A stretch of DNA of 64,000 nt from Pseudolabrys sp. (GTDB lineage: Bacteria > Pseudomonadota > Alphaproteobacteria > Rhizobiales > Xanthobacteraceae). How positions within the stretch are numbered: position 1 is the stretch's first letter; the number at the start of each line of letters is the position of its first letter. Shown piece by piece: positions 1 to 64,000 of the stretch. Location: assembly GCA_030684935.1 (NCBI GenBank), contig JAUXXH010000047.1, positions 1-64,000 of the forward strand, given 5' to 3'. The position numbers and the translations under genes were made by a program. The notes under the pieces are model-generated. The model worked only from the letters and a program-made list of their open reading frames with translations, searched no databases and had not been told where the DNA came from.

Positions 1-123
1 TGTCGCCGCCTGGCCAAGGATTTCGAGGGGTCAGCGGCAACCGAAGCTGCATGGATCCTCGTCGCTCATCTAAGGCTGCTGACAAGGCGTTTGGCAGCCC
101 CTAAAACATTAAACGCATTATGA
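1..123 (+). mobile_element. IS5-type transposase, C-terminal end (partial)
   Basis: An open frame enters from the left edge and ends at TGA 121-123, giving 40 residues. It contains RLAKDFEG followed by a helix-like stretch (ILVAHLRLLTRRL), which resembles the extreme C-terminus of IS5-family DDE transposases. The catalytic part lies outside the window, so neither activity nor subgroup can be judged. The element's right inverted repeat should lie just after the stop, around 121-135 (GAGTCAGACTC is itself palindromic), but cannot be confirmed without the other end. Family assignment is by motif recall only. Confidence 0.55.
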
Positions 124-130
124 GTCAGAC

Positions 131-221
131 TCTGAGGAGCGGGCGCAGCCCGCGTCTCGAAGGATGCGGCGGCCTGCATGGTTCGAGACGCGCCGCAAGT
201 GCGGCGCTCCTCACCATGAGG
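131..221. repeat. REP-like palindromic intergenic element, family B
   Basis: About 90 bp with inverted arms: CTGAGGAGC...GTCTCGAAGGATG on the left pairs with GTTCGAGACGCG...GCTCCTCACCATGAGG on the right. The same plan (CATCCTGA, AGGAGC, GTCTCGAAGG, then the inverse) recurs at 30427-30527. Elements of this type are abundant between genes in Bradyrhizobium and Rhodopseudomonas relatives. It lies downstream of cimA and may fold in the transcript end. Confidence 0.7.
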
Positions 222-228
222 CCGCACC

Positions 229-1824
229 TCACGCCGGGGCGCCGGACTTCACCAGCTTGAAGATAATCGAATCCATCAGCGCCTGGAACGACGCATCGAT
301 AATATTGGCCGAGACACCGACGGTGGTCCAGCGGTCGCCGGATTCGTCCTGGCTCTCGATCAGCACCCGCGTCACCGCCTCGGTGCCGCCATTGAGGATC
401 CTCACGCGGTAGTCGGTCAGCGTCAGCCCGGCGATGTATTTCTGGTACTTGCCGAGATCCTTGCGCAATGCGACGTCGAGCGCATTGACCGGGCCGTTGC
501 CCTCTGCCGCCGAAATCAGCCGGTTGTCGCCGACCGTGACCTTGACCACCGCCATGGTGACGGTGACGCGCTCGCCTTTGGCATTGATGCGCTGCTCGAC
601 ATTGACGTCGAACTGGGTGACGTCGAAATAGGTGGGCACGGTGCCGAGCGTGCGCCGCGCCAGCAGTTCGAATGAAGCATCGGCCGCCTCATAGGCGTAA
701 CCGAGCGTCTCACGCTCCTTGACGATCTCCAGCAGGCGGCCGATGCGTGGGTCGTCCTTGTCGGCCTGGATGCCGATGCGCTCCAGTTCGGCCAGCACGT
801 TGGACTTGCCGGCCTGCTCCGACACCAGCACCTTGCGCTTGTTGCCGACGCTTTCCGGCGCGACGTGTTCGTAGGTCGCCGGCGCCTTGGCGATGGCGGA
901 GGCGTGAATGCCAGCCTTGGTGGCGAAGGCGCTGTCGCCGACATAGGGCGCGTGGCGGTTCGGCGCGCGGTTCAGCCGCTCATCGAGCGCGTGCGACAGC
1001 TGGGTCAACTTGCCGAGCGAGGCGTCGCTGACGCCGATCGCGAAGCGGTCGGCATATTCCGGCTTGAGCTTCAGCGTCGGAATGATCGACACCAGATTGG
1101 CATTGCCGCAGCGCTCGCCCAGCCCGTTGAGCGTGCCCTGGATCTGGCGGGCGCCGGCGCGCACCGCGGCGAATGAATTGGCCACCGCCTGCTCGGTATC
1201 ATTGTGGGCGTGGATGCCGACATGGTCGCCGGGGATTTCCTTCACGACCGCGCCGACGATGGTCTCGATCTCGTCCGGCAGCGTGCCGCCATTGGTGTCG
1301 CACAGCACCACCCAGCGCGCGCCCTCCTCATAGGCCGCCTTGGCGCAGGCCAGCGCGTAGTCCGGATTGGCCTTGTAGCCGTCGAAGAAGTGCTCGCAGT
1401 CCAGCATCACCTCGCGGCCTTTCGCTCTGGCGGCGCGGACGCTGTCGCGGATCGAGGCGATGTTCTCCTCGTTGGTGGTCTCCAGCGCCACCTTCACATG
1501 ATAGTCCCACGCCTTGGCGACAAAGCAGATGGCGTCCGCCTTGGCGTCGAGCAGCAGCGCCAGGCCCGGATCGTTCGACGCCGAGCGGCCGGGCCGCCGC
1601 GTCATGCCGAAGGCGGTGAAGGTCGTCGTCAGGCCGCGGTCTGAGGCAAACAGCTCGGTGTCGGTCGGATTGGCGCCCGGATAACCGCCCTCGACATAGT
1701 CGATGCCGAGGCCATCGAGCATCTGCGCGATCGCCAGCTTGTCGGCGAGCGTGAAGTCGACGCCATTGGTCTGCGCGCCGTCGCGCAGCGTGGTGTCGAA
1801 CAGATAGAGACGCTCGCGCGGCAT
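229..1824 (-). CDS. cimA: (R)-citramalate synthase, CimA type
   Basis: Condenses acetyl-CoA with pyruvate to (R)-citramalate, the first step of the threonine-independent route to 2-oxobutyrate and isoleucine. The 531-residue product has the HMGL-like TIM barrel: TTLRDGAQ near residue 11, LCDTNGGTLP near 174, metal ligands HAHND near 205 and NGLGERCGNAN near 233. A LeuA-type allosteric domain fills roughly residues 395-520. Length and these motifs fit the long CimA/LeuA-like group better than classical 2-isopropylmalate synthase. Its ATG lies 5 nt after a 26-codon ORF, so it appears to be the last gene of a compact operon with GFA, GNAT and two mini-genes. Substrate preference (citramalate rather than isopropylmalate) is inferred from subfamily likeness. 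Confidence 0.9.
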   Translation of the reverse strand: MPRERLYLFDTTLRDGAQTNGVDFTLADKLAIAQMLDGLGIDYVEGGYPGANPTDTELFASDRGLTTTFTAFGMTRRPGRSASNDPGLALLLDAKADAICFVAKAWDYHVKVALETTNEENIASIRDSVRAARAKGREVMLDCEHFFDGYKANPDYALACAKAAYEEGARWVVLCDTNGGTLPDEIETIVGAVVKEIPGDHVGIHAHNDTEQAVANSFAAVRAGARQIQGTLNGLGERCGNANLVSIIPTLKLKPEYADRFAIGVSDASLGKLTQLSHALDERLNRAPNRHAPYVGDSAFATKAGIHASAIAKAPATYEHVAPESVGNKRKVLVSEQAGKSNVLAELERIGIQADKDDPRIGRLLEIVKERETLGYAYEAADASFELLARRTLGTVPTYFDVTQFDVNVEQRINAKGERVTVTMAVVKVTVGDNRLISAAEGNGPVNALDVALRKDLGKYQKYIAGLTLTDYRVRILNGGTEAVTRVLIESQDESGDRWTTVGVSANIIDASFQALMDSIIFKLVKSGAPA

Positions 1825-1829
1825 GGCGG

Positions 1830-1910
1830 TTACCAGGTGTAATAGTTGGACGCGAGCGCCATGGCGACGACGATGGCGAGCGCGGCGATGAAGAGATGAT
1901 GTCGCTTCAT
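1830..1910 (-). CDS. 26-residue putative membrane peptide
   Basis: Starts MKRHHLF and then has one hydrophobic helix (about residues 7-21), ending NYYTW. It begins 8 nt after the previous mini-gene's stop and ends 5 nt before cimA. No strong Shine-Dalgarno is visible, so translation probably relies on coupling. There is no recognisable family. Support is positional: every junction in this operon overlaps or is under 10 nt. It could also be a leader ORF tuning cimA translation, although it has no run of isoleucine codons. Confidence 0.5.
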   Translation of the reverse strand: MKRHHLFIAALAIVVAMALASNYYTW

Positions 1911-1918
1911 GGCCAAAC

Positions 1919-2035
1919 TCAGGTCAGGCGGTAGACGACGTAGGAGGCGATCAGCGCGGCGGCGACCAGCACGCCGTACTTGATGACGATGTAATAGAAC
2001 CAGTGGCGCGGAAACGGCGTGTCGGGCCTTTTCAT
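1919..2035 (-). CDS. 38-residue single-pass membrane protein
   Basis: A basic, proline- and aromatic-containing N-terminus (MKRPDTPFPRHWFYY) is followed by one transmembrane helix (about residues 16-34). The ATG overlaps the GNAT stop as ATGA, and a GGGAGA ribosome site lies about 6 nt upstream, inside the GNAT end. Both favour real translation. No family is recognised. It probably sits in the inner membrane with its N-terminus in the cytoplasm (positive-inside rule). Function unknown. Confidence 0.6.
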   Translation of the reverse strand: MKRPDTPFPRHWFYYIVIKYGVLVAAALIASYVVYRLT

Positions 2036-2535
2036 GGGGCGTCTCCCTTCTCGGCGAGCTGCTTGTGCAAGGTCGTATTGGCGAGCCATTCGTCGCCGGC
2101 CAGCACCGTATTGCGCTGCTGCGCGACGTAGCCACGCTTTTCGAAAAAGCCGCGCGCGGTATCGCTGGCGTCGACAATGAGCTTGTCGGCGCCGCGGCCG
2201 CCGGCCAATTTCTCCAGCGCGTCGATCAGCAGGCGGCCGACGCCCCGCCCGGCCGCGGCCGGATGCACGTAAAGCATATCGATCTTGTCGCGTCCCGCCA
2301 GCGAGGCAAAGCCGACCGGCGAACCTTCGAGCAACGCGATCAGCGTGAGCTGGCTGCCGAGCCGCTTGGCGAAGGCGGCGGCGTCATCGGCGCGCGCCGC
2401 CCAGGCCTGCTGCTGCGCCTCGGAGTAATCGTCCCCGGTGAGGTCCGTGATGCTGGCGCGGAAAATCTCGACCAGCATCGAGAGGTCCGACGGCAGATAG
2501 GGCCGCAGGCCGAGTTGCGGATGCGCGGTGGCCAT
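2032..2535 (-). CDS. GNAT family N-acetyltransferase
   Basis: A 167-residue acetyl-CoA-dependent N-acetyltransferase of unknown substrate. The GNAT core is clear: a beta4 strand (IDMLYVHP, near residue 84), the acetyl-CoA pyrophosphate loop of R/Q-x-x-G-x-G/A type (GRGVGRLLIDAL) and the C-terminal block ARGFFEKRGYV. The start ATG overlaps the stop of the upstream GFA gene (TGATG) and its own stop overlaps the next mini-gene (ATGA), so the genes are translationally coupled. A longer in-frame extension upstream runs through the GFA gene and is not real. Confidence 0.85.
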   Translation of the reverse strand: MATAHPQLGLRPYLPSDLSMLVEIFRASITDLTGDDYSEAQQQAWAARADDAAAFAKRLGSQLTLIALLEGSPVGFASLAGRDKIDMLYVHPAAAGRGVGRLLIDALEKLAGGRGADKLIVDASDTARGFFEKRGYVAQQRNTVLAGDEWLANTTLHKQLAEKGDAP

Positions 2536-3008
2536 CAGCGGCGCTCCCCCGGTGTCCACACATCCGTATCGTGGTCGGGATGCTGGAAGCTGACCACCGC
2601 GGCGTTGAAGGCCTCCTGCTCCGGCTGCGCGCCCGCCGCGCGCACCGGCAGCGCGCACAGCCCGTCGAAGAACGCCAGCTTGTCGGCCGGATTGACCTGG
2701 ATCTCGGGCGCAGCCACCGCGGGATTGTCGAAGGCGCCGATGGCGATCTCGATCGGGCCGCCAAAGTCGTACGAGAGTGGCGTGCCGCAATCGCCGCAGA
2801 AGCCGCGCTTCACCTTGTTGGAGCTGGCGAAGGTGCGTGGTGCGCCGCGGGTCCATGCGAGATCGTGCGCGGTCACCAGCGGCCCGAAAAAACCGCCGAA
2901 GGCTTTCTGGCACATCCGGCAATGACAGATCGAGGCGCGGCCGAGACGCCCGGCGCGAAACCGCACCGCACCGCACTGGCAGCCGCCGGAGAAGGATGGC
3001 GCGGTCAT
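2535..3008 (-). CDS. GFA-family (CENP-V/GFA fold) zinc protein
   Basis: A 157-residue protein of the family named after glutathione-dependent formaldehyde-activating enzyme. Zinc ligands are visible: CQCGAVRF near residue 11, CHCRMC near 29 and FCGDCGTPL near 70. Most family members have no proven enzymatic role, so GSH-formaldehyde chemistry should not be assumed. It is the first gene of the run that leads through GNAT and two mini-genes to cimA. A REP-like element separates it from cysS upstream. Confidence 0.85.
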   Translation of the reverse strand: MTAPSFSGGCQCGAVRFRAGRLGRASICHCRMCQKAFGGFFGPLVTAHDLAWTRGAPRTFASSNKVKRGFCGDCGTPLSYDFGGPIEIAIGAFDNPAVAAPEIQVNPADKLAFFDGLCALPVRAAGAQPEQEAFNAAVVSFQHPDHDTDVWTPGERR

Positions 3009-3051
3009 CGCGCGACCTCTCTTATTCTTTCAAAATGCACGCACCATTTTC

Positions 3052-3142
3052 CGTCATGCCCGGCCTTGTGCCGGGCATCCACGATTTCAAGGCCGCACCG
3101 CGAAGCAAGGCGTGGATGGCCGGGACAAGCCCGGCCATGACG
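3052..3142. repeat. REP-like palindromic element, family A
   Basis: Two 32-bp arms, 3052-3083 (CGTCATGCCCGGCC...) and 3111-3142 (...GGCCGGGCTTG type complement), are near-perfect inverted copies around a 27-bp centre. This is a widespread intergenic element in Bradyrhizobiaceae. It sits between cysS (upstream) and the GFA gene on the same strand, so it may act as a hairpin that uncouples the two. Confidence 0.8.
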
Positions 3143-3150
3143 AAACAGCG

Positions 3151-4545
<1,395 letters not shown>

Positions 4546-4742
4546 AGGGACTTCCATCGGCTCGCTGGCCGGGCGTCCCTGCTATCTCGAACTGGAGAAA
4601 AGACGGCCGCAGCCAGCGTTGGGCGCTAGCTAATAATCTCGCGGCAAATGCCGCAGATATGGTTAAGGCCGGTCATTGTGGGCGCACAATGCTGAGTTGG
4701 CCCGGCGGCGTCAAGAGCCTCTAAATCCGCGAACCGGCGTGG

Positions 4743-4757
4743 TTAAAGGGGTCTTAA
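4743..4757 (+). promoter_or_regulatory. Candidate CtrA site (TTAA-N7-TTAA)
   Basis: TTAA-AGGGGTC-TTAA matches the spacing of the alphaproteobacterial CtrA consensus exactly. A TTAACCAT half-site on the opposite strand lies near 4659-4666. The pair sits 66 bp upstream of the small secreted-protein gene at 4823. Assignment is by consensus only. Confidence 0.4.
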
Positions 4758-4822
4758 GGAATTTTCCCGCATTGTTCCGGCCGGCGCCGGCTCGGCGTCG
4801 TTCAAGCAAGCAGGCGCCCCTC

Positions 4823-5128
4823 ATGCGGATATTCCTGGCCGGCCTTGCCGCCCTCGTGATCGCCACCACAGCCGCGCAAGCCGAGCGGCGCATGTTCATC
4901 ATCGCCAACGACGCCGATGCCTACGGCATCGACCGTTGCCTGGCCTCCGGGGCCAAATGCGGCGCCGCGGCCGCCAACGCCTATTGCAAGTCCCACCAGT
5001 TCACCGCGGCCGCCTCCTTCAGCAAGGTCGACCGCGACGATATCACCGGGGCCATTCCCACGGGCGGCTCCGGCGGCTGCAAGGGCGCCAAATGCGACGA
5101 ACTGGTCGCCATCGTCTGCACCCGCTGA
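4823..5128 (+). CDS. Small secreted cysteine-containing protein
   Basis: 101 residues with a signal peptide (MRIFLAGLAALVIATTAAQA, cleavage near residue 20). The mature part has six cysteines in pairs (CLASGAKC, AYC, GCKGAKC, VC) consistent with periplasmic disulfides. No family is recognised. An upstream extension to 4676 is possible but would bury the signal peptide. The preceding spacer holds CtrA-type motifs. Confidence 0.75.
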   Translation: MRIFLAGLAALVIATTAAQAERRMFIIANDADAYGIDRCLASGAKCGAAAANAYCKSHQFTAAASFSKVDRDDITGAIPTGGSGGCKGAKCDELVAIVCTR

Positions 5129-5247
5129 AATTCAGCTGAAATAGTTCCATTTCGTGGCCTGCGCCGGCCCCTCGCCGCAGTTTCGCGCGGTTGAATTTCC
5201 CTCCCCACCCCGGTACCAAGAGTCGGGAACGCCAGCTCGGCAGGGGA

Positions 5248-7458
5248 ATGCCAACTTCACTCACGCGACCACCGCAGCCCATTGTGCTGCCGCCGACCGA
5301 TGGACGCGCGGAGCGCCCGTTGCGGCTGCTGATCGCCGCCGCGCTGGTGCTGCCGATCACCATTTTCCTGATTGCGGCGTGGATTTCTTATAGCCAGCAT
5401 ATTATCGAAGCCCGGGACCGGCTCGAACGCACTGTCGCGGCAATGCACGAGCACGCCGTCAAGGTGTTCGAGACCTTCGAGATCAGCGACCGTTATCTCG
5501 AGGAAATTTTCAGCAACGTCGCCGACGCCACCATCCGCATCAACGAAGCCGACTATAGCGCCCGGCTGGGCAATTTCATCAAAGCGCTGCCGCAACTGCG
5601 CGACCTCTGGGTGATCGACGGGTCCGGCCGGCCGCTGGTGTCCGGCACGGTGTTTCCGTTGCCGCGCGATCTCAACCTCTCCGATCGAAATTATTTCAGC
5701 GCGCACAAGTCACCGGCGGTGCAAACCTATATCAGCGAGGTGGTCGAGGCCCGCGCCGCCGACACCAACTTCTTCGCCATCACCCGCAAGCGGCTGTCCG
5801 CCGACGGAAAATTCGATGGTGTCTATCTGGTGTCGATCGCGCCGGAATATTTCATTCGCTATTATTCGGAACTGCCGCGCAGCGATCTGACGGTCGCCGG
5901 CCTGGTACGCGCCGACGGCGTGCTGCTGGCGCGGTTTCCGGCCACGCCGACCGTCAACCCCCGGCTGCCGGCCGAATCGCCGATGATGAGCGGCATCGCT
6001 ACTAGTCCCGAACGCGGCACCGTGGCGGGCACGTCATTCTACGATACCGCTGAACGCATCCTATCGTACTGGAAGCTCCCCAATCACAGCGTCTACGTCT
6101 ATGCCGCGCTCGACATGGCGACGATCCGGGGCCTGTGGATGCGCAACATGGCGCAGCATCTGGTGTTCGGGCTGCCGGCGACGCTGGTCATGCTCGGGCT
6201 CGGACTCATGACCTTGCGCCACACCCGGCGCGAACTCGTCGCCTATGCGCAGTTACAGGAAGAGGTCGCGAAGCGGCAGGCCACCGAACAGGCGCTGCGG
6301 CAGGCGCAGAAGATGGAAGCGGTTGGGCGGCTGACCGGCGGCATCGCCCATGACTTCAACAATCTGCTGACCGCGATCATCGGCAACGCCGAACTGGCGC
6401 TGCGCCGGCTCGACGGCGCCGACGAGCGCGTCGGCCGCTCGCTCACCGCCATCCGCCAGGCGTCATTGCGGTCGGCGACCCTGGTGCAGCGGCTGCTCAG
6501 CTTTTCGCGCCAGCATCCGCAGGAGGTCAAGACCGTCGAGATCAACCGGCTTGTCCAGGACATGTCGGAACTGCTGCATCGCTCGATCGGCGAGGCGGTA
6601 ACCATCGAGACCGTGCTGGCAAGCGGGTTGTGGAAAACCGCGATCGATCCCAACCAGCTCGAAAACGCCATCCTCAATCTCGCGGTGAATGCGCGCGATG
6701 CCATGCCGGGCGGCGGCCGGCTGACCATCGAGACCTCGAATGCCTATCTCGACGAAGCCTACGTCGCCCGCGCGGGCGGCGAGCTGAAGCCCGGACAGTT
6801 CGTCATGGTGGCGGTCAGCGACACCGGCGCCGGCATGTCGGCCGAAGTGCGCGACAAGGCGTTCGAGCCGTTCTTCACCACCAAGCCGACCGGCGCCGGC
6901 TCCGGCCTTGGGCTGAGCATGGTGTACGGCTTCGTCAAGCAATCCGACGGCCACGTGCAGATCTACAGCGAGCCCGGCCAGGGCACCTCGATCAAGCTGT
7001 ACTTCCCGCGCCTCGCCGACGAAAAGGCTTTCCCGACGCGCGACGCTATCGAGGCGGCGCCGATGCCGAGCGGCGAGCGGCATACCGAATGCATCCTGCT
7101 GGTCGAGGATGACAACGACGTCGGCCGCTTTGTCGCCGAGGCGCTCACCGACATCGGCTACCGCGTCGAACGCGCCGGCACCGCGGCCGAAGGTTTGGAG
7201 ATTCTCCGCACCAGGCCGGACATCGACATGCTGCTGACCGACGTCGTGTTGCCGGGCGGCATGAACGGCCGTGAACTGTCGGTCGAGGCGCACAAGCTGC
7301 GGCCCAACCTGCCGGTCCTGTTCGCCACCGGCTACACCCGCAACGCCATCATCCATCACGGCCGGCTCGACGCCAATGTCGAACTGCTGGTCAAGCCGTT
7401 CACCACCGAGGCGCTGGCCCGCAAGGTGCGGCAGGTGCTGGACGCCCGGCCTGCGTGA
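5248..7458 (+). CDS. Hybrid sensor histidine kinase with receiver domain
   Basis: A 736-residue inner-membrane sensor. Order: TM helix about 25-47; periplasmic sensor about 50-300 that looks like a double-Cache domain; TM2 about 300-322; coiled linker; phosphoacceptor block GGIAHDFNNLLTAI (His near 368); HATPase with N-box NLAVNARDAMP, G1 DTGAGM and G2 GSGLGLSM; receiver domain about 616-731 with VEDDNDV, phosphoacceptor Asp in LLTDVVLPGG (near 664) and VKPF lysine. The HDFNN kinase class commonly carries a C-terminal receiver. ATG 5248 follows CAGGGGA closely; an in-frame TTG at 5191 would add 19 residues. No cognate regulator is adjacent. Confidence 0.9.
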   Translation: MPTSLTRPPQPIVLPPTDGRAERPLRLLIAAALVLPITIFLIAAWISYSQHIIEARDRLERTVAAMHEHAVKVFETFEISDRYLEEIFSNVADATIRINEADYSARLGNFIKALPQLRDLWVIDGSGRPLVSGTVFPLPRDLNLSDRNYFSAHKSPAVQTYISEVVEARAADTNFFAITRKRLSADGKFDGVYLVSIAPEYFIRYYSELPRSDLTVAGLVRADGVLLARFPATPTVNPRLPAESPMMSGIATSPERGTVAGTSFYDTAERILSYWKLPNHSVYVYAALDMATIRGLWMRNMAQHLVFGLPATLVMLGLGLMTLRHTRRELVAYAQLQEEVAKRQATEQALRQAQKMEAVGRLTGGIAHDFNNLLTAIIGNAELALRRLDGADERVGRSLTAIRQASLRSATLVQRLLSFSRQHPQEVKTVEINRLVQDMSELLHRSIGEAVTIETVLASGLWKTAIDPNQLENAILNLAVNARDAMPGGGRLTIETSNAYLDEAYVARAGGELKPGQFVMVAVSDTGAGMSAEVRDKAFEPFFTTKPTGAGSGLGLSMVYGFVKQSDGHVQIYSEPGQGTSIKLYFPRLADEKAFPTRDAIEAAPMPSGERHTECILLVEDDNDVGRFVAEALTDIGYRVERAGTAAEGLEILRTRPDIDMLLTDVVLPGGMNGRELSVEAHKLRPNLPVLFATGYTRNAIIHHGRLDANVELLVKPFTTEALARKVRQVLDARPA

Positions 7459-7587
7459 TTCGCCGGCGCGACGCCGTCTTCACATCACCGTGAGTCTGGG
7501 GGACACGTCCCGCACTGCGGGAACGCCGTGGCGCGCCGTGCGTTTCCGAGAGACGGCTTTCCTGCTCAGGCGAATGGCGACCCACCG

Positions 7588-7728
7588 ATGAAGCTCATGC
7601 TCCTTTTTCTGCTGCTCGGCGCGATGCTGATGATGGCGCATTTTGACGCACCGGTTCGAATGCGCCGGCTTCGCCGCTTGGCGCCATCAGGCCGGAATGG
7701 CAAGACCCGCTTTCCGGCACCTAATTAG
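7588..7728 (+). CDS. Possible 46-residue membrane peptide
   Basis: Begins with a hydrophobic stretch (MKLMLLFLLLGAMLMMAHF) followed by a basic tail. No clear Shine-Dalgarno is present and no family is known. It lies in the 376-bp spacer between the hybrid kinase and the MarR gene and may be chance. Confidence 0.2.
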   Translation: MKLMLLFLLLGAMLMMAHFDAPVRMRRLRRLAPSGRNGKTRFPAPN

Positions 7729-7834
7729 AATACTTCCAAACTAGTTGCATGCGGTCGTAACTTCAGCCAGAGTTCCTGCAACGCGCGACAGGCAGCCGCC
7801 TCAAAGGCTGCCGCGCGGCCAGAGGAACGCGGCG

Positions 7835-8347
7835 GTGACGGCGATGACCGATCAAATGACAGCGACTGCGCCCGAGCAAGTGGCGCTTAAGCTGGAAGAA
7901 TTCCTGCCCTACCGTCTTAATGTCGCCGCCGGCCTGGTGTCGCAGGCGCTGGCCCGGGTCTATGCCGACCGGCACCGCTTCAGCCTGCCGGAATGGCGCG
8001 TGCTGGTAACGCTCGGGCAGTTCGGCCTGATGACCGCCAAGGCGATCGGCGCACACAGCCACATGCACAAGACCAAGGTGTCGCGGGCCGTCGCTTTGCT
8101 GGAGCGCCGCAAGCTGGTGACGCGGCGCGCCAACCGCGCCGATCTGCGCGAGGCCTTCCTGTCGCTGACGCCAGCCGGTCGCGACATCTACAGCGAACTC
8201 GCGCCGGCTGCGACCGAGTTCGCCCGGCAATTGATGGGCGCCGTCGACAGCGCCGACCGGCCGGCGCTGGACCGGGCCCTGACCCGGCTGACCGAACGCG
8301 CCGCGCAGCTGGCCCCGGAATTCGCCAACAACAGCGGCGACAGGTAA
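7835..8347 (+). CDS. MarR family transcriptional regulator
   Basis: A 170-residue winged-helix repressor-type protein. Visible: helix region LPEWRVLVTLGQFG, recognition part MHKTKVSRAVALLERRKLV and the wing TRRANRADLREAFLSLTPAGR. GTG 7835 is preferred because AGAGGAAC lies 7 nt upstream; ATG 7844 is the in-frame alternative. It lies 38 bp before maiA on the same strand, so a co-transcribed regulator of maleylacetoacetate isomerase is plausible. The ligand cannot be predicted. Confidence 0.9.
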   Translation: MTAMTDQMTATAPEQVALKLEEFLPYRLNVAAGLVSQALARVYADRHRFSLPEWRVLVTLGQFGLMTAKAIGAHSHMHKTKVSRAVALLERRKLVTRRANRADLREAFLSLTPAGRDIYSELAPAATEFARQLMGAVDSADRPALDRALTRLTERAAQLAPEFANNSGDR

Positions 8348-8385
8348 GGTACCACCGGCAATATAGCGCAAGCCGGGGTGCATTC

Positions 8386-9021
8386 GTGAAACTCTACAGC
8401 TATTTCCGCTCGTCCGCCGCCTATCGGGTGCGGATCGCGCTCAACCTCAAGGGCTTGCCCTATGAGATCGTACCGATCCATCTGACCAAGGACGGCGGCC
8501 ACCAGCGCCAGCCTGCGTTCAAGGCGGTCAATCCGCAAATGCGCGTGCCGGCGCTAGAACTCTCCAGCGGCGAGGTCCTCACGCAGTCGTTGGCGATCAT
8601 CGAATATCTCGACGACATCCAGCCCGAAAGACCGCTGCTGCCGGCCGACGCGCTCGAGCGCGCCAAGGTCCGCGCCATCGCACAGATCGTTGCCTGCGAT
8701 ATTCACCCGCTCAACAATTTGCTGCCGCTGCAATATCTCAAGCGCACCTTGAAGCATGAGCAGCCGGACATCGACGCCTGGTATCACCACTGGGTCACCG
8801 ATGGCTTTACCGCCATCGAGGCGATGATCGCGCCCGGCCCCTACGCCTGCGGCGCACAGGTGACGCTGGCCGACATCTGCCTGGTGCCGCAGGTTTACAA
8901 CGCACGGCGGCTCAAGGTTCCGCTCGACAGTTTCCCCAAGATTGTTGCGGTCGAAGCGGCCTGCCTCAAGCTCGCCGCGTTCGACAAGGCCCGGCCGGAA
9001 CGGCAGCCCGACGCCGAGTGA
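8386..9021 (+). CDS. maiA: Maleylacetoacetate isomerase (zeta-class GST)
   Basis: Isomerises maleylacetoacetate to fumarylacetoacetate with glutathione, in the tyrosine/homogentisate pathway. The 211-residue product has the zeta-class glutathione site YFRSSAAYRVRIALNLKG near residue 5 and the GST C-terminal block LADICLVPQVYNA. Length is typical (about 212). The start is GTG after AGCCGGGG. Other homogentisate genes are absent here, so role is by family. The stop overlaps the possible GTG start of the EamA gene. Confidence 0.88.
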   Translation: MKLYSYFRSSAAYRVRIALNLKGLPYEIVPIHLTKDGGHQRQPAFKAVNPQMRVPALELSSGEVLTQSLAIIEYLDDIQPERPLLPADALERAKVRAIAQIVACDIHPLNNLLPLQYLKRTLKHEQPDIDAWYHHWVTDGFTAIEAMIAPGPYACGAQVTLADICLVPQVYNARRLKVPLDSFPKIVAVEAACLKLAAFDKARPERQPDAE

Positions 9022-9974
9022 CGCCGCGGGGTCGACCTGTTAAGGCACCGCTTCGCTTCGTCCCTCACGTACCCAGACCGGAAGCCCCCGTGGCCCTCAG
9101 CAAGATCGCCCGCGTCGTCCTGTGGATGATCGGCGCCCTCCTCTCGTTTTCGGTGATGGCGGTTTCGATCAGGGAACTGGCCGGGCTCGGCATGAGCATC
9201 TTCGAGATCCTCGCCGTCCGCACCATCGTGGCGTTGCTGGTGTTGTGCCTCTTGCTGGTGTTTCGGCCCGAACTGCGGGTCCACACCTTGCCGCGACGCA
9301 TGCCGCTTAATCTGCTGCGCAACATTGTGCACTATGTCGCGCAGTATCTATGGGCGCTGTCGCTGACCATGCTGCCGCTGGCGATGGTGTTTGCGCTGGA
9401 ATTCACCATGCCTGTTTGGACCGCGCTGCTGGCGGTATGGCTCTTGGGCGAGAAGTTGACGCCGAGCCGCATTGGCGTGGTCGTGCTCGGCCTGGTCGGC
9501 ATTCTGGTCATCCTGAGACCGGGCCTCGCCAGCTTCAACCCGGCGGCGATCCTCGTGCTGCTGGCGGCGTTCGGTTACGCCATCACCATGATCACGACCA
9601 AGAAGCTGACCATGACGGAGACCACCTTCGGCATCATCTTCTGGATGGCCGTGATCCAGTTGCCGCTGTCGCTGCTGGGCAGCGACCTGATGACGTTTGC
9701 GAGCCTCCGCACCGAGCACATTCTGCCCGCGCTGGGTGTCGGCATTGCCGGCCTGACGTCGCATTATTGCCTCAGCAATGCCTTCCGGGCCGGCGACGCC
9801 ACCCTCGTGGTGCCCATGGATTTCATGCGTATCCCGCTGATTGCCGTGGTCGGCTGGGCCTTTTACGGCGAAAGCCTCGATATTTTCGTGCTGCTTGGCG
9901 CCCTGATCATTGTCGCCGGCGTGCTGTGGAACATGCGCTCGGAAACCGAACGGGCGCGGCGGCTGCCGCCATGA
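9018..9974 (+). CDS. EamA/DMT-superfamily membrane transporter
   Basis: About ten transmembrane helices in two EamA repeats (first half from ARVVLWMIGALLSF, second from FNPAAILVLLAAFGYAI), each ending in a conserved pattern such as WLLGEKLTPSRIGVVVLGLVGI and WAFYGESLDIFVLLGALIIVAG. It exports or imports an unknown small metabolite. GTG 9018 overlaps the maiA stop by 4 nt; GTG 9090, with CCGGAAG just upstream, would give a more typical 294-residue protein and may be the true start. Confidence 0.85.
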   Translation: MTPRGRPVKAPLRFVPHVPRPEAPVALSKIARVVLWMIGALLSFSVMAVSIRELAGLGMSIFEILAVRTIVALLVLCLLLVFRPELRVHTLPRRMPLNLLRNIVHYVAQYLWALSLTMLPLAMVFALEFTMPVWTALLAVWLLGEKLTPSRIGVVVLGLVGILVILRPGLASFNPAAILVLLAAFGYAITMITTKKLTMTETTFGIIFWMAVIQLPLSLLGSDLMTFASLRTEHILPALGVGIAGLTSHYCLSNAFRAGDATLVVPMDFMRIPLIAVVGWAFYGESLDIFVLLGALIIVAGVLWNMRSETERARRLPP

Positions 9975-10062
9975 TTTTCCCGTGTTTGCCCTGTCTATCT
10001 GCCGCACGAACGGCCCGAAAACGGGGTCCCCATTCATCGGTTCATGGGATAAAGTCCGCCGC

Positions 10063-11136
10063 ATGACGAGCTTCCGATCAACGCTTGCGGCCGCCGCCGC
10101 GCTTTCTGTGTGCGTCTCAGGCATCGCCATGGCGCAATCGGCCAATCCGACCTGCCAGCGGCTGGAAGCGCAACTGACCTCGCTCGACCGCGGCAATGCC
10201 GATCCGGCGCGCGCCGACCAGATCCGCCGCGCCGAGGATGCGGTCAACCGCCAGCAATTCGAGCTCGACCAGCGGGTGGCGCAGGCGCGCCGCATGGGCT
10301 GCGAGAACACCGGCTTCTTCTCGATCTTCAACAATCCGCCGGCCCAATGCGGCGGGCTCAACCGCCAGATCGACCAGATGCGCATGGCGATGGAACGGAC
10401 ACGCGGCGACCTGGAGCGCCTTAGCGGCGGCACCACCGAGCGCGCCGCGCAACGCCAGTCGCTGATCATCGCGCTCAGCAACAACAATTGCGGACCGCAA
10501 TATCGCCAGGCCGCGGTGCAGGGCCAGCAGGGCGGCTTCTTCGACCGCCTGTTCGGCGGCGGCGGCGGAAGCAGCGGCGGCTATATATCGCAGGATCCCG
10601 GGCCGATGGGCGGCACCTATCGAACACTCTGCGTGCGCACCTGCGATGGCTATTACTATCCGATCTCGTTCGCCACCACGCCGGACCGTTTCCAGGCCGA
10701 TGAGAACATCTGCCAGCGCACCTGCCCAGCCGCGGAGGTTTATCTCTACACCTATCACAATCCCGGCGAGGACGTGACCAAGGCGGTGTCGATCGGCGGC
10801 CGGCCTTATACCGAACTGCCCGCAGCGTTCCGCTACCGGACCGCGCTCGATCCAAGCTGCAGTTGCCGCCGCCCCGGGGAGACCTGGGCCGACGCGCTGA
10901 AAAACGCCGACGGTGACATGACGCTGGCACCCGGTGACGTGGTTGTGACAGAGCAGAATGCAAGGCGGCTGTCGCAGCCGCGCACCGGCGCCGACGGCAA
11001 GCCGATCCGTCCCGATCTGCGCGGCCAAACCGGCGCCGTTGCGGCTGGCGAACAGCAAGCTGCACCCGCCGCCGAGATCGATCCATCCAGGCGCACGGTC
11101 CGGCCGGTCGGGCCGACCTTCCTGCCCACCCGCTAA
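10063..11136 (+). CDS. DUF2865 periplasmic protein
   Basis: 357 residues with a signal peptide (about 1-25, ending AMAQS). The DUF2865 core carries conserved cysteines: YRTLCVRTCDGYYYPISF near residue 186 and NICQRTCPAAEVYLY near 220, followed by a CSC pair. A Gly-rich linker (GGGGGSSGG) precedes the domain and the C-terminal tail is low in complexity. The family is nearly restricted to Hyphomicrobiales and has no known function. It is convergent with nadE, 5 nt apart. Confidence 0.8.
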   Translation: MTSFRSTLAAAAALSVCVSGIAMAQSANPTCQRLEAQLTSLDRGNADPARADQIRRAEDAVNRQQFELDQRVAQARRMGCENTGFFSIFNNPPAQCGGLNRQIDQMRMAMERTRGDLERLSGGTTERAAQRQSLIIALSNNNCGPQYRQAAVQGQQGGFFDRLFGGGGGSSGGYISQDPGPMGGTYRTLCVRTCDGYYYPISFATTPDRFQADENICQRTCPAAEVYLYTYHNPGEDVTKAVSIGGRPYTELPAAFRYRTALDPSCSCRRPGETWADALKNADGDMTLAPGDVVVTEQNARRLSQPRTGADGKPIRPDLRGQTGAVAAGEQQAAPAAEIDPSRRTVRPVGPTFLPTR

Positions 11137-11141
11137 ACCGT

Positions 11142-12884
11142 TTAAAAATCGAAGGCTTCGGTCTTGACCGGCTGACCGGTCAGCAGCGACACGTCCGGCG
11201 CGGCGAGCGGCGTGCCGGGATCGCGGAAGCGGTTGGTGATCGGATAGCGGCGGTCACGGCCGAAATTCTTCAGCGTCACCTTCACGCCGGGCGCCGCCTG
11301 GCGGCGCTTGTACTCGGCGATGTTGAGCATGCGCTCGACCCGCACCACAGTGTCGCGGTCATAACCGGCGGCGACGATCGTCGCGATCGGCTCCTCGCGC
11401 TCCACCAGCCGCTCCAGCACCGCATCGAGCACGTCGTAGGGCGGCAGCGAATCCTGGTCGGTCTGGTTCTCGCGCAATTCGGCTGTCGGTGGCCGGGTGA
11501 TGATGTTCTCCGGGATGACAACGCCGCCCGGCCCCATCGCGTCTTCCGGTTTCCATGCATTGCGCAGGTGCGACAGGCGGAACACCTCGGTCTTGTAGAG
11601 ATCCTTGATCGGATTGAAGCCGCCGTTCATGTCGCCATAAAGCGTGGCGTAACCGACCGACATTTCGGACTTGTTGCCGGTGGTCACCACCATCAGATTG
11701 AACTTGTTGGAGATGCCCATCAGGATGGTGCCGCGGGCGCGTGCCTGCAGGTTTTCTTCCGTGACGTCGCGCGCCTTGCCGGCAAAGGCCGGCGCCAGCG
11801 CGGCCTCCAGGCCTTCGACCGCTGCCGCGATCGGCAAGATCTCATACTTGACGCCCAGCGCCTTGGCGCAGGCGGCGGCATCGTCCAGCGACACCTGCGC
11901 CGTGAACCTGTACGGCATCATGATGCAGCGAACACGCGCCGCGCCCAGCGCATCGACGGCAATGGCAGCACAGAGTGCCGAGTCGATGCCGCCCGACAGG
12001 CCCAGCACCACGCCCGGAAAACCGTTCTTGTCGACGTAGTCGCGCAGGCCGAGCACGCAGGCCGCATAGTCGGCGCGGTCCGCTTCGTCGCTGGCGACCA
12101 TCGGGCCGTTCTCGCAGCGCCATGTGCCGCCGTCGCGCACCCACTGCGTGGTGACAATGGTTTCCTGGAAGCCGCAGAGCTGGAACGCCAGCGAGCAATC
12201 GGCATGCAGACCGAACGACACGCCGTCGAAAACCAGTTCGTCCTGGCCGCCGATCTGGTTGACGTAGACCGTCGGCAGGCCCTGCTCGGTTACGCGCGCC
12301 ACCGCGATGTTGATGCGGACGTCGCCCTTCTGGCGCCAGTAGGGCGAGCCGTTTGGCACGACCAGCATCTCGGCGCCGGTTTCGGCCAGACACTCGACCA
12401 CTTCGGCGCTCCAGATATCCTCGCAGATCGGAACGCCGAGCCGCACGCCGCGGAAACTCACCGGGCCCGGCATCGGGCCGGCGGCAAACACGCGCTTCTC
12501 GTCAAACACACCGTAATTCGGCAGATCGACCTTGTAACGCAGCGCGGCAATGGTGCCGCCGTCGAGCAAGGCCACGGCGTTGTAGAGCTTGCCGCCATCG
12601 AGCCAGGGCGCGCCAACCAGCAGCGCCGGACCCGGCGTCGCCGTCTCGCGGGCGAGGTCTTCCATGGCGGCCCGGCAGGCCGCCTGGAACGCCGGTTTGA
12701 GCACCAGGTCCTCCGGCGGATAGCCGGCAATGAACAATTCGGGAAACACCACCAGATCGGCGCCCTGCCCGGCGGCGGTGGCGCGGGCGCGGCGCACTTT
12801 CTCGACGTTGCCGGCGATGTCGCCGACAGTCGGGTTTAGTTGGGCAATGGCAATCGCCAGGCGATCGGAAGGGCGGGCGTTCAT
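11142..12884 (-). CDS. nadE: Glutamine-dependent NAD+ synthetase
   Basis: Last step of NAD biosynthesis: amidates deamido-NAD with ATP using glutamine-derived ammonia. 580 residues in two parts. The N-terminal nitrilase-fold glutaminase (about 1-270) has Glu in VFPELFIAGYPPEDL, Lys in LRYKVDLPNY and nucleophile Cys in GVPICEDIW. The C-terminal synthetase has the pyrophosphatase loop GLSGGIDSALCAAI (near residue 295) and KSEMSVGYATLYGDMNGGF. Full length, no defects. Confidence 0.95.
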   Translation of the reverse strand: MNARPSDRLAIAIAQLNPTVGDIAGNVEKVRRARATAAGQGADLVVFPELFIAGYPPEDLVLKPAFQAACRAAMEDLARETATPGPALLVGAPWLDGGKLYNAVALLDGGTIAALRYKVDLPNYGVFDEKRVFAAGPMPGPVSFRGVRLGVPICEDIWSAEVVECLAETGAEMLVVPNGSPYWRQKGDVRINIAVARVTEQGLPTVYVNQIGGQDELVFDGVSFGLHADCSLAFQLCGFQETIVTTQWVRDGGTWRCENGPMVASDEADRADYAACVLGLRDYVDKNGFPGVVLGLSGGIDSALCAAIAVDALGAARVRCIMMPYRFTAQVSLDDAAACAKALGVKYEILPIAAAVEGLEAALAPAFAGKARDVTEENLQARARGTILMGISNKFNLMVVTTGNKSEMSVGYATLYGDMNGGFNPIKDLYKTEVFRLSHLRNAWKPEDAMGPGGVVIPENIITRPPTAELRENQTDQDSLPPYDVLDAVLERLVEREEPIATIVAAGYDRDTVVRVERMLNIAEYKRRQAAPGVKVTLKNFGRDRRYPITNRFRDPGTPLAAPDVSLLTGQPVKTEAFDF

Positions 12885-12948
12885 GACAATGCTGTAACGC
12901 CTGCGCTATCTGCCGGCAATCGGGAGGCACCCGTCCGGAAATGCAGAG

Positions 12949-14337
12949 CTAGAGCCCGGCCACCGCCGACAGCGGCTTGGCATGGGCAATGCGCTCCTTC
13001 TTGAGCAGTTCGGCCAGCAGGAAGGCCAGATCGATCGCCTGCTCGGCGTTGAGCCGCGGATCGCAGACCGTGTGATAACGGTCGTTGAGGTCGGCATCGC
13101 TGATGGCGCGGGCGCCGCCGGTGCATTCGGTGACATTGGCCCCGGTCATCTCGAGATGCACGCCGCCGGCATAGGTGCCCTCTGCCTGATGCACGTCGAA
13201 GAAGGCGCGAACCTCCTTGAGGATCAGGTCGAACGGCCGGGTCTTGTAGCCGGACGCCGAGGTGATGGTGTTGCCGTGCATCGGGTCGCACGACCACAGC
13301 ACCACCCTGCCCTCGCGCTTCACGGCGCGCACCAGCGCCGGCAGATGATCGCCGACCTTGTCGGCGCCGAAGCGGCCGATCAGCGTCAGGCGGCCGGCCT
13401 CGTTGTCCGGGTTGAGCGCATCGATCAGGCGCAGCAGATCGTCGGGCTTGAGCGAGGGGCCGCATTTCAGTCCGATCGGATTTTTGATTCCGCGGGCGTA
13501 TTCGATATGCGCGTGATCGAACTGCCGGGTGCGGTCGCCGATCCAGATCATGTGGCCCGACGTGGCGTACCAGTCGCCGGTCGTTGAATCGATGCGGGTG
13601 AAGGCTTCCTCGTAGCCGAGCAGCAGCGCTTCATGGCTGGTGTAGAACTCGGTGGTACGCAATTCGGGATGGCTCTCGAGATCGAGGCCGCAGGCCTGCA
13701 TGAAACCGAGCGCTTCAGAAATGCGATCCGACAGTTCGACATAGGCACGCGACTGCGGGCTGTCCTTGACGAAGCCGAGCATCCACTGGCGCACGCTGGC
13801 CAGATTGGCGTAGCCGCCTTGCGCGAAGGCGCGCAGCAGATTGAGCGTCGCCGCCGACTGGCGGTAGGCTTCGACCTGGCGGCGCGGATCGGGACGGCGC
13901 GCCTCGTCGGTGAAGGCGATGTCGTTGATAATGTCGCCGCGATAGCTCGGCAATTCCTTGCCGTCGCGCTTCTCCATCGGCGACGAGCGCGGCTTGGCGA
14001 ACTGGCCGGCAATGCGGCCGACCTTCACCACCGGCGACGCGGCGGCATAGGTCAGCACCACCGCCATCTGCAGGAACATGCGGAAGAAATCGCGGATGTT
14101 GTTGGCGCCGTGTTCGGCAAAGCTCTCGGCGCAATCGCCGCCCTGCAGCAGGAACGCCTCGCCATTGGCGACACGGGCGAGCTGTTTCTTCAGATTGCGC
14201 GCCTCGCCGGCAAATACCAGCGGCGGGAAGGTCGCGAGCTGCTTTTCGACATCGGCCAGCGCCTGCAAGTCCGGGTAGTCCGGGACCTGCATGACAGGCT
14301 TTTTGCGCCAACTATCCGGCGTCCAACGTTCGGGCAT
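12949..14337 (-). CDS. aroG: Class II DAHP synthase
   Basis: Condenses phosphoenolpyruvate and erythrose-4-phosphate, the first step of the shikimate pathway. About 462 residues of the plant/type II family: [14 protein letters not shown] near residue 75, the metal/substrate site [12 protein letters not shown] and [12 protein letters not shown]. There is no fused chorismate mutase. ATG 14337 was chosen because GGAG lies 10 nt upstream; the longer frame would start at TTG. The gene symbol for class II enzymes varies (aroF, aroG or aroH). Confidence 0.92.
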
Positions 14338-14421
14338 AACCAATAAGCTCCAGATTTCCGGGGGTTATATACCAAGCCCCGGGGCGGAGGCCAGTTTTTC
14401 GAGCAGCCTGCAGTCTGCCGG

Positions 14422-15810
14422 TTATTTGGCGGCGTCCCGGCCATAACTGAAGGCCTTTTCCCGCATGGTGACCAGTTCTTCGGCAACCGTCGGGTGGACC
14501 GCCATGGTGGCGTCGAAATCGGCCTTGGTGGCCCCCATCCGGAACGCCACGCCGACCAGCTGGATCATTTCGCCGGCCTCGGGACCGGCAATATGGCAGC
14601 CGATGACCCGGTCGGTGGTGCCATCGACCAGCAGCTTCATGAAGCAGCGGGTGGCGCGGCCCGCCATCACCATCTTCATCGAGCGGAAGCTGGTCTTGTA
14701 GACGTCGACGATGGGGTACTGCTCTTGCTCTTGCGCCTGCGCCTCGGTCAGGCCGATGACGCCAAGTTCCGGCTCCGTGAACACCGCGGTCGGCACGTTG
14801 GCGTGGTCGACCTTGGTCGGCTTGCCGCCATAGAGGGTGTCGGCAAAAGCGTGTCCCTCACGGATCGCCACCGGCGTGAGATTGACGCGGTTGGTGACGT
14901 CGCCGACGGCATAGATGTTCGGCACCGAGGTGCGCGAGTATTCGTCGACCTCGATGCCGCCGTGCTCATGGAAATTCATGTTCAGCGCTTCGCAGCCGAG
15001 CCCCATGATGTTCGGGCGGCGGCCGATGGCGAACATCACCTTGTCGACCGCCACCGTGCTGCCATCCGACAGCGTGGTGCGATATTCATCGCCGGCCTGT
15101 TCGATCGCATCGACGGTGTGGCCGCAGGTGACGGTGATGCCGCGGGTCTGCATTTCGGAGCGCAGATGCTCGCGCACGTCATCGTCAAAGCCGCGCAGGA
15201 TGTTCTCGCCGCGATAAACGACCGTCACCTTGCTGCCGAGGCCGGCAAAGATGCAGGCGAATTCCAGCGCAATGTAGCCGCCGCCCTGGATCAGAATCCG
15301 TTCGGGCAGTTCTTTCAGGTCGAGCGCTTCGTTCGACGAGATCGCATGCTCGAGCCCGGGAATGTTCGGTCCCATATGCGGCCAGCCGCCGGTGGCGATG
15401 AGGATCGTTTCGGCGCGCACGCGTGCGCCGGTCGCCAGCCGCACGGTGTGCGCATCTTCGATCACGGCACGGGTTTTGACGACGTTGACCTTGAAGCGCT
15501 CCAAAGTCGAGTTATAGGCCGCTTCCAGACGTGTGATTTCGCGATCCTTGTTGGCGATCAGCGTCTGCCAGCTGAAGGTCGGCTCGGCCCCGCTCCAGCC
15601 GAAGCCTTTGGCGTCTTCGAAGTCGTGCGCGAACCGCGCCGCATAGACCAGCAGCTTCTTCGGCACGCAGCCGCGAATGACGCAGGTGCCGCCGACCCGG
15701 AATTCTTCGGCCACCATCACCTTGGCGCCGTAGCTCGAGGCAATGCGGGCGGCCCGCACGCCGCCGGAGCCCGCGCCAATGACAAACAGATCGACGTCGT
15801 GGTCAGCCAT
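14422..15810 (-). CDS. gor: Glutathione-disulfide reductase
   Basis: NADPH-dependent flavoenzyme that reduces GSSG. 462 residues with the FAD loop VIGAGSGGVRAAR, redox-active cysteines in GGTCVIRGCVPKK (near residues 43-48), the NADPH loop region GGGYIALEFACIFAGLG and the C-terminal His-Glu block HPTVAEELVTM. Probably co-transcribed with rpiA and the DUF2059 gene upstream on the same strand. Closely related trypanothione or mercuric reductases are less likely given overall pattern. Confidence 0.93.
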   Translation of the reverse strand: MADHDVDLFVIGAGSGGVRAARIASSYGAKVMVAEEFRVGGTCVIRGCVPKKLLVYAARFAHDFEDAKGFGWSGAEPTFSWQTLIANKDREITRLEAAYNSTLERFKVNVVKTRAVIEDAHTVRLATGARVRAETILIATGGWPHMGPNIPGLEHAISSNEALDLKELPERILIQGGGYIALEFACIFAGLGSKVTVVYRGENILRGFDDDVREHLRSEMQTRGITVTCGHTVDAIEQAGDEYRTTLSDGSTVAVDKVMFAIGRRPNIMGLGCEALNMNFHEHGGIEVDEYSRTSVPNIYAVGDVTNRVNLTPVAIREGHAFADTLYGGKPTKVDHANVPTAVFTEPELGVIGLTEAQAQEQEQYPIVDVYKTSFRSMKMVMAGRATRCFMKLLVDGTTDRVIGCHIAGPEAGEMIQLVGVAFRMGATKADFDATMAVHPTVAEELVTMREKAFSYGRDAAK

Positions 15811-15864
15811 CGGCAGTCACTCCACACGCCCAGGACGGGCCGATCCCATGTCCGGATCGCCCGA

Positions 15865-16383
15865 TCAGAGCGAATGCCCCCTCTTCTTCATTTCGTCGCG
15901 AATCTTGGGAAGCACTTCGTCGGACAACTTGTTGGCCCAGTCCTGAGCGAACTTCAGGCTGTCATCGACGACCAGGGACTGGACTTCGATCAGCTTCTTG
16001 CCGACGGGTGTCTTGTAGAACGCCGCGAGTTCTTTCAATTCCGCCTCGGCAAAGTGGACGGTATAGATCCGCGCGACCTCGTTGCTGATTTCGTCGAAAC
16101 GCGGCGCCAGATCGGTTCGCAACTTGACCGCGACCTCGTTGAGATCTTTGGCGAGCGCGGGATTCTGCTGGAGGAACAGGTTTTTGGCCTGCTCGACCAC
16201 GCCGGCGATCAGCGGGTTGAACAGTGCGGTGGCGCCGGTGATGGCGACAACTTCCTTGGCGGCCGCGAGCGCCGCCGGCGTCGGCGCCGGCTGCTGGGCC
16301 ATTGCAGCCGGGCTCGTGATGGCCAAAGCTGCAGCAACCGCAGCAAGGCGAATGACCCGATATGTGGTCTGCATGAAAAACAT
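15865..16383 (-). CDS. DUF2059 secreted protein
   Basis: 172 residues with a signal peptide ending in PAAMAQQ. The mature part is helical and ends in the DUF2059 block (HFAEAELKELAAFYKTPVGKKL). Function is unknown; in this order it is often found between rpiA and gor, as here (26 nt after rpiA, 54 nt before gor). ATG 16383 follows CGGAGTTGTTCA, giving a good ribosome site; the frame is open further upstream. Confidence 0.85.
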   Translation of the reverse strand: MFFMQTTYRVIRLAAVAAALAITSPAAMAQQPAPTPAALAAAKEVVAITGATALFNPLIAGVVEQAKNLFLQQNPALAKDLNEVAVKLRTDLAPRFDEISNEVARIYTVHFAEAELKELAAFYKTPVGKKLIEVQSLVVDDSLKFAQDWANKLSDEVLPKIRDEMKKRGHSL

Positions 16384-16409
16384 TGAACAACTCCGTTTGG
16401 CTCGATCTG

Positions 16410-17108
16410 TCATGATCGCTCGACAATCCTGACGCCGTCCGGCCCGCCGATAATAACCGTCTGGGCGAGATCGACGAACAGGCCATGCTCCATGACCCCG
16501 GGAATACCCGACAGCGCATGCGCCATAGCTTTCGGATCGTCAATCCGGCCCAGCGCCGCGTCGATGATCCAGTGACCGCCATCGGTGACGAAAGCGTGGC
16601 CGTCCTTGCCCTGCCGCAGCGTCAGCGGACCCGATTTCTGGAGGGCGCCAATGGCGCGGTCAACGGCATTGCGGGTCGCTGCGAAGCCAAAGGGCGTGAC
16701 CTCGACCGGCAAGGGAAAGCGGCCGAGGACATCGACCCATTTGCCCGCGTCGGCGATCACGATCATGCGCGCGGAGGCCGCGGCAACAATCTTCTCGCGC
16801 AGCAAGGCGCCGCCGCCACCCTTGATCAGGCTCAGATCGGGGCCGATCTCGTCGGCGCCGTCAACGGTCAGATCGAGTTCCGGCGTGTCGTCCAGCGTGG
16901 TGAGCCTAATGCCGCAGCGGGTGGCGTCGGCGTGCGTCGCCTCGGAGGTCGGCACCGCAATGACGTCAAGGCCGGCGCGAACCCGGTCGCCAAGCAGTTC
17001 GACGAAATGCTTCGCGGTCGAACCGGTGCCGAGCCCGAGGCGCATGCCCGGGCGTACAAATTCTATGGCGCGCGCGGCAGCAGCGCGCTTCTGGGCATCG
17101 GCGTTCAT
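16410..17108 (-). CDS. rpiA: Ribose-5-phosphate isomerase A
   Basis: Interconverts ribose-5-phosphate and ribulose-5-phosphate in the pentose phosphate pathway. 232 residues with the phosphate loop [16 protein letters not shown] near residue 23, [19 protein letters not shown] near 82 and the catalytic Glu/Lys region LLREKIVA. Standard length. First gene of the likely rpiA-DUF2059-gor unit; divergent from gph. Confidence 0.95.
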
Positions 17109-17246
17109 GGGTTCTGGCTGAGCGCTCGTGACATTGAAAGGCCTGCCTATCTAGCCCCGAAAGCCCGGTCTGGATAGCCGAAAATCCACTGTTTGCTTGG
17201 GCGAATTTGCCTTGCAAGGATTGCCGGCGGGGGTTAGCGATCAGCC

Positions 17247-17921
17247 ATGCCCGCACCCATCATTGTCTTCGATCTCGACGGCACGCTGATCGACACCGCG
17301 CCCGACCTCATAGACACCCTCAACTTGGTGTTCACCCGCGAAGGCATTCGGCCCGTTGCCTATGAGGCGGCGCGCAATTTGATTGGTGGCGGCGCCAGGG
17401 CGATGATCGTGCGCGGCCTCGAGGCCGAGGGCCGCGTGTTCGCGCCAGCGGAGCTTGAGCGGATCTTCGCCGATTTCCTGGCCCATTACACCGCGCACGT
17501 CGCCGATCGATCGCGGCCGTTTCCCGGGCTGGTCGAGGCGCTCGACGTGCTGGCCGCGGACGGCTACCGCTTCGCGGTCTGCACCAACAAATATGAAAAG
17601 CTGTCGGTGTTGTTGCTGGAGAAGCTCGGACTGGCCAGCCGCTTCGCGGCGATCTGCGGCCAGGACACGTTCGGCGTCCAGAAGCCGGACCCGGAAGTGC
17701 TGCGGCGCACCATCGCCGCCGCCGATGGCGACCCGGCGAGCGCCTTCATGATCGGCGATTCCTTGACCGACATCCGCACGGCCCGCGCCGCAGCCATCCC
17801 GGTGGTCGCCGTCGATTTCGGTTACAGCGAACTGCCGATCGCCGACCACAATCCGGACCGGATCATTAGTCATTTCGCTGATCTGCCGGCGGCGATTGCC
17901 TCGCTTTGCCCGCCGCGCTAA
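17247..17921 (+). CDS. gph: Phosphoglycolate phosphatase (HAD superfamily)
   Basis: 224 residues of HAD subfamily IA. Motif I FDLDGTLIDTAPDL (nucleophile Asp near residue 9), motif II VCTNK, motif III lysine in FGVQKPDPEV and motif IV IGDSLTDIRTA. The likeness to Gph, which removes phosphate from 2-phosphoglycolate arising in DNA repair or photorespiration, is good, but HAD substrate assignment by motif alone is uncertain. Divergent from rpiA with a 138-bp spacer. Confidence 0.85.
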   Translation: MPAPIIVFDLDGTLIDTAPDLIDTLNLVFTREGIRPVAYEAARNLIGGGARAMIVRGLEAEGRVFAPAELERIFADFLAHYTAHVADRSRPFPGLVEALDVLAADGYRFAVCTNKYEKLSVLLLEKLGLASRFAAICGQDTFGVQKPDPEVLRRTIAAADGDPASAFMIGDSLTDIRTARAAAIPVVAVDFGYSELPIADHNPDRIISHFADLPAAIASLCPPR

Positions 17922-18050
17922 CCGAACACCTTGGCGTTATGGTTAACGCGGTAAGGTTAACGGTGTGCGACAGGTTGCCACCCTGTGACTTCAACCCTAT
18001 TCTGTTGGAGGGCGAGCGGCCGGTGTCGCTCGAGTGGACGGATTAAAACA

Positions 18051-18530
18051 ATGTACCGAGTCATTATGATCGTAGGCGGTGCGCTGGCACTGGCAGCGTG
18101 CTCCTCAACGGCGGACTGGCTGAAGCCAGCGCCCGTCATGGACAGCGTGCGTTTCGAGTCCGAGCCGCCGAATGCGGAAGCGAAAGTATCGAACGGCCAG
18201 ACCTGCCGCACGCCCTGCGCGCTGGCGCTGCCGACCGAAGCTCCGCTCACCGTGACTTTCACGCTGACCGGCTTCCAGCCGGAAACCGAGACCCTGGAAG
18301 TGATTACCGACGGCGGCTTCCCGCGTCTGCGGCCCAATCCCGTAACAGTCGAACTCACGCCCGCCCCGCCGCCGCCGGCGACCAAGCGGCCGGCCAAGAA
18401 GGCTGCGCCGAAGCGGCCCGCCGCCACCCCGGCCCGCGCCGCAGCCCCGGCTCCTGCGCCCGCGCCGGCGCCGATGGCGCCGGTCCAGCAGCAACCGGCG
18501 CCCTGGCCGGCGCCGCCGGCCCAACGCTAG
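18051..18530 (+). CDS. PEGA-like lipoprotein with Ala/Pro-rich tail
   Basis: 159 residues with a lipobox (GALALAACSS, lipidated Cys near residue 18). Residues about 35-100 look like a PEGA-type beta domain (VRFESEPPNAEAKVSNGQTC, FTLTGFQPETETLEV) with two cysteines. The last 50 residues are low-complexity Pro/Ala/Lys, suggesting reach through the periplasm or towards peptidoglycan. The upstream spacer carries GTTAAC and TTAACCAT-type motifs (17940-17962). Function unknown. Confidence 0.8.
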   Translation: MYRVIMIVGGALALAACSSTADWLKPAPVMDSVRFESEPPNAEAKVSNGQTCRTPCALALPTEAPLTVTFTLTGFQPETETLEVITDGGFPRLRPNPVTVELTPAPPPPATKRPAKKAAPKRPAATPARAAAPAPAPAPAPMAPVQQQPAPWPAPPAQR

Positions 18531-18556
18531 CGCCAGCCACACGGACTTCGAGACAG

Positions 18557-18583
18557 CGCCGCGCCCTCCAGCGCGGCGTTTTT
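18557..18583 (+). terminator. Rho-independent terminator
   Basis: Perfect 8-bp stem CGCCGCGC/GCGCGGCG with a 6-nt loop and a TTTTT run, 26 bp after the lipoprotein stop. Confidence 0.85.
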
Positions 18584-18694
18584 CGTCGGGCCGGGCAGCG
18601 CACTGGTCATCATCGGCGGCACCGCCTATATGGGTTGGGTACGGCTCCGCACGCCTGATAAGATGATCGGCGGAGAGGACCGCGCCGGGGACCG

Positions 18695-19750
18695 ATGAAC
18701 GCACTGGGTCACGACAGTTCCGCAGTCGATATCGACCGCGCCGGGCCCCGCCCCCGCGCGCTGATCGACCCGTTCGCCCGCGCCATCACCTATCTGCGCG
18801 TGTCGGTTACAGACCGCTGTGATTTCCGCTGCGTCTATTGCATGTCGGAACACATGTCGTTCCTGCCCAAGGCCGAGTTGCTAAGCTTGGAGGAACTCGA
18901 CCGGCTGTGCAGCGCCTTCATCGCCAAGGGCGTCAGCAAACTGCGGCTGACCGGCGGCGAACCGCTGGTGCGGCGCGGCATCATGACGTTGGTGGAGTCG
19001 CTGTCGCGCCATCTCAAGAGCGGCGCCCTGAAGGAACTCACGCTCACCACCAACGCCTCGCAGTTGCAGAAATACGCCGCCGAACTGAAGGGCCACGGCG
19101 TCGAGCGCATCAACGTGTCGCTCGACACGCTCGATCCCGACAAATTCCGCGCCATCACCCGCTGGGGCGACCTGGACAAGGTCATCGCCGGCATCGACGC
19201 CGCGCAGGCGGCCGGGTTGCAGGTCAAGATCAACACGGTGGCGCTGAAAGGCGTCAATGAGGACGAGATCGCCGGCCTGGTCGCCTGGGCGCATGGCCGC
19301 GGCATGGACCTGACGGTGATCGAAGTGATGCCGCTCGGCGACGTCGGCGAGACCCGGCTCGACCAGTATCTGCCGGTGTCGATGGTGCGGGCGCGGCTGG
19401 CCGAGCGCTACACGCTCGACGACATCGATCATCAGACCGGCGGGCCGGCGCGCTATGTGCGCGTCAAGGAGACCGGCGGACGGCTCGGCTTCATCACGCC
19501 GATGACGCATAATTTCTGCGAGTCCTGCAACCGCGTGCGCATCACCTGTACCGGCACGCTCTATATGTGTCTGGGCCAGGAAGACGCCGCGGATCTGCGC
19601 ACGCCGCTGCGCGCCTCGGAAAGCGACGACCTGATTCATGCGGCCATTGACGAAGCGATTACCCGCAAACCGAAGGGCCATGATTTCGTGATCGACCGCC
19701 GCCAGCGGCGTCCCGGTCTGGCGCGCCACATGAGCGTGACCGGCGGCTGA
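18695..19750 (+). CDS. moaA: GTP 3',8-cyclase MoaA
   Basis: Radical SAM enzyme that starts molybdenum cofactor synthesis by converting GTP to 3',8-cyclo-GTP, acting with MoaC. 351 residues: N-terminal cluster [20 protein letters not shown]-terminal cluster [13 protein letters not shown]...C, and the terminal Gly-Gly (VTGG) needed for activity. Complete and normal in length. No other moa genes are adjacent. Confidence 0.95.
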
Positions 19751-19766
19751 GCCAAGGGGTGGCCAG

Positions 19767-19799
19767 CAATTTCGCCATTGACGGCCAATGGCGAAATTG
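19767..19799. promoter_or_regulatory. 33-bp perfect inverted repeat upstream of the TRAP operon
   Basis: CAATTTCGCCATTG (19767-19780), spacer ACGGC, then its exact complement (19786-19799): 14 of 14 bases pair. No T-run follows, so it is a weak terminator candidate for moaA. Its place about 120 bp upstream of dctQ suits an operator for a dimeric regulator. No regulator gene lies nearby. Confidence 0.55.
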
Positions 19800-19917
19800 G
19801 ATTAAGGTGGCGGAAATTCTGGAAGGATGGCCTTGGGGGCAAGGCCATGGGGACCGTTAGACAACGACAAGAACGCCGGCCGCACGACCGTCAAGGCCGG
19901 TCAGAGGGATACATCTC

Positions 19918-20520
19918 GTGGGCGCTCTTGACGCGATCCTCAAGGCATTGCTGCCGGCGACGCGCGCCATCGACGCGGTCAATTCCTGGCTCGGCAAACG
20001 GCTGGCGTGGCTGATCCTGGCGGCGGTGGCCGTCTCGGCGGTCAACGCCACGGTGCGCAAGCTGTTCGACACCTCGTCGAATTCCTGGCTCGAACTGCAA
20101 TGGGTGCTGTTCAGTATCGTGTTTCTGCTGTGCTCGCCCTGGACGTTGCTCGCGAACGAACACATCCGCATCGACATCGTCAACAACCTGCTGCCCAAGC
20201 GCGTGCGCGACAGCATCGACGTGGTCGGGCACGCTTTCTTCCTGCTGCCGCTGACCATCGTGATGATCATCACCAGCGTCCCGTTTTTCTATCGCTCGGT
20301 CTCGATCAACGAGCAGTCGGGCAATGCCGGCGGCCTGCCGCAATGGCCTGCCAAGTCGCTGATCATGATCGGTTTTACCTTGCTGTTCATCCAGGGGCTG
20401 TCGGAGCTCATCAAGCGCATCGCCATCATGCGCGACCTTATCCCCGATCCGCACGCGGCGAAGGCCCGGCCCATTGAGGCCGAGGTGGAACAGATCGTCC
20501 AAGCAGTCGAAAAACGTTAA
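19918..20520 (+). CDS. dctQ: TRAP transporter small permease (DctQ)
   Basis: 200 residues with four predicted transmembrane helices, including WLILAAVAVSAVNATVRKL and WVLFSIVFLLCSPWTLLANEHIRID; the last fits the DctQ signature. GTG start with AGAGGGA about 9 nt upstream. Forms the membrane complex with the large permease 27 bp downstream. Substrate is likely an organic acid, judged by the TakP-like binding proteins. Confidence 0.88.
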   Translation: MGALDAILKALLPATRAIDAVNSWLGKRLAWLILAAVAVSAVNATVRKLFDTSSNSWLELQWVLFSIVFLLCSPWTLLANEHIRIDIVNNLLPKRVRDSIDVVGHAFFLLPLTIVMIITSVPFFYRSVSINEQSGNAGGLPQWPAKSLIMIGFTLLFIQGLSELIKRIAIMRDLIPDPHAAKARPIEAEVEQIVQAVEKR

Positions 20521-20547
20521 ACGGCAGCAGCGGGCCCGGGGATCCGA

Positions 20548-22206
20548 ATGACAGCCTTCATCATACACAACATGGCGCCGATCATGTTCGTGGCGCTGGT
20601 GGTGTTTCTTCTGCTCGGTTATCCGGCGGCATTCTCGCTCGGTGCGGTCGGTCTGCTGTTCGCCATTGTCGGCATCGAACTCGGCCAGTTCTCGCCGGAC
20701 TTCCTGCAGGCGCTGCCCGAACGCGTCTACGGCGTGATGAGCAACGACACGCTGCTGGCGATTCCGTTCTTCACATTCATGGGGCTGGTGCTCGAACGGT
20801 CCGGCATGGCCGAAGACCTGCTGGAGACGGTCGGGCAATTGTTCGGCACGGTGCGCGGCGGCCTGGCTTATGCGGTGGTGTTCGTCGGCGCCCTGCTCGC
20901 CGCCACGACCGGCGTGGTTGCCGCATCGGTCATTTCCATGGGCCTGATCTCGCTGCCGATCATGCTGCGCTACGGCTACGACCGGCGGGTCGCCACCGGC
21001 GTGATCGCCGCCTCCGGCACGCTGGCGCAGATCATTCCGCCGTCGCTGGTGCTGATCGTCATGGCCGACCAGCTCGGCCGCTCGGTCGGCGACATGTACG
21101 AAGGCGCCTTCATTCCCGGCCTCGTGCTGGCGTCGCTCTATGCCAGCTACGTGTTTCTGATCTCGATGCTGTTTCCGAAAGCCGCACCCGGGCTGCCGCT
21201 GGAAGCGGTCGGTTACCGCGAGCCCGATGGCAGCCGCGGGCTGATCTCGCTTGGCGTCCTGACGGCGGCCAGCGCCGTGTTCGGCTGGCTGATGATGCGC
21301 AACTCGGTCTCGCGTGGTGCTGATTTCGTCGTGCTCAGCATGTTCTTCGCCATCGTCTTCGCCTTCGCCGTTGCGGTGGTGAACTGGGTGGTCGACCGCT
21401 TCACCGGCTTCCGCTTCCTGTCGCAGATCGCGCAGCAAACCACCTTCGTCATGGTGCCGCCGCTGTTCCTGATCTTCCTGGTGCTCGGCACCATCTTCAT
21501 CGGTGTCGCCACCCCGACCGAAGGCGGCGCCATGGGCGCCACCGGCGCGCTGATCCTCGGCATGATCAAGCGCCGGCTCACCTGGGACCTGGTCCGTCAG
21601 GCGATCGAATCCACCGCCAAGCTGTCGGCTTTCGTGGTGTTCATCCTAATCGGCGCGCGGGTGTTTTCGCTGACCTTCTACGGCGTCAACGGGCACATCT
21701 GGGTGGAGGAATTGCTGACGTCGCTGCCCGGCGGGCAGATGGGCTTCCTGATCTTCGTCAACGTTCTGGTATTTGTCCTCGCCTTCTTTCTCGACTTCTT
21801 CGAGCTTGCCTTCATCATCGTGCCGCTGCTGGGGCCGGCCGCCGAGAAGCTCGGCATCGACCTGATCTGGTTCGGCATCATTCTTGCCGTCAACATGCAG
21901 ACCTCGTTCATGCATCCGCCGTTCGGCTTTGCCCTGTTCTACCTGCGCTCGGTGGCACCGAAGGAATCCTATCTCGACCGGATCACCGGCAAACGCATGG
22001 AGCCGGTCACCACCGGACAGATCTACTGGGGCGCGGTGCCGTTCGTGGTCATTCAGTTGATCATGGTGGCGCTGGTGATCACGTTTCCCGCGATGGTCAT
22101 GCACTACAAGGGCGTTGCCTCGACCGTCGACCCCACCAAGATTCAGATCGATATTCCCCAGCTGGACTTGCCGCCGCTCAATTTCGATCCGCCGAAGTTC
22201 AACTGA
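20548..22206 (+). CDS. dctM: TRAP transporter large permease (DctM)
   Basis: 552 residues with about 12-14 transmembrane helices. DctM hallmarks: FLLLGYPAAFSLGAVGLLF near the start, IPFFTFMGLVLERSGMAEDLL, GIATPTEG-like GVATPTEGGAMGA and NMQTSFMHPPFGFALFYLRSV. It carries the Na+-coupled transport path. The protein is longer than simple DctM (about 430) because of an insertion after the first half, as in the TakP-associated subgroup. Same operon as dctQ. Confidence 0.9.
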   Translation: MTAFIIHNMAPIMFVALVVFLLLGYPAAFSLGAVGLLFAIVGIELGQFSPDFLQALPERVYGVMSNDTLLAIPFFTFMGLVLERSGMAEDLLETVGQLFGTVRGGLAYAVVFVGALLAATTGVVAASVISMGLISLPIMLRYGYDRRVATGVIAASGTLAQIIPPSLVLIVMADQLGRSVGDMYEGAFIPGLVLASLYASYVFLISMLFPKAAPGLPLEAVGYREPDGSRGLISLGVLTAASAVFGWLMMRNSVSRGADFVVLSMFFAIVFAFAVAVVNWVVDRFTGFRFLSQIAQQTTFVMVPPLFLIFLVLGTIFIGVATPTEGGAMGATGALILGMIKRRLTWDLVRQAIESTAKLSAFVVFILIGARVFSLTFYGVNGHIWVEELLTSLPGGQMGFLIFVNVLVFVLAFFLDFFELAFIIVPLLGPAAEKLGIDLIWFGIILAVNMQTSFMHPPFGFALFYLRSVAPKESYLDRITGKRMEPVTTGQIYWGAVPFVVIQLIMVALVITFPAMVMHYKGVASTVDPTKIQIDIPQLDLPPLNFDPPKFN

Positions 22207-22224
22207 CATCCCGAAAGAAACGGC

Positions 22225-22243
22225 CCCGGAACGGCGTTCCGGG
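22225..22243. terminator. Hairpin between convergent dctM and SBP gene
   Basis: CCCGGAAC-GGC-GTTCCGGG, an 8-bp perfect stem in the 58-bp convergent spacer. There is no strong T-run on either strand, so strength is uncertain. Confidence 0.45.
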
Positions 22244-22264
22244 ACCGGTTCTGCTGGACCACGA

Positions 22265-23350
22265 TCAGCCGCGCGCGTGACGGATCATGAACGAGTCGTA
22301 GCCCAGTTCGGCCACCTGGAACCAGGAATAGCCGTTGCTGGTATAGGCGGTCATCGAGTCGAGGACTTTCTTGAAGTTCGCATTCGTGCCGGCGATTTCG
22401 GAATGCAGTTCCTTCGCCGACTTTAAGCAGGCCTCCATGATGGCCGGCGAGAAGCCGCGCAGCTTGACGCCGTTGGCCAGCAGACGCTTGAGCGCCGCCG
22501 GGTTCTGCTGATCGTATTTGGCCATCATCCAGGTGTTGGCGTAGTGACCGGCCTGCTCGATGATGGCCTGATAACTTTTCGGCAGCGCGTTGAGCTTGTC
22601 ATTGTTGACGAAGGTGTGGAGCATCGAACCGCCCTCCCACCACCCGGGATAATAGTAGTTCGGCGCTACCTTGTAGAAGCCGAGCTTCTCGTCGTCATAG
22701 GGGCCGACCCATTCGGCGGCGTCGATGGTGCCCTTCTCCAGCGCCGGGTAGATATCGCCGGCCGCGATCTGCTGCGGCACCGCGCCGAGCTTTTGCAGCA
22801 CCCGGCCGGGGAAGCCGCCGATCCGTATCTTCAGACCCTTGAGATCGTCGAGCGAATTGATCTCCTTGCGGAACCAGCCGCCCATCTGACAACCGGTATT
22901 GCCGGCGAGGAAAGCCGTGCAGTTGTACTTCTTGTAGAATTCGTTGAGCACTTCCTTGCCGCCGCCCAGTGTCCACCAGCCCTGGTTCAGCCGCTGGTTC
23001 GGGCCGAACGCGACCGAGGTACCGAAGGCGAAGGTCGGGTCCTTGCCGAAATAGTAATAGGAGGCGGTGTGGCCGCATTCGACGGTGCCGTTCTGAACGG
23101 CATCGACCACCTGCAGTCCCGGCACGATTTCGCCGCCGGCGAATACCTGGATCTGGAAGCGCCCGTCGGTTGCCTCGCTGATGAACTTGGCGGTCATTTC
23201 CGCGCCGCCATACAGCGTGTCGAGCGACTTCGGCCAGCTCGTGGTCATGCGCCATTTGATTTCCGGCATCGACTGCGCAATCGCCGGCGCGGCGATCGTG
23301 CTGGCGGCAACACCCAGGCCGGCCGCCTTGATGAACTGACGACGTTTCAT
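22265..23350 (-). CDS. TRAP substrate-binding protein, TakP-like (copy 1)
   Basis: 361 residues with a twin-arginine-like leader (KRRQFIKAAGLG) and cleavage after PAIAQ. The DctP fold is clear: PEIKWRMTTSWPKSLDTL, GGEIVPGLQVVDAVQNG, WVGPYDDEKLGF and YYYPGWWEGG. These blocks match the TakP group that binds 2-oxo acids and other monocarboxylates in the periplasm. ATG 23350 was chosen over 23356 because GGAGG then lies 8 nt upstream. Convergent with dctQM, so separately transcribed. Confidence 0.9.
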   Translation of the reverse strand: MKRRQFIKAAGLGVAASTIAAPAIAQSMPEIKWRMTTSWPKSLDTLYGGAEMTAKFISEATDGRFQIQVFAGGEIVPGLQVVDAVQNGTVECGHTASYYYFGKDPTFAFGTSVAFGPNQRLNQGWWTLGGGKEVLNEFYKKYNCTAFLAGNTGCQMGGWFRKEINSLDDLKGLKIRIGGFPGRVLQKLGAVPQQIAAGDIYPALEKGTIDAAEWVGPYDDEKLGFYKVAPNYYYPGWWEGGSMLHTFVNNDKLNALPKSYQAIIEQAGHYANTWMMAKYDQQNPAALKRLLANGVKLRGFSPAIMEACLKSAKELHSEIAGTNANFKKVLDSMTAYTSNGYSWFQVAELGYDSFMIRHARG

Positions 23351-23536
23351 TCCCATGCCCTCCCTGTTTTTATGCGGGAGCGCCCCACGACGCTTCCGCG
23401 CGCGTTTGGATGACTGTCTGATCTACCAGCGGGGTGCTGCGGGTACCCTGACCGCTCCCCCATAGGGCCAGTCTGCACCGCTTCGGAACAACTTGTAAGT
23501 GGGGTTTGGGGCGTCAGACCCGGCCGAAACGGCAGC

Positions 23537-23560
23537 GGGGCCGGCTGGTGGGCCGGCCCC
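23537..23560 (-). terminator. GC-rich hairpin after SBP copy 2
   Basis: GGGGCCGG-N8-CCGGCCCC, a strong 8-bp stem 22 bp past the stop of the minus-strand gene at 23582. The downstream T content is low, so it may be a stabilising hairpin rather than an intrinsic terminator. Confidence 0.45.
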
Positions 23561-23581
23561 GTTCAACCGTCGGCGGCGGCC

Positions 23582-24670
23582 TCAGCCGCGCGAACGCATG
23601 CGCACCATGAAGCTGTCGAAACCCAGCTCCGCCACCTGCCACCACAGATACTGGTCGCCGCGGAAAGCGACCATGCTGTCATAGACTTTCTTGAAGTCGG
23701 CGTTCTTGGCGCCGACTTCGTTGTAGGTGTCGGTCGCCGCCTTGTAGCCGGCTTCCATCACCGTCTGTGGGAACGGGCGCAGTTGCGCACCATTCGCCAC
23801 CAGCCGTTTGACCGCGGCCGGGTTGGAGGCGTCGTACTTCGCCAGCATCCAGTTGTGCGCCGTTTCCGACGCCGCCTTGACGATCGCCTGGTAGTTCTTC
23901 GGCAGTTCGTTCCACTTCGCCAGGTTGATGAAGTTGTGCAGCATGGCGCCGCCTTCCCACCAACCGGGGTAGTAGTAGAACTTCGCGACCTTGTAGAAGC
24001 CGAGTTTCTCGTCGTCATAGGGTCCGACCCACTCGACCGCGTCGAGCGTACCCTTTTCCAGCGCCGGGTAGATTTCGCCGCCGGCGATCTGCTGCGGCAC
24101 CGCGCCCATCTTGCTGAAAATCTGTCCGGCGAACCCGGCAATGCGGAATTTCAAGCCCTGCAGATCGGCGACGTCCTTGATCTCCTTGCGAAACCAGCCG
24201 CCCATCTGCGTGCCGGTGTTGCCGGCCGGCAGCGCCATGATGTTGTATTTCTTGTAGAAGTCATTGGCGAGATCGAGCGCGCCGCCGAAATGCATCCACG
24301 AGCTCTGCATGCGGGCGTTGAGCCCGAACGGCTGCGCAGTGAACAGCGCGAAGGTCGGATCCTTGCCGACGTAGTAATAGGACGCGGTATGCGCCATCTC
24401 GACGGTGCCGTTGGTGACGGCGTCGGCGGCCTGCAGACCCGGAACGATTTCGCCGGCGGCGAAGTTCTGAATCTGAAACTTGTTGTCGGTCGCTTCCGCC
24501 ACGATCTTCGAGAAGACTTCGGACGCACCGAAGATCGTGTCGAGGGATTTCGGGAAGCTCGAAGTCAGGCGCCACTTCAACTCAGGGCTTGACTGGGCGA
24601 TCGCGGGCTTGGCGATCGCGGCGGTAGCCAAACCGGCGCCCGCGGCTGCCATAAACTGTCGGCGTTTCAT
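23582..24670 (-). CDS. TRAP substrate-binding protein, TakP-like (copy 2)
   Basis: 362 residues, a clear paralogue of the neighbouring binding protein with the same leader pattern (KRRQFMAAAGAG...AIAQ) and blocks PELKWRLTSSFPKSLDTI, WVGPYDDEKLGFYKV and YYYPGWWEGG. It differs mostly in residues lining the putative ligand region (for instance FTAQPFGLNARM against FGTSVAFGPNQRL). Two receptors by one permease suggests wider substrate range. The 231-bp gap between them probably holds the promoter of copy 1. Confidence 0.9.
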   Translation of the reverse strand: MKRRQFMAAAGAGLATAAIAKPAIAQSSPELKWRLTSSFPKSLDTIFGASEVFSKIVAEATDNKFQIQNFAAGEIVPGLQAADAVTNGTVEMAHTASYYYVGKDPTFALFTAQPFGLNARMQSSWMHFGGALDLANDFYKKYNIMALPAGNTGTQMGGWFRKEIKDVADLQGLKFRIAGFAGQIFSKMGAVPQQIAGGEIYPALEKGTLDAVEWVGPYDDEKLGFYKVAKFYYYPGWWEGGAMLHNFINLAKWNELPKNYQAIVKAASETAHNWMLAKYDASNPAAVKRLVANGAQLRPFPQTVMEAGYKAATDTYNEVGAKNADFKKVYDSMVAFRGDQYLWWQVAELGFDSFMVRMRSRG

Positions 24671-24872
24671 GTAGGCTCCATTCCAATTTCTTATTGCCAA
24701 TGTCTCATTGGCGTTTCCGTCCGGACGATCCGGACCCCGTGGGGAAACGGCAAAAACCGTCCCGCGTCAATCTAACTTATGGCGCGGCGGGCCATTTCCG
24801 CCCTCAAAGGTATGGCGCTCCCGGAAATGTGACGGACTCCGCGATTGCTGCGCCGCAGCATCGGAAGGGCCG

Positions 24873-25631
24873 TCACATCAGGGGAGCGGCGGCCGCCTCG
24901 ATCCGGGCTACCAGCGCGGTCATCGCCGCCGGGTCCATAACCGCCGGCCCGGGCGGGATAACCGCGGCAAAGGCGTTTTTGAGCTGCGCCAGGCCGGCGC
25001 GAACCTCGGCCAAGGCTGCCGAACGGCTGCCAGGCAAATCGGGCCCAACGGTCTCGATCATGCGGTCGGCCTGCAGGATAAAGCCACGCGCGGTCTGATA
25101 GCCGATCGGACGCACGATGCGGCCCTTGACGACGGCATCTTCGTATTCGTCCGGGGCCACCTTGAGAACCTGGACCGCGACCGTCGTCACATAGCGCGGC
25201 CAGTCAGGTACCCTCGCCTTCAGGTTGGCGTCGGCCGCGGCGAGTGCCTTGTCGACGTTGCGGCGGGCTTGCGCCAGCGCCCGCGGGCTGCGCGCTTTGG
25301 CGACACGCACCAAAGTTCGCAGGTCACCCTCGAACGCTGGCGTCTGATAGGCGCGCAGATCGGCGCGGATCACGCCGTACACTTCCTCACGGGGAAAGCC
25401 GAAATGCCGCGCGGCGGCGTCCCAGCGCCGGGCAGCAACCAAGTGATCGCCTGTGAGCAGATGGCCGCGGATCATGGCGATGAAGCGCCCGTAGGTCACG
25501 TCCGGCGCCAGCGCGGCTTGCGCCGGCGCGCTCGGCGGCGCAATCGGCCGGTCCTGCGCGACAGCAGCCGACAGCATCGCGCCAAGCAAGGCCGTCGTGC
25601 ACAAGCCGGAAACCAACGATCGCATGCGCAT
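24873..25631 (-). CDS. Secreted protein of unknown function
   Basis: 252 residues with a signal peptide (cleavage near AAVAQ, residue 25). The rest is mostly helical, rich in Ala, Arg and Val, with no known catalytic motif (sections WDAAARHFGFPREEVYGVI and GYQTARGFILQADRMIETVG). It is 49 bp downstream of another secreted protein on the same strand; the pair may be an operon divergent from a PiuC-like gene. An iron-related role is only a neighbourhood guess. Confidence 0.75.
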   Translation of the reverse strand: MRMRSLVSGLCTTALLGAMLSAAVAQDRPIAPPSAPAQAALAPDVTYGRFIAMIRGHLLTGDHLVAARRWDAAARHFGFPREEVYGVIRADLRAYQTPAFEGDLRTLVRVAKARSPRALAQARRNVDKALAAADANLKARVPDWPRYVTTVAVQVLKVAPDEYEDAVVKGRIVRPIGYQTARGFILQADRMIETVGPDLPGSRSAALAEVRAGLAQLKNAFAAVIPPGPAVMDPAAMTALVARIEAAAAPLM

Positions 25632-25680
25632 GTCCGCCCCCTTGCGCGTCAGTCTACGCGACGGGGCGCCGGCCGAACAA

Positions 25681-26535
25681 TCACCAGTTCGACACAGCCA
25701 GTTGCGCGGCCGAGGCGGCGGCGAGGAACTGGGCCGGCGTCACCTTCGCCTTGGCCGGGCGCTTGATGCCGGGATAGACAGCCTTGGCCATGTCGATAGC
25801 GGCCTTGAGCGCGTCGGCCTTCTTCTTGTCGGCTTTGCGCAGCGTCGGCAGCACGGCTGCCGATTCCTTGTCCGCCGCCACCGCGAAACCGAGGCCATCA
25901 AGATAGGGCTCCAGCGTCTTGTCGTTCTGCGACGCCGCGAATTGCGCGGCGGCGCGGTTGAGCATGTCGACCACAACCTGCGCCTTCACCGCCGCCGCCG
26001 GCTGCGACGACGCGGGGCCTTGGCCTTCCGCGGCCTTCAACTCGTTCAGCACCGCCTGATACAGTTTGCGCACTTCGGCCACCGGCTTGTTCGCCGCCGC
26101 GGCGTCGACCGCGTCCTGCAGCGCCTTGCCGAGCGTGGTCACGCCGCGGCGCTTAAAGACATCTTCCATCTCGATATACACTTCGCCGAGACCGTGCGCG
26201 AACATCTGCGCGCCGGCTTCCATCTCCTTGGCCTCGTAAGCGGCAAAGCCCGCATAATAATGCGCGGCGATGACCTGCAGGGCGATGTTATATTGCACCG
26301 GATCCTTGTCGGCGGCCGCGACATCGACGCCGCCCTCGCCGCCGCCTTCGCCCTCGCCGCCCTGGGCCTGCGCCAGGATGATGTTGGCGGCCGATGACAT
26401 CAGGCCGTGTTTGGCCGATGCTGGCGCGGTGGTTTCCAGCACCGCCGCTTCGGTGGCAGACGCGGCCATCGCCGTACCGCTACCCGCGATTACGAATGCA
26501 CCAAGGCCAACCCAGATCTTTGTCGTCTTCTTCAC
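25681..26535 (-). CDS. Secreted helical protein of unknown function
   Basis: 284 residues with a signal peptide (KIWVGLGAFVIAGSGTAMAA). A Gly/Glu-rich spacer (GGEGEGGGEGG) is followed by helices with a His-Tyr-Tyr and several acidic residues (IAAHYYAGFAAYEAKEMEAG), then EVYIEMEDVFKRRG. GTG 26535 follows AAGGAAT. It is transcribed away from the PiuC-like gene, sharing a 103-bp control region. Could be a periplasmic metal-binding protein; no family was recognised. Confidence 0.75.
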   Translation of the reverse strand: MKKTTKIWVGLGAFVIAGSGTAMAASATEAAVLETTAPASAKHGLMSSAANIILAQAQGGEGEGGGEGGVDVAAADKDPVQYNIALQVIAAHYYAGFAAYEAKEMEAGAQMFAHGLGEVYIEMEDVFKRRGVTTLGKALQDAVDAAAANKPVAEVRKLYQAVLNELKAAEGQGPASSQPAAAVKAQVVVDMLNRAAAQFAASQNDKTLEPYLDGLGFAVAADKESAAVLPTLRKADKKKADALKAAIDMAKAVYPGIKRPAKAKVTPAQFLAAASAAQLAVSNW

Positions 26536-26638
26536 GTCGCTATTCCTTGTTTCATCGCCGCCGTGCGCGCACCATACGCGTGCGCGTAACATGCAACAAA
26601 CGCTTTAGTTTTTAACTGTTCCAGTGAAAGAGAGTGCG

Positions 26639-27301
26639 ATGCAGATTTCCATCGGCAATGTTTTGTCCGCTGCCGACCTGAAGACGGTTCGCGACGCGCT
26701 CAAGCGCGCGCGTTTTGTCGACGGACGCGTCACCGCCGGCTTTGCCGCGCGCCAGGTGAAGAACAACGAACAGGTCGACAATGCCGACCGCTCGTTCGAT
26801 TCAATCCGCCAACTGGTGACCGAGCGCATTCTCGGCAACGACGTGTTCCGCATGGCGACGCGGCCGAAGGCTCTGACGCCGCTTTTGTTCGCGCGCTACG
26901 AGAAGGCGAAGCACTACGGCAATCACGTCGACGACGCGCTGATGCAGGGCCTGCGCACCGACGTGTCGTTCACGCTGTTTCTCAGCGAGCCGAAGAGCTA
27001 CAGCGGCGGCGAACTGGTGATCGAAAGCGCCGCCGGCGAGGACGCGGTCAAGCTGCCGGCCGGCTCGCTGGTGGCCTATTCCGCGACCACCCTGCACCGC
27101 GTCGCCAAGGTGACGCGCGGCGAACGGCTGGTCTGCTGCGGCTGGGTCCGCAGCTTCATCCGCGACGCCGCGCAGCGCGAACTTTTGTTCGATCTCGACA
27201 CCGCGCGCCGCCGGATGTTTGCACGCGACGGCAAGAGCGCGGATTACGATCTGCTGGCGAAGACGTCGGCCAATCTGCTGCGGATGTGGGCGGAGGATTG
27301 A
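26639..27301 (+). CDS. piuC: PKHD-type Fe(II)/2-oxoglutarate hydroxylase (PiuC/YbiX)
   Basis: 220 residues. The iron triad is visible as H-x-D (GNHVDDALM, near residue 98) and a distal His in TTLHRVAKVTRGERL, with the 2-oxoglutarate arginine in that last block. The YbiX/PiuC family accompanies siderophore receptors and is iron-regulated in enterics and pseudomonads; its substrate is unknown. ATG 26639 follows AAAGAGAG; GTG 26624 is an alternative. Here it stands opposite two secreted proteins rather than a TonB receptor. Confidence 0.88.
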   Translation: MQISIGNVLSAADLKTVRDALKRARFVDGRVTAGFAARQVKNNEQVDNADRSFDSIRQLVTERILGNDVFRMATRPKALTPLLFARYEKAKHYGNHVDDALMQGLRTDVSFTLFLSEPKSYSGGELVIESAAGEDAVKLPAGSLVAYSATTLHRVAKVTRGERLVCCGWVRSFIRDAAQRELLFDLDTARRRMFARDGKSADYDLLAKTSANLLRMWAED

Positions 27302-27308
27302 GCGCCGG

Positions 27309-28472
27309 CTACGCCTCGATCACGATCTTCGGCGCCTGGCGGCCTGAACTGGCGCCGCCTTTGATCTGCGCCAGCACATTGGCGGCGATGTCGCGATAGA
27401 TCTTGGCGTGCGCACCGTCCGGCTCCGTCGCTACCACCGGCAGGCCGGCGTCCGACTTCTCGCGGATCGTCATGTGCAGAGGCACCTCGCCGAGGAACGG
27501 CACGCCGAGACGTTCGGCCTCGTGGCGCGCGCCGCCGTGGCTGAAGATGTCGGAGCGCGTGCCGCATTCCGGGCACAGGAAGTAGCTCATGTTCTCGACC
27601 ACGCCGAGAACCGGCACGTTGACCTTCTTGAACATGGCGACGCCGCGCCGCGCATCGATCAGCGCCAGATCCTGCGGCGTCGAGACAATCACCGCGCCCT
27701 TCAGCGGCACCTGCTGCGCCATGGTGAGCTGCGCATCGCCGGTGCCGGGCGGCATGTCGACGACGAGAACGTCGAGCTTGCCCCACTCCACCTCGCGCAG
27801 CATCTGCGTCAGCGCCGACATCACCATCGGGCCGCGCCAGATCATCGGCGTCTCTTCGTCGATCAGGAAGCCGATCGACATCACGCTCATGCCGTAGCGT
27901 TCGATCGGCTTGAGCCGCTTGCCGTCGACGGTCTGCGGCTTCTCCTTGATGGCGAGCAGTTTCGGCAGCGACGGGCCGTAGATGTCGGCGTCGAGCATGC
28001 CGACTTTCAGGCCGAGGTCGCGCAGGCCGAGCGCAAGGTTGACGGCGGTGGTCGATTTGCCGACGCCGCCTTTGCCGGAAGCGACCGCGATGATGGCCTC
28101 GACGCCGGGAATGCCGGGCACCACCTTGTCGGCCGGATGGGCGTGGGTATGCGCGGCCGGCGCGCCGGCGGCGCGCGGCTGGGTCGCGACATGGGCGGGC
28201 TGCGGCCCGCGCGAGGTCGCTCCGGCGGTGCGTTCCGCCGTCAGCGCCACCAGCGCCGAGGTGACGCCGGGAACCGCCTTGACGGCCGCTTCCGCCCGGT
28301 TGCGTACCGCTTCCCAGGCCTTTACCTGGGCCGCATCGACCGTCAGCGAGAAGAACACCTTGCCGTCGGTCACGACGATCTCGGACAGCACCCGCGCCTC
28401 GGTCAGCGGCGCGCCGCCGGGGACGGCCACGGTGGCCAGAGCCGCCTGAATTTGTTCCTTGGTCACCGCCAT
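27309..28472 (-). CDS. mrp: Mrp/ApbC iron-sulfur cluster carrier ATPase
   Basis: 387 residues. An N-terminal MIP18/DUF59 domain (about 1-90) is joined by an Ala/His linker to a P-loop ATPase with deviant Walker A ASGKGGVGKSTTAVNLA (near residue 131), DADIYGPSLP and DMPPGTGDAQL. The CxxC of YFLCPECG (near 292) ligates the transferred Fe-S cluster at a dimer interface. Complete; convergent with piuC (7 nt). Confidence 0.93.
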   Translation of the reverse strand: MAVTKEQIQAALATVAVPGGAPLTEARVLSEIVVTDGKVFFSLTVDAAQVKAWEAVRNRAEAAVKAVPGVTSALVALTAERTAGATSRGPQPAHVATQPRAAGAPAAHTHAHPADKVVPGIPGVEAIIAVASGKGGVGKSTTAVNLALGLRDLGLKVGMLDADIYGPSLPKLLAIKEKPQTVDGKRLKPIERYGMSVMSIGFLIDEETPMIWRGPMVMSALTQMLREVEWGKLDVLVVDMPPGTGDAQLTMAQQVPLKGAVIVSTPQDLALIDARRGVAMFKKVNVPVLGVVENMSYFLCPECGTRSDIFSHGGARHEAERLGVPFLGEVPLHMTIREKSDAGLPVVATEPDGAHAKIYRDIAANVLAQIKGGASSGRQAPKIVIEA

Positions 28473-28634
28473 TTTCGCTTTTTCCTCTTTTGCGCCGACA
28501 CCATAGGCGGCGCGGCGAAGGGGTCAATGCGGCCAGCCCACGAGGGTTGACGCCCCCGCCCCCGCAATGACCTATTGCGTCAGGCAACGGCCATGGCCGG
28601 CCAAGGCATAAACGGATTTCTCAGGGAGGACGCG

Positions 28635-29507
28635 ATGGCGAAGGTGGCATTTCTGGGCTTGGGCGTGATGGGCTATCCCATGGCCGGGCATCTCAAGACC
28701 AAAGGCGGCCATGAGGTCACGGTCTATAACCGCACCGCCGCCAAGGCCGAGAAATGGGCCGCGCAGTTCGGCGGCAAGACCGCGGCGACCCCCAAGGCGG
28801 CGGCGCAGGGTCAGGACTTTGTCATGTGCTGCGTCGGCAATGACAACGACCTGCGCGAGGTGACGCTGGGCGAAAACGGCGCCTTCGCCGGCATGGCCAA
28901 GGGCAAGCTGTTTGTAGACCACACCACCGCCTCGGCCGAGATTGCCCGCGAGTTGTACGAGGCGGCCAAGAAAGGCGGCTTCGACGCCATCGACGCGCCG
29001 GTGTCCGGCGGTCAGGCCGGCGCCGAGAATGGCGCGCTGACGGTGATGTGCGGCGGCGACGAAGCGACCTTCGCCAGCGCCGAAAAGGTGATCGCGGCCT
29101 ATGCCCGCGCCTGCAATTTGATGGGCCCGGCCGGCTCCGGCCAGCTCGCCAAGATGGTCAATCAGATCTGCATCGCCGGTCTGGTCCAGGGCCTGTCGGA
29201 GGGCCTGCACTTCGCCAAGAAGGCCGGCCTCGACATCGAGAAGCTGATCGCCACCATTTCCAAGGGCGCCGCGCAGTCGTGGCAGATGGAGAACCGCTAC
29301 AAGACCATGGCGGCCGACAAGTTCGACTTCGGCTTTGCCGTCGACTGGATGCGCAAGGATCTCGGCATCTGCCTCGGCGAGGCGCGCAAGAACGGCGCGC
29401 ATCTGCCGGTCACCGCGCTGGTCGATCAGTTCTATTCCGAGGTGCAGTCCATGGGCGGCAAGCGCTGGGATACGTCAGCTTTGATCGCGCGGCTGGACCG
29501 GAAGTAA
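28635..29507 (+). CDS. 3-hydroxyisobutyrate dehydrogenase-like oxidoreductase
   Basis: 290 residues of the beta-hydroxyacid dehydrogenase family. Rossmann loop FLGLGVMGYPMAGHL at the start, substrate block DAPVSGGQAGAENGAL near residue 119 and catalytic Lys in GSGQLAKMVNQI near 171. NAD(P) specificity: an Asn-Arg after beta2 (YNRT) suits NADP. Members act on 3-hydroxyisobutyrate, tartronate semialdehyde or succinic semialdehyde; the substrate here is not fixed. GGAGGA lies just before the ATG. Confidence 0.88.
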   Translation: MAKVAFLGLGVMGYPMAGHLKTKGGHEVTVYNRTAAKAEKWAAQFGGKTAATPKAAAQGQDFVMCCVGNDNDLREVTLGENGAFAGMAKGKLFVDHTTASAEIARELYEAAKKGGFDAIDAPVSGGQAGAENGALTVMCGGDEATFASAEKVIAAYARACNLMGPAGSGQLAKMVNQICIAGLVQGLSEGLHFAKKAGLDIEKLIATISKGAAQSWQMENRYKTMAADKFDFGFAVDWMRKDLGICLGEARKNGAHLPVTALVDQFYSEVQSMGGKRWDTSALIARLDRK

Positions 29508-29518
29508 GGCTGCACTTT

Positions 29519-29646
29519 ACCCTCCCCTGGAGGGGAGGGTCGACTGCTTGAGTGAAACGAAAGCAGTCGGGGTATCTTAAACGCGGAAGAAGATCACCCC
29601 ACCCCGGCTCACTTCGTTCGCCGCCCCTCCCCCTCCAGGGGAGGGT
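29519..29646. repeat. Inverted repeat element, family C
   Basis: ACCCTCCCCTGGAGGGGAGGGT (29519-29540, itself palindromic) recurs inverted at about 29627-29646, with a 90-bp centre that includes GACTGCTT...AAGCAGTC. A common intergenic repeat type in Hyphomicrobiales. It lies between two convergent genes and could terminate both. Confidence 0.7.
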
Positions 29647-29655
29647 GAAGCGCGT

Positions 29656-30396
29656 CTAGAACGCCAACCGCAATCCATCGTCCGCCACCAGCACGCCGCC
29701 CGCCCTCACCTCGTCCAGCCGCGCGAGCATGGTCGGGTTCATGTGCGTGACCATCACCTGGCGTGCACGAAGATCCGCCAGCCGCGGCTGCAATATCTCC
29801 CAGCTCATGTGTCCGCTCAGCTTGCCCGCATAAGCATAGCATTCGCAGATGAACAGGTCGGCGTCGCGGGCGATGGGTAGCAGCGCATCGGTCCATTCGG
29901 TGTCGCCGGAATAGGCGAAGACCTTGTCGCCGTCCGATATCCGCAGCGCGGTCGATGGCGCGCCCGACTGGTGGATCACTTCCGCGGTCACGACTGCATG
30001 GCCGAGCACATCGGTTTCGATGCCCACCGCGATTTCCTGCACCGACCACGAAAATTTCCATGTCGAGCCGGTCGATTTCGGAAAGAACACTTCCATCAGC
30101 GCGTCGAGCCGCGCGCGCGTGCCCGGCGGCCCGGCAATCGTCAGCGGCTTGTCGCGCCGCGAGAACCGGCCGTCGAGCAGCAGGAACGGCAGCCCGCCGA
30201 AATGATCGCCGTGCAGATGCGAAAGAATGACGCCGTCGATCCGGTTCGGATCGATCCCCTGGGCCTTGAGCGCCGGCAAGGACGACGCGCCGCAGTCGAC
30301 CAGCAGATTGGCCTTGTCTGTTTCAAGAAAGAAGCAGGTATTATAGCGTCCGCCGGAGCCGAAGGCATCGCCGGAGCCGATGATGGTGAGGTGCAT
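29656..30396 (-). CDS. MBL-fold metallohydrolase, RNase Z-like
   Basis: 246 residues. Metal motif ILSHLHGDHFGG (HxHxDH, near residue 61), a further His in GHAVVTAEV, the Asp of YSGDTEW and a late His in VTHMNP. The small size and GSGDAFGSGGRYNTC opening resemble the cyclic-phosphodiesterase/RNase Z-like subgroup, not beta-lactamases. Substrate unknown; phosphodiester hydrolysis is the best guess. Confidence 0.85.
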   Translation of the reverse strand: MHLTIIGSGDAFGSGGRYNTCFFLETDKANLLVDCGASSLPALKAQGIDPNRIDGVILSHLHGDHFGGLPFLLLDGRFSRRDKPLTIAGPPGTRARLDALMEVFFPKSTGSTWKFSWSVQEIAVGIETDVLGHAVVTAEVIHQSGAPSTALRISDGDKVFAYSGDTEWTDALLPIARDADLFICECYAYAGKLSGHMSWEILQPRLADLRARQVMVTHMNPTMLARLDEVRAGGVLVADDGLRLAF

Positions 30397-30426
30397 GTGA
30401 TGTCCGATCTTTCGATGTCAATCCCG

Positions 30427-30527
30427 CCTCATCCTGAAGGAGCACGCCAAAGGCGTGCGTCTCGAAGGCTGGGGCCGGGCCTCCTCCTCCGAGACGCGTT
30501 GCTGCGCAACGTACCTTCAGGATGAGG
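30427..30527. repeat. REP-like palindromic element, family B (second copy)
   Basis: CCTCATCCTGAAGGAGC...GTCTCGAAGG pairs with CCGAGACGCG...CCTTCAGGATGAGG. Same architecture as 131-221. It lies between the GST and MBL genes. Confidence 0.8.
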
Positions 30528-30551
30528 CCGATGGGGTCCGCCGCTCCCCAG

Positions 30552-31163
30552 TTAAGCCTTCGCGCTCGGGCGCGCCGACACCGCGGCGTGCCAGCGCTTC
30601 ACGTTCGTCGCGCCGGCGGGAATTTGAATCCGCGCCAGCTTCATGAAATCGGTCGCGGCCAGCATGGTGATGTCGGCCATTGAAAAGCGGTCGCCGGCGA
30701 TGAATTCGCGGTTCGCCAGTTCGCGGTCGATGAACTCGAGAAACCAGATCACGCGCGGCCGGTTGGCTTCGGCCCAGGCCGGCACCTGCGGCACTTCGAG
30801 TTCCTTCATTGCCGGATGCAGATGCCGGAACACCGCCGCCACGGGGGCGAAGAAATTGTTCTCGGCCCGCCGCTGCCACATCTCCACCAGCGCGATCTCC
30901 TCTGCGCCGACGCCGAACAGCGGCGGCTCTGGCTGGAGCGCCTCGAAATACCGGCAGATGGCGATCGACTCGGTGATGACCAGGCCGTCGTCCAGCACCA
31001 GCGCCGGCATCCGCTGCAACGGATTGATCGCCGTGTATTCCGGTGTGAAATGCTCCTTGGCCATCATGTCGACCTGCTCGGTCGGTACGGAAATCCCCTT
31101 TTCCGCCAAGAAGATACGGGTGCGCCGCGGATTCGGCGCCATTTTGCTGTCGTAGAGTTTCAT
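30552..31163 (-). CDS. Glutathione S-transferase
   Basis: 203 residues with an N-terminal thioredoxin fold (MKLYDSKMAPNPRRTRIFLAEKG, PALVLDDGLVITESIAICRY with the glutathione-contacting Glu-Ser) and an all-helical C-terminal domain (FIAGDRFSMADITMLAATDF). Conjugates or isomerises an unknown electrophile. ATG 31163 has GGGGGA about 10 nt upstream. Confidence 0.88.
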   Translation of the reverse strand: MKLYDSKMAPNPRRTRIFLAEKGISVPTEQVDMMAKEHFTPEYTAINPLQRMPALVLDDGLVITESIAICRYFEALQPEPPLFGVGAEEIALVEMWQRRAENNFFAPVAAVFRHLHPAMKELEVPQVPAWAEANRPRVIWFLEFIDRELANREFIAGDRFSMADITMLAATDFMKLARIQIPAGATNVKRWHAAVSARPSAKA

Positions 31164-31339
31164 GTCCCATTTTCCCCCTGCTCGCGCGGCGCAGCCGATC
31201 ACGGCCGCTACCCCTGAGTCAAAGCCCCGGACGCCGGCCGTTAACAGGCCTTAACCATCGATTTTAGCCCGGCCTTAAGGCTGGTCTTAAGGATTTTGCG
31301 GCACGGTGCCATCTGGTTTTGTGCGTACCAGCGTGATCC

Positions 31340-32926
31340 ATGCCTATTCCCGGCGAACAGCCCGATCTCACCGCCCTGCCTCCGCAAACGTCGCCGGTGA
31401 AGCGCCGTCTCGCCGCGCAGCATGTGCGCGAAGCGCGCGACCGGCTGACCTCGACCAGCGGCACCCGCCCGGCCTTCGACTACGAACTGCTGCGCCAGTT
31501 CGCACAGAACCGGCTGTCGGCCTCGCTGGTGATCCTGCTGCTGGTCGCCACCATCGGCTTCCTGTCGAGCCTGTGGACCGGGGCGCTGACCGCCGGCGCC
31601 TGGACCGCGTCGGTGCTGGTCATTCACGCCGTCATCATCACGAAGTGCCGGCAGTTTCTCGAACTGCCGATGTCGGAGGTGTCGGCGCAGACCTGGCGCA
31701 TGCGCTTCATCATGCTCGACCTGTTCTACGGTCTGGCCTGGATGTTCATCCTGATCCATCCGATCGGCATCGACGAAACCTCCGGCACCTTCATGCTGTT
31801 CGTGATGCTGCTGGTGGTGGCGGTGTCGAGCATGCTGGCGTCGAGCCTGCCGATGGCGTCGTTTGCCGCGACCTTTCCGATCACCGCCGCTATCACGCTC
31901 AACTTCGTGCTGCAGGGCACGTTGCGCGACTACATCCTGGCCGGCATGGCGGCGAGCGCGCAGGGCTATTTCGCCGTGCTGGCCTACCGGCTCTACTCGA
32001 CGACGCTGGCGACGCTGGAAGCGCGCGCCGAGAAGGATGCCCTGATCGGCGAACTGGAACAGGCCAAGGCGATCTCCGATGAAGCGCGCCGCCGCGCCGA
32101 AGCCGCCAACATTTCCAAGTCGCGCTTCCTGGCCCAGATGAGCCACGAATTGCGCACGCCGCTCAACGCCATCCTCGGCTTTTCCGAAGTGATGAAGACC
32201 GAAGTATTCGGCGCCCACGCCGTGCCGGCCTACAAGGAATACTCCGCCGACATCCATAACTCCGGCGTGCATCTGCTCGGGCTGATCAACGAGATTCTCG
32301 ATCTGTCGCGTATCGAAGCCGGCCGCTACGAACTCAACGAGGAATCGGTGTCATTGGTCGGCATCGTCGAGGACTGCCACCACCTGCTGAAGCTGCGCGC
32401 CACCAGCCGCGGCATTATCATGCACGAAGTGTTCGAACCGTCGATGCCGCGGCTCTGGGCCGACGAGCGCGCGATCCGCCAGATCTGTCTCAACTTGCTG
32501 TCGAACGCGATCAAGTTCACGCCGCAGGGTGGCGAGATCTGGCTCAAGGTCGGCTGGACCGCCTCCGGCGGCCAGTACATGAGCGTCAAGGACACCGGCG
32601 CCGGCATCCCGGAAGAGGAAATCCCGATCGTGCTGGCCTCGTTCGGCCAGGGCTCGAACTCGATCAAGTCGGCCGAACAGGGCGCCGGCCTCGGCCTGCC
32701 GATCGCCAAGAGCCTGGTCGACCTGCACGGCGGCACCTTCGTGCTGCGCTCCAAGCTGCGGATCGGCACCGAAGTCGTCGTCACCTTCCCGCCCGAGCGC
32801 GTGGTGGCGGCGATGGCGCCGATGAGCGAGCCTTCCCCGTCGATCACGCCGCCGGGCGAACCGGTGCTCAGCCCCGAGGAACGCAGCCGGCTCAGCCGGC
32901 GGCCGCTGTTCCGGGCCGGTACCTGA
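31340..32926 (+). CDS. Membrane sensor histidine kinase, PleC/DivJ/PdhS-like core
   Basis: 528 residues. A cytoplasmic start is followed by about six membrane helices (residues about 54-215), a short coiled coil, then HisKA with MSHELRTPLNAILGFSEVM (His near 269) and a HATPase: N-box LNLLSNAIKFTP, G1 DTGAGIPEEE, G2 GAGLGLPIAK. The HisKA block resembles kinases that talk to DivK-type regulators in alphaproteobacterial cell-cycle control. TTAACCAT, the CtrA half-site consensus, lies near 31252, which fits that theme. No receiver domain or adjacent regulator. Confidence 0.88.
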   Translation: MPIPGEQPDLTALPPQTSPVKRRLAAQHVREARDRLTSTSGTRPAFDYELLRQFAQNRLSASLVILLLVATIGFLSSLWTGALTAGAWTASVLVIHAVIITKCRQFLELPMSEVSAQTWRMRFIMLDLFYGLAWMFILIHPIGIDETSGTFMLFVMLLVVAVSSMLASSLPMASFAATFPITAAITLNFVLQGTLRDYILAGMAASAQGYFAVLAYRLYSTTLATLEARAEKDALIGELEQAKAISDEARRRAEAANISKSRFLAQMSHELRTPLNAILGFSEVMKTEVFGAHAVPAYKEYSADIHNSGVHLLGLINEILDLSRIEAGRYELNEESVSLVGIVEDCHHLLKLRATSRGIIMHEVFEPSMPRLWADERAIRQICLNLLSNAIKFTPQGGEIWLKVGWTASGGQYMSVKDTGAGIPEEEIPIVLASFGQGSNSIKSAEQGAGLGLPIAKSLVDLHGGTFVLRSKLRIGTEVVVTFPPERVVAAMAPMSEPSPSITPPGEPVLSPEERSRLSRRPLFRAGT

Positions 32927-33043
32927 CGTGCCGGAAACGGCTGTGACATCTGCTTGCGACACTGCCGCGATTGCGTTCTCCGGCCTGGCAATTATGTATG
33001 CGCCGTAGCCCCGTATCCGGCCGACTTGGCCCCGAGCCCTACG

Positions 33044-33223
33044 ATGATCCAGAGCCCCTGCGTCAATATCTGCACGCTCGACGCCCGCTCCGGCCTGTGT
33101 CTCGGCTGCGGGCGCAGCATCGACGAAATCAGCCGCTGGGCGGCCATGGACGCCAACGAACGCGCCCGCATCATGGACGAATTGCCGTTCCGCCTGTCCG
33201 CCAAAGCCGTCACTGCAGGATGA
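33044..33223 (+). CDS. DUF1289 small Cys-rich protein
   Basis: 59 residues with CVNICTLDARSGLCLGCGRS, the four-cysteine DUF1289 signature (probably a metal site), followed by EISRWAAMDANERARIM. Function unknown. ATG 33044 fits the family start (MIQSPC). It lies 4 nt before the protease gene and is probably co-transcribed. Confidence 0.85.
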   Translation: MIQSPCVNICTLDARSGLCLGCGRSIDEISRWAAMDANERARIMDELPFRLSAKAVTAG

Positions 33224-33227
33224 CATC

Positions 33228-33929
33228 GTGAGCCGCCGCCTCACCTGGATCTTCGTCATCGGCGCCGCGCTGTCGCTGGCCGCGCTGATCGCGACCGCCA
33301 ACCAGGACCCGATTGCGCAATTGCTGCGGCACGAGCTCGGCCCGCTGCTGCTCAAGGTCGCTCTGGTGGTCTCCGCGGGCGGTCTGGCGCTGGTGGTGTT
33401 CCGCGACCGTTTCGCCAAGGCGCTGGAGGCGATGGCGTTCTGGTCGCTGGTCGGCCTGCTGCTAGTGGTTGCCTACAGCTATCGCCTCGAATTGCGCGAA
33501 GTGGCCGACCGCGTGGTCGCCGAACTGTTGCCCGGTCACGTCGCGGGACACGGCCGCAATGTCGAGGTGGTGCGCGGCCGCACCGGCGATTTTGCGCTGG
33601 CGGTCCATATCAACGGCGCCAAGGTGCCGATGGTGCTCGACACCGGCGCAACGTCGGTGGTGCTGACGCAGGAAGCGGCCCGCGCCGCCGGCCTGCCGCT
33701 CGAAGTGTTGAACTACTCGGTCAATGTGGAGACCGCCAATGGCCGCACCCGCGCCGCCGCGGTAACGCTCGATCGCCTCGCCGTCGGCGGCCTGACCGAG
33801 CGCGCGGTGCCGGCGCTGGTGGCGCAACCCGGCCAGCTCAAGAGCAATCTGCTCGGCATGACCTTCCTGAACCGGCTCGACAGCTGGGAAGTGCGCGGCG
33901 ACAAGCTGCGCCTGCGCGGCACGCCTTAG
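33228..33929 (+). CDS. TIGR02281-type retropepsin-like aspartic protease
   Basis: 233 residues. Three hydrophobic segments in the first 85 residues anchor it in the membrane. The clan AA active-site loop is VLDTGATSVVLT (Asp near residue 138), one catalytic Asp per chain, so a dimer is needed as in retropepsins. Physiological substrate is unknown. GTG start 4 nt after the DUF1289 stop. Confidence 0.88.
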   Translation: MSRRLTWIFVIGAALSLAALIATANQDPIAQLLRHELGPLLLKVALVVSAGGLALVVFRDRFAKALEAMAFWSLVGLLLVVAYSYRLELREVADRVVAELLPGHVAGHGRNVEVVRGRTGDFALAVHINGAKVPMVLDTGATSVVLTQEAARAAGLPLEVLNYSVNVETANGRTRAAAVTLDRLAVGGLTERAVPALVAQPGQLKSNLLGMTFLNRLDSWEVRGDKLRLRGTP

Positions 33930-33940
33930 CGCGGCCGGCG

Positions 33941-34771
33941 TCAGATCAGGCTGACGATAAAACGCACCGACGCCAGCATCATGAAAATGCCGAAGCCGAT
34001 CTCGAGCTTGCGCTTCGGCATCCAGTGCGCCAGCCGCACGCCGTAGCTGGAGGTAAAGCTCGACACCGGCGCCATCAGCGCGAAGCCGAGCAGCGACACG
34101 AAGCCGATCGACAGCGGCGGCATCTGCGCCATATGCGGCCAGCCGGCCAGCATGTAGCCGACGGTGCCGGCGATGGTGATCGGCACACCGATGCCGGTGG
34201 CAGTCGCCACCACCTGCGGCATCGGCCGGCCGTACATCGTCAGCACCGCATTCGACACCGCGCCGGCGCCGATGCCCACCAGCGATGAGCACAGCCCGGT
34301 GATGAAGCCGTAGACCCGCATCAGGCCGTTGCCCGGCAGGTCGGTGCCGAGGTTCCAGCGGTTGCCGCCGAGCAGCAGGCGGATCGAGATGAACAGCGCG
34401 AACAGCACGAAGGCGATCTTGAACACCGCGCCCGGCGCGAAGGTCGCCGTCGCCGCGCCGACCGCGACGCCGACGATGGCCGGCACGGTCCAGAGCCGCA
34501 CCACCTCGGCGATCACCGCGCCGCGCGCCTTGTGCGCGTAGTAGGAGCGGATGGTGGTCGGCACGATGATGGCGATCGAGGTGCCGACGCACAATTGCAT
34601 GCGCACGTCGTCGGGCACGCCAAGCACGCGGAACAGCTCGTACAGCACCGGCACGATGATGGCGCCGCCGCCAATGCCGAACAGGCCGGCCAGCACGCCG
34701 GTGACCGCGCCGGCGGCGACAATCCACAGCGCCAGCCAGGCGATTTCGCCGACGGGAATTCCAAGCAGCAT
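33941..34771 (-). CDS. TauE/SafE family membrane permease
   Basis: 276 residues with about eight transmembrane helices and the duplicated family motif GVLAGLFGIGGGAIIVPVL and ITGLCSSLVGIGAGAVSNAVL. Family members export sulfite, sulfoacetate or related anions; substrate unknown here. ATG 34771 has GGAGA 5 nt upstream; an extension upstream would be hydrophilic and is not expected. Confidence 0.88.
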   Translation of the reverse strand: MLLGIPVGEIAWLALWIVAAGAVTGVLAGLFGIGGGAIIVPVLYELFRVLGVPDDVRMQLCVGTSIAIIVPTTIRSYYAHKARGAVIAEVVRLWTVPAIVGVAVGAATATFAPGAVFKIAFVLFALFISIRLLLGGNRWNLGTDLPGNGLMRVYGFITGLCSSLVGIGAGAVSNAVLTMYGRPMPQVVATATGIGVPITIAGTVGYMLAGWPHMAQMPPLSIGFVSLLGFALMAPVSSFTSSYGVRLAHWMPKRKLEIGFGIFMMLASVRFIVSLI

Positions 34772-34808
34772 GATGTCTCCGGGGCGGCACGCCGGAATCG
34801 GCGGGGGA

Positions 34809-35834
34809 TCAGGCGGCGATGTTCGCCATATCGGCGCCGCTGTCCACCACCAGCGCCAGCGCATCAGCCATGACGGCAGCGCCGGCGCCGGGCTTGACCG
34901 ACTCAGTCGCCAGATGGCGGCGGAAGGCGCGCGCGCCGGGCACGGCGCGGAACAGGCCGAGCATGTGCCGGGTGATCGAATTCAGCCGCACGCCCTTGGC
35001 CATTTCACGGTCGATATAGGGCATCATCGCGAGAGCCGCCTCCTTGGCCGAGGCGAAAGCGGCAGCCTCGCCGAACAGCAGCGGATCGACCCGCAACAGC
35101 CGCCACGGCTCCTGATAGGCGGCGCGGCCCATCATGACGCCGTCGACATGCGCGAGCTGGGCCTGCGCCTGCTCCAGCGTGGCGATGCCGCCATTGATGA
35201 CGACGGGCAGATCGGGATGCGCGGCCTTGAGCCGGTGCACCAGTCCGTAATCGAGCGGCGGCACGTCGCGGTTTTCACGTGGCGACAGGCCCTTCAGCCA
35301 GGCCTTGCGCGCGTGCACGATTAGCGCGTCGACGCCGGCCGCCCTCACCGCGGCCGTGAAAGTGAACAGCGAGTCCTGCGGGTCCTGGTCGTCGATGCCG
35401 ATGCGGCATTTGACGGTCACGGGAATATCGACCGCGGCCTTCATGGCGAAGACGCAATCTGCGACCAGCGCCGGCTCGGCCATCAGGCAGGCGCCGAAGC
35501 GGCCCTCCTGCACCCGGTCGGACGGGCAGCCGGCGTTCAAATTGATTTCGACATAGCCGAAGTCGGCGCCGATCCGCGCCGCCTGCGCCAGCGCCGCCGG
35601 ATCGCTGCCGCCAAGCTGCAGCGCCACCGGCTGCTCTAACGCATCGAAGCCGAGCAGCCGCGCGCGATCGCCGCGCAGCACCGCGCCGGTGGTCAGCATC
35701 TCGGTGTACAGCAACGCCCGGCGCGTCAGCAGCCGATGGAAAAACCGGCAATGCCGGTCGGTCCATTCCATCATCGGGGCGACAGAGAATCGGCGGGACC
35801 GACTATGGAGCTGTTTTGCCGATAAATCAGTCAT
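34809..35834 (-). CDS. dusA: tRNA-dihydrouridine(20/20a) synthase
   Basis: FMN enzyme reducing U20/U20a in tRNA D-loops. 341 residues: VAPMMEWTDRHCRFF near residue 18, NLNAGCPSDRVQEGRFGACLM with catalytic Cys near 105, VNGGIATLEQ and MMGRAAYQEPW. The first 15-18 residues lie at the junction with an integrase-bearing island. dusA is a known attachment target, and such elements replace the gene's 5' end and its promoter. The gene stays open and apparently functional. Confidence 0.93.
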   Translation of the reverse strand: MTDLSAKQLHSRSRRFSVAPMMEWTDRHCRFFHRLLTRRALLYTEMLTTGAVLRGDRARLLGFDALEQPVALQLGGSDPAALAQAARIGADFGYVEINLNAGCPSDRVQEGRFGACLMAEPALVADCVFAMKAAVDIPVTVKCRIGIDDQDPQDSLFTFTAAVRAAGVDALIVHARKAWLKGLSPRENRDVPPLDYGLVHRLKAAHPDLPVVINGGIATLEQAQAQLAHVDGVMMGRAAYQEPWRLLRVDPLLFGEAAAFASAKEAALAMMPYIDREMAKGVRLNSITRHMLGLFRAVPGARAFRRHLATESVKPGAGAAVMADALALVVDSGADMANIAA

Positions 35835-35859
35835 TTAGTGGTTCTTGCCGCTGTCTCAT

Positions 35860-35982
35860 GTCGTACCGTTTCCGGCCCGTTTTGACCCATTTTACCGCTT
35901 GTAGTACGACAATGTCGTACTCAAAAAGGAATGTCGTACCGATGGGTAGCATAATTGGACGAACTCGCAAAGACGGTACGAC
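35860..35982. repeat. Cluster of five GTCGTAC motifs at the dusA/integrase junction
   Basis: GTCGTAC occurs at 35860-35866(+), 35904-35910(-), 35914-35920(+), 35933-35939(+) and 35976-35982(-). The second and third copies form a palindrome with a 3-bp centre. A 7-mer is expected about once in 8 kb per strand, so five in 123 bp is notable. Likely recombinase arm-type, excisionase or repressor binding sites. Confidence 0.65.
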
Positions 35983-37012
35983 AGCGTACGCCGCGCAGAT
36001 CGTCATCAAAAAAGATGGCCGGATCGTGCACCGCGAAGCTGAGACTTTCGATCGCAAACAGGCGGCAAACGCCTGGATTGTCAAACGCGAGGCCGAACTG
36101 AAAAAGCCTGGCGGACTCGACCGGAAAGAGGACCCAACGTTGGCCGACGTGATTGATCGCTACATCGCCGAGTCAAACAATGCTGTTCTCGGCACCAAGG
36201 CCCAAGTGCTCAAGACAATCAAGAATAGCGATCTCGGCGACCTCAAATGCAGCGAGATTACCAGCCAGAAGCTCGTCGCCTTCGCGAAGGATCTATCGCG
36301 AAACGTCGAACCGCAAACCTGCGGCAACTACTTTTCGCATCTATCCAGCATATTCACTGTCGCGCGGCCGGCGTGGGGCTTTCCCCTTAGCCGCCAGGAA
36401 TTCGAGGACTCCGTCACTGTCCTCAAGAAGCTTGGCTTGATCCGAAAAGGCTCAGAACGCAATCGTCGGCCCACGCTCGAAGAACTCGACAAACTGATGG
36501 AGCATTTTGGGCGTATTCAAAGTAACCGCCCCTCCTCAATTCCGATGCAGAAGATCTTGCCCTTCGCCATCTTCTCCACCCGCCGCCAAGAGGAGATTAC
36601 GTTGTTGCGCTGGGATGATCAGGAGACCGATCGCATCCTCGTCCGCGACATGAAACATCCCGGCGATAAGAAGGGCAACAACGTCTACTGCGAACTAACG
36701 CCCGAGGCGATTACGTTCATTGATTCGATGCCGCGCGAAGACGAACGGATATTCCCCTATTCCGCCGATGCGATCAGCGCCGCCTTCACCAGAGCATGCA
36801 AGTTCCTGGGGATTTCGGATTTGCGCTTTCATGATCTACGTCACGAAGGCATTTCGCGGCTTTTTGAGATGGGCAGAACCATTCCGCAGGTCGCCGCTGT
36901 GTCCGGGCATCGAAGCTGGACGAGTTTGAAGAGGTACACGCATATTCGGCAGACCGGGGATAAATACGCCGGTTGGAAATGGCTGCAAATCGCTAGTGGC
37001 AGCCAGAAGTAA
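35942..37012 (+). CDS. Tyrosine recombinase / integrase of a dusA island
   Basis: About 356 residues from ATG 35942 (ATG 35912 would add ten). An N-terminal arm-binding part is followed by a core-binding domain (about 70-155) and the catalytic domain: Arg in STRRQEEITLLRW, Lys in KHPGDKKGN, HDLRHEG, SGHRSW and nucleophile Tyr in KRYTHIR near residue 334. All catalytic residues are present. It reads away from dusA, 107 bp from the dusA ATG, as expected for the integrase that put the island there. Base use is more AT-rich than in dusA. Confidence 0.92.
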   Translation: MGSIIGRTRKDGTTAYAAQIVIKKDGRIVHREAETFDRKQAANAWIVKREAELKKPGGLDRKEDPTLADVIDRYIAESNNAVLGTKAQVLKTIKNSDLGDLKCSEITSQKLVAFAKDLSRNVEPQTCGNYFSHLSSIFTVARPAWGFPLSRQEFEDSVTVLKKLGLIRKGSERNRRPTLEELDKLMEHFGRIQSNRPSSIPMQKILPFAIFSTRRQEEITLLRWDDQETDRILVRDMKHPGDKKGNNVYCELTPEAITFIDSMPREDERIFPYSADAISAAFTRACKFLGISDLRFHDLRHEGISRLFEMGRTIPQVAAVSGHRSWTSLKRYTHIRQTGDKYAGWKWLQIASGSQK

Positions 37013-37088
37013 GTCCTTCCGGATCTCAGCTCGCTTTGGCGCGCAACAGTATCTTCGCGATCACTGCAGTCACGACTTTCTTCGCGGC

Positions 37089-37334
37089 TTACGATGAGGA
37101 AGCCTGACTCCGAACGAAGCGAACTCCCACTCCCTTCGTACCTTCGAATAGAAATTCGATGCCGAGGGCTATGAGCGTCTGTTCAATATCGCGCAACGTT
37201 CGGTCATGAGGGATCGTTGCACCACGCTCAAAGTCGGCAATCGTTCGTTTCCCGACTTTCGCTGCGGTGGCCAAGTCCTGTTGCGACAGATTCAGCCATG
37301 CTCTTGCTGCACGAAGTTGTTCTTTGTTAATCAT
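37089..37334 (-). CDS. XRE-family helix-turn-helix regulator
   Basis: 81 residues with one Cro/C1-type HTH (LRAARAWLNLSQQDLATAAKVG, then TIADFERGATIPHD) and a short C-terminal part (LIALGIEFLFEG) common in small XRE proteins of mobile elements. Divergent from the gene at 37427, so it may repress that cassette and itself from the 92-bp gap. Confidence 0.88.
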   Translation of the reverse strand: MINKEQLRAARAWLNLSQQDLATAAKVGKRTIADFERGATIPHDRTLRDIEQTLIALGIEFLFEGTKGVGVRFVRSQASSS

Positions 37335-37426
37335 AAAATGGTTCTTTTAGTGCAGTCACCCATCTTTTGTACCATACTCTGCGCCGAGGACAGGGAGTTA
37401 TCCCACGGCAAGGAGGCCGTGAATTC

Positions 37427-38314
37427 ATGGCGAAACATCTCGGTTTGACTGACGTATCTCATGCGGCGCTGATCCGGGCGGCGCGTGGCGCGATGGCCGG
37501 AGCCTTGGCCGGAGAGTTTCCGGAAGACCCGGTTATTGGCCCCGATCTGTCTCGTGCCCTTTCGGTTCTCGGCAGTACGGTGAAGCGGCATGGCGGGCTC
37601 ATCGAGCTTGGCATTGCTGGCGCGCTCATCGCGAGCGATCGCTACGTGGTGCTGACGAACGTCACTCTCCCCGTTACCAAGGCGGCGGCCCAGTTGCTGG
37701 ACGCGAAGAACTCCGATCAGGCCTTGGCCAAGATCAAGCTCTCGGCCGATTCGGAAGCTGAGGGCATCGTGAACGTCGATCTGGTCGTTGTCGACCCCGA
37801 TGCGAAGTGGGCCGGAGCCTACGAAATCAAACGGGGTAACGGCGCGACTGAGCACGGTAAGCGCCGCCCGATCATGCGGAAACTCGCGGCGGCTCGTCTG
37901 GTTCTCGCTTCTTACGTTCGCCAGGCCGGCTACGGGACTATGGAGAACGTCACCAGCGGTGTGATCGACTACTACGGCGCCTCGGGGTTCGATAAAAACC
38001 TCACCTTGTCGCGTGAGCATCTGGATGCCCACTTCGACGTACCGGTGGTGGCGACCGTGGAGACGATGACGGCTGCTCTGCACGAGGAACTGCTGATTGC
38101 GTTGCCGCAGCTCTTCACGCCCTTCCTTGCCAGCTTGCCGCACACCAATCGTGGCAACGCCAAGCTGGTTGGCAATCGCCGGCCTGCGCCGGCGGGCGAT
38201 CCGGATGCTGCCCTGCAGACGGTAATGGCTCGGCCTGCCGGGCCCGGGCAGCGCATCTGCCGGAGCGGCGCGCCTGAGCCGGCCTTCGGCGAAACGCCTC
38301 GGGCGGCCCACTAA
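37427..38314 (+). CDS. Unknown protein with PD-(D/E)XK-like motif
   Basis: 295 residues of no recognised family. Residues about 113-135 read VNVDLVVVDPDAKWAGAYEIKRG: a hydrophobic strand with Asp, then Glu-x-Lys 13-15 residues on, as in PD-(D/E)XK nucleases. This is suggestive, not proof. The C-terminal 45 residues are Pro/Ala/Arg-rich. AAGGAGG lies 10 nt before the ATG. First gene of a same-strand cassette ending with the exonuclease gene; a hairpin terminator follows it, so downstream genes may be partly separate. Confidence 0.7.
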   Translation: MAKHLGLTDVSHAALIRAARGAMAGALAGEFPEDPVIGPDLSRALSVLGSTVKRHGGLIELGIAGALIASDRYVVLTNVTLPVTKAAAQLLDAKNSDQALAKIKLSADSEAEGIVNVDLVVVDPDAKWAGAYEIKRGNGATEHGKRRPIMRKLAAARLVLASYVRQAGYGTMENVTSGVIDYYGASGFDKNLTLSREHLDAHFDVPVVATVETMTAALHEELLIALPQLFTPFLASLPHTNRGNAKLVGNRRPAPAGDPDAALQTVMARPAGPGQRICRSGAPEPAFGETPRAAH

Positions 38315-38318
38315 GACT

Positions 38319-38341
38319 GGACGGCGCGAACCGCGCCGTCC
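38319..38341 (+). terminator. Rho-independent terminator-like hairpin
   Basis: GGACGGCGCG-AAC-CGCGCCGTCC: a perfect 10-bp stem 4 bp after the preceding stop, then TCCTTTCCC. The weak T-run suggests partial termination. Confidence 0.65.
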
Positions 38342-38398
38342 TCCTTTCCCATTCATTGCCTGACGCGTGCTTGCCGCGCCACGGGCGGAGTCTGTGTC

Positions 38399-38926
38399 AT
38401 GCGTACCACCACTCTTGCTGACGCGCAGCGATCCGTTTCAAAGTCCGTGCGGCCTTCCAAGGGCGCTCGCCGTCGCAGCACGTCCGTGCGCGCCGTCGAG
38501 TTGTCCGCGGTGCCGCCGCTGCATTGGTGGCGCCATCTGCCGTCGGACGCGTACACTGTTGCGCATCTGGAAATCCTCCACAGGGCAATCTCAGGCATTA
38601 CCTTCCTGAACGAGCCTCGGTGGCCTGATGCAGTTCGCGGCGAACCGGCCGCGGCCATCGGAATCGCGTTGAGGACCGCGAGGCGGCATTCCACGTCCTG
38701 CCCTGTCGTTGATCTGGTGATGTCGGCGGTGCTGCTTACTGCTCTGGCCGGTGATCCGGCGGCACGCCTGATGCTGACCACAATGATTGATCGGCACAGA
38801 ACCCAAGGCCAGAAGAGGCGACTTTTGTCCTCATTGTCCAGCCGCACGCAGAGCATCACAGGCGCCCTCGCGATCGTCGAGACCAGCGGACCCCATGTCT
38901 CCCGCAGCAAGAACGCGGGAGCCTGA
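38399..38926 (+). CDS. Unknown 175-residue basic protein
   Basis: No family recognised. The first 35 residues are Arg/Ser/Lys-rich; the rest is helical (AYTVAHLEILHRAISGITFL, VVDLVMSAVLLTALAGDP). The stop is 1 nt before the metallophosphoesterase ATG, which strongly implies co-transcription. Could be a nucleic-acid-binding partner. Confidence 0.65.
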   Translation: MRTTTLADAQRSVSKSVRPSKGARRRSTSVRAVELSAVPPLHWWRHLPSDAYTVAHLEILHRAISGITFLNEPRWPDAVRGEPAAAIGIALRTARRHSTSCPVVDLVMSAVLLTALAGDPAARLMLTTMIDRHRTQGQKRRLLSSLSSRTQSITGALAIVETSGPHVSRSKNAGA

Positions 38927-38927
38927 C

Positions 38928-39698
38928 ATGCGGCTCCAGATTTTCTCCGATCTTCATGCCGACGTCGCCCGGCCGCGGCCGATCGCCATTGCCCCGGATG
39001 TCGATGCGGTGGTGGTCGCCGGCGACGTCTGCGAAGGCGCCGAAAGTGGCTTTGCCCATCTGCGCCTAATCGTCCCGATGCAGCTTCCGATCATCATGGT
39101 GATGGGCAACCATGAATATTACCGTCGTCATTTAGCCGGCGAACTCGAGTCCGCGCGCCAGACCGCACCGCTTTATGGCGTCCACCTGCTTGAGAATGAC
39201 GCGGTCACTCTGGGTAGCGTGAGGTTTGTCGGCTGCTCGTTGTGGACAGATTACGCCCTGTTCGGGATGCACAATCTTCCGCGGGCCATGGCCGTCGCCG
39301 CTGATGGTCTCAACGATCACAAGAGGATCAAGTGGTCCAAAGAGCCTTGGCGGCGCTTTCGGCCGCAAGAGGCGCTGCTGCTGCACAAGCGTTCTCGCGC
39401 CTTCATCGAAGCAACGCTGGCAAAGCCGTTCGACGGCGCCACCGTGGTGGTGACACATCACGCTCCTCATCCGGGCTCGATCCATTCTCGTTATGGATCC
39501 GACCTGCTGACTGCCGCCTACGTGTCGGACCTGACGTCGGTGATGGAAGCCGGTCGCCCTGATCTGTGGCTGCACGGCCATGTGCATGAAAGCTTCGACT
39601 ACCATGTCGGCACAACCCGCGTTGTCTGCAATCCTCATGGCTATGGCACGGAGAATGGGCGATTTGATCCCGCATTGATCGTGGAGATCGGGTCATGA
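38928..39698 (+). CDS. Calcineurin-like metallophosphoesterase
   Basis: 256 residues with the two-metal motifs in order: FSDLHAD (residues 6-12), VVAGDVCEG, MGNHEYYRR, VVTHHAPH and HGHVHESFDY. Hydrolyses phosphomono- or diesters; substrate unknown. Its stop overlaps the start of the AAA-M41 gene (ATGA), so the two are translationally coupled. Confidence 0.88.
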   Translation: MRLQIFSDLHADVARPRPIAIAPDVDAVVVAGDVCEGAESGFAHLRLIVPMQLPIIMVMGNHEYYRRHLAGELESARQTAPLYGVHLLENDAVTLGSVRFVGCSLWTDYALFGMHNLPRAMAVAADGLNDHKRIKWSKEPWRRFRPQEALLLHKRSRAFIEATLAKPFDGATVVVTHHAPHPGSIHSRYGSDLLTAAYVSDLTSVMEAGRPDLWLHGHVHESFDYHVGTTRVVCNPHGYGTENGRFDPALIVEIGS

Positions 39699-41893
39699 CG
39701 CGCGTGCAGATGCTTGCCTCCTCAGCGAGGCCGCTCGCCGAGGTCCTGGTCGACGCCCTGCGTAACAGTGGTAATCCTTTTCTCAGGCTGCGCACGCCGG
39801 CGTCCGACGATGTCTCCGACCAGCATCAATATGCGCTGCGCCTTGAGGATGCTGATGAAGCCAGCGACGGCAGTTCAGCCTGTATCTTGCGACCGGACGA
39901 GGTCGCCGTCGCGGTTCTGCTCGGCCAGGCGTTCGACCTCCGGCGCGATGTGCTGGCCAAGCTGCAGAACCGCGACACCGTGGCGATCATCGAAGCTCCG
40001 GGCGAGGACTACGTCGGCGTCGTGAAGCGGCTCTTCGAGAGGTACGTCATCGGCACTGACTCGCCGGTAATCGACGGTGACGGGCTGTCGCTCCAGGAAA
40101 ATGCCGTTGCAGAGCCGCGGACTGTCGCCATCTTCGCGCGGGGCGGCGAAGAGCGGTCCAGAAAGTCAGCAAAGACTGGTAATGACGAATTCGCCGCCGC
40201 CGTTCAACGGCGCTGCGCGATCGTCGGTATCGCCAGCGAGCCCGATCGCCTGCTTCCTAGGCTTCTGGTTCGTATAGCCGAGCACCGCATTGTGTTGGGC
40301 CCGCTAGACGGCCCGGCGATTGCCGCGGTGATCGAGGCTATTACCGGCCGCTATCCCGGCGCGGTCGATGACGACATCGCCAGAAGCGCCACGCTGGAAG
40401 CTCTCAACATCGCCGTGCGCGCCGACCTTGGCGCCGAGCACTCCCTTGAACGGCTCGGCCGCCTCGTGATCGGAAATGACCAAAAAGCCGAGCCGGGCCC
40501 TCTTCTGTCCGACATGCACGGGCTTGGCGCGGCCAAGCCTTGGGGCCTTGCCCTGATCCAGGACCTGCGCGATTACGCCGCCGGCAGGCTGCCCTGGAGC
40601 GAGGTCGACAAAGGCTGCCTCCTCACCGCCGCGCCTGGGATGGGCAAGACCTCCTTCGCGAGGGCCCTTGCCCGCGAGGCCAACGTCCATTTCGTCGCCA
40701 CCAGTTACTCACAATGGCAAGCTCACCGCGAGGGCCATCTGGGCCATGTGACTCAAGCCATCCGCAATGCATTTTCAGAGGCTCTGCTTCAGCGCCCTTC
40801 GATTCTGTTCATCGATGAAATCGATACGATCCCAGCGCGCGGCACCGGCAAGTGGAACGACGACTGGTGGACAGCAATCACCAACACATTGTTGGAATGC
40901 ATGGATGGCTTCGAGGATCGCGAAGGCGTCGTCGTCATCGCGGCCTGTAATGATCCGTCCCGGCTCGACCCGGCCTTGGTTCGGTCCGGGCGTCTTGATC
41001 GCCGTATCGAGATCCCGCTGCCCGACGTGCCTTCGCTGGCCGGCATTCTCCGCACCCACCTCGCCGCCGATCTGGCCGGCATTGATCTGCGCGATGCTGC
41101 ACTCGCCGCCCGTGGTGGCACTGGCGCCGATGTGGAGCGGTGTGTGCGTGAAGCCCGTGGCCGCGCCCGCCGTGCTGGTCGCCCGATCACGCTCCAGGAC
41201 CTCCTTGACGCCCTACGCAAGGGCGCGGCCGAATGGCCCGCCGATTTGCGCCGCCGTGTCGCCTACCATGAAGCCGGTCACGCCATTGCTTTCCTGGCCC
41301 TCGGCATTGCCGAACCCAAAGCGCTGTCGATCGGCGGCACCGGCGGCCTTGCCGAAAGCGACCTTGGTGAAACGCGCGCCATCACCCGCTCGCACATGGA
41401 GAAGTTCATCGTTGCGCTTCTCGCCGGGCGCGCCGCCGAACAGCTTGTATTCGGCGAAGTGACCGCCGGCGCCGGCGGCAGCACGACAAGCGATCTGGGC
41501 AAGGCCACGACGTTGGCAACACGCCTGGAAACGGATTACGGCCTGGGCAGCTTCGGGCTGGTCTGTATTCCAGGAGGGGCGAGCGATCGGGACCTCATCC
41601 TGCTCGACACCCTGCGTTCGGCCGTCGGCGCCACCATTGATCGCGCCTATGCCGCAGCGCTTGAACTACTCCGCCAGAACCAGCACGCCCTTGAAGCGCT
41701 TGCGACGGCCCTGTTCGGCGCCCGTTATCTCGACCGGGCCGATATCAAGGCAACCTTGGCTCATTCACCGCTGGCGACCCAAATCGTCACGCTGGCGCCG
41801 ACGGCTCCGCCCCCCGAACCCTTCGATGCACCGAGCGACGATGCGGCTATCGCCGGCGCCCCGCCCACTCCCGCCGCAACGAATCAGGCATAG
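39695..41893 (+). CDS. AAA+ ATPase fused to an FtsH-like M41 metalloprotease domain
   Basis: 732 residues. An N-terminal region of about 290 residues has no transmembrane helix and may hold a degenerate AAA-like fold. The AAA+ module has Walker A TAAPGMGKTSF (near residue 313), Walker B SILFIDEID, sensor ACNDPSRLD and arginine finger RSGRLDRRIE. The protease has zinc motif HEAGHAIAF near 527 and a later acidic ligand region. FtsH itself is membrane-bound, so this is a soluble variant. It probably unfolds and degrades selected proteins; the N-terminal part should choose them. Confidence 0.85.
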   Translation: MTRVQMLASSARPLAEVLVDALRNSGNPFLRLRTPASDDVSDQHQYALRLEDADEASDGSSACILRPDEVAVAVLLGQAFDLRRDVLAKLQNRDTVAIIEAPGEDYVGVVKRLFERYVIGTDSPVIDGDGLSLQENAVAEPRTVAIFARGGEERSRKSAKTGNDEFAAAVQRRCAIVGIASEPDRLLPRLLVRIAEHRIVLGPLDGPAIAAVIEAITGRYPGAVDDDIARSATLEALNIAVRADLGAEHSLERLGRLVIGNDQKAEPGPLLSDMHGLGAAKPWGLALIQDLRDYAAGRLPWSEVDKGCLLTAAPGMGKTSFARALAREANVHFVATSYSQWQAHREGHLGHVTQAIRNAFSEALLQRPSILFIDEIDTIPARGTGKWNDDWWTAITNTLLECMDGFEDREGVVVIAACNDPSRLDPALVRSGRLDRRIEIPLPDVPSLAGILRTHLAADLAGIDLRDAALAARGGTGADVERCVREARGRARRAGRPITLQDLLDALRKGAAEWPADLRRRVAYHEAGHAIAFLALGIAEPKALSIGGTGGLAESDLGETRAITRSHMEKFIVALLAGRAAEQLVFGEVTAGAGGSTTSDLGKATTLATRLETDYGLGSFGLVCIPGGASDRDLILLDTLRSAVGATIDRAYAAALELLRQNQHALEALATALFGARYLDRADIKATLAHSPLATQIVTLAPTAPPPEPFDAPSDDAAIAGAPPTPAATNQA

Positions 41894-41902
41894 AAAGCCG
41901 TC

Positions 41903-42832
41903 ATGAACATCCATGCTCAGTCCACGGTAGCTCAAGCGCCAGCCGCCAGCAGCGACGCCGAGAGTCTGGCGCGCCATCTTGAGGCAACGGGCAATTACAG
42001 GATCCTCCGCCGGCTCATTCCGAGAACGCCTACGCCCGCGCCTGCCGGCTATGCCGGCAAAGTCGGGATCATCCTTGATTTTGAAACGACGGGGCTCGAT
42101 CCGGCCAAGGACGAAATCATCGAAGTGGCCGTGGTCAAGTTCAGATATTCGGCAACCGACGAGATCACCGGTGTCAGCGGCGTCTTCCAATCCTACAACG
42201 AGCCGTCTATCCCGATCCCGACCGTGGTCACAGATCTGACTGGCATTACGAATGACATGGTCGCGGGCCACCGGGTCGACATGATCGCCCTGGAAACGTT
42301 CGTCGCCGACGCCAACATCGTCATCGCCCACAACGCCGGGTTTGACCGGAAGTTTGCCGAGCGGCTGTCACCAGTCTTCGAGCACAAGCACTGGGCCTGC
42401 ACCCAGACCGAGATCGACTGGCGCAAGCACGGCTTCGGCGGGGCCAAGCTCGGTTACCTCTTGGCCGACATTGGATATTTCCATAGCGCTCATCGCGCCA
42501 TCGACGATTGCCATGCGCTCGTCGAGGTTCTCAGCCATCCGCTGCCGACGACGGCTCGCTCGATTTTTGCCGAATTGATAGAGTGCGCGCGTCAAACGAC
42601 GACTCGTATCTGGGCGCAGAGCTCGCCGTTTGAATTGAAAGACGCGCTTAAGGCCCGCGGCTATCGTTGGAACGATGGCTCGGATGGCCGTCCAAAGTCA
42701 TGGTTCGTCGACGTCGGCGAAGATAAGCGTGCTACCGAAATCAGCTATCTGAAGAAGGAAATTTACCAGTGCGAGGTCGATATCGAATGCCGCGCCATGG
42801 CGGCGCTCAATCGGTTTTCGAACCGCGCTTAA
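41903..42832 (+). CDS. DEDDh 3'-5' exonuclease (DnaQ-like)
   Basis: 309 residues. Exo I LDFETTGLDP (Asp/Glu near residue 56), Exo II HNAGFDRKFAE and Exo III HRAIDDCHAL with the His five residues before Asp, defining DEDDh. After the nuclease (to about 220) a C-terminal domain carries LKARGYRWND and KSWFVDV, seen in stand-alone RNase T/DnaQ-like proteins of mobile elements. Starts 9 nt after the AAA-M41 stop. Confidence 0.88.
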   Translation: MNIHAQSTVAQAPAASSDAESLARHLEATGNYRILRRLIPRTPTPAPAGYAGKVGIILDFETTGLDPAKDEIIEVAVVKFRYSATDEITGVSGVFQSYNEPSIPIPTVVTDLTGITNDMVAGHRVDMIALETFVADANIVIAHNAGFDRKFAERLSPVFEHKHWACTQTEIDWRKHGFGGAKLGYLLADIGYFHSAHRAIDDCHALVEVLSHPLPTTARSIFAELIECARQTTTRIWAQSSPFELKDALKARGYRWNDGSDGRPKSWFVDVGEDKRATEISYLKKEIYQCEVDIECRAMAALNRFSNRA

Positions 42833-42921
42833 GGTCCATTATGGAATATTCGCGGATCATTAAGATCGGCGCCTTAGGGCTCCCCATCGATTTGTCGATC
42901 AGCCACTGCAGTGGGCCACTC

Positions 42922-43737
42922 TCATTTCTGATAGTAGAGGCGGCGCAGAAAGGTACGGGCGGTCACAAGCACGACATGCAAACGGAACGTGCTGTGATCC
43001 TCGTCCGAAAGACCGGGATGCGATCCGTCTGTATGCAGCATCTTAAACAGGCCGTTGATGTAGTTCTTGCCGTCCGGTGTCCACTCGTTGCGGTCATCGG
43101 CCAGGAAGCCTATCTTGGCGAGTAGCTGGCGGCGGTTTTCAGAGGTGAGAGAATCCGTCTTGGCCGCTCCCTCGCAGTGACGGGCGATGTCATCGAACAG
43201 GCCTTCGAGAAATGTGCGGAACTGGGCGTTCGCGGCTGCCCAGTCGCCGCGCGCATGGGCCTCGATGCCTTGCTCAAGATGTCCAAGCGGTTGCCAAAAC
43301 CCAAAATGCTTCAGCAGTTGGTGTACCTCATTGTCTACTTCAGGCAGGCCGAGTTCCTGCGGCAAGGCTGCACGCAAGCGGGGATGCTGGTCATCATCGA
43401 AAGAGATCATATAGCCGTCACGCGCCAGACCGCGCAGGAAAGCAATCTCGGATTCGTGGGATGGGTCGGGACGCGCTAGCCGAACGGCCTCGCGGATCAC
43501 GGCCTCCGCAAGAGACAAGCTGCCTTCGAGCGTATCGACCTGATCCGCTGGGCGCTGCACAACAATACGCCCCAAGAGGTCGGCCTTCTTCGCCACGCTG
43601 ACGTTGGTGTCGGACGAAATATCGTTTTCAAGGCCTATCCGCAGAACCATATGGTTGAAGGCCGCCTGAGTTAGCCTGTCGTTGAGTAGCGCGACAGCCG
43701 CGACAATCGTTGGGCGCGTGAAAGGCACGGCGTTCAT
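42922..43737 (-). CDS. Protein with abortive-infection C-terminal-like domain
   Basis: 271 residues. The last third (HTDGSHPGLSDEDHSTFRLH, VTARTFLRRL) resembles the Abi-C domain, a HEPN-like helical fold found at the end of many abortive-infection proteins. The N-terminal part is acidic and helical and not recognised. It stops near the island midline and begins 6 nt after the AbiEii-like gene on the same strand, so all three may be one unit. Confidence 0.65.
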   Translation of the reverse strand: MNAVPFTRPTIVAAVALLNDRLTQAAFNHMVLRIGLENDISSDTNVSVAKKADLLGRIVVQRPADQVDTLEGSLSLAEAVIREAVRLARPDPSHESEIAFLRGLARDGYMISFDDDQHPRLRAALPQELGLPEVDNEVHQLLKHFGFWQPLGHLEQGIEAHARGDWAAANAQFRTFLEGLFDDIARHCEGAAKTDSLTSENRRQLLAKIGFLADDRNEWTPDGKNYINGLFKMLHTDGSHPGLSDEDHSTFRLHVVLVTARTFLRRLYYQK

Positions 43738-43743
43738 CGGCGA

Positions 43744-44670
43744 TCACCGCAACTTCTTGAGATGATCGGCGAGCGCGTTGAGCGAACCCATCGCGATCCC
43801 GAATTCCGGCTTGTCGCCATAGACCATGTCGCGCTGGAATTCAGCGTAGCCGTCAACGAACACCTTATCCTTCGGAATGCCCTCAATTGCCTTTAGCGTC
43901 TCGCCGAGCGGGTCTTTCTTCCAAGCCGGGAATTTATCGCCTCGCGTTTCGGCATCTGCTTTCATCACTTCATGCGACAGCGCTGCCGTTTGTGCGACAT
44001 CGTACTGGCCACGGGTCATGTGAAGATCATAGATATGGCGCACCAGCGTTGGATCGCGCTCCGGCCGCAAGCCTGCAAGCTCCGAACCCGCTCGCCATGT
44101 GAGGGCCACGAGCTTCTCGGCCGCCGTTTCAAGTACGGACGAACAAGCGATCTTCGGCAGTTCCGGCTCGCGTCCGTAGGCCTCCGCGACAAACGAGATT
44201 ACCGGCTTATCGATTGCATCGCGCCGCAGCGGCCACACGGACGTTTCGATCTGCACATCCGGACGCAGGCCCTTGCCCTGAGCGAGCGCTGTGTAGGGCA
44301 GCATGTATTTGGTGTAGTGCCCCTTGTACATTGAGACGCGATGCTTCTCGTTCTCCGGATCGAACTCGAAGCCCGCCTTGAGCAGCGCGTCTGTAATATC
44401 CGTCCGTAATTTTCGAAGCGCGCCGCGCGAAGGATTCGTCTTGCAGACGATTTTGAGATCGACATCTTCCGACATGCGCTTGGTAAGCTTGTAGGCGCGG
44501 CTCAAGGCGGTGCCGCCTCCGAAGATGAGGCGGAATTCGCCCGCATCGACTGCGGCAATCGCGGCCAGGGCTCTGACAACGTGCCAATCCTTCTCCACGA
44601 GTCCTGGGCTTGGCAGGCCAAAGTATTCCTGCACTTCCAAAAGCTCATCGAGTGTCGGCTTATCGTTCAA
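43744..44670 (-). CDS. abiEii: AbiEii-family nucleotidyltransferase toxin
   Basis: 308 residues of the DUF1814/AbiEii family, the toxin of type IV toxin-antitoxin pairs that block phage through abortive infection. The nucleotidyltransferase core is visible: FGGGTALSRAYKL near residue 49 and SEDVDLKI near 66, giving the D-x-D metal pair. The related MenT enzymes modify tRNA acceptor ends. The start overlaps the antitoxin end by 11 nt. Confidence 0.9.
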   Translation of the reverse strand: MNDKPTLDELLEVQEYFGLPSPGLVEKDWHVVRALAAIAAVDAGEFRLIFGGGTALSRAYKLTKRMSEDVDLKIVCKTNPSRGALRKLRTDITDALLKAGFEFDPENEKHRVSMYKGHYTKYMLPYTALAQGKGLRPDVQIETSVWPLRRDAIDKPVISFVAEAYGREPELPKIACSSVLETAAEKLVALTWRAGSELAGLRPERDPTLVRHIYDLHMTRGQYDVAQTAALSHEVMKADAETRGDKFPAWKKDPLGETLKAIEGIPKDKVFVDGYAEFQRDMVYGDKPEFGIAMGSLNALADHLKKLR

Positions 44671-45076
44671 GCACCAACTCCGAATTGTTGTACCGAAGGT
44701 GGCGCGAGAAGCGGCCCTTCACGCGCACCACGGGGTTCACCGGAACCTGCGTGGAACGGCCCTCGTTGTAGGCGCGTTCGGCTTTCGTTGGCTCCCATTC
44801 AACACCAAGCTTGTCGAGCGCTTGGCGGACGGCACCGGAGAATCCTTCGGGACTCTTGAGCACCGCCCGGCCGCTTAACCGCGAGGGGGAAGCGCGGCCA
44901 TAGACGCCATAGCCAAGCCGCACCAACCGGCCTTCCTCGACCAGCGCGCGGAGGGCACGCAGCACTTGATCCTCGCCGCCGAGCTTTTTGAACTCGCGTG
45001 TGAGGAACACGTCCTCGCCGTTCTTGCGGGCGATCCGCTCTTCGATTTTCTGACGCAACGTCTGCTTCTGAGGCAT
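44660..45076 (-). CDS. abiEi: AbiEi-family antitoxin / DUF6088 regulator
   Basis: 138 residues. Winged-helix-like N-terminus (FLTREFKKLGGEDQVLRALRALVEEGRLVRLGYGVY is a contiguous block at about residues 24-60) that should bind the operon promoter, then a basic C-terminal part (VVRVKGRFSRHLRYNN). AGGAGG lies 6 nt before ATG 45076. The spacer above is AT-rich and contains a repeated CAAAAACCCGACA (near 45090 and 45114), a possible operator. Confidence 0.85.
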   Translation of the reverse strand: MPQKQTLRQKIEERIARKNGEDVFLTREFKKLGGEDQVLRALRALVEEGRLVRLGYGVYGRASPSRLSGRAVLKSPEGFSGAVRQALDKLGVEWEPTKAERAYNEGRSTQVPVNPVVRVKGRFSRHLRYNNSELVLER

Positions 45077-45227
45077 GATGGGCCTCCTTACAAAAACCCG
45101 ACAATCACTATATGCAAAAACCCGACACCATTCAACCATTTCCGTAAATTTATCAATGGTTTGTTAGATTTCAAGGGGTTAGCTACCGGCCATGCCTGAC
45201 GGTCCCCTCGCCGAGGCCGCCTACGGA

Positions 45228-45430
45228 TTACTTCGGCCCGAAATCCGACCATTTCCAGTTCTGGTTCTTGAAGCGCTCCGGCGGCCGGTCACTCTTGATG
45301 CCATCGGCAATCGCATCCATCGCGGCGTTGTGGCGCTCGGACCGGAACAGGTGGCCGAGACGCGGCTGCGCGGCTCGATTCACGAGAGCGGTTCCCGCCG
45401 CTTGGCGGGCGCGCCTATGAATGACAGTTA
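45228..45430 (-). pseudogene. Possible C-terminal gene fragment on the minus strand
   Basis: A minus-strand frame ends at 45228 and has good codon use over its last 65 codons, with an aromatic tail (NQNWKWSDFGPK) that looks like a real protein end. Upstream the frame runs into the gene at 45444 on the other strand and loses sense. It may be the left-over end of a larger gene cut off by rearrangement. Family not recognised. Confidence 0.3.
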
Positions 45431-45443
45431 GTGGGCTCGCGGA

Positions 45444-46562
45444 ATGGAAGCTTTTCGGAGCACAAATGGCTTGCTTCATCGGCTTGCGGTGCCTTTTATT
45501 GAACTCATGATGCGGAAGCAGGCACAAAACTGGATTAGCGATGGCGAGAAGTACGCGCTTCTTGGCTTGAGTGTAAAGGTAACCGATCCTGGAATCGCTA
45601 CGCTCGATCTCGGACCTGACTTTCAGGTGATCGAGGGCACGGCGTTCACGATTCAAGACGAATGGCGCGAATGGCTCGGAAGCATCCGCATCGAGGAAAT
45701 CGAGGCTTGCAATCTTTTCATCGCTGCCAAATTGCAATCAGCTACGCCTGACATTCTCGATGGTGAGAACATCCAACTCAATAGCCGCGTCTGGGCCTTC
45801 TACCGCGGACTGCTCTTGAGCAGTACCTTCGCGACAGCGCACAAGCCGGTCATCATCACGGGCTCCCGCCGTAACGGCGAGGTCGGCTTGCGCCAGTTAA
45901 AGGATTTCGATGTCCCGGTGCCGAACGACTTCAGCCCTTACCCGGAAGTGAGCCCGGAGAGCTTCAAGCAGGCCGCAGCGATTGCGGAACGGCTCGAACG
46001 GCTTGTCGCGAGCCGACAAGGCAGCAACCGCTGGCGATTCAACCGCGTCTTGCATCTCTATGCCCAGACGCGGACCGAACAAGATATTCTGGTTCGCATC
46101 CATCAATACACGCGCTGCATCGATGGATTTGTCACGACCGGGCCGGGACAGGGACGCAAGGATTTCAGGAACCGCGCTGCGTTATTCATCGGGCCGAATC
46201 ATCACGATCTCATGGGCGAGATTTACGATGTGCGCAGTTCAGTTGAGCACCTGCACGAAGATCGTTACCTCGATCCACTGTCGCGCACCACGCAGATCGA
46301 TCTCACGAAGAAAGAAGCCATTGTCGAGCACATCGCACGGACGACGCTGGAGCGCATCGTCCTGAACGATGCGCTGTGGCCGCATTTCACAAACAAAGTG
46401 GCTCTGGCTGCCTTCTGGGACAAGCCGGAAGCGGAACGTCAGGTGATCTGGGGAGCACCAATCGACCGATGGTTTCCCTGGCGGAATTCGATGAGCGCTT
46501 TCTTCCGGCCGTTCAGCCAGGCGGATAACTGGCGCACGGCCTCGCGCACCAAGGCCTTCTGA
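45444..46562 (+). CDS. HEPN-like protein, possible RNase effector
   Basis: 372 residues of no certain family. Near residue 263 is DVRSSVEHLHE: R-x4-H, the catalytic motif of HEPN ribonucleases, set in a helix after RAALFIGPNHHDLMGEIY, as in Apea-like HEPN domains. The N-terminal half is mixed alpha/beta (TLDLGPDFQVIEG). No good Shine-Dalgarno precedes ATG 45444, so the start is uncertain. It is followed after 27 nt by a PD-(D/E)XK-like gene, suggesting a two-gene unit. Confidence 0.6.
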   Translation: MEAFRSTNGLLHRLAVPFIELMMRKQAQNWISDGEKYALLGLSVKVTDPGIATLDLGPDFQVIEGTAFTIQDEWREWLGSIRIEEIEACNLFIAAKLQSATPDILDGENIQLNSRVWAFYRGLLLSSTFATAHKPVIITGSRRNGEVGLRQLKDFDVPVPNDFSPYPEVSPESFKQAAAIAERLERLVASRQGSNRWRFNRVLHLYAQTRTEQDILVRIHQYTRCIDGFVTTGPGQGRKDFRNRAALFIGPNHHDLMGEIYDVRSSVEHLHEDRYLDPLSRTTQIDLTKKEAIVEHIARTTLERIVLNDALWPHFTNKVALAAFWDKPEAERQVIWGAPIDRWFPWRNSMSAFFRPFSQADNWRTASRTKAF

Positions 46563-46589
46563 GGATACATTTTAGGGAGGCGAAGAAGA

Positions 46590-47126
46590 ATGAACGAATT
46601 GTCTGAATTGCTGGCAAGAGCCAGCGCCGGTATCGCGCCGGGTTTCTTTCGCCTCAGCATCCACGGCGGCGCGCCTGTCTACCGGGAGCGCGTCTACTGC
46701 TACGAACTCTATCACCAGATGCGTCTGCTCTGGCCGAACGACTGCGCCTTCACCCTGAATGGTGAAGTCGACAAAACCGCTCATCCGACCTTGACCGAGC
46801 TAGGCGCAGCCGGCTTTAAGCCGGACCTACTCGTGCACAGGCCGGGAGACATGGAAGGCAACCACGCGGTCATCGAAGTGAAATCAGTGCAGGCCGCGCG
46901 CCAGAACCACCAGAAAGATTTGAACACGCTCGCGTTGTTCAAGCGGGAAGTCCGCTACACGCGTGCGATCTACCTGATCTACGGCGAGGAAATCACCGGC
47001 GCGCTCATCGCGCGCATTGCCGCGCGATACGCCGCGATGGCACTGACCGTCCCCATCGAGCTGTGGCTGCACGTGTCTGCCGGCGAACCGGCCTTCCGCG
47101 AAACCCTACTTGAACCGGCAGCATAG
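46590..47126 (+). CDS. PD-(D/E)XK nuclease-like protein
   Basis: 178 residues. A Glu before the core (NGEVDKTAHP), then FKPDLLVHRPG (Asp near residue 79) and, 17 residues on, VIEVKSVQ: the pattern of PD-(D/E)XK nucleases. Similar proteins are sometimes labelled 'methionyl-tRNA formyltransferase-like', without sequence reason here. GGGAGG lies about 10 nt upstream. Probably co-expressed with the HEPN-like gene. Confidence 0.65.
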   Translation: MNELSELLARASAGIAPGFFRLSIHGGAPVYRERVYCYELYHQMRLLWPNDCAFTLNGEVDKTAHPTLTELGAAGFKPDLLVHRPGDMEGNHAVIEVKSVQAARQNHQKDLNTLALFKREVRYTRAIYLIYGEEITGALIARIAARYAAMALTVPIELWLHVSAGEPAFRETLLEPAA

Positions 47127-47201
47127 GGTGCAGCTCACCACATATCTTGCGCGCCGATCGAAGCCGAAAGAACAATGTGCATCTCTACAACGATGCCGGC
47201 A

Positions 47202-48512
47202 TCATCTAATGCCTTGCCGCGGCGACCAGACGCGCGAGGCCGGACGGTCCAGCCGTGGCAACGCTGCGAGCAACGCCAACCCATCCCGGAATTGGGCCAC
47301 GGGATAGCGGATGACTCCCTCGCGATCATCACGGATCGGCTCTTCAAACAATCCAAAAGGCTCGATGACCGGCAGCTCTATCGCTGGCGGCACCTGCTCC
47401 CCGCCGCCGCCGATCAAGCCGGATAGCGCGAGCAGGAAGGACTTCGCAGCCCATTCTTCCATGGCGAAGACATTGTGCGGTCCGCCATATCGGCGCCGCC
47501 AGAGTTCGAAGTCCTCCCAGTGCCAGGGTGGCCATGGCCCGGAACCTTCGTCCGGGAACAACCATGGCCGCACGTAAGGCAAGAGAGTCTCCATTGATAC
47601 CCAGAACCGTCGCCCCGCAAGCTCCACGATGACGAATGGCGCGATGAAGTCATCGTCTGGACGTTCACCCGCGCCTCGCAGCCAGTCGATCCATTCGACG
47701 ATGCGGTATGCCCCCATCAGGAGGAAATTCGAACGATGTGAGGCGAGCGCAAGTGATGTGGTGACCGGCACAATCGGTGGCGGTGGCGGTGGCGCAGCTA
47801 CAGGAGGTGCCATTTTCCTTCCCTTCGAGATTTTCGTCTCAGCAATATGCAGATACGTGTCATGCGCCGTGGGATTGGAGCCGAACGCAACCGAGTATCC
47901 ATGGATGACTTTGCCGTGCAGGCAGGAGCTTCCAATGTGTGGCTTCACCTGCCGTAGATACTTGCGACGCGCTTCACCGCTGATCCGGCCATCCGTGACT
48001 GCCTGCGCAAAAGAGCCATGCGCCTCGGCAAGCACCACGCCGTGGCCGGACACAGCGCCACCGCCATAGATAAAATCGGCATGCGGATCGAGGCTGGATG
48101 ACAGGCATGTCGCGTTGTCACGCCAAGCATAACCGAGCGCGTTCATAACGAGATCGGTCACCCCGGCGCCCACACGTCCGGCGAAGGCAGGCCGTTCCGC
48201 ATCGGCGAGCGCGGTGAGGTCGGGCGAAAGTGCAAAGGCCGCACCGTCAGCCAACATGTACTCGATTTCGAGAAGCTGCGCCCTGGCCCACCGCTCCAGC
48301 AACGCATCCGGCGCGTGGCGCAAGGTTAGCGTCCGCGCCATCGACGCAGCGAGCGCCTCTGGACGAAAGGTGATTTGCCCGACCATCGGTGGAGCGGCAA
48401 AGCCCGCCGCTACAGGACTAGGCTTATGCGGATGCAAGTGATGCCCGGATCGAATCACGGTCTTTTCAGTACGCCATAGGGCTGGTGCTGATGTTGTTGC
48501 GATGACCGTCAA
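47202..48512 (-). CDS. Unknown 436-residue protein
   Basis: No family recognised. Features: DFIYGGGAVSGHGVVLAEAHG near residue 165 (Asp, then Glu-x-His, which could be a nuclease-like strand pair), KPHIGSSCLHGKVIHGYSVA, a Pro-rich linker (APPPPPPIVP) near residue 240 and a Trp-rich segment (PWPPWHWEDFELWRRRYGG). The linker divides two domains. The start is TTG with a G-run upstream, and the next in-frame ATG is at residue 43, so the N-terminus is uncertain. It converges on the PD-(D/E)XK-like gene. Confidence 0.6.
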   Translation of the reverse strand: MTVIATTSAPALWRTEKTVIRSGHHLHPHKPSPVAAGFAAPPMVGQITFRPEALAASMARTLTLRHAPDALLERWARAQLLEIEYMLADGAAFALSPDLTALADAERPAFAGRVGAGVTDLVMNALGYAWRDNATCLSSSLDPHADFIYGGGAVSGHGVVLAEAHGSFAQAVTDGRISGEARRKYLRQVKPHIGSSCLHGKVIHGYSVAFGSNPTAHDTYLHIAETKISKGRKMAPPVAAPPPPPPIVPVTTSLALASHRSNFLLMGAYRIVEWIDWLRGAGERPDDDFIAPFVIVELAGRRFWVSMETLLPYVRPWLFPDEGSGPWPPWHWEDFELWRRRYGGPHNVFAMEEWAAKSFLLALSGLIGGGGEQVPPAIELPVIEPFGLFEEPIRDDREGVIRYPVAQFRDGLALLAALPRLDRPASRVWSPRQGIR

Positions 48513-48632
48513 ATGCTGGCCCCCCGGGCGAATACTAAGAATTCCATTTCATCATCATGCTCCGCGGCTCAAACGCCCACGAATCTCACAAACTTTCTTG
48601 TCGAAGGCACAAAGAATGAGATTGGGTTATGC

Positions 48633-49380
48633 CTATGAGGTTAGTCCGGCCCGCTTGCTAATGAAGCTGTTCATCCGCTCGGCGAGCGCGGTTCGCCGAT
48701 TGATCAGGAACGGCCTATAGTCTTCCAGCTTCAGAACGGACGGATCTTCAGGCACAAGCTGGCTAGAAAGGGCAATCGATCCCTGTGCCTTCGCGATCTC
48801 AGGCAAATACACGGCCGGCTCCTTGTTGCTGATGCGGCGGTTTGTCTGCCCGGTGATGAAAGCCATATTGGCAATTTCGTTGATCTCGCCTGTCTCGTAA
48901 CTCCGTTCCTTGAGCAGCGATTTCGGAAAGATGTGATGCCATTGGATAAAGTGAAGCTTTCCCTGATGGGTAAGTGAAAGTCCAAGGCCACTGAACCAGT
49001 CCTTCGCGCCGCCATCCTTGAGTGCAAGATAGGCAAGCGAGAATAGCGGGCTATTAGCGCCCCGGCCCGCAAGGTCGGCAGGCTCGATGTGCAAGCGCCC
49101 GAACTGGCGCCTTACCGGCTCCAGCAACGCTGGAATGTCGCCGGAACGGACCTGCGAAAGCAGTCGTTTCCTGGGCGATCGCAAAGTCTCGGGTAGGAAC
49201 CGGCTCGTCCGTTTCCCACATCAGGATGGAACCGCTCGGATATCCGCGATAGAGCGAGTCCAGCAAATCGCGGACGCGCGTGCCTTTCCAGACGTAATGC
49301 CGTTGGATTTCCGGGAGCCGCAACTCGCCGCGCTTGTACATATCGACAAGCGTGCTGATCGTGATGTTCTGCTGTTGCAT
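48633..49380 (-). pseudogene. GmrSD-type (DUF262/DUF1524) restriction gene, internally deleted
   Basis: The first 70 codons (from ATG 49380) are a DUF262 start: STLVDMYKRGELRLPEIQRHYVW is split here as LPEIQRHYVWKG and SLYRGYPSGSILMWETDEP. Near 49170 this frame turns to nonsense, while another frame opens with DLAGRGANSPLF, FIQWHHIFPKSLLKE and MAFITGQTNRRISNKEP, the HNH/DUF1524 C-terminus. Intact relatives are about 600 residues, so some 350-400 codons of the middle are missing with a frame change. Intact enzymes cut glycosylated phage DNA; this one should be dead. Confidence 0.8.
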
Positions 49381-49505
49381 GAGCGGCTCCCCAGAATTAC
49401 AAACGTACCAAGCGAGATCGGCGTCTGCTAGACAGAACCGTCATGCGGAGCCTCGGCAACGGGCCGAAAGTTAAGTATCCGATTCCGCGACTTCCGACCG
49501 CAATG

Positions 49506-50000
49506 TCAGATGTAGTGTCGAAATATGAGTGGTTTGGAGGTGACTTCTTGGATCGCGATCAAAATCTCCCCAATATCGTCTGCAAACCGAAGAGTAACTG
49601 GAAGTCCGTCGCCGAAAATGCAGGCGTTAAAATTCAACTTGGTAAGCGCAAGGATGTCAGCGACCACCTGCTCAATTTCGGAATCGCCGAATACGATGCG
49701 AATTTTCAGCGGCGTTAGCACTTCGCGGCCAGGATAGGTTAGAAGCTGCGGCACATAGCCAGAATTCCACAGGAAGGCATTGCGCCTGTCGAGCTTGAGT
49801 GCGGTGCCGCGCAGGACAGGCTTGCGATGTTCCCGAAACAGCTTGAGGTTATTCGGGCGCAAAATCTGAATGCCCGCGACCGAGGTCTTGGGCGGGCCGC
49901 GCCACGGAATCCTGCGATCTTGTCCTTGTTGAATCGCGTGCGGCCGTGGATGAAGAGTTCGCGAGGCAGTTTGGGTGATGAAACTTGTAGACGTCGACGC
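49506..50000 (-). pseudogene. Prokaryotic Argonaute (PIWI domain) C-terminal relic, frameshifted
   Basis: On the minus strand one frame reads SSPKLPRELFIHGRTRF then NKDKIAGF (about 49985-49905), a PIWI-type block. Near 49890-49905 the frame must shift, after which PKTSVAGIQILRPNNLK, LRGTALKLDRRNAFLWNSGY, ILALTKLNFNACIFGDGLP and VTLRFADDIGEI follow to the stop at 49506. The ALTKLNFN...PVTLRFA ending is typical of the last PIWI helices of prokaryotic Argonautes. No N, PAZ or MID domain and no upstream start is visible, so this is a remnant. Family call is by motif recall. Confidence 0.65.
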
Positions 50001-50350
50001 AGCACTGGCCCAACTAGGCATTTGCGCGCGATAACACATCGTCGAAGATCAGATTTCTCGGCCCCTAATAAGGCCTTTTGCCCAGCACCGGCGGCTTCAG
50101 CGAAAACGTGAGAAGACCCACCCGGCGCGCGATTCGCGCCCAACCGACGGGATTTCACCTTAAATTATTGATTCGACTAGACAATTGAAAAATAGCATGC
50201 AAATGCGTTTGTCGGTAAGTTGGTGCCCGCAACGGTTGTCTGGGGTGGCGGGCCGAGCGTAAGGGGCGCCTTACGTAGTCGGTTTGCTGTTTCGCTGCGC
50301 CAACTCCCCAAATTTTCTTCCCGCAATCTCCCGCAAGACGGAGAACGTCG
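50001..50350. other. 350-bp spacer without a convincing gene
   Basis: Lies between the Argonaute relic and the methyltransferase. Frames are short and poor in codon use. It contains an AT-rich patch (50160-50210) suited to a promoter for the methyltransferase. It may include unrecognisable debris of the Argonaute gene's middle part. Confidence 0.4.
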
Positions 50351-51733
50351 TTGTCTCGTTCGCTACGCTTCATCGACCTCTTCGCGGGACTTGGCGGTTT
50401 TCATCAGGCACTGGAAAAGCTCGGGCACCGATGCGTATTCGCGTCGGAAATCGATCCCGTACTCGCAGACCTCTACCAGAAGAATTTTGGCTTTAAGCCC
50501 CGCGGAGATATTCGCGAATTTCACGACAAGGTCCCGGCCCACGATATCTTATGCGCGGGATTCCCTTGCCAGCCCTTTTCGAAGGCCGGCGACCAACTCG
50601 GTTTCGATTGCCCACAATGGGGCGATCTTTTCGACTACGTCATTGCGATCTTGGAGCGCCACGAACCGCAATTTATTCTCATTGAGAACGTACCCAATCT
50701 GCTTCGGCACGACGAGGGCCGCACATGGAAGAATGTTTGCAGGCGGTTGCAGAAGGTCGGCTATTCGATTGAATTCAAGCTTTTGTCACCGCACATGTTC
50801 GGCGTGCCGCAAATTCGCGACCGGGTACTCGTTGTGGGATCGCGCAAGGGTCTGGCAGACTTCGCTTGGCCAAAGCCATCCCATGCTGCCGAAGAGATTT
50901 CGATTAAGTCGATTCTCGACATCAAGCCAAAGGAAGCCCGGAAACTAACAAAGGCCGCTGCTGGCTATATCGACACTTGGCAAGAATTGCTGGATGCGCT
51001 GCCACCGAATGAACAGTTACCATCATTCCCTATCTGGGCCATGGAGTTTGGAGCCACCTATCCGCTGCGCGAGGCGCCTCCTACACGCATGACCGCTGAC
51101 AGCTTTAAGTCTTACCGCGGGGCCTTCGGGCAACCGCTAAAAGGCAAGACCAAGGCGGAAATACTTGCAGCGCTTCCTCCTTACGCACGGTCCAGCAAGA
51201 CCAAGTTTCCTGAGTGGAAGATCGAATTCATCTTAGAAAACCGCGCCTTCTATAAGAAACACAAGAAGGCTATCGATGCGTGGCTCCCCAAGATCAGAAC
51301 CTTCGCAGCAAGCTTCCAGAAGCTGGAATGGAACTGGAAGTATGGCCACCATGATCTTTGGAAAACGGTTATCCAGTTCCGGGCATCTGGAATCAGGGCC
51401 AAGAAGCCCAACGCGGCGCCGTCTCTCGTCGCACTGACAACCAGCCAAGTGCCGGTCATCACATGGGAACGTCGCTACATGACCATGCGCGAGTGCGCGC
51501 GGCTGCAAAGCATGGGCGGCCTTAAACATCTCCCGACGGCTCAGGGGGCGGCATACAAAGCCCTTGGAAACGCCGTGAATGTTGACGTCATCACAGCCGT
51601 CGCCCGGACTCTCATTGGTGCGGTGAAAAAGCGTCCCTGCAAGTCCAAAGCGGTAAAGGCGAGGCGCGCAAAACAGCAAACCACGAGGCACCGGCCTCGC
51701 TCTCGTATTCCCGAGGATCGTATTTCCATCTGA
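50351..51733 (+). CDS. DNA (cytosine-5) methyltransferase
   Basis: 460 residues. Motif I FIDLFAGLGGFHQAL, motif IV GFPCQPFSKAGDQLG with catalytic Cys near residue 73, motif VI ILIENVPNLL, motif VIII QIRDRVLVVG, a target-recognition region of roughly 190-370, motif IX RECARLQSMG and motif X YKALGNAVNVDV. All elements are present, so it should be active; target site unknown. Start is TTG 50351 with GGAG about 8 nt upstream. Protective half of the following restriction-like cassette (11 nt to the next gene). Confidence 0.92.
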   Translation: MSRSLRFIDLFAGLGGFHQALEKLGHRCVFASEIDPVLADLYQKNFGFKPRGDIREFHDKVPAHDILCAGFPCQPFSKAGDQLGFDCPQWGDLFDYVIAILERHEPQFILIENVPNLLRHDEGRTWKNVCRRLQKVGYSIEFKLLSPHMFGVPQIRDRVLVVGSRKGLADFAWPKPSHAAEEISIKSILDIKPKEARKLTKAAAGYIDTWQELLDALPPNEQLPSFPIWAMEFGATYPLREAPPTRMTADSFKSYRGAFGQPLKGKTKAEILAALPPYARSSKTKFPEWKIEFILENRAFYKKHKKAIDAWLPKIRTFAASFQKLEWNWKYGHHDLWKTVIQFRASGIRAKKPNAAPSLVALTTSQVPVITWERRYMTMRECARLQSMGGLKHLPTAQGAAYKALGNAVNVDVITAVARTLIGAVKKRPCKSKAVKARRAKQQTTRHRPRSRIPEDRISI

Positions 51734-51744
51734 AAGTTAGTTTG

Positions 51745-53289
51745 ATGAAAAAGCTCTCCGCCAAGACCGTCAGCATTCGTCCGGGCGTGAGTGTTTTAAG
51801 CGTGCTTCGTCACCTGAATTACCGTTCGTGGTTCGCCCTCGCAGAATTTGTTGACAACGCCCTGCAAAGCTACTTGAGCCGGCAGGCCGAACTGAAACGG
51901 ATTCACGGCGCACGATTTAAGCTGGTTGTTCAGATCACCATTGATGCCAACAAGCCAGCCCGTATTTCCATTCGCGACAATGCCGGCGGCATCGCTCTGA
52001 AGGACTTTGGTCGGGCCTTTCGTCCTGCGGCCGTGCCCACTGATATCGGAGGGCTGTCGGAATTCGGCATGGGCATGAAAAGCGCCGCGTGCTGGTTCGC
52101 CTCGCGTTGGCATGTTAGGACGAAAGCACTGGGGGAAACGGTCGCACGGACGGTTCGATTTGATGTCGAAAAAATCGTCCATGATCAAATTGAGGAATTG
52201 GGCATTGAGGAGGAGCCCACCGACAACAACGATCACTACACCGAGGTCGTTCTGGAGGAGCTGCACCATGTGCCGGTCAGAAAAACGCTTGGCAAGATTA
52301 AAGAGCACCTGACTGACATCTACCGGACGTTTATCCGTGATGGCGTGCTTGACCTCAAGTTCGGAACAGAAAGCCTCGTATTTGAAGAGCCAACCCTACT
52401 GCGCGCGCCTTACATCAAGGAACCTGACGGTCCTGTGCGAACATGGCGCACGCCGATCAAATTTGATTTTGGCGACGGTCTCAAGGTAACCGGGTTCGCC
52501 GCGCTGCGCGATCCAGGCAACTATGCCCGTTCGGGCTTTGCTTTGTTCCGGCGGGGGCGGCTTATCCAGGGCAGCGGCGACGAGGGCTATCGTCCTGCGT
52601 TGATTTTCGCGCAACCCGGCAGCTACCGGTACCTCAGGCTCTTTGGCGAACTTCACCTCGAAGGGTTTGATGTCTCGCACACGAAGGATGGATTTCGCTG
52701 GGATGAAAATGAGCAACCCTTCATTGAGTTGCTTAAGGAGGAGTTGGACAAAAGCAAGCTTCCACTTCTTCGGCAAGCCGATGGCTATCGCGCCATCGCC
52801 GCTCGCGGCGAGCGCATGGCGGCGGCGCGTGAGGCCGTAGAGCACACGACCACCGCGCTGGAGCAGAATCTCCCTGACGTGATCGAGGAGATCTCGGCGA
52901 AGCCGCCCGTAGAGACGCGGGAGACGGCGCTTGAACGCCAGCCCACGTTGGCGAGCAAGGAGATCGAAATCGCATTTCGCGGGGAAACGTGGCGGATCAA
53001 GGTGGAACTGGGCGATGATGCCTCAGAGGGGCAATGGCTCGCCATCAGCGATACGACCGGAATCGCGAACTCGACACGCACCTTGGAAATTCGGCTGTCG
53101 CTCGCGCACCCGTTCATGATTTCTTTCGCGCAGACAAATCCGGAAGAGATCGAGGCGCTTTTGCGCGTCGCATCCGCCATCGCGCTCGCTGAAACCTTGG
53201 CCCGCCGCAGCGGCGTCAAGCTCGCGGGAACCATCCGAAGAAACGTCAATGACATCCTGCGCGAAGCCCTCTCGCAGCCATCAAGCTAG
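51745..53289 (+). CDS. GHKL ATPase of MutL/MORC type linked to restriction-modification
   Basis: 514 residues. N-box LAEFVDNALQSYL near residue 33, G1 IRDNAGGI near 76 and G2 SEFGMGMKSAACW near 105 define a GHKL ATPase; the rest resembles the MutL/MORC-like proteins encoded beside C5 methylases. In such systems it is thought to act as an ATP-driven clamp with a Z1 helicase-like protein and a nuclease. Full-looking length. Followed after 12 nt by the Z1 gene. Confidence 0.85.
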   Translation: MKKLSAKTVSIRPGVSVLSVLRHLNYRSWFALAEFVDNALQSYLSRQAELKRIHGARFKLVVQITIDANKPARISIRDNAGGIALKDFGRAFRPAAVPTDIGGLSEFGMGMKSAACWFASRWHVRTKALGETVARTVRFDVEKIVHDQIEELGIEEEPTDNNDHYTEVVLEELHHVPVRKTLGKIKEHLTDIYRTFIRDGVLDLKFGTESLVFEEPTLLRAPYIKEPDGPVRTWRTPIKFDFGDGLKVTGFAALRDPGNYARSGFALFRRGRLIQGSGDEGYRPALIFAQPGSYRYLRLFGELHLEGFDVSHTKDGFRWDENEQPFIELLKEELDKSKLPLLRQADGYRAIAARGERMAAAREAVEHTTTALEQNLPDVIEEISAKPPVETRETALERQPTLASKEIEIAFRGETWRIKVELGDDASEGQWLAISDTTGIANSTRTLEIRLSLAHPFMISFAQTNPEEIEALLRVASAIALAETLARRSGVKLAGTIRRNVNDILREALSQPSS

Positions 53290-53301
53290 CCGGACAAAGT
53301 A

Positions 53302-54270
53302 ATGACAAACGGAAACGCCGTAATAACGCCGCTCCGGGCAAACCGAGCACCGGGCCAGAGGTGGCAGCCCTACATCCGGGATGAAGCGGTTCGTTTGATG
53401 GAGTTCAAGCGGCTGCCCACGCCTCAGGCGGCCAGTGACATCCAGCAAGCCGCCGCGCGAATCCTCGGCTTTGGCCAAGATCCGGCACATGACGGCCAGC
53501 GCACGGGTCTTATTGTGGGCTACGTCCAGAGCGGCAAGACATTATCGTTTACGACTGTGATCGCGCTTGCGCGTGACAACGACATTCCGATCGTCATCGT
53601 CGTCGCCGGCACATCCGTTCCGCTGTTCGAGCAGACCGTCGGCCGGTTGCTTGAAGACTTGCAAGTCGATGCCTTCGATGGCCCGCCCCGATGGCTGCAT
53701 GTAAAGAATCCGGACCTTGGCAGCCGGCAGATCGTGGAGAACACGATCACAAACTGGCGCAACCCGAACGTGCCGCGCGCGGAGAAGGCCACGCTTCTGC
53801 TGACGGTGATGAAACATCATCAGCGTCTCGACCACCTGAACAACCTTCTGGCAGGCCTCGATCTCGCAGGCGTTCCTGCGGTGATCGTTGACGATGAGGC
53901 CGACCAAGCGAGTCTCAACACCCTCGTCAACCAAGGCCGTGAGAGCACGACTTACGGCCAACTATTGGCCCTCATCGATCGGCTGCCCAACCATACCTTC
54001 CTGCAATACACGGCCACGCCGCAGGCGCCCCTCCTGATCAATATTGCCGATGTGCTGTCGCCGGAGTTCGTCGACGTTCTGGAACCGGGCGAAGGCTACG
54101 TCGGCGGAGTGGAGTTTTTCGGAGGAAATCGCCAACTGACGCGCGTGATCCCACAAGATGAAATCCCCGCCGCCGATAATCCGCTGGCGGATGTTCCTTA
54201 CGGGCTTTTTGGCACCCTGGCGCCCTACTCAGGGCGGCCCGACGGGCTGGCTGGGATGGCAAGAATCTAA
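53302..54270 (+). CDS. Z1-domain helicase-like protein, C-terminally truncated
   Basis: 322 residues; typical Z1 proteins are about 850-950. The SF2-like N-terminus is clear: Walker A GLIVGYVQSGKTLSFT (near residue 70), DEAD-like box VIVDDEADQAS and motif III LQYTATPQAPLLI. Likeness holds through EIPAADNPLADVP, after which (about 54195) the sequence becomes Gly/Pro/Arg filler and stops. The Z1 domain end and any following endonuclease gene are missing, so restriction is probably lost while methylation may remain. Confidence 0.82.
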   Translation: MTNGNAVITPLRANRAPGQRWQPYIRDEAVRLMEFKRLPTPQAASDIQQAAARILGFGQDPAHDGQRTGLIVGYVQSGKTLSFTTVIALARDNDIPIVIVVAGTSVPLFEQTVGRLLEDLQVDAFDGPPRWLHVKNPDLGSRQIVENTITNWRNPNVPRAEKATLLLTVMKHHQRLDHLNNLLAGLDLAGVPAVIVDDEADQASLNTLVNQGRESTTYGQLLALIDRLPNHTFLQYTATPQAPLLINIADVLSPEFVDVLEPGEGYVGGVEFFGGNRQLTRVIPQDEIPAADNPLADVPYGLFGTLAPYSGRPDGLAGMARI

Positions 54271-54573
54271 ATGCGAGATATCCGCGTCGTTGTCACGAAC
54301 TTGCCGGCGTCACCTCTGCTCTAGCGGGGCAGACTAGGTGTCGCCATCCCCACATATATTTTCAAAGTCAATCGCGCGCCAGAATGCGAACAACACGTGG
54401 CAAGTTCGGCCGCCGTCAACAAATTTTGCGATGACACGCACCTCTTAGTGACTCTCGCCGGATAACCCCCTCTACCCAAGCCATCAAATCGATGCCAGCT
54501 TGCGCGTGTAGTTCAGTCCGTCCGTGTCCGTACCGGGTCCGTAAAAGTCAACCCAAACGGTTAGAGGACGCAC
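54271..54573. other. Spacer after the Z1 truncation
   Basis: About 300 bp with no convincing gene. The break in the Z1 gene lies just to its left. It ends with three GTCCGT repeats and a good ribosome site (AGAGGA) for the next gene. No insertion-sequence end was recognised at the break. Confidence 0.5.
54516..54542 (+). repeat. Three phased GTCCGT direct repeats
   Basis: GTCCGT at 54516, 54526 and 54537, spaced 10 and 11 bp (one helical turn each), 32 bp upstream of the ATG at 54574. The spacing suggests side-by-side protein binding at the promoter. Confidence 0.45.
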
Positions 54574-56196
54574 ATGACACACGACAATCCCGACACCCAT
54601 CCCACTGATCCCACCAAAAACTCCCCGCTCGGGGAGCCGGCACTTTCGCCTGCGGGCGACGATGCCAGCACCATTGCGGGCGGTGCAAGACCCGGCGACG
54701 GCGAGATGGCGGACGAGCAAGGGCAATCCCGCCCAAAACACAAAAGGCCCGCCAGGGCCAAAAGCAAAAGGAAGAAACAAGCTCAGCCGTCGGCGAACGA
54801 GCCGGAGAGCGTTGCGGCCCGCATCCTGAGGCCGCTCGAACTGCCCGCGGTCGCTCTGGATCGGCGCCTGTTGCCGGCTCCGCTGATCGAAGCGCTGGAA
54901 GCTGCTGACCTCGGCGACAAGGCTCACCTACCCGCTGGAGTTTTCATGTCTCTCGCGACGATCGGCGCCATCATTGGTTCGAACCTGCAGGTAGAGGCTG
55001 CTAGCGAATTGCGATCGCCCGCCAACTTCGCATTGCGCATCGTCGCGGTGGCGACCAAGGACGGCCCACCGCTGATGCCGCCGGCCATATTGGCTGGCGC
55101 CCATGCTGTAGAAGCCGACTGGATCGATGCGCACGCTGCTGCGGTCGAGCAGAACGTCAGTCTGCGGCGGGCGGCCGAACAGCGGCGTCGCATGTATGAG
55201 ACGACCCGGAGGAGTGCAGCCGCGCTTGGCATCGACCCGCCACCCTTCCCGCCTGATGTCATCTCGCCGGTGATCGGCCCTCGCCCACAGTTCGTCGTTG
55301 AACACGGCGCTTCCCGCGCGATCCAGGCCGCGGCCTCCGGCGGCACCGGCTTGTTCGTCATCAACGATGACCACATGGCTTCATTCGACCACGTGGGTGG
55401 GTATTACGACCGCGCCACTGATCGGCTTCTCAACACGGCCGCCGCCGGTCACCTGATCGCCATCAAAGATTCGAAGCGCGGCTGCGTCGTAATGCGGCCA
55501 GTGACAGCGTCGGTCGTCGGCATTCTGGCTCTCTCGGAATGCTCCGGTTTGCACGCTGTGGGGACGTCTCAGCTTGCAGCGACACTGTTCGTTGCCGCGT
55601 CGACACCGCCGGTTGCGAAGGATTGTGCACCTTTCGTCGCTCTCATGCGGGCCGTCGCCGCGATCCCGCCGGGTGGCCGACTGACCGTAACTGCATCGAA
55701 AGAGGCATTGGTTGCGTTCAAAGCTTGGAGAGACCTTGCCGAGGCGGCCGAACGCCCTTTGTCCGACTTCCTTTTCCAGTTGGAAGATTTGGCAATGCGG
55801 CTTGCGGCAACTCTGCATATCGTTTCGATCGCCGGCAGCACGAGCATGACGGTGCACGATATCCCGCCGGCGACGCTCGGCCGGGCGATCGCAATCATCG
55901 ACAGCTATGTCGTGCCTATCGCCCGGGCGCTTCTGGGAACGATTAGCCACGGTGCGGCAGAACGCGACGCGCGCCGGATCGTCGCGTACGCCCGGGAAAC
56001 CACAAGCCTGGCAAACCCCGTCCTGGATCGGAGAGGCTTGTTGCGTGCCTGGCAGCGCTCCATCGACGTGCCGGAGCTCGACGCAGCGCTTGCGCTGTTG
56101 GTGCGGGAAGACTTACTCGCCGTCCTCGACCCGGCGGACGCCGGTGGCGGCGGACAGCGCTTCAGCGTGGCGCCGACGGTGTTTGAGGGGGCGTAG
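54574..56196 (+). CDS. DUF3987-like mobile-element protein
   Basis: 540 residues. The first 80 are charged and low-complexity (KHKRPARAKSKRKKQ). From about 95 the pattern follows DUF3987/YfjI-type proteins: LPAGVFMSLATIGAIIGSNL, FVVEHGASRAIQAA...GLFVINDDHMASF, and a late LAMRLAATLHIVS block. The usual Walker A (GxGKS) is replaced by ATKDGPPLMPP, so ATP binding is doubtful. Relatives are common in integrative elements and thought to be linked to replication. A strong terminator follows. Confidence 0.6.
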   Translation: MTHDNPDTHPTDPTKNSPLGEPALSPAGDDASTIAGGARPGDGEMADEQGQSRPKHKRPARAKSKRKKQAQPSANEPESVAARILRPLELPAVALDRRLLPAPLIEALEAADLGDKAHLPAGVFMSLATIGAIIGSNLQVEAASELRSPANFALRIVAVATKDGPPLMPPAILAGAHAVEADWIDAHAAAVEQNVSLRRAAEQRRRMYETTRRSAAALGIDPPPFPPDVISPVIGPRPQFVVEHGASRAIQAAASGGTGLFVINDDHMASFDHVGGYYDRATDRLLNTAAAGHLIAIKDSKRGCVVMRPVTASVVGILALSECSGLHAVGTSQLAATLFVAASTPPVAKDCAPFVALMRAVAAIPPGGRLTVTASKEALVAFKAWRDLAEAAERPLSDFLFQLEDLAMRLAATLHIVSIAGSTSMTVHDIPPATLGRAIAIIDSYVVPIARALLGTISHGAAERDARRIVAYARETTSLANPVLDRRGLLRAWQRSIDVPELDAALALLVREDLLAVLDPADAGGGGQRFSVAPTVFEGA

Positions 56197-56243
56197 CTGT
56201 CAACAGCCCCTGCGGCACTCCCGCAGCGGTGCGACAATGAGAG

Positions 56244-56275
56244 GAAGGGGTCGCTGACAGCGGCCCCTTCTTTTT
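56244..56275 (+). terminator. Rho-independent terminator
   Basis: GAAGGGGTCGCTG-A-CAGCGGCCCCTTC (one T:G pair) followed by TTTTT, 48 bp after the DUF3987-like stop. Strong. Confidence 0.9.
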
Positions 56276-57084
56276 GTCGGCGAGCTCTTAGCGGGTGACC
56301 TGGTCGAACTTTAGCACCCAATCGCGCAAGCGGCTGAGGCAACGGGGGTCACTTTCCTAAACCAATCCCAAAAAGACTGCCTGCTCCCGAGCCGCCTTTT
56401 ACTGGGATTGCCGTCCTCCATTGGATGAAAGGTCTGGGAGGGCATAGCGCGGGGTCTAAGGGTGAAAGCGCCGACGGGGGGCAATGCACTCTGCTCAGCC
56501 TGCCCGCCTAACTCAAACTTTTATAAATTCCGAGTTGCCGATACCTTTCCGGACCGAAACTGTTACCGGACGGATTTCAAGCGCAATTTTGGCCGCGACC
56601 AACGTTACTTTTGGCGATTAAAGCGTTTCACCGGGCCTTCCGACCGTTACACCAGCTTATTTAAGCCCATTGATTCTAAACGATTTTTTGCTCGATCAGG
56701 CAGGATTTGGTCAGAAACAAACGTTACCTGGTCGAGCAGACGGAGGGGGGGGTCGCGGAATAATCATGCGCGCTGCATCGCTGACGCGAACGATCATGAT
56801 CAAAACTGGCAAACACGGTGATTTGCTAATTTTTTCGGCATTCGAACTAACCGTTACTTAGTCAGAACCAAACGTTACATTTGCCCTGTGTAACGGGGGG
56901 CCGAGTTTTTTTCCTCCCGCCGCTACTTTCGCGAGATACTTTCCGCGAATCTTATTGGCGCTTTTTTTCGCAGAGCGGCGTGTGGTCGCCCGGCAGTGTC
57001 TACCTGGTTATCCCCGCAACTAACACCCAAGTTGGCGATATTCATACTGGCCGTCTCGCGAGACCTGTGTCCATGGTCAGAGGC
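56276..57084. other. 800-bp non-coding control region
   Basis: No gene is supported. The region is markedly more AT-rich than its surroundings, holds the phased GTTAC repeats (56562-56894) and an inverted repeat TTCGCG-N10-CGCGAA at 56928-56949. It lies between a terminator and the PrtN-like gene, so it is most likely a control or replication region. Confidence 0.6.
56562..56894 (+). repeat. Six phased GTTAC direct repeats plus one inverted copy
   Basis: GTTAC starts at 56562, 56604, 56646, 56723, 56853 and 56874, with an inverted copy at 56890-56894. Spacings are 42, 42, 77, 130 and 21 bp; 42 and 21 are whole helical turns. Flanks agree on (G)AACCAAACGTTAC-like consensus; the fourth and sixth copies share 17 of 18 bases of GTCAGAANCAAACGTTAC. 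Looks like iterons or multiple operator sites. Confidence 0.7.
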
Positions 57085-57378
57085 ATGGTCACCGATAATG
57101 ACATGCAAGCTGTGCCAACGATTTTCTACCTGATGGCGCAATATCAGGGGCGAGCAGTCGTGCCGCTTGAGGTCGTGTGCCGTGACTACTTCCCCCATCT
57201 TTCTGTCGAAAAGCTCTTGAGGAAGTGCCTGAGAGGCGATTTGGCCTTGCCCATATATCGGTCCGAACTTAGCCAGAAATCGGCGCGTGGAGTCCACATC
57301 AATGACCTTGGCGCCTATATCGACCAGCGGCGGGCGGCTGCGGTCCGTGAACGCGACCAACTGTGCGGGTCGCGATGA
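57085..57378 (+). CDS. PrtN-like (pyocin activator family) regulator
   Basis: 97 residues from ATG 57085 (ATG 57103 gives 91). The core FYLMAQYQGRAVVPLEVVC, DYFPHLSVEKLLRKCLRGD, ELSQKSARGVHINDLGAYID matches the PyocinActivator/PrtN family, small DNA-binding activators that in Pseudomonas switch on pyocin genes after RecA-induced loss of PrtR. In Hyphomicrobiales, relatives occur on mobile elements. The phased GTTAC repeats lie 190-520 bp upstream. The frame is open upstream to 56881 but without family likeness. Confidence 0.82.
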   Translation: MVTDNDMQAVPTIFYLMAQYQGRAVVPLEVVCRDYFPHLSVEKLLRKCLRGDLALPIYRSELSQKSARGVHINDLGAYIDQRRAAAVRERDQLCGSR

Positions 57379-57765
57379 GTACGGCTGCGGTACGATCTCG
57401 GTACAGCTGGCGCGCTGGGTCGGCCGCCCTGCCCTTGCCAAACCGACCGCCGGCGACCGTGTCGGTCCCGTCATAAACGAGGGCTTTTCTCCCCCACCCA
57501 CCCGCCGCGCACCCTCGCGACGGACCACCGCCGCCGACGCCGAATTTCCTGCGGCACCCGCGCCCGCGTACCCTTGAAGCTGGGCGTGGCCGTCGCCGGC
57601 AGGCGCGGATGGACGCCAGCAGCCTATCGTATGTGGCGTATGACTCCGTTCAAGCGCCGGCGAATAGCGGTCGAACAGCGCAATCACTTCTCCATAGTCG
57701 ATCGACGGTCCGCCGGCGGGCCTTTGAGGTCTTGTTTTCTCGGGACGAACAACGACTTTAGGGGC
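57379..57765. other. Spacer between prtN-like gene and selO
   Basis: 387 bp. An in-frame extension of selO back to 57574 exists but matches nothing conserved. A minus-strand frame crosses the region (57600-57760) with fair codon use (SIDYGEVIALFDRYSPALE) and could be debris of a gene; no family recognised. Confidence 0.4.
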
Positions 57766-59265
57766 ATGAGCGCTGACCATTTCTCCTCTGCTGAGCACAG
57801 AGCGATCCCCTTCGATAATTCCTATGCGCGGCTGCCGCCGGCCTTTTACGAGCGCGCACAGGCGGCACCAGCCCCCTCGCCCAGGATATTGCGGATCAAC
57901 GACGCCCTTGCCCGGCAGCTGCAAATCGATCCGGCATTCCTGAACAGCGCGGCGGGGCTGGCTATTCTTTCCGGTAACAGCACGGCCGCCGGTTCGGAGC
58001 CGATCGCGCAGGCCTATGCCGGACACCAGTTCGGGAACTTCGTGCCCCAGCTTGGCGACGGACGCGCCTTGCTGCTTGGCGAGGTCGTCGCTGCCGACGG
58101 CAAGCGGTTCGATCTTCAGCTGAAAGGATCGGGTCCCACACGCTTTTCCCGGCGCGGCGATGGCCGCGCAGCGCTTGGCCCCGTCATCCGCGAATACATC
58201 GTCAGTGAGGCCATGGCCGCACTCGGCATTCCAACCACGCGCTCCCTTGCCGCGGTCCTGACAGGCGAGACGGTCAGGCGCGAGCGCATGCTGCCGGGCG
58301 CCGTCCTGACCCGCGTGGCATCAAGCCATCTGCGGGTCGGCACGTTTCAATATTTCGCGGCGCGGGGGGACGTGCAAAATTTGCGGGTTCTGGCGGATTA
58401 CGCCACCGCACGGCACTACCCCGCCGCTCGCAGCTCCCCGGACCCCTACCTCGCATTATTTGACGCGGTGGTCGCGGCCCTGGCCAATTTGACCGCCCGC
58501 TGGATGCTCGTCGGTTTCATTCACGGCGTGCTGAATACCGACAACACCTCAATTGCGGGTGAGACGATCGATTACGGCCCATGCGCCTTCATGGACGCCT
58601 ACGATCCCGGCAAGGTCTTCAGCTCCATAGACCAATACGGGCGCTACGCATTCGCAAACCAGCCCGCCATCATGAAATGGAATATGGCGCGCTTGGCCGA
58701 AGCATTGCTGCCGCTGATCGCAGATGGCGGGGATAAGGCGGTTGAAGCGGCTAACGCGTCCATCGCGCGTTTCAACGACCATTACGAACAGGCGTATGTC
58801 GGCGGCCTGCGTCAGAAGCTTGGGCTCTCGCGCGAAATGGACGGCGACCTCGCCCTTGGAAATGAGCTGCTCGCGATCATGGCTGAGAGCCAGGTGGATT
58901 TCAATTTGACCTTCCGCCGCCTGAGCGAAACCGCAGACCCTAACCGGGATGCGGAAGTTCGTAGCCTTTTCGTGGATCCGGCCGCTTTCGATGCATGGGC
59001 AAATCGCTGGCGAGAACGCCTCGCGTTGGAAGACGGATCCGCTGAAGCGCGCAGCGCGGGAATGCGCCGGGTAAACCCCTTGTTCATCCCCCGCAATCAC
59101 CGCATCGAGGCGGCGATCCGGGACGCTGAAAACGGACGCTATGAGACATTCAACGAACTCATGGACGTGCTGGCGCATCCGTATGACGATCGGGCCGAGT
59201 TTGCAGCCTATGCCAATGCGCCCGTTCCGGAAGAAGAAGTTCAGCAGACATTCTGCGGAACGTGA
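57766..59265 (+). CDS. selO: Protein adenylyltransferase SelO (YdiU)
   Basis: Pseudokinase-fold enzyme that transfers AMP from ATP to Ser, Thr or Tyr of redox proteins. 499 residues, the usual bacterial length. Seen: QAYAGHQFGNFVPQLGDGRA, LKGSGPTRFSRRGDGRAALG with the nucleotide lysine, GVLNTDNTSIAGETIDYGP with the catalytic Asn/Asp, and NPLFIPRNHRIEAAI. This bacterial form ends QQTFCGT and keeps the C-terminal Cys (CxxC/U region), needed for redox control. ATG 57766 follows TTAGGGG. Confidence 0.93.
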   Translation: MSADHFSSAEHRAIPFDNSYARLPPAFYERAQAAPAPSPRILRINDALARQLQIDPAFLNSAAGLAILSGNSTAAGSEPIAQAYAGHQFGNFVPQLGDGRALLLGEVVAADGKRFDLQLKGSGPTRFSRRGDGRAALGPVIREYIVSEAMAALGIPTTRSLAAVLTGETVRRERMLPGAVLTRVASSHLRVGTFQYFAARGDVQNLRVLADYATARHYPAARSSPDPYLALFDAVVAALANLTARWMLVGFIHGVLNTDNTSIAGETIDYGPCAFMDAYDPGKVFSSIDQYGRYAFANQPAIMKWNMARLAEALLPLIADGGDKAVEAANASIARFNDHYEQAYVGGLRQKLGLSREMDGDLALGNELLAIMAESQVDFNLTFRRLSETADPNRDAEVRSLFVDPAAFDAWANRWRERLALEDGSAEARSAGMRRVNPLFIPRNHRIEAAIRDAENGRYETFNELMDVLAHPYDDRAEFAAYANAPVPEEEVQQTFCGT

Positions 59266-59511
59266 CTTCATCAACGGTCAGCCTTCGCGAAGCAGCGTTG
59301 GGGCATTCGGATCGTGCTGGGAACGTTCCTGATCTGGTCGGTTGTGAGCATAAGTGCTCACCGTTATGAAACATAATGGCAACGTATGGAGCCGAACAAA
59401 ATCGCAATGCCTTTATGTTACCAGGTAGACATAGACGCGCAGGATAAGAACATATGCGAACCTGCCTCTTTTAAACCTTTCAAATACGATTTTATCGATT
59501 AGAAATCATTG

Positions 59512-59754
59512 ATGCGCGCCCAAAAAACCAGATCAACGCAGATGACAACACGCCTGGAACGCATTGGCGAATTTTCGCAGGGCGACCCCCCTGCCGGCGA
59601 AGCCTTGGAACTGCTTTGCGAAGACAGCAGCGGCACCTACCTCATTCCATCGCTTTGCATCTGGAGGGAGGGCAAGTGGGTGACAGCGGAGCGCGGCACG
59701 ACAATAGCGGTACAGGTCGTGGGTTGGCGCCCACCCCAGGCATATAAGCGGTAG
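59512..59754 (+). CDS. Small conserved-looking hypothetical protein
   Basis: 80 residues from ATG 59512, or 70 from ATG 59542, which fits better. The body (LELLCEDSSGTYLIPSLC, WREGKW, AVQVVGWRPPQ) resembles short soluble proteins frequent in Bradyrhizobium that end in a GWR block. Function unknown. No clear ribosome site for either start. Confidence 0.5.
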   Translation: MRAQKTRSTQMTTRLERIGEFSQGDPPAGEALELLCEDSSGTYLIPSLCIWREGKWVTAERGTTIAVQVVGWRPPQAYKR

Positions 59755-60362
59755 AAAATACCGGCCGATCGAAAGCTGGGAGCTGGCGTCCAAGAACCGG
59801 TTCTATACCGGACGACTTCCCGCCATGCGGAGCGATAAATCATCTGGAAAACAATCTGCCACTACGGAAATCAAGGCAAGGCCGCGCAGACCGCGCAGGC
59901 GTACAAACGGAGACGGCCTCATTGGTAGCGCCACCCAAGTCATCCGATGACAGTCATTGCACTTAACACTGACCTTGCTGGATCGCTTCCCAACCGCTCG
60001 ATGTGAAGCACCTTCGCCGTTGCGCCCTTACAGTACTGACAGACGGGGGGTGGGGTTGGGTCCATTGGACAGCTAAGCGCGCATTCCACCTGAATGTCTG
60101 TGGTGTGGGCCACAATGCGAAAAAATGGCAATAGCATCACTCGCAGCAAACACCACCCGCAGAATGCCGACTTCCAAATCGGCGGCTGAGCCCTTTGCCA
60201 GTCGGGTAGAAGACGCAGAGAATAAGTTCCCTGCCGGCGTGTAACGAAATACCGCCGCCTCCGTAAAAACGTGCTATTGATTATGACAGCGCCAGAACCT
60301 CTCGGCTGCTGGCGTTTGAGTTGGGTCCGAACCTGAGCTCCGCCCCCCGAACAGGAGCTCGC
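59755..60362. other. 600-bp spacer, possible tiny ORF
   Basis: Mostly non-coding. On the minus strand a 41-codon frame (60065 to 59940) reads PPPVCQYCKGATAKVLHIERLG, which could be part of a small CxxC protein, but it lacks a ribosome site. The right end should hold the promoter for the response regulator. Confidence 0.4.
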
Positions 60363-60743
60363 ATGGAACGGATCAAACTACTGGTCGTCGAAGACGAAGT
60401 GCTCATTCAAGAGCTTTTGCTTGACCACCTTGAGGACGGCGGCTTTGAACCCGTTTCCGCCTCCACTGCAAGAGATGCAATGCAGTTACTCGATGACGAT
60501 GAGTATCGCGCATTGGTCACCGACATCAATCTATTGACCGACCTATCAGGCTGGGACATCGCGCGGCACGCTCGTCGGCTCTATCCGGAGCTTCCTGTAA
60601 TTTACATGACTGGTGACAGCGCGGCAGCCTGGTCTGCGGAAGGCGTTCCAAACAGCGTTCTAATTACCAAGCCATTTGCCCCTGTGCAAATCACCACCGC
60701 GCTTGGACAGTTATTGAATGTGGGCAACACGCCCGGCGTATAG
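60363..60743 (+). CDS. Single-domain response regulator
   Basis: 126 residues, receiver domain only. Acidic pocket VVEDEVLIQE, phosphoacceptor Asp in LVTDINLLTD (near residue 54), Thr in IYMTGDS and Lys in LITKPFAP. No output domain, so it must act by binding a partner or as a phosphate sink. The GAF/HWE-type kinase 0.9 kb downstream on the other strand is a candidate partner. Confidence 0.9.
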   Translation: MERIKLLVVEDEVLIQELLLDHLEDGGFEPVSASTARDAMQLLDDDEYRALVTDINLLTDLSGWDIARHARRLYPELPVIYMTGDSAAAWSAEGVPNSVLITKPFAPVQITTALGQLLNVGNTPGV

Positions 60744-61125
60744 GGCGGGCCTGCGTTGCCGCATCCCTTCGCCCCCGCTGTGTTGGAGAGGTGCATGGAA
60801 GATCCGAGCAACCCACATTACCTGAATTGCGGCACCGAACAGGTTGATGTCTGAAGGTCCTGGGCAAAGCAGACATGCTTTGCCCAAGACCTAACGGCTG
60901 CTCCGTGCCAAAAGCAGACATCGGGTCTACTCCGTTTAGTGTACGCTCCTGACCGAACGGCAGAATTTCGTGAAGCGGCGAACACGGCAGTATCAACGGC
61001 CGTGATCCTCGGGAGAGGGCCGCATGAATTCTGCGAGAGGAACCATTTTGGCCACCGTCCATTCACTAATGGAGGCACGCACTGCAAAGCTTCCGAACAA
61101 CGTCGAGAACCTGCAGGAACGAGCT
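60744..61125. repeat. Repeat-derived spacer of Bradyrhizobiaceae type
   Basis: 380 bp without a gene. Read on the minus strand it gives the pattern MSAFGTEQ...MSALP, the trace of a dispersed repeat often mis-called as small ORFs in Bradyrhizobium and Rhodopseudomonas. AAGCAGACAT occurs twice (near 60866 and 60910) and GGCAAAGC-AGACAT-GCTTTGCC forms a hairpin (60857-60879). Confidence 0.5.
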
Positions 61126-61455
61126 ATGCCAAAATTCGTTGCGATTGGATACGGAGACCAAGACGGCTACGACCGTACCGTCGTGGCTGTTCGCGAAGCC
61201 GCCCACAAACAAGACGCGCAATTGCAGAAAGACGGAGCATTGATGGGGATAGCGGGAACTCCTGTACAGGTTCGCAATCCCACCGCTAAACAGGCTGAAA
61301 CGACTGAGGGCCCGTTCATGTCGTCCTCGTTACCAGTAGCGGGCTTTGCCATAATCGAAGCCGGCAATTTGGCTGATGCCATCGAGAAGGTATCCAGGAC
61401 TCCTTGCGCTGTTGCACAAGGCGTCGTTGAGGTTTGGCCGTTACGGTTTCAATAA
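61126..61455 (+). CDS. YCII-domain-like protein
   Basis: 109 residues from ATG 61126 with AGGA 8 nt upstream. KFVAIGYGDQDGYDRT, KDGALMGIAGTPVQVRN, TEGPFMSSSLPVAGFAIIEA and the closing VEVWPL follow the YciI/DGPF plan (ferredoxin-like fold). The catalytic-type Asp-His pair of YciI is not clear. Function unknown. The frame is open back to 61024 but without likeness. Confidence 0.75.
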   Translation: MPKFVAIGYGDQDGYDRTVVAVREAAHKQDAQLQKDGALMGIAGTPVQVRNPTAKQAETTEGPFMSSSLPVAGFAIIEAGNLADAIEKVSRTPCAVAQGVVEVWPLRFQ

Positions 61456-61623
61456 AGTGCCAGAAGATTGTTCTGCACTTTTCACGCAGTGCGCTCGCGT
61501 TGCCGAGTTACAGAAAACGTACAGCCGTTCTCGTGACCCAGCCGACGACGCCTCGTCCAATCACTGAAAAGGCCTAGGATGTCCGCTTCGTGCAGAACAG
61601 GACTCGTTGCGACTACTTACCTA

Positions 61624-62757
61624 CTAAGCGACGGCAAGGTCGCCTTTGCGCGGAAAAGTGACCACCAAACAGGTTCCTCGGCCGTTATTAGAACTGGTCG
61701 CCACTCCCCCGTCGAGTTGCTTGGCCAGGACGTCGATTATCTTCATGCCCAAGCCTTTTTGAGCGGCAAAATCGAAGCCGGGCGGCAAACCCTTGCCTTC
61801 GTCGCAAACGCTTAATTTGCAGTCTGATTTTGTAGCTGCGAAGCTAACAGAAACTGCTCCCGCGCCATGCTTGGCAGCGTTCGTGACAAGCTCGTTAAGC
61901 AACAAACCAACTGACTGAATGGTCTTTGTGGTCAATTGCGCATCTTCGCCCGACACGGCTACCGGCATACCAAGTATATCTGCGAGGTCTCCACTCAAGC
62001 GCGTGATAAACGCGAGAGCAGAAACATAGGCGACATTCTCTTCGTCAAGTAAATGCCGGTGCACCCGGGCGACAGCTCCGACTCGATGAGCGGCCTTTTC
62101 GAAGTGCTCAGCCACATCTTCCGGCACTTGCCTGCCCTGTAATCGCAATATTGAAGAAACAAATTGAAGACTATTGGCGACGCGATGCTCAATCTCGCGC
62201 CCCATTAAATTCGCTTGCTCGTTAGCGCGACCGGCGCGCTCAAGCGCTGTACGGGCTGAAAGACGCAGCTCCATTTGATCCATGACCAGACTTGCCAGAT
62301 CACGAAGATCATCAATCTGCCTCTCTGTGATGGGGCGGACTTCCTTATCAATCACGCAGAGAGTGCCGAGGTTGTAACCGTCATGAGTGTGGAGCGGAAC
62401 GCCCGCGTAAAAACGAAGGCCGAAATCTCCCGCAACCAACGGGTTCGTCAAAGACCGGACGTCCTTTGACGCATCCTCAAGAATGTAAGGATCGGGGTGG
62501 AGGATCGCTGACGCGCACAGCCCCGGCTCCCTGTCGATCTGTTCTACCGGCAAGCCGTGGTGAGATTTGAACCAAATGCGGTCGTGATCGACGATCGAAA
62601 TTATAGCTATCGGGACATTGAAGATTCGAGCAGCAATCGCGGTTACCCGGTCGAAGGCACCGTCAGGAGGGGTATCGAGAACGTCGTAACGACGCACCGC
62701 CTGCATGCGCGCTGTTTCATTAATCGGGATGATTGCGGACGGCACCCGGAAGGTCAA
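61624..62757 (-). CDS. GAF-domain sensor histidine kinase (HisKA_2/HWE type)
   Basis: 377 residues, soluble. A GAF domain (about 25-165) carries ISIVDHDRIWFKSHHGLP and GFYAGVPL-like RFYAGVPLHTHDGYNLG. Kinase: phosphoacceptor in EIEHRVANSLQFVSSIL (His near 187), a Glu/Arg-containing block AAHRVGAVARVHRHL, N-box LLLNELVTNAAKHG and G2 GLGMKII. This class in alphaproteobacteria often senses light or general stress and phosphorylates receivers such as PhyR or single-domain regulators. A cofactor cannot be inferred. Confidence 0.88.
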   Translation of the reverse strand: MTFRVPSAIIPINETARMQAVRRYDVLDTPPDGAFDRVTAIAARIFNVPIAIISIVDHDRIWFKSHHGLPVEQIDREPGLCASAILHPDPYILEDASKDVRSLTNPLVAGDFGLRFYAGVPLHTHDGYNLGTLCVIDKEVRPITERQIDDLRDLASLVMDQMELRLSARTALERAGRANEQANLMGREIEHRVANSLQFVSSILRLQGRQVPEDVAEHFEKAAHRVGAVARVHRHLLDEENVAYVSALAFITRLSGDLADILGMPVAVSGEDAQLTTKTIQSVGLLLNELVTNAAKHGAGAVSVSFAATKSDCKLSVCDEGKGLPPGFDFAAQKGLGMKIIDVLAKQLDGGVATSSNNGRGTCLVVTFPRKGDLAVA

Positions 62758-63100
62758 AGTGTTTCCTATCGTTTTGCAACCGTACTCGCCGCCGCCGGTT
62801 CACTGCGACGATAGATGACCGTACTCCTCTGGCCAAACTTTGGTGCATTAAAAGACATAGATGGGCGGATTTTACCTCCAAATGCGGTAACTTGGGATGC
62901 TCCGATAAGCCAACCCCAAACGGTCGAAGCGAGGCCTGCACTTACCCGCCTATAGGAAAGGATCGGAAAATCGGAAAGTTCCTGAGTCAAACTACCATGG
63001 ATGCTGCAATTTGGTCCCGATATCGGCTCTGGGTCAGAAGCCGACTCGAACCCGAGAACGGCCTCTCGCGATCGCGCGTCGGCTCAGCCGACCGGGCTCT
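62758..63100. other. Repeat-rich spacer
   Basis: No gene supported. Around 63011-63060 the plus strand reads ISALGQKPTRTRE, again the trace of the dispersed Bradyrhizobium-type repeat. The kinase promoter should lie in the left 150 bp. Confidence 0.4.
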
Positions 63101-63328
63101 ATGCGCGCCGAATGCATGCTCGATGCCGGCGCCGATCGTGTAGCCGACTTCTGTCTCGCTGCGGGAGCCGGTGAACTGGGTTACGCCGGCCGGAAGCGGG
63201 CCCGAGAAGCTCGCGGAGTTTTTGACGCCGCCGTAGGCAAGACCGCCCGTGGCGTACAACAGCGTGCCACCTTCCGCAATGACGGCCACATCGTTCGCGC
63301 CGGTCTGAACTTCAGGTTCGGCCGCTAA
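63101..63328. pseudogene. Omp25-type outer-membrane protein relic with inverted segment
   Basis: Minus strand 63265-63101 reads TLLYATGGLAYGGVKNSA, GVTQFTGSRSETEVGYTIGA and GIEHAFGAH, a beta-barrel stretch of small Omp25/porin-family proteins. Directly beside it, the plus strand 63269-63328 reads TFRNDGHIVRAGLNFRFGR and stop, the barrel's last strand. In intact proteins both lie on one strand, about 30-40 codons apart. So the penultimate part is inverted relative to the end and the rest is gone. Confidence 0.75.
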
Positions 63329-63365
63329 GCCATCCCGTCCGCTTGCGGATGGTCAAAGACAAAAA

Positions 63366-63393
63366 AGCCCGCCGTCGCAAGACGGCGGGCTTT
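63366..63393. terminator. Bidirectional rho-independent terminator
   Basis: AGCCCGCCGTC-GCAA-GACGGCGGGCT, a perfect 11-bp stem, with AAAAAA on the left and TTTCGT on the right, so it can end transcripts from both sides. It sits after the outer-membrane-protein relic. Confidence 0.9.
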
Positions 63394-63611
63394 CGTATTA
63401 ATCACCAATGGATCGCAGCGCTGACCTCTGTGGCGAAGACAGCGGCCGGCGATTAGTATTTTTCATTTTGAGCGGGCCCAGGGGACGGCCATCACATGTC
63501 GTGCGATGACAGGTTGTCGCCGGCGAAGCCGGGGATTCCTAACCTGCGCCCTTAGTTGATGACGGAGCGGGAGATGACATGGTGGTCAAACAGTTGAAAC
63601 CGGGGACGTCG

Positions 63612-64000
63612 TCAGGCCACGGCCCGAGCGTTCGGAAGGCGTTTTGCCAATAGAGCCCGCGCATCAACTGCGGTGCCCGGCCTGCTGAAAAGGTAACCCT
63701 GTGCTTCCGTGAACCCCTGGCCCTTAAGGTAGTCGAGTTCGATTTGCGTTTCGACGCCCTCGCCCGTTGTGGTCATACCGAGGCTGGCACCAAGGCTGCC
63801 GATCGCACGAATGATTGCCTTGGAATCCTCATTCTCTTCAAGATTATGCACGAAGGACTGATCGAGCTTGATCTTGTCGAACGGGAAACTCCGAAGGTAG
63901 CTGAGGGACGAATAGCCAGTACCAAAGTCGTCCATCGATATGCGCACGCCTAGGGAGCGCAATTGATGTAACGTCGTCAGCGTGGCGTCGGTGCCTATCA
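63612..64000 (-). CDS. EAL-domain cyclic-di-GMP phosphodiesterase, C-terminal part
   Basis: The frame is open to the right edge, so the start lies outside. The visible 129 codons hold the second half of an EAL domain: MDDFGTGYSSLSYLR with the metal Asp pair, FDKIKLDQSFV with catalytic-site Lys, TTGEGVET with Glu, and QGYLFSRP. The residues needed for c-di-GMP hydrolysis in this half are intact. Such proteins in this order usually carry GGDEF, PAS or membrane parts upstream. Confidence 0.9.
   Translation of the reverse strand, partial: IGTDATLTTLHQLRSLGVRISMDDFGTGYSSLSYLRSFPFDKIKLDQSFVHNLEENEDSKAIIRAIGSLGASLGMTTTGEGVETQIELDYLKGQGFTEAQGYLFSRPGTAVDARALLAKRLPNARAVA

Follow-up and report, generated by a model that had tools for sequence, protein, structure and literature searches.

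A recurrent gene module combining an AAA+/M41 protein with exchangeable nucleases: a candidate defence system

Organization of the locus

The window (the whole 64,000-nucleotide stretch of DNA that was analysed) contains five genes, g1 to g5, which lie on one strand and are preceded by a divergent gene for an XRE regulator. The features of the locus, in window coordinates, are the following.

35942-37012, plus strand: tyrosine integrase beside dusA; carrier element, outside the module
37089-37334, minus strand: XRE (HTH_3) regulator, divergent from the operon
37404-37421, plus strand: SD hairpin, a 6-bp inverted repeat with the g1 Shine-Dalgarno sequence AAGGAG in the loop
37427-38314, plus strand: g1, slot A, predicted PD-(D/E)XK endonuclease (D118, E133, K135)
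38319-38341, plus strand: g1-g2 hairpin, G+C-rich, 10-bp stem, 3-nt loop, read by eye
38399-38926, plus strand: g2, small WWR-motif protein
38928-39698, plus strand: g3, calcineurin-like metallophosphoesterase with metal-binding motifs present
39695-41893, plus strand: g4, AAA plus Peptidase_M41 protein, predicted to be soluble
41903-42832, plus strand: g5, slot B, DEDDh 3'-5' exonuclease (PRK09182/NF006615)

The ORF coordinates bear out the single-strand arrangement of five genes and the spacings described in an earlier note on this DNA: a gap of 1 nt between g2 and g3, an overlap of 4 nt between g3 and g4, and a gap of 9 nt between g4 and g5. The gap between g1 and g2 is 84 nt. The g1 frame opens at a TTG (37367), with the ATG at 37427, and the g3 frame opens at 38787. 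The same note had g1 set apart from the other genes by a hairpin; the hairpin is present, lacks a T-run and is missing from the list of the terminator scan, but g1 belongs to the unit. Likewise, the proposed cassette of five genes does recur, but the unit is wider, as it starts with the divergent XRE gene, often includes DUF6634 and has exchangeable slots. The dusA gene next door is confirmed by a match to the Dus family (2.5e-83), and the G+C content is lower from about 35 kb onward than in the preceding window sequence. In window 35600-35960 and the rest of the contig, as far as its end, the integrase beside dusA has no second attachment repeat that could be found.

Predicted functions of the module proteins

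Neither g1 nor g2 has a family match in Pfam (E up to 1) or in PADLOC, NCBIfam and PHROGs (E up to 0.1). The structural model of g1 has a mean pLDDT of 80.6, with 183 of the 295 residues at 90 or more and a well-modelled core. Its best fold matches are R2 retrotransposon proteins, the N-termini of hantavirus and reptarenavirus L proteins and AF1548, with RecB and McrBC lower; the matched structures are presumably PD-(D/E)XK-type nucleases, and the matches are weak (best E 5.8e-3, none reaching 0.001). Residues D118 and K135 do not vary across 15 homologues, and E133 is mostly E or D, with S in the Methylobacterium homologues. The PD-(D/E)XK guess of the earlier note thus obtains some structural support, at that level of the fold matches, and g1 is treated here as a predicted PD-(D/E)XK endonuclease.

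The assignment of g3 comes from a Pfam match to Metallophos (5.6e-14) and the catalytic motifs DLH, GD, GNHE, HH and GHVH. The g4 protein matches AAA (2.4e-31) and Peptidase_M41 (3.6e-19) and has the motifs HEAGH (at 525) and TTSDL, which places it in the AAA plus M41 protease superfamily. Along this protein, a domain read as degenerate AAA (about 65-262) is followed by one of the active AAA type (309-442) and by the M41 zinc protease domain (519-685). The highest 19-residue hydropathy mean is 1.55, with no stretch at the usual membrane-span level, which together with the two domain matches agrees with the original description of g4 as a soluble AAA/M41 protein. The 290-residue N-terminal part, which had been singled out for structure prediction, yielded a model with a pLDDT of 80.9, and its fold matches, as seen in the best 50 of 1175, are AAA+ proteins (best E 1.0e-3, weak). 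Since its first strand enters APGEDYVG, not a P-loop, this part is, judging from the fold match, most likely a degenerate AAA domain that precedes the active one. Finally, g5 matches RNase_T (9e-19), contains the motifs DFE, HNAGFD and HRAIDD, and belongs to NF006615/PRK09182 (403.5 bits, cut-off 207), with the DEDDh residues present.

Recurrence of the module and its exchangeable slots

The order XRE (divergent), g1, g2, g3, g4, g5 is also found in two loci from the same genus (L036 and L040), and a third locus of this genus (L041) has the genes from XRE through g4; in L044, from another genus of the same family, the order is XRE, g1, g2, g4, g3. The position between XRE and g2 (slot A) is occupied by g1, by an HNH gene together with that of the phage-type protein p190 (190 aa, phrog_4652; L037 and L039), or by a third protein type (L042, L043 and L045). 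For the third type, Pfam GIY-YIG is matched weakly by L043 (0.35) and gives no match in L042, L045 and L096, so that it is only tentatively GIY-YIG-like; the L043 protein also matches PADLOC PDC-S14 at 2.2e-26. The position after g4 (slot B) is taken by g5, by an ExoI-type protein that matches PADLOC RT-associated SbcB at 2.4e-109 (L041), by a PolB-type exonuclease (L032), or by DUF2130 (L043), which is not known to be a nuclease.

After de-duplication, which here also dropped the near-copies L048, L082, L122 and L123, and with slot genes counted anywhere in the locus, a single type per slot was found in 38 of 38 slot-A loci and in 30 of 30 slot-B loci; the 24 loci with both slots display 7 combinations. 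Random placement yields means of 9.7 (A) and 7.5 (B) mixed loci and never zero in 100,000 draws, figures that overstate the significance because the loci are related, their selection depended in part on these same genes, and some of them supplied seeds for the HMMs. The wider set of 86 hub loci was collected by likeness to g4, g1, g3 or p190 and is a non-random sample, in which the duplicates L104-L106, L108 and L109 and the viral L113-L116 are left out; no slot-A gene was detected in 51 of these 86.

The earlier note proposed a check of the co-occurrence of the five families, and rarity was not seen when it was run. Relatives of g1 lie at nine loci in genome contigs, five of which (L104-L106, L108 and L109) are query seeds under other names, the new ones being L107 and L110-L112. 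XRE is beside g1 in all nine, g2 is present in seven, and an AAA+ gene in six (five M41-type, one Lon-type); a slot-B gene is present in the seven loci that are not cut off within the module, and the remaining two, L104 and L107, end at the contig edge. In 296 genomes of the family, p190 occurs at 15 places. All 12 long copies are accompanied by HNH and an AAA+ gene; six of the 12 seeded the profile and six, L121-L126, are new, with L121-L123 being near-copies. Among the three partial copies, G139 adjoins XRE and HNH where its contig stops, and G169 and G288 have no partner. A single-protein query with p190 found 6 of 72,556 plasmid records, each with other module families: p190 lies beside XRE and HNH in L034 and L117-L120, with no AAA+ gene detected in L120, and in L056 it accompanies g2, g3, DUF6634 and g4, with no HNH detected. 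The g2 profile used is a curated one that replaced an early iterative version, which took in phosphoesterase ORFs.

In 16 control regions of 20 kb, taken from the same genomes at arbitrary coordinates, no module family was detected, bar one weak XRE match. The recurrence of gene order and content in relatives indicates that the arrangement is more than chance. The genes could, in principle, be chance neighbours within a defence island, and the order does differ among some loci; the co-occurrence counts and the control regions contradict this, which makes it a barely credible explanation.

The AAA+ component itself varies. In L110, L117, L118, L124 and L125, the g4 place is taken by an AAA+ protein that is 520-557 aa long and lacks M41, and L119 has a partial match to the Lon-type AAA+. 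This Lon-type protein matches Pfam AAA at 8.1e-7 (L117) and NCBIfam lon at 1.8e-16, in the ATPase part and below the cut-off. Two loci, L042 and L067, carry the M41-type g4 and the Lon-type AAA+ together, so the replacement is not strict. The variation points to the unfoldase as the common element, the fused protease being optional, and the pairing of nucleases with an AAA+ gene, to which the earlier note drew attention, is found among the relatives in several arrangements.

With a profile of the N-terminal part of g4, matches were obtained in 33 of 397 genomes from the order and in 5 of 385 from the class, the window's own genome included, a patchy distribution, as for mobile cargo. This patchiness speaks against an island-carried DNA repair or recombination operon made up of the exonuclease, an Mre11/SbcD-like phosphoesterase and the AAA+ protein, and the swapping of unrelated endonucleases would be unusual for repair; such an operon, which would fit the DnaQ-type exonucleases, the phosphoesterase and the phage homologues of several parts, is therefore quite improbable.

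Exchange of the 5' block and the XRE regulator

The XRE regulator and g2 follow the slot-A type, and the phosphoesterase hardly does. When slot-A labels are mapped onto quick trees built on partly different rows, the XRE tree requires 3 changes for 31 rows (shuffled mean 11.1) and the g2 tree 3 changes for 27 rows (10.3), with 0 of 200 shuffles as low in either case, compared with 7 changes for 21 rows on the g3 tree (8.9; 14 of 200 shuffles as low). The g4 tree requires at least 9 changes in nuclease linkage. At the DNA level, identity between the window and L037 or L039 is at most 55% per 200-nt bin until about 38.9 kb and rises to 62-94% between 39.0 and 41.8 kb; L038, whose contig starts inside the stretch, has at most 46% before the same step and 70-84% after it, and its identity drops again behind g4, where g5 was not found. 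For loci with the same slot A, identity to the window is at least 53% throughout (L036) or at least 52% from 37.2 kb (L040). The identity step at about 38.9 kb relative to other slot-A types indicates that exchange involves the 5' block as a whole. This pattern is consistent with g2 and XRE being functionally cognate to the endonuclease, with g2 as its putative restrainer or adaptor, but linkage on one exchanged block could suffice.

The best PADLOC match of the XRE protein is a restriction-modification (R-M) control protein (7.8e-14); C proteins are the controllers of R-M systems. XRE lies within 2.5 kb in 32 of 41 slot-A loci and is divergent in 31 of these 32; in the other 9, no XRE was found within this distance, and some of the contigs end there. 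The SD hairpin is present in six of the ten loci folded (the window, L036, L040, L041, L044 and L053) and absent from L037, L039, L107 and L110; in L040, an A-T pair is changed to G-C on both sides of the stem. Candidate operator palindromes between XRE and g1 were rejected, the conserved block beside XRE being the XRE start-codon region.

The resemblance of XRE to R-M control proteins, the fact that XRE and g2 follow slot A, and the hairpin before g1, which suggests translation control, would all suit an addiction or restriction-like module, with XRE as controller, g2 as immunity protein and g1 as toxic nuclease, that stabilises the island and contributes to defence only secondarily. There is, however, no methyltransferase within the module, and the exonuclease, the phosphoesterase and the AAA+ protease exceed the needs of an addiction pair, so this explanation is improbable.

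Genomic neighbourhood and mobile elements

The surroundings of the module are rich in defence genes. At E<=1e-10, 142 PADLOC families were matched in 110 neighbour proteins versus 18 in 110 control proteins, where the count is of families, not of proteins with a match, and overstates the number of defence genes because several PADLOC models match one protein. The samples were drawn by a random script from 192 neighbour genes of 26 module loci and from 233 control genes. Among the matches listed, those of the neighbours include AbiEii, pAgo, GajB, an oligonucleotide cyclase and Hhe, and those of the control genes are, in our judgement, mostly housekeeping look-alikes. Annotated neighbours include a CBASS operon (L062), a SIR2 protein (L118), a Kiwa-like protein (L060), and TIR and SIR2 proteins (L032).

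Two further gene groups lie in the window beyond g5. The genes for r8 (271 aa), AbiEii and AbiEi, at 42922-45139 (minus strand) and 46590-47126 (plus strand), recur behind the L040 module with 84-90% identity (f178, 60%), compared with 46-82% for the module genes there; by this measure, they appear to be a separately moving AbiE unit with an uncharacterised third gene. At 50351-54270 (plus strand), the genes for a C-5 cytosine methylase, a GHKL ATPase (HATPase_c_3, 5.8e-15) and a protein of 322 aa that matches ATPase/ResIII weakly form a single run, which likely represents a further restriction-like system.

A phage origin of the module was considered and rejected: the g4 N-terminal part matched four viral contigs by 33 to 39 residues only, and the module profiles found DUF6634 and XRE in one of these contigs and nothing in the other three. 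The p190 protein is frequent in phages (138 records). In the three phage stretches that were inspected, its homologues (L139 4001-4546, L140 5001-5558, L141 4001-4552) are small extra genes; they lie among tail genes in two of the three stretches, and the gene that follows each of them is small and lacks a strong Pfam match. No other module family was found by profiles in these stretches, save a weak XRE in L140, and an annotated HNH-type ('NHN') endonuclease lies about 2.8 kb upstream of p190 in L139. Phage p190 and the following small gene are possibly a phage-carried accessory cassette.

Many relatives are associated with Tn7-like elements. TnsA is near 29 of the 86 hub loci and TnsB within 6 kb of 24, and Tn7-linked and nuclease-linked members interleave on the g4 tree. 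A TnsA-like gene and DUF6634 precede g4 in six loci, namely L089, L090, L092, L097, L098 and L100 (the L089 TnsA-like match, 6.1e-8, is below the cut-off); the order in L089 (7904-12140), L090, L097 and L100 is TnsA-like, DUF6634, AAA/M41, TnsA, TnsB. The endonuclease slot of Tn7-like elements may be occupied by this additional TnsA-like endonuclease.

These associations, and the integrase that adjoins the window copy, lend weight to the alternative that the module is an accessory of mobile elements, in which the AAA+ protease would remodel a recombinase or transposase, or control transfer, and the nucleases would process the DNA of the element or of its rivals; ClpX remodels MuA complexes. 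However, no tns genes were found within 6 kb of the hub in the window copy or in L036-L045, and the nuclease linkage is gained and lost on the g4 tree. A tie of the module to the dusA integrase was rejected, as a dusA-adjoining module was seen again only in L053 (= L104) among loci L032-L141, and integrase matches occur within 6 kb at 4 of the 86 hub loci. The defence-rich neighbourhoods also count against an accessory role, although they are usual for cargo too. On balance, such a role is unlikely, while being the strongest competitor of the defence interpretation.

Proposed function

The interpretation that best accommodates these observations is that the module is a nuclease system with exchangeable effectors, controlled by an AAA+ protease, that defends against viruses or other invading DNA; its probability is put at roughly 55%. 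Membership of the module in this class is far more probable than any individual step of the mechanism outlined below. No description of such a system was found in PADLOC 2023, in NCBIfam 2026 or in the titles and abstract openings returned by literature searches, in line with the suggestion of the earlier note that it is undescribed.

In the proposed defence mechanism, XRE would act like an R-M controller and keep the operon low, and g2 would bind the slot-A endonuclease and either restrain or deliver it. Upon infection or another cue of foreign DNA, the AAA+ machine, with the degenerate AAA ring as a substrate platform, the active AAA ring as the motor and M41 as the protease, would unfold or degrade g2 or the complex and thus free the endonuclease. 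The freed endonuclease would cut DNA, whose ends would then be destroyed by the slot-B exonuclease together with the phosphoesterase, the latter enzyme acting through end clean-up or nucleotide hydrolysis. That g2 is the protease substrate is a doubtful element of this scheme. A more general proposition, that the module represents a new class of defence system with an AAA+ unfoldase or protease (M41 or Lon) as the universal activator of interchangeable endonucleases and exonucleases, and with g2, as a small adaptor conferring specificity, and XRE swapped together with the endonuclease, is somewhat better placed and is offered tentatively.

If the defence interpretation is correct, the module would add to the multi-gene defence systems one in which an ATP-driven protease operates interchangeable killing enzymes, and loss of g2, as the adaptor, would be expected to activate the nuclease. 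The same backbone is combined, within one genus, with three unrelated slot-A genes, which makes the question testable.

Comparison with known systems

Several known systems share parts with the module. IetAS consists of an AAA+ ATPase and a subtilisin-type protease in a defence setting, and the g4 AAA domain matches IetA at 1.9e-16; this match, however, is limited to the AAA part, M41 is fused in g4, the module includes nucleases, a phosphoesterase and XRE, and none of its five genes encodes a subtilisin (Pfam). With type II R-M systems, the module shares an XRE protein resembling C proteins beside a predicted PD-(D/E)XK-type or an HNH-type nuclease, but it has no methyltransferase and does have an AAA+ protease, an exonuclease and a phosphoesterase; the C-5 cytosine methylase gene at 50351-51733 (DNA_methylase, 2.8e-67) is 7.5 kb from the module.

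The g4 protein resembles FtsH in the order of AAA and M41, in HEAGH and in the third-ligand motif. Unlike FtsH, it scores 206.9 bits with TIGR01241/FtsH_fam against a cut-off of 600, which places it outside that equivalog, has no membrane segment by hydropathy, and carries the putative degenerate AAA domain in front; the genome contains a separate FtsH-like gene with 35% identity to g4. Tn7-like transposons are similar in that many g4 relatives adjoin tnsA/tnsB and differ in that the window hub has neither within 6 kb. Two PADLOC families, PDC-S14 and RT-associated SbcB, are matched by slot proteins (the L043 slot-A and the L041 slot-B protein, respectively) but belong to other systems in PADLOC; their relatives here fill slots beside g2-g3-g4.
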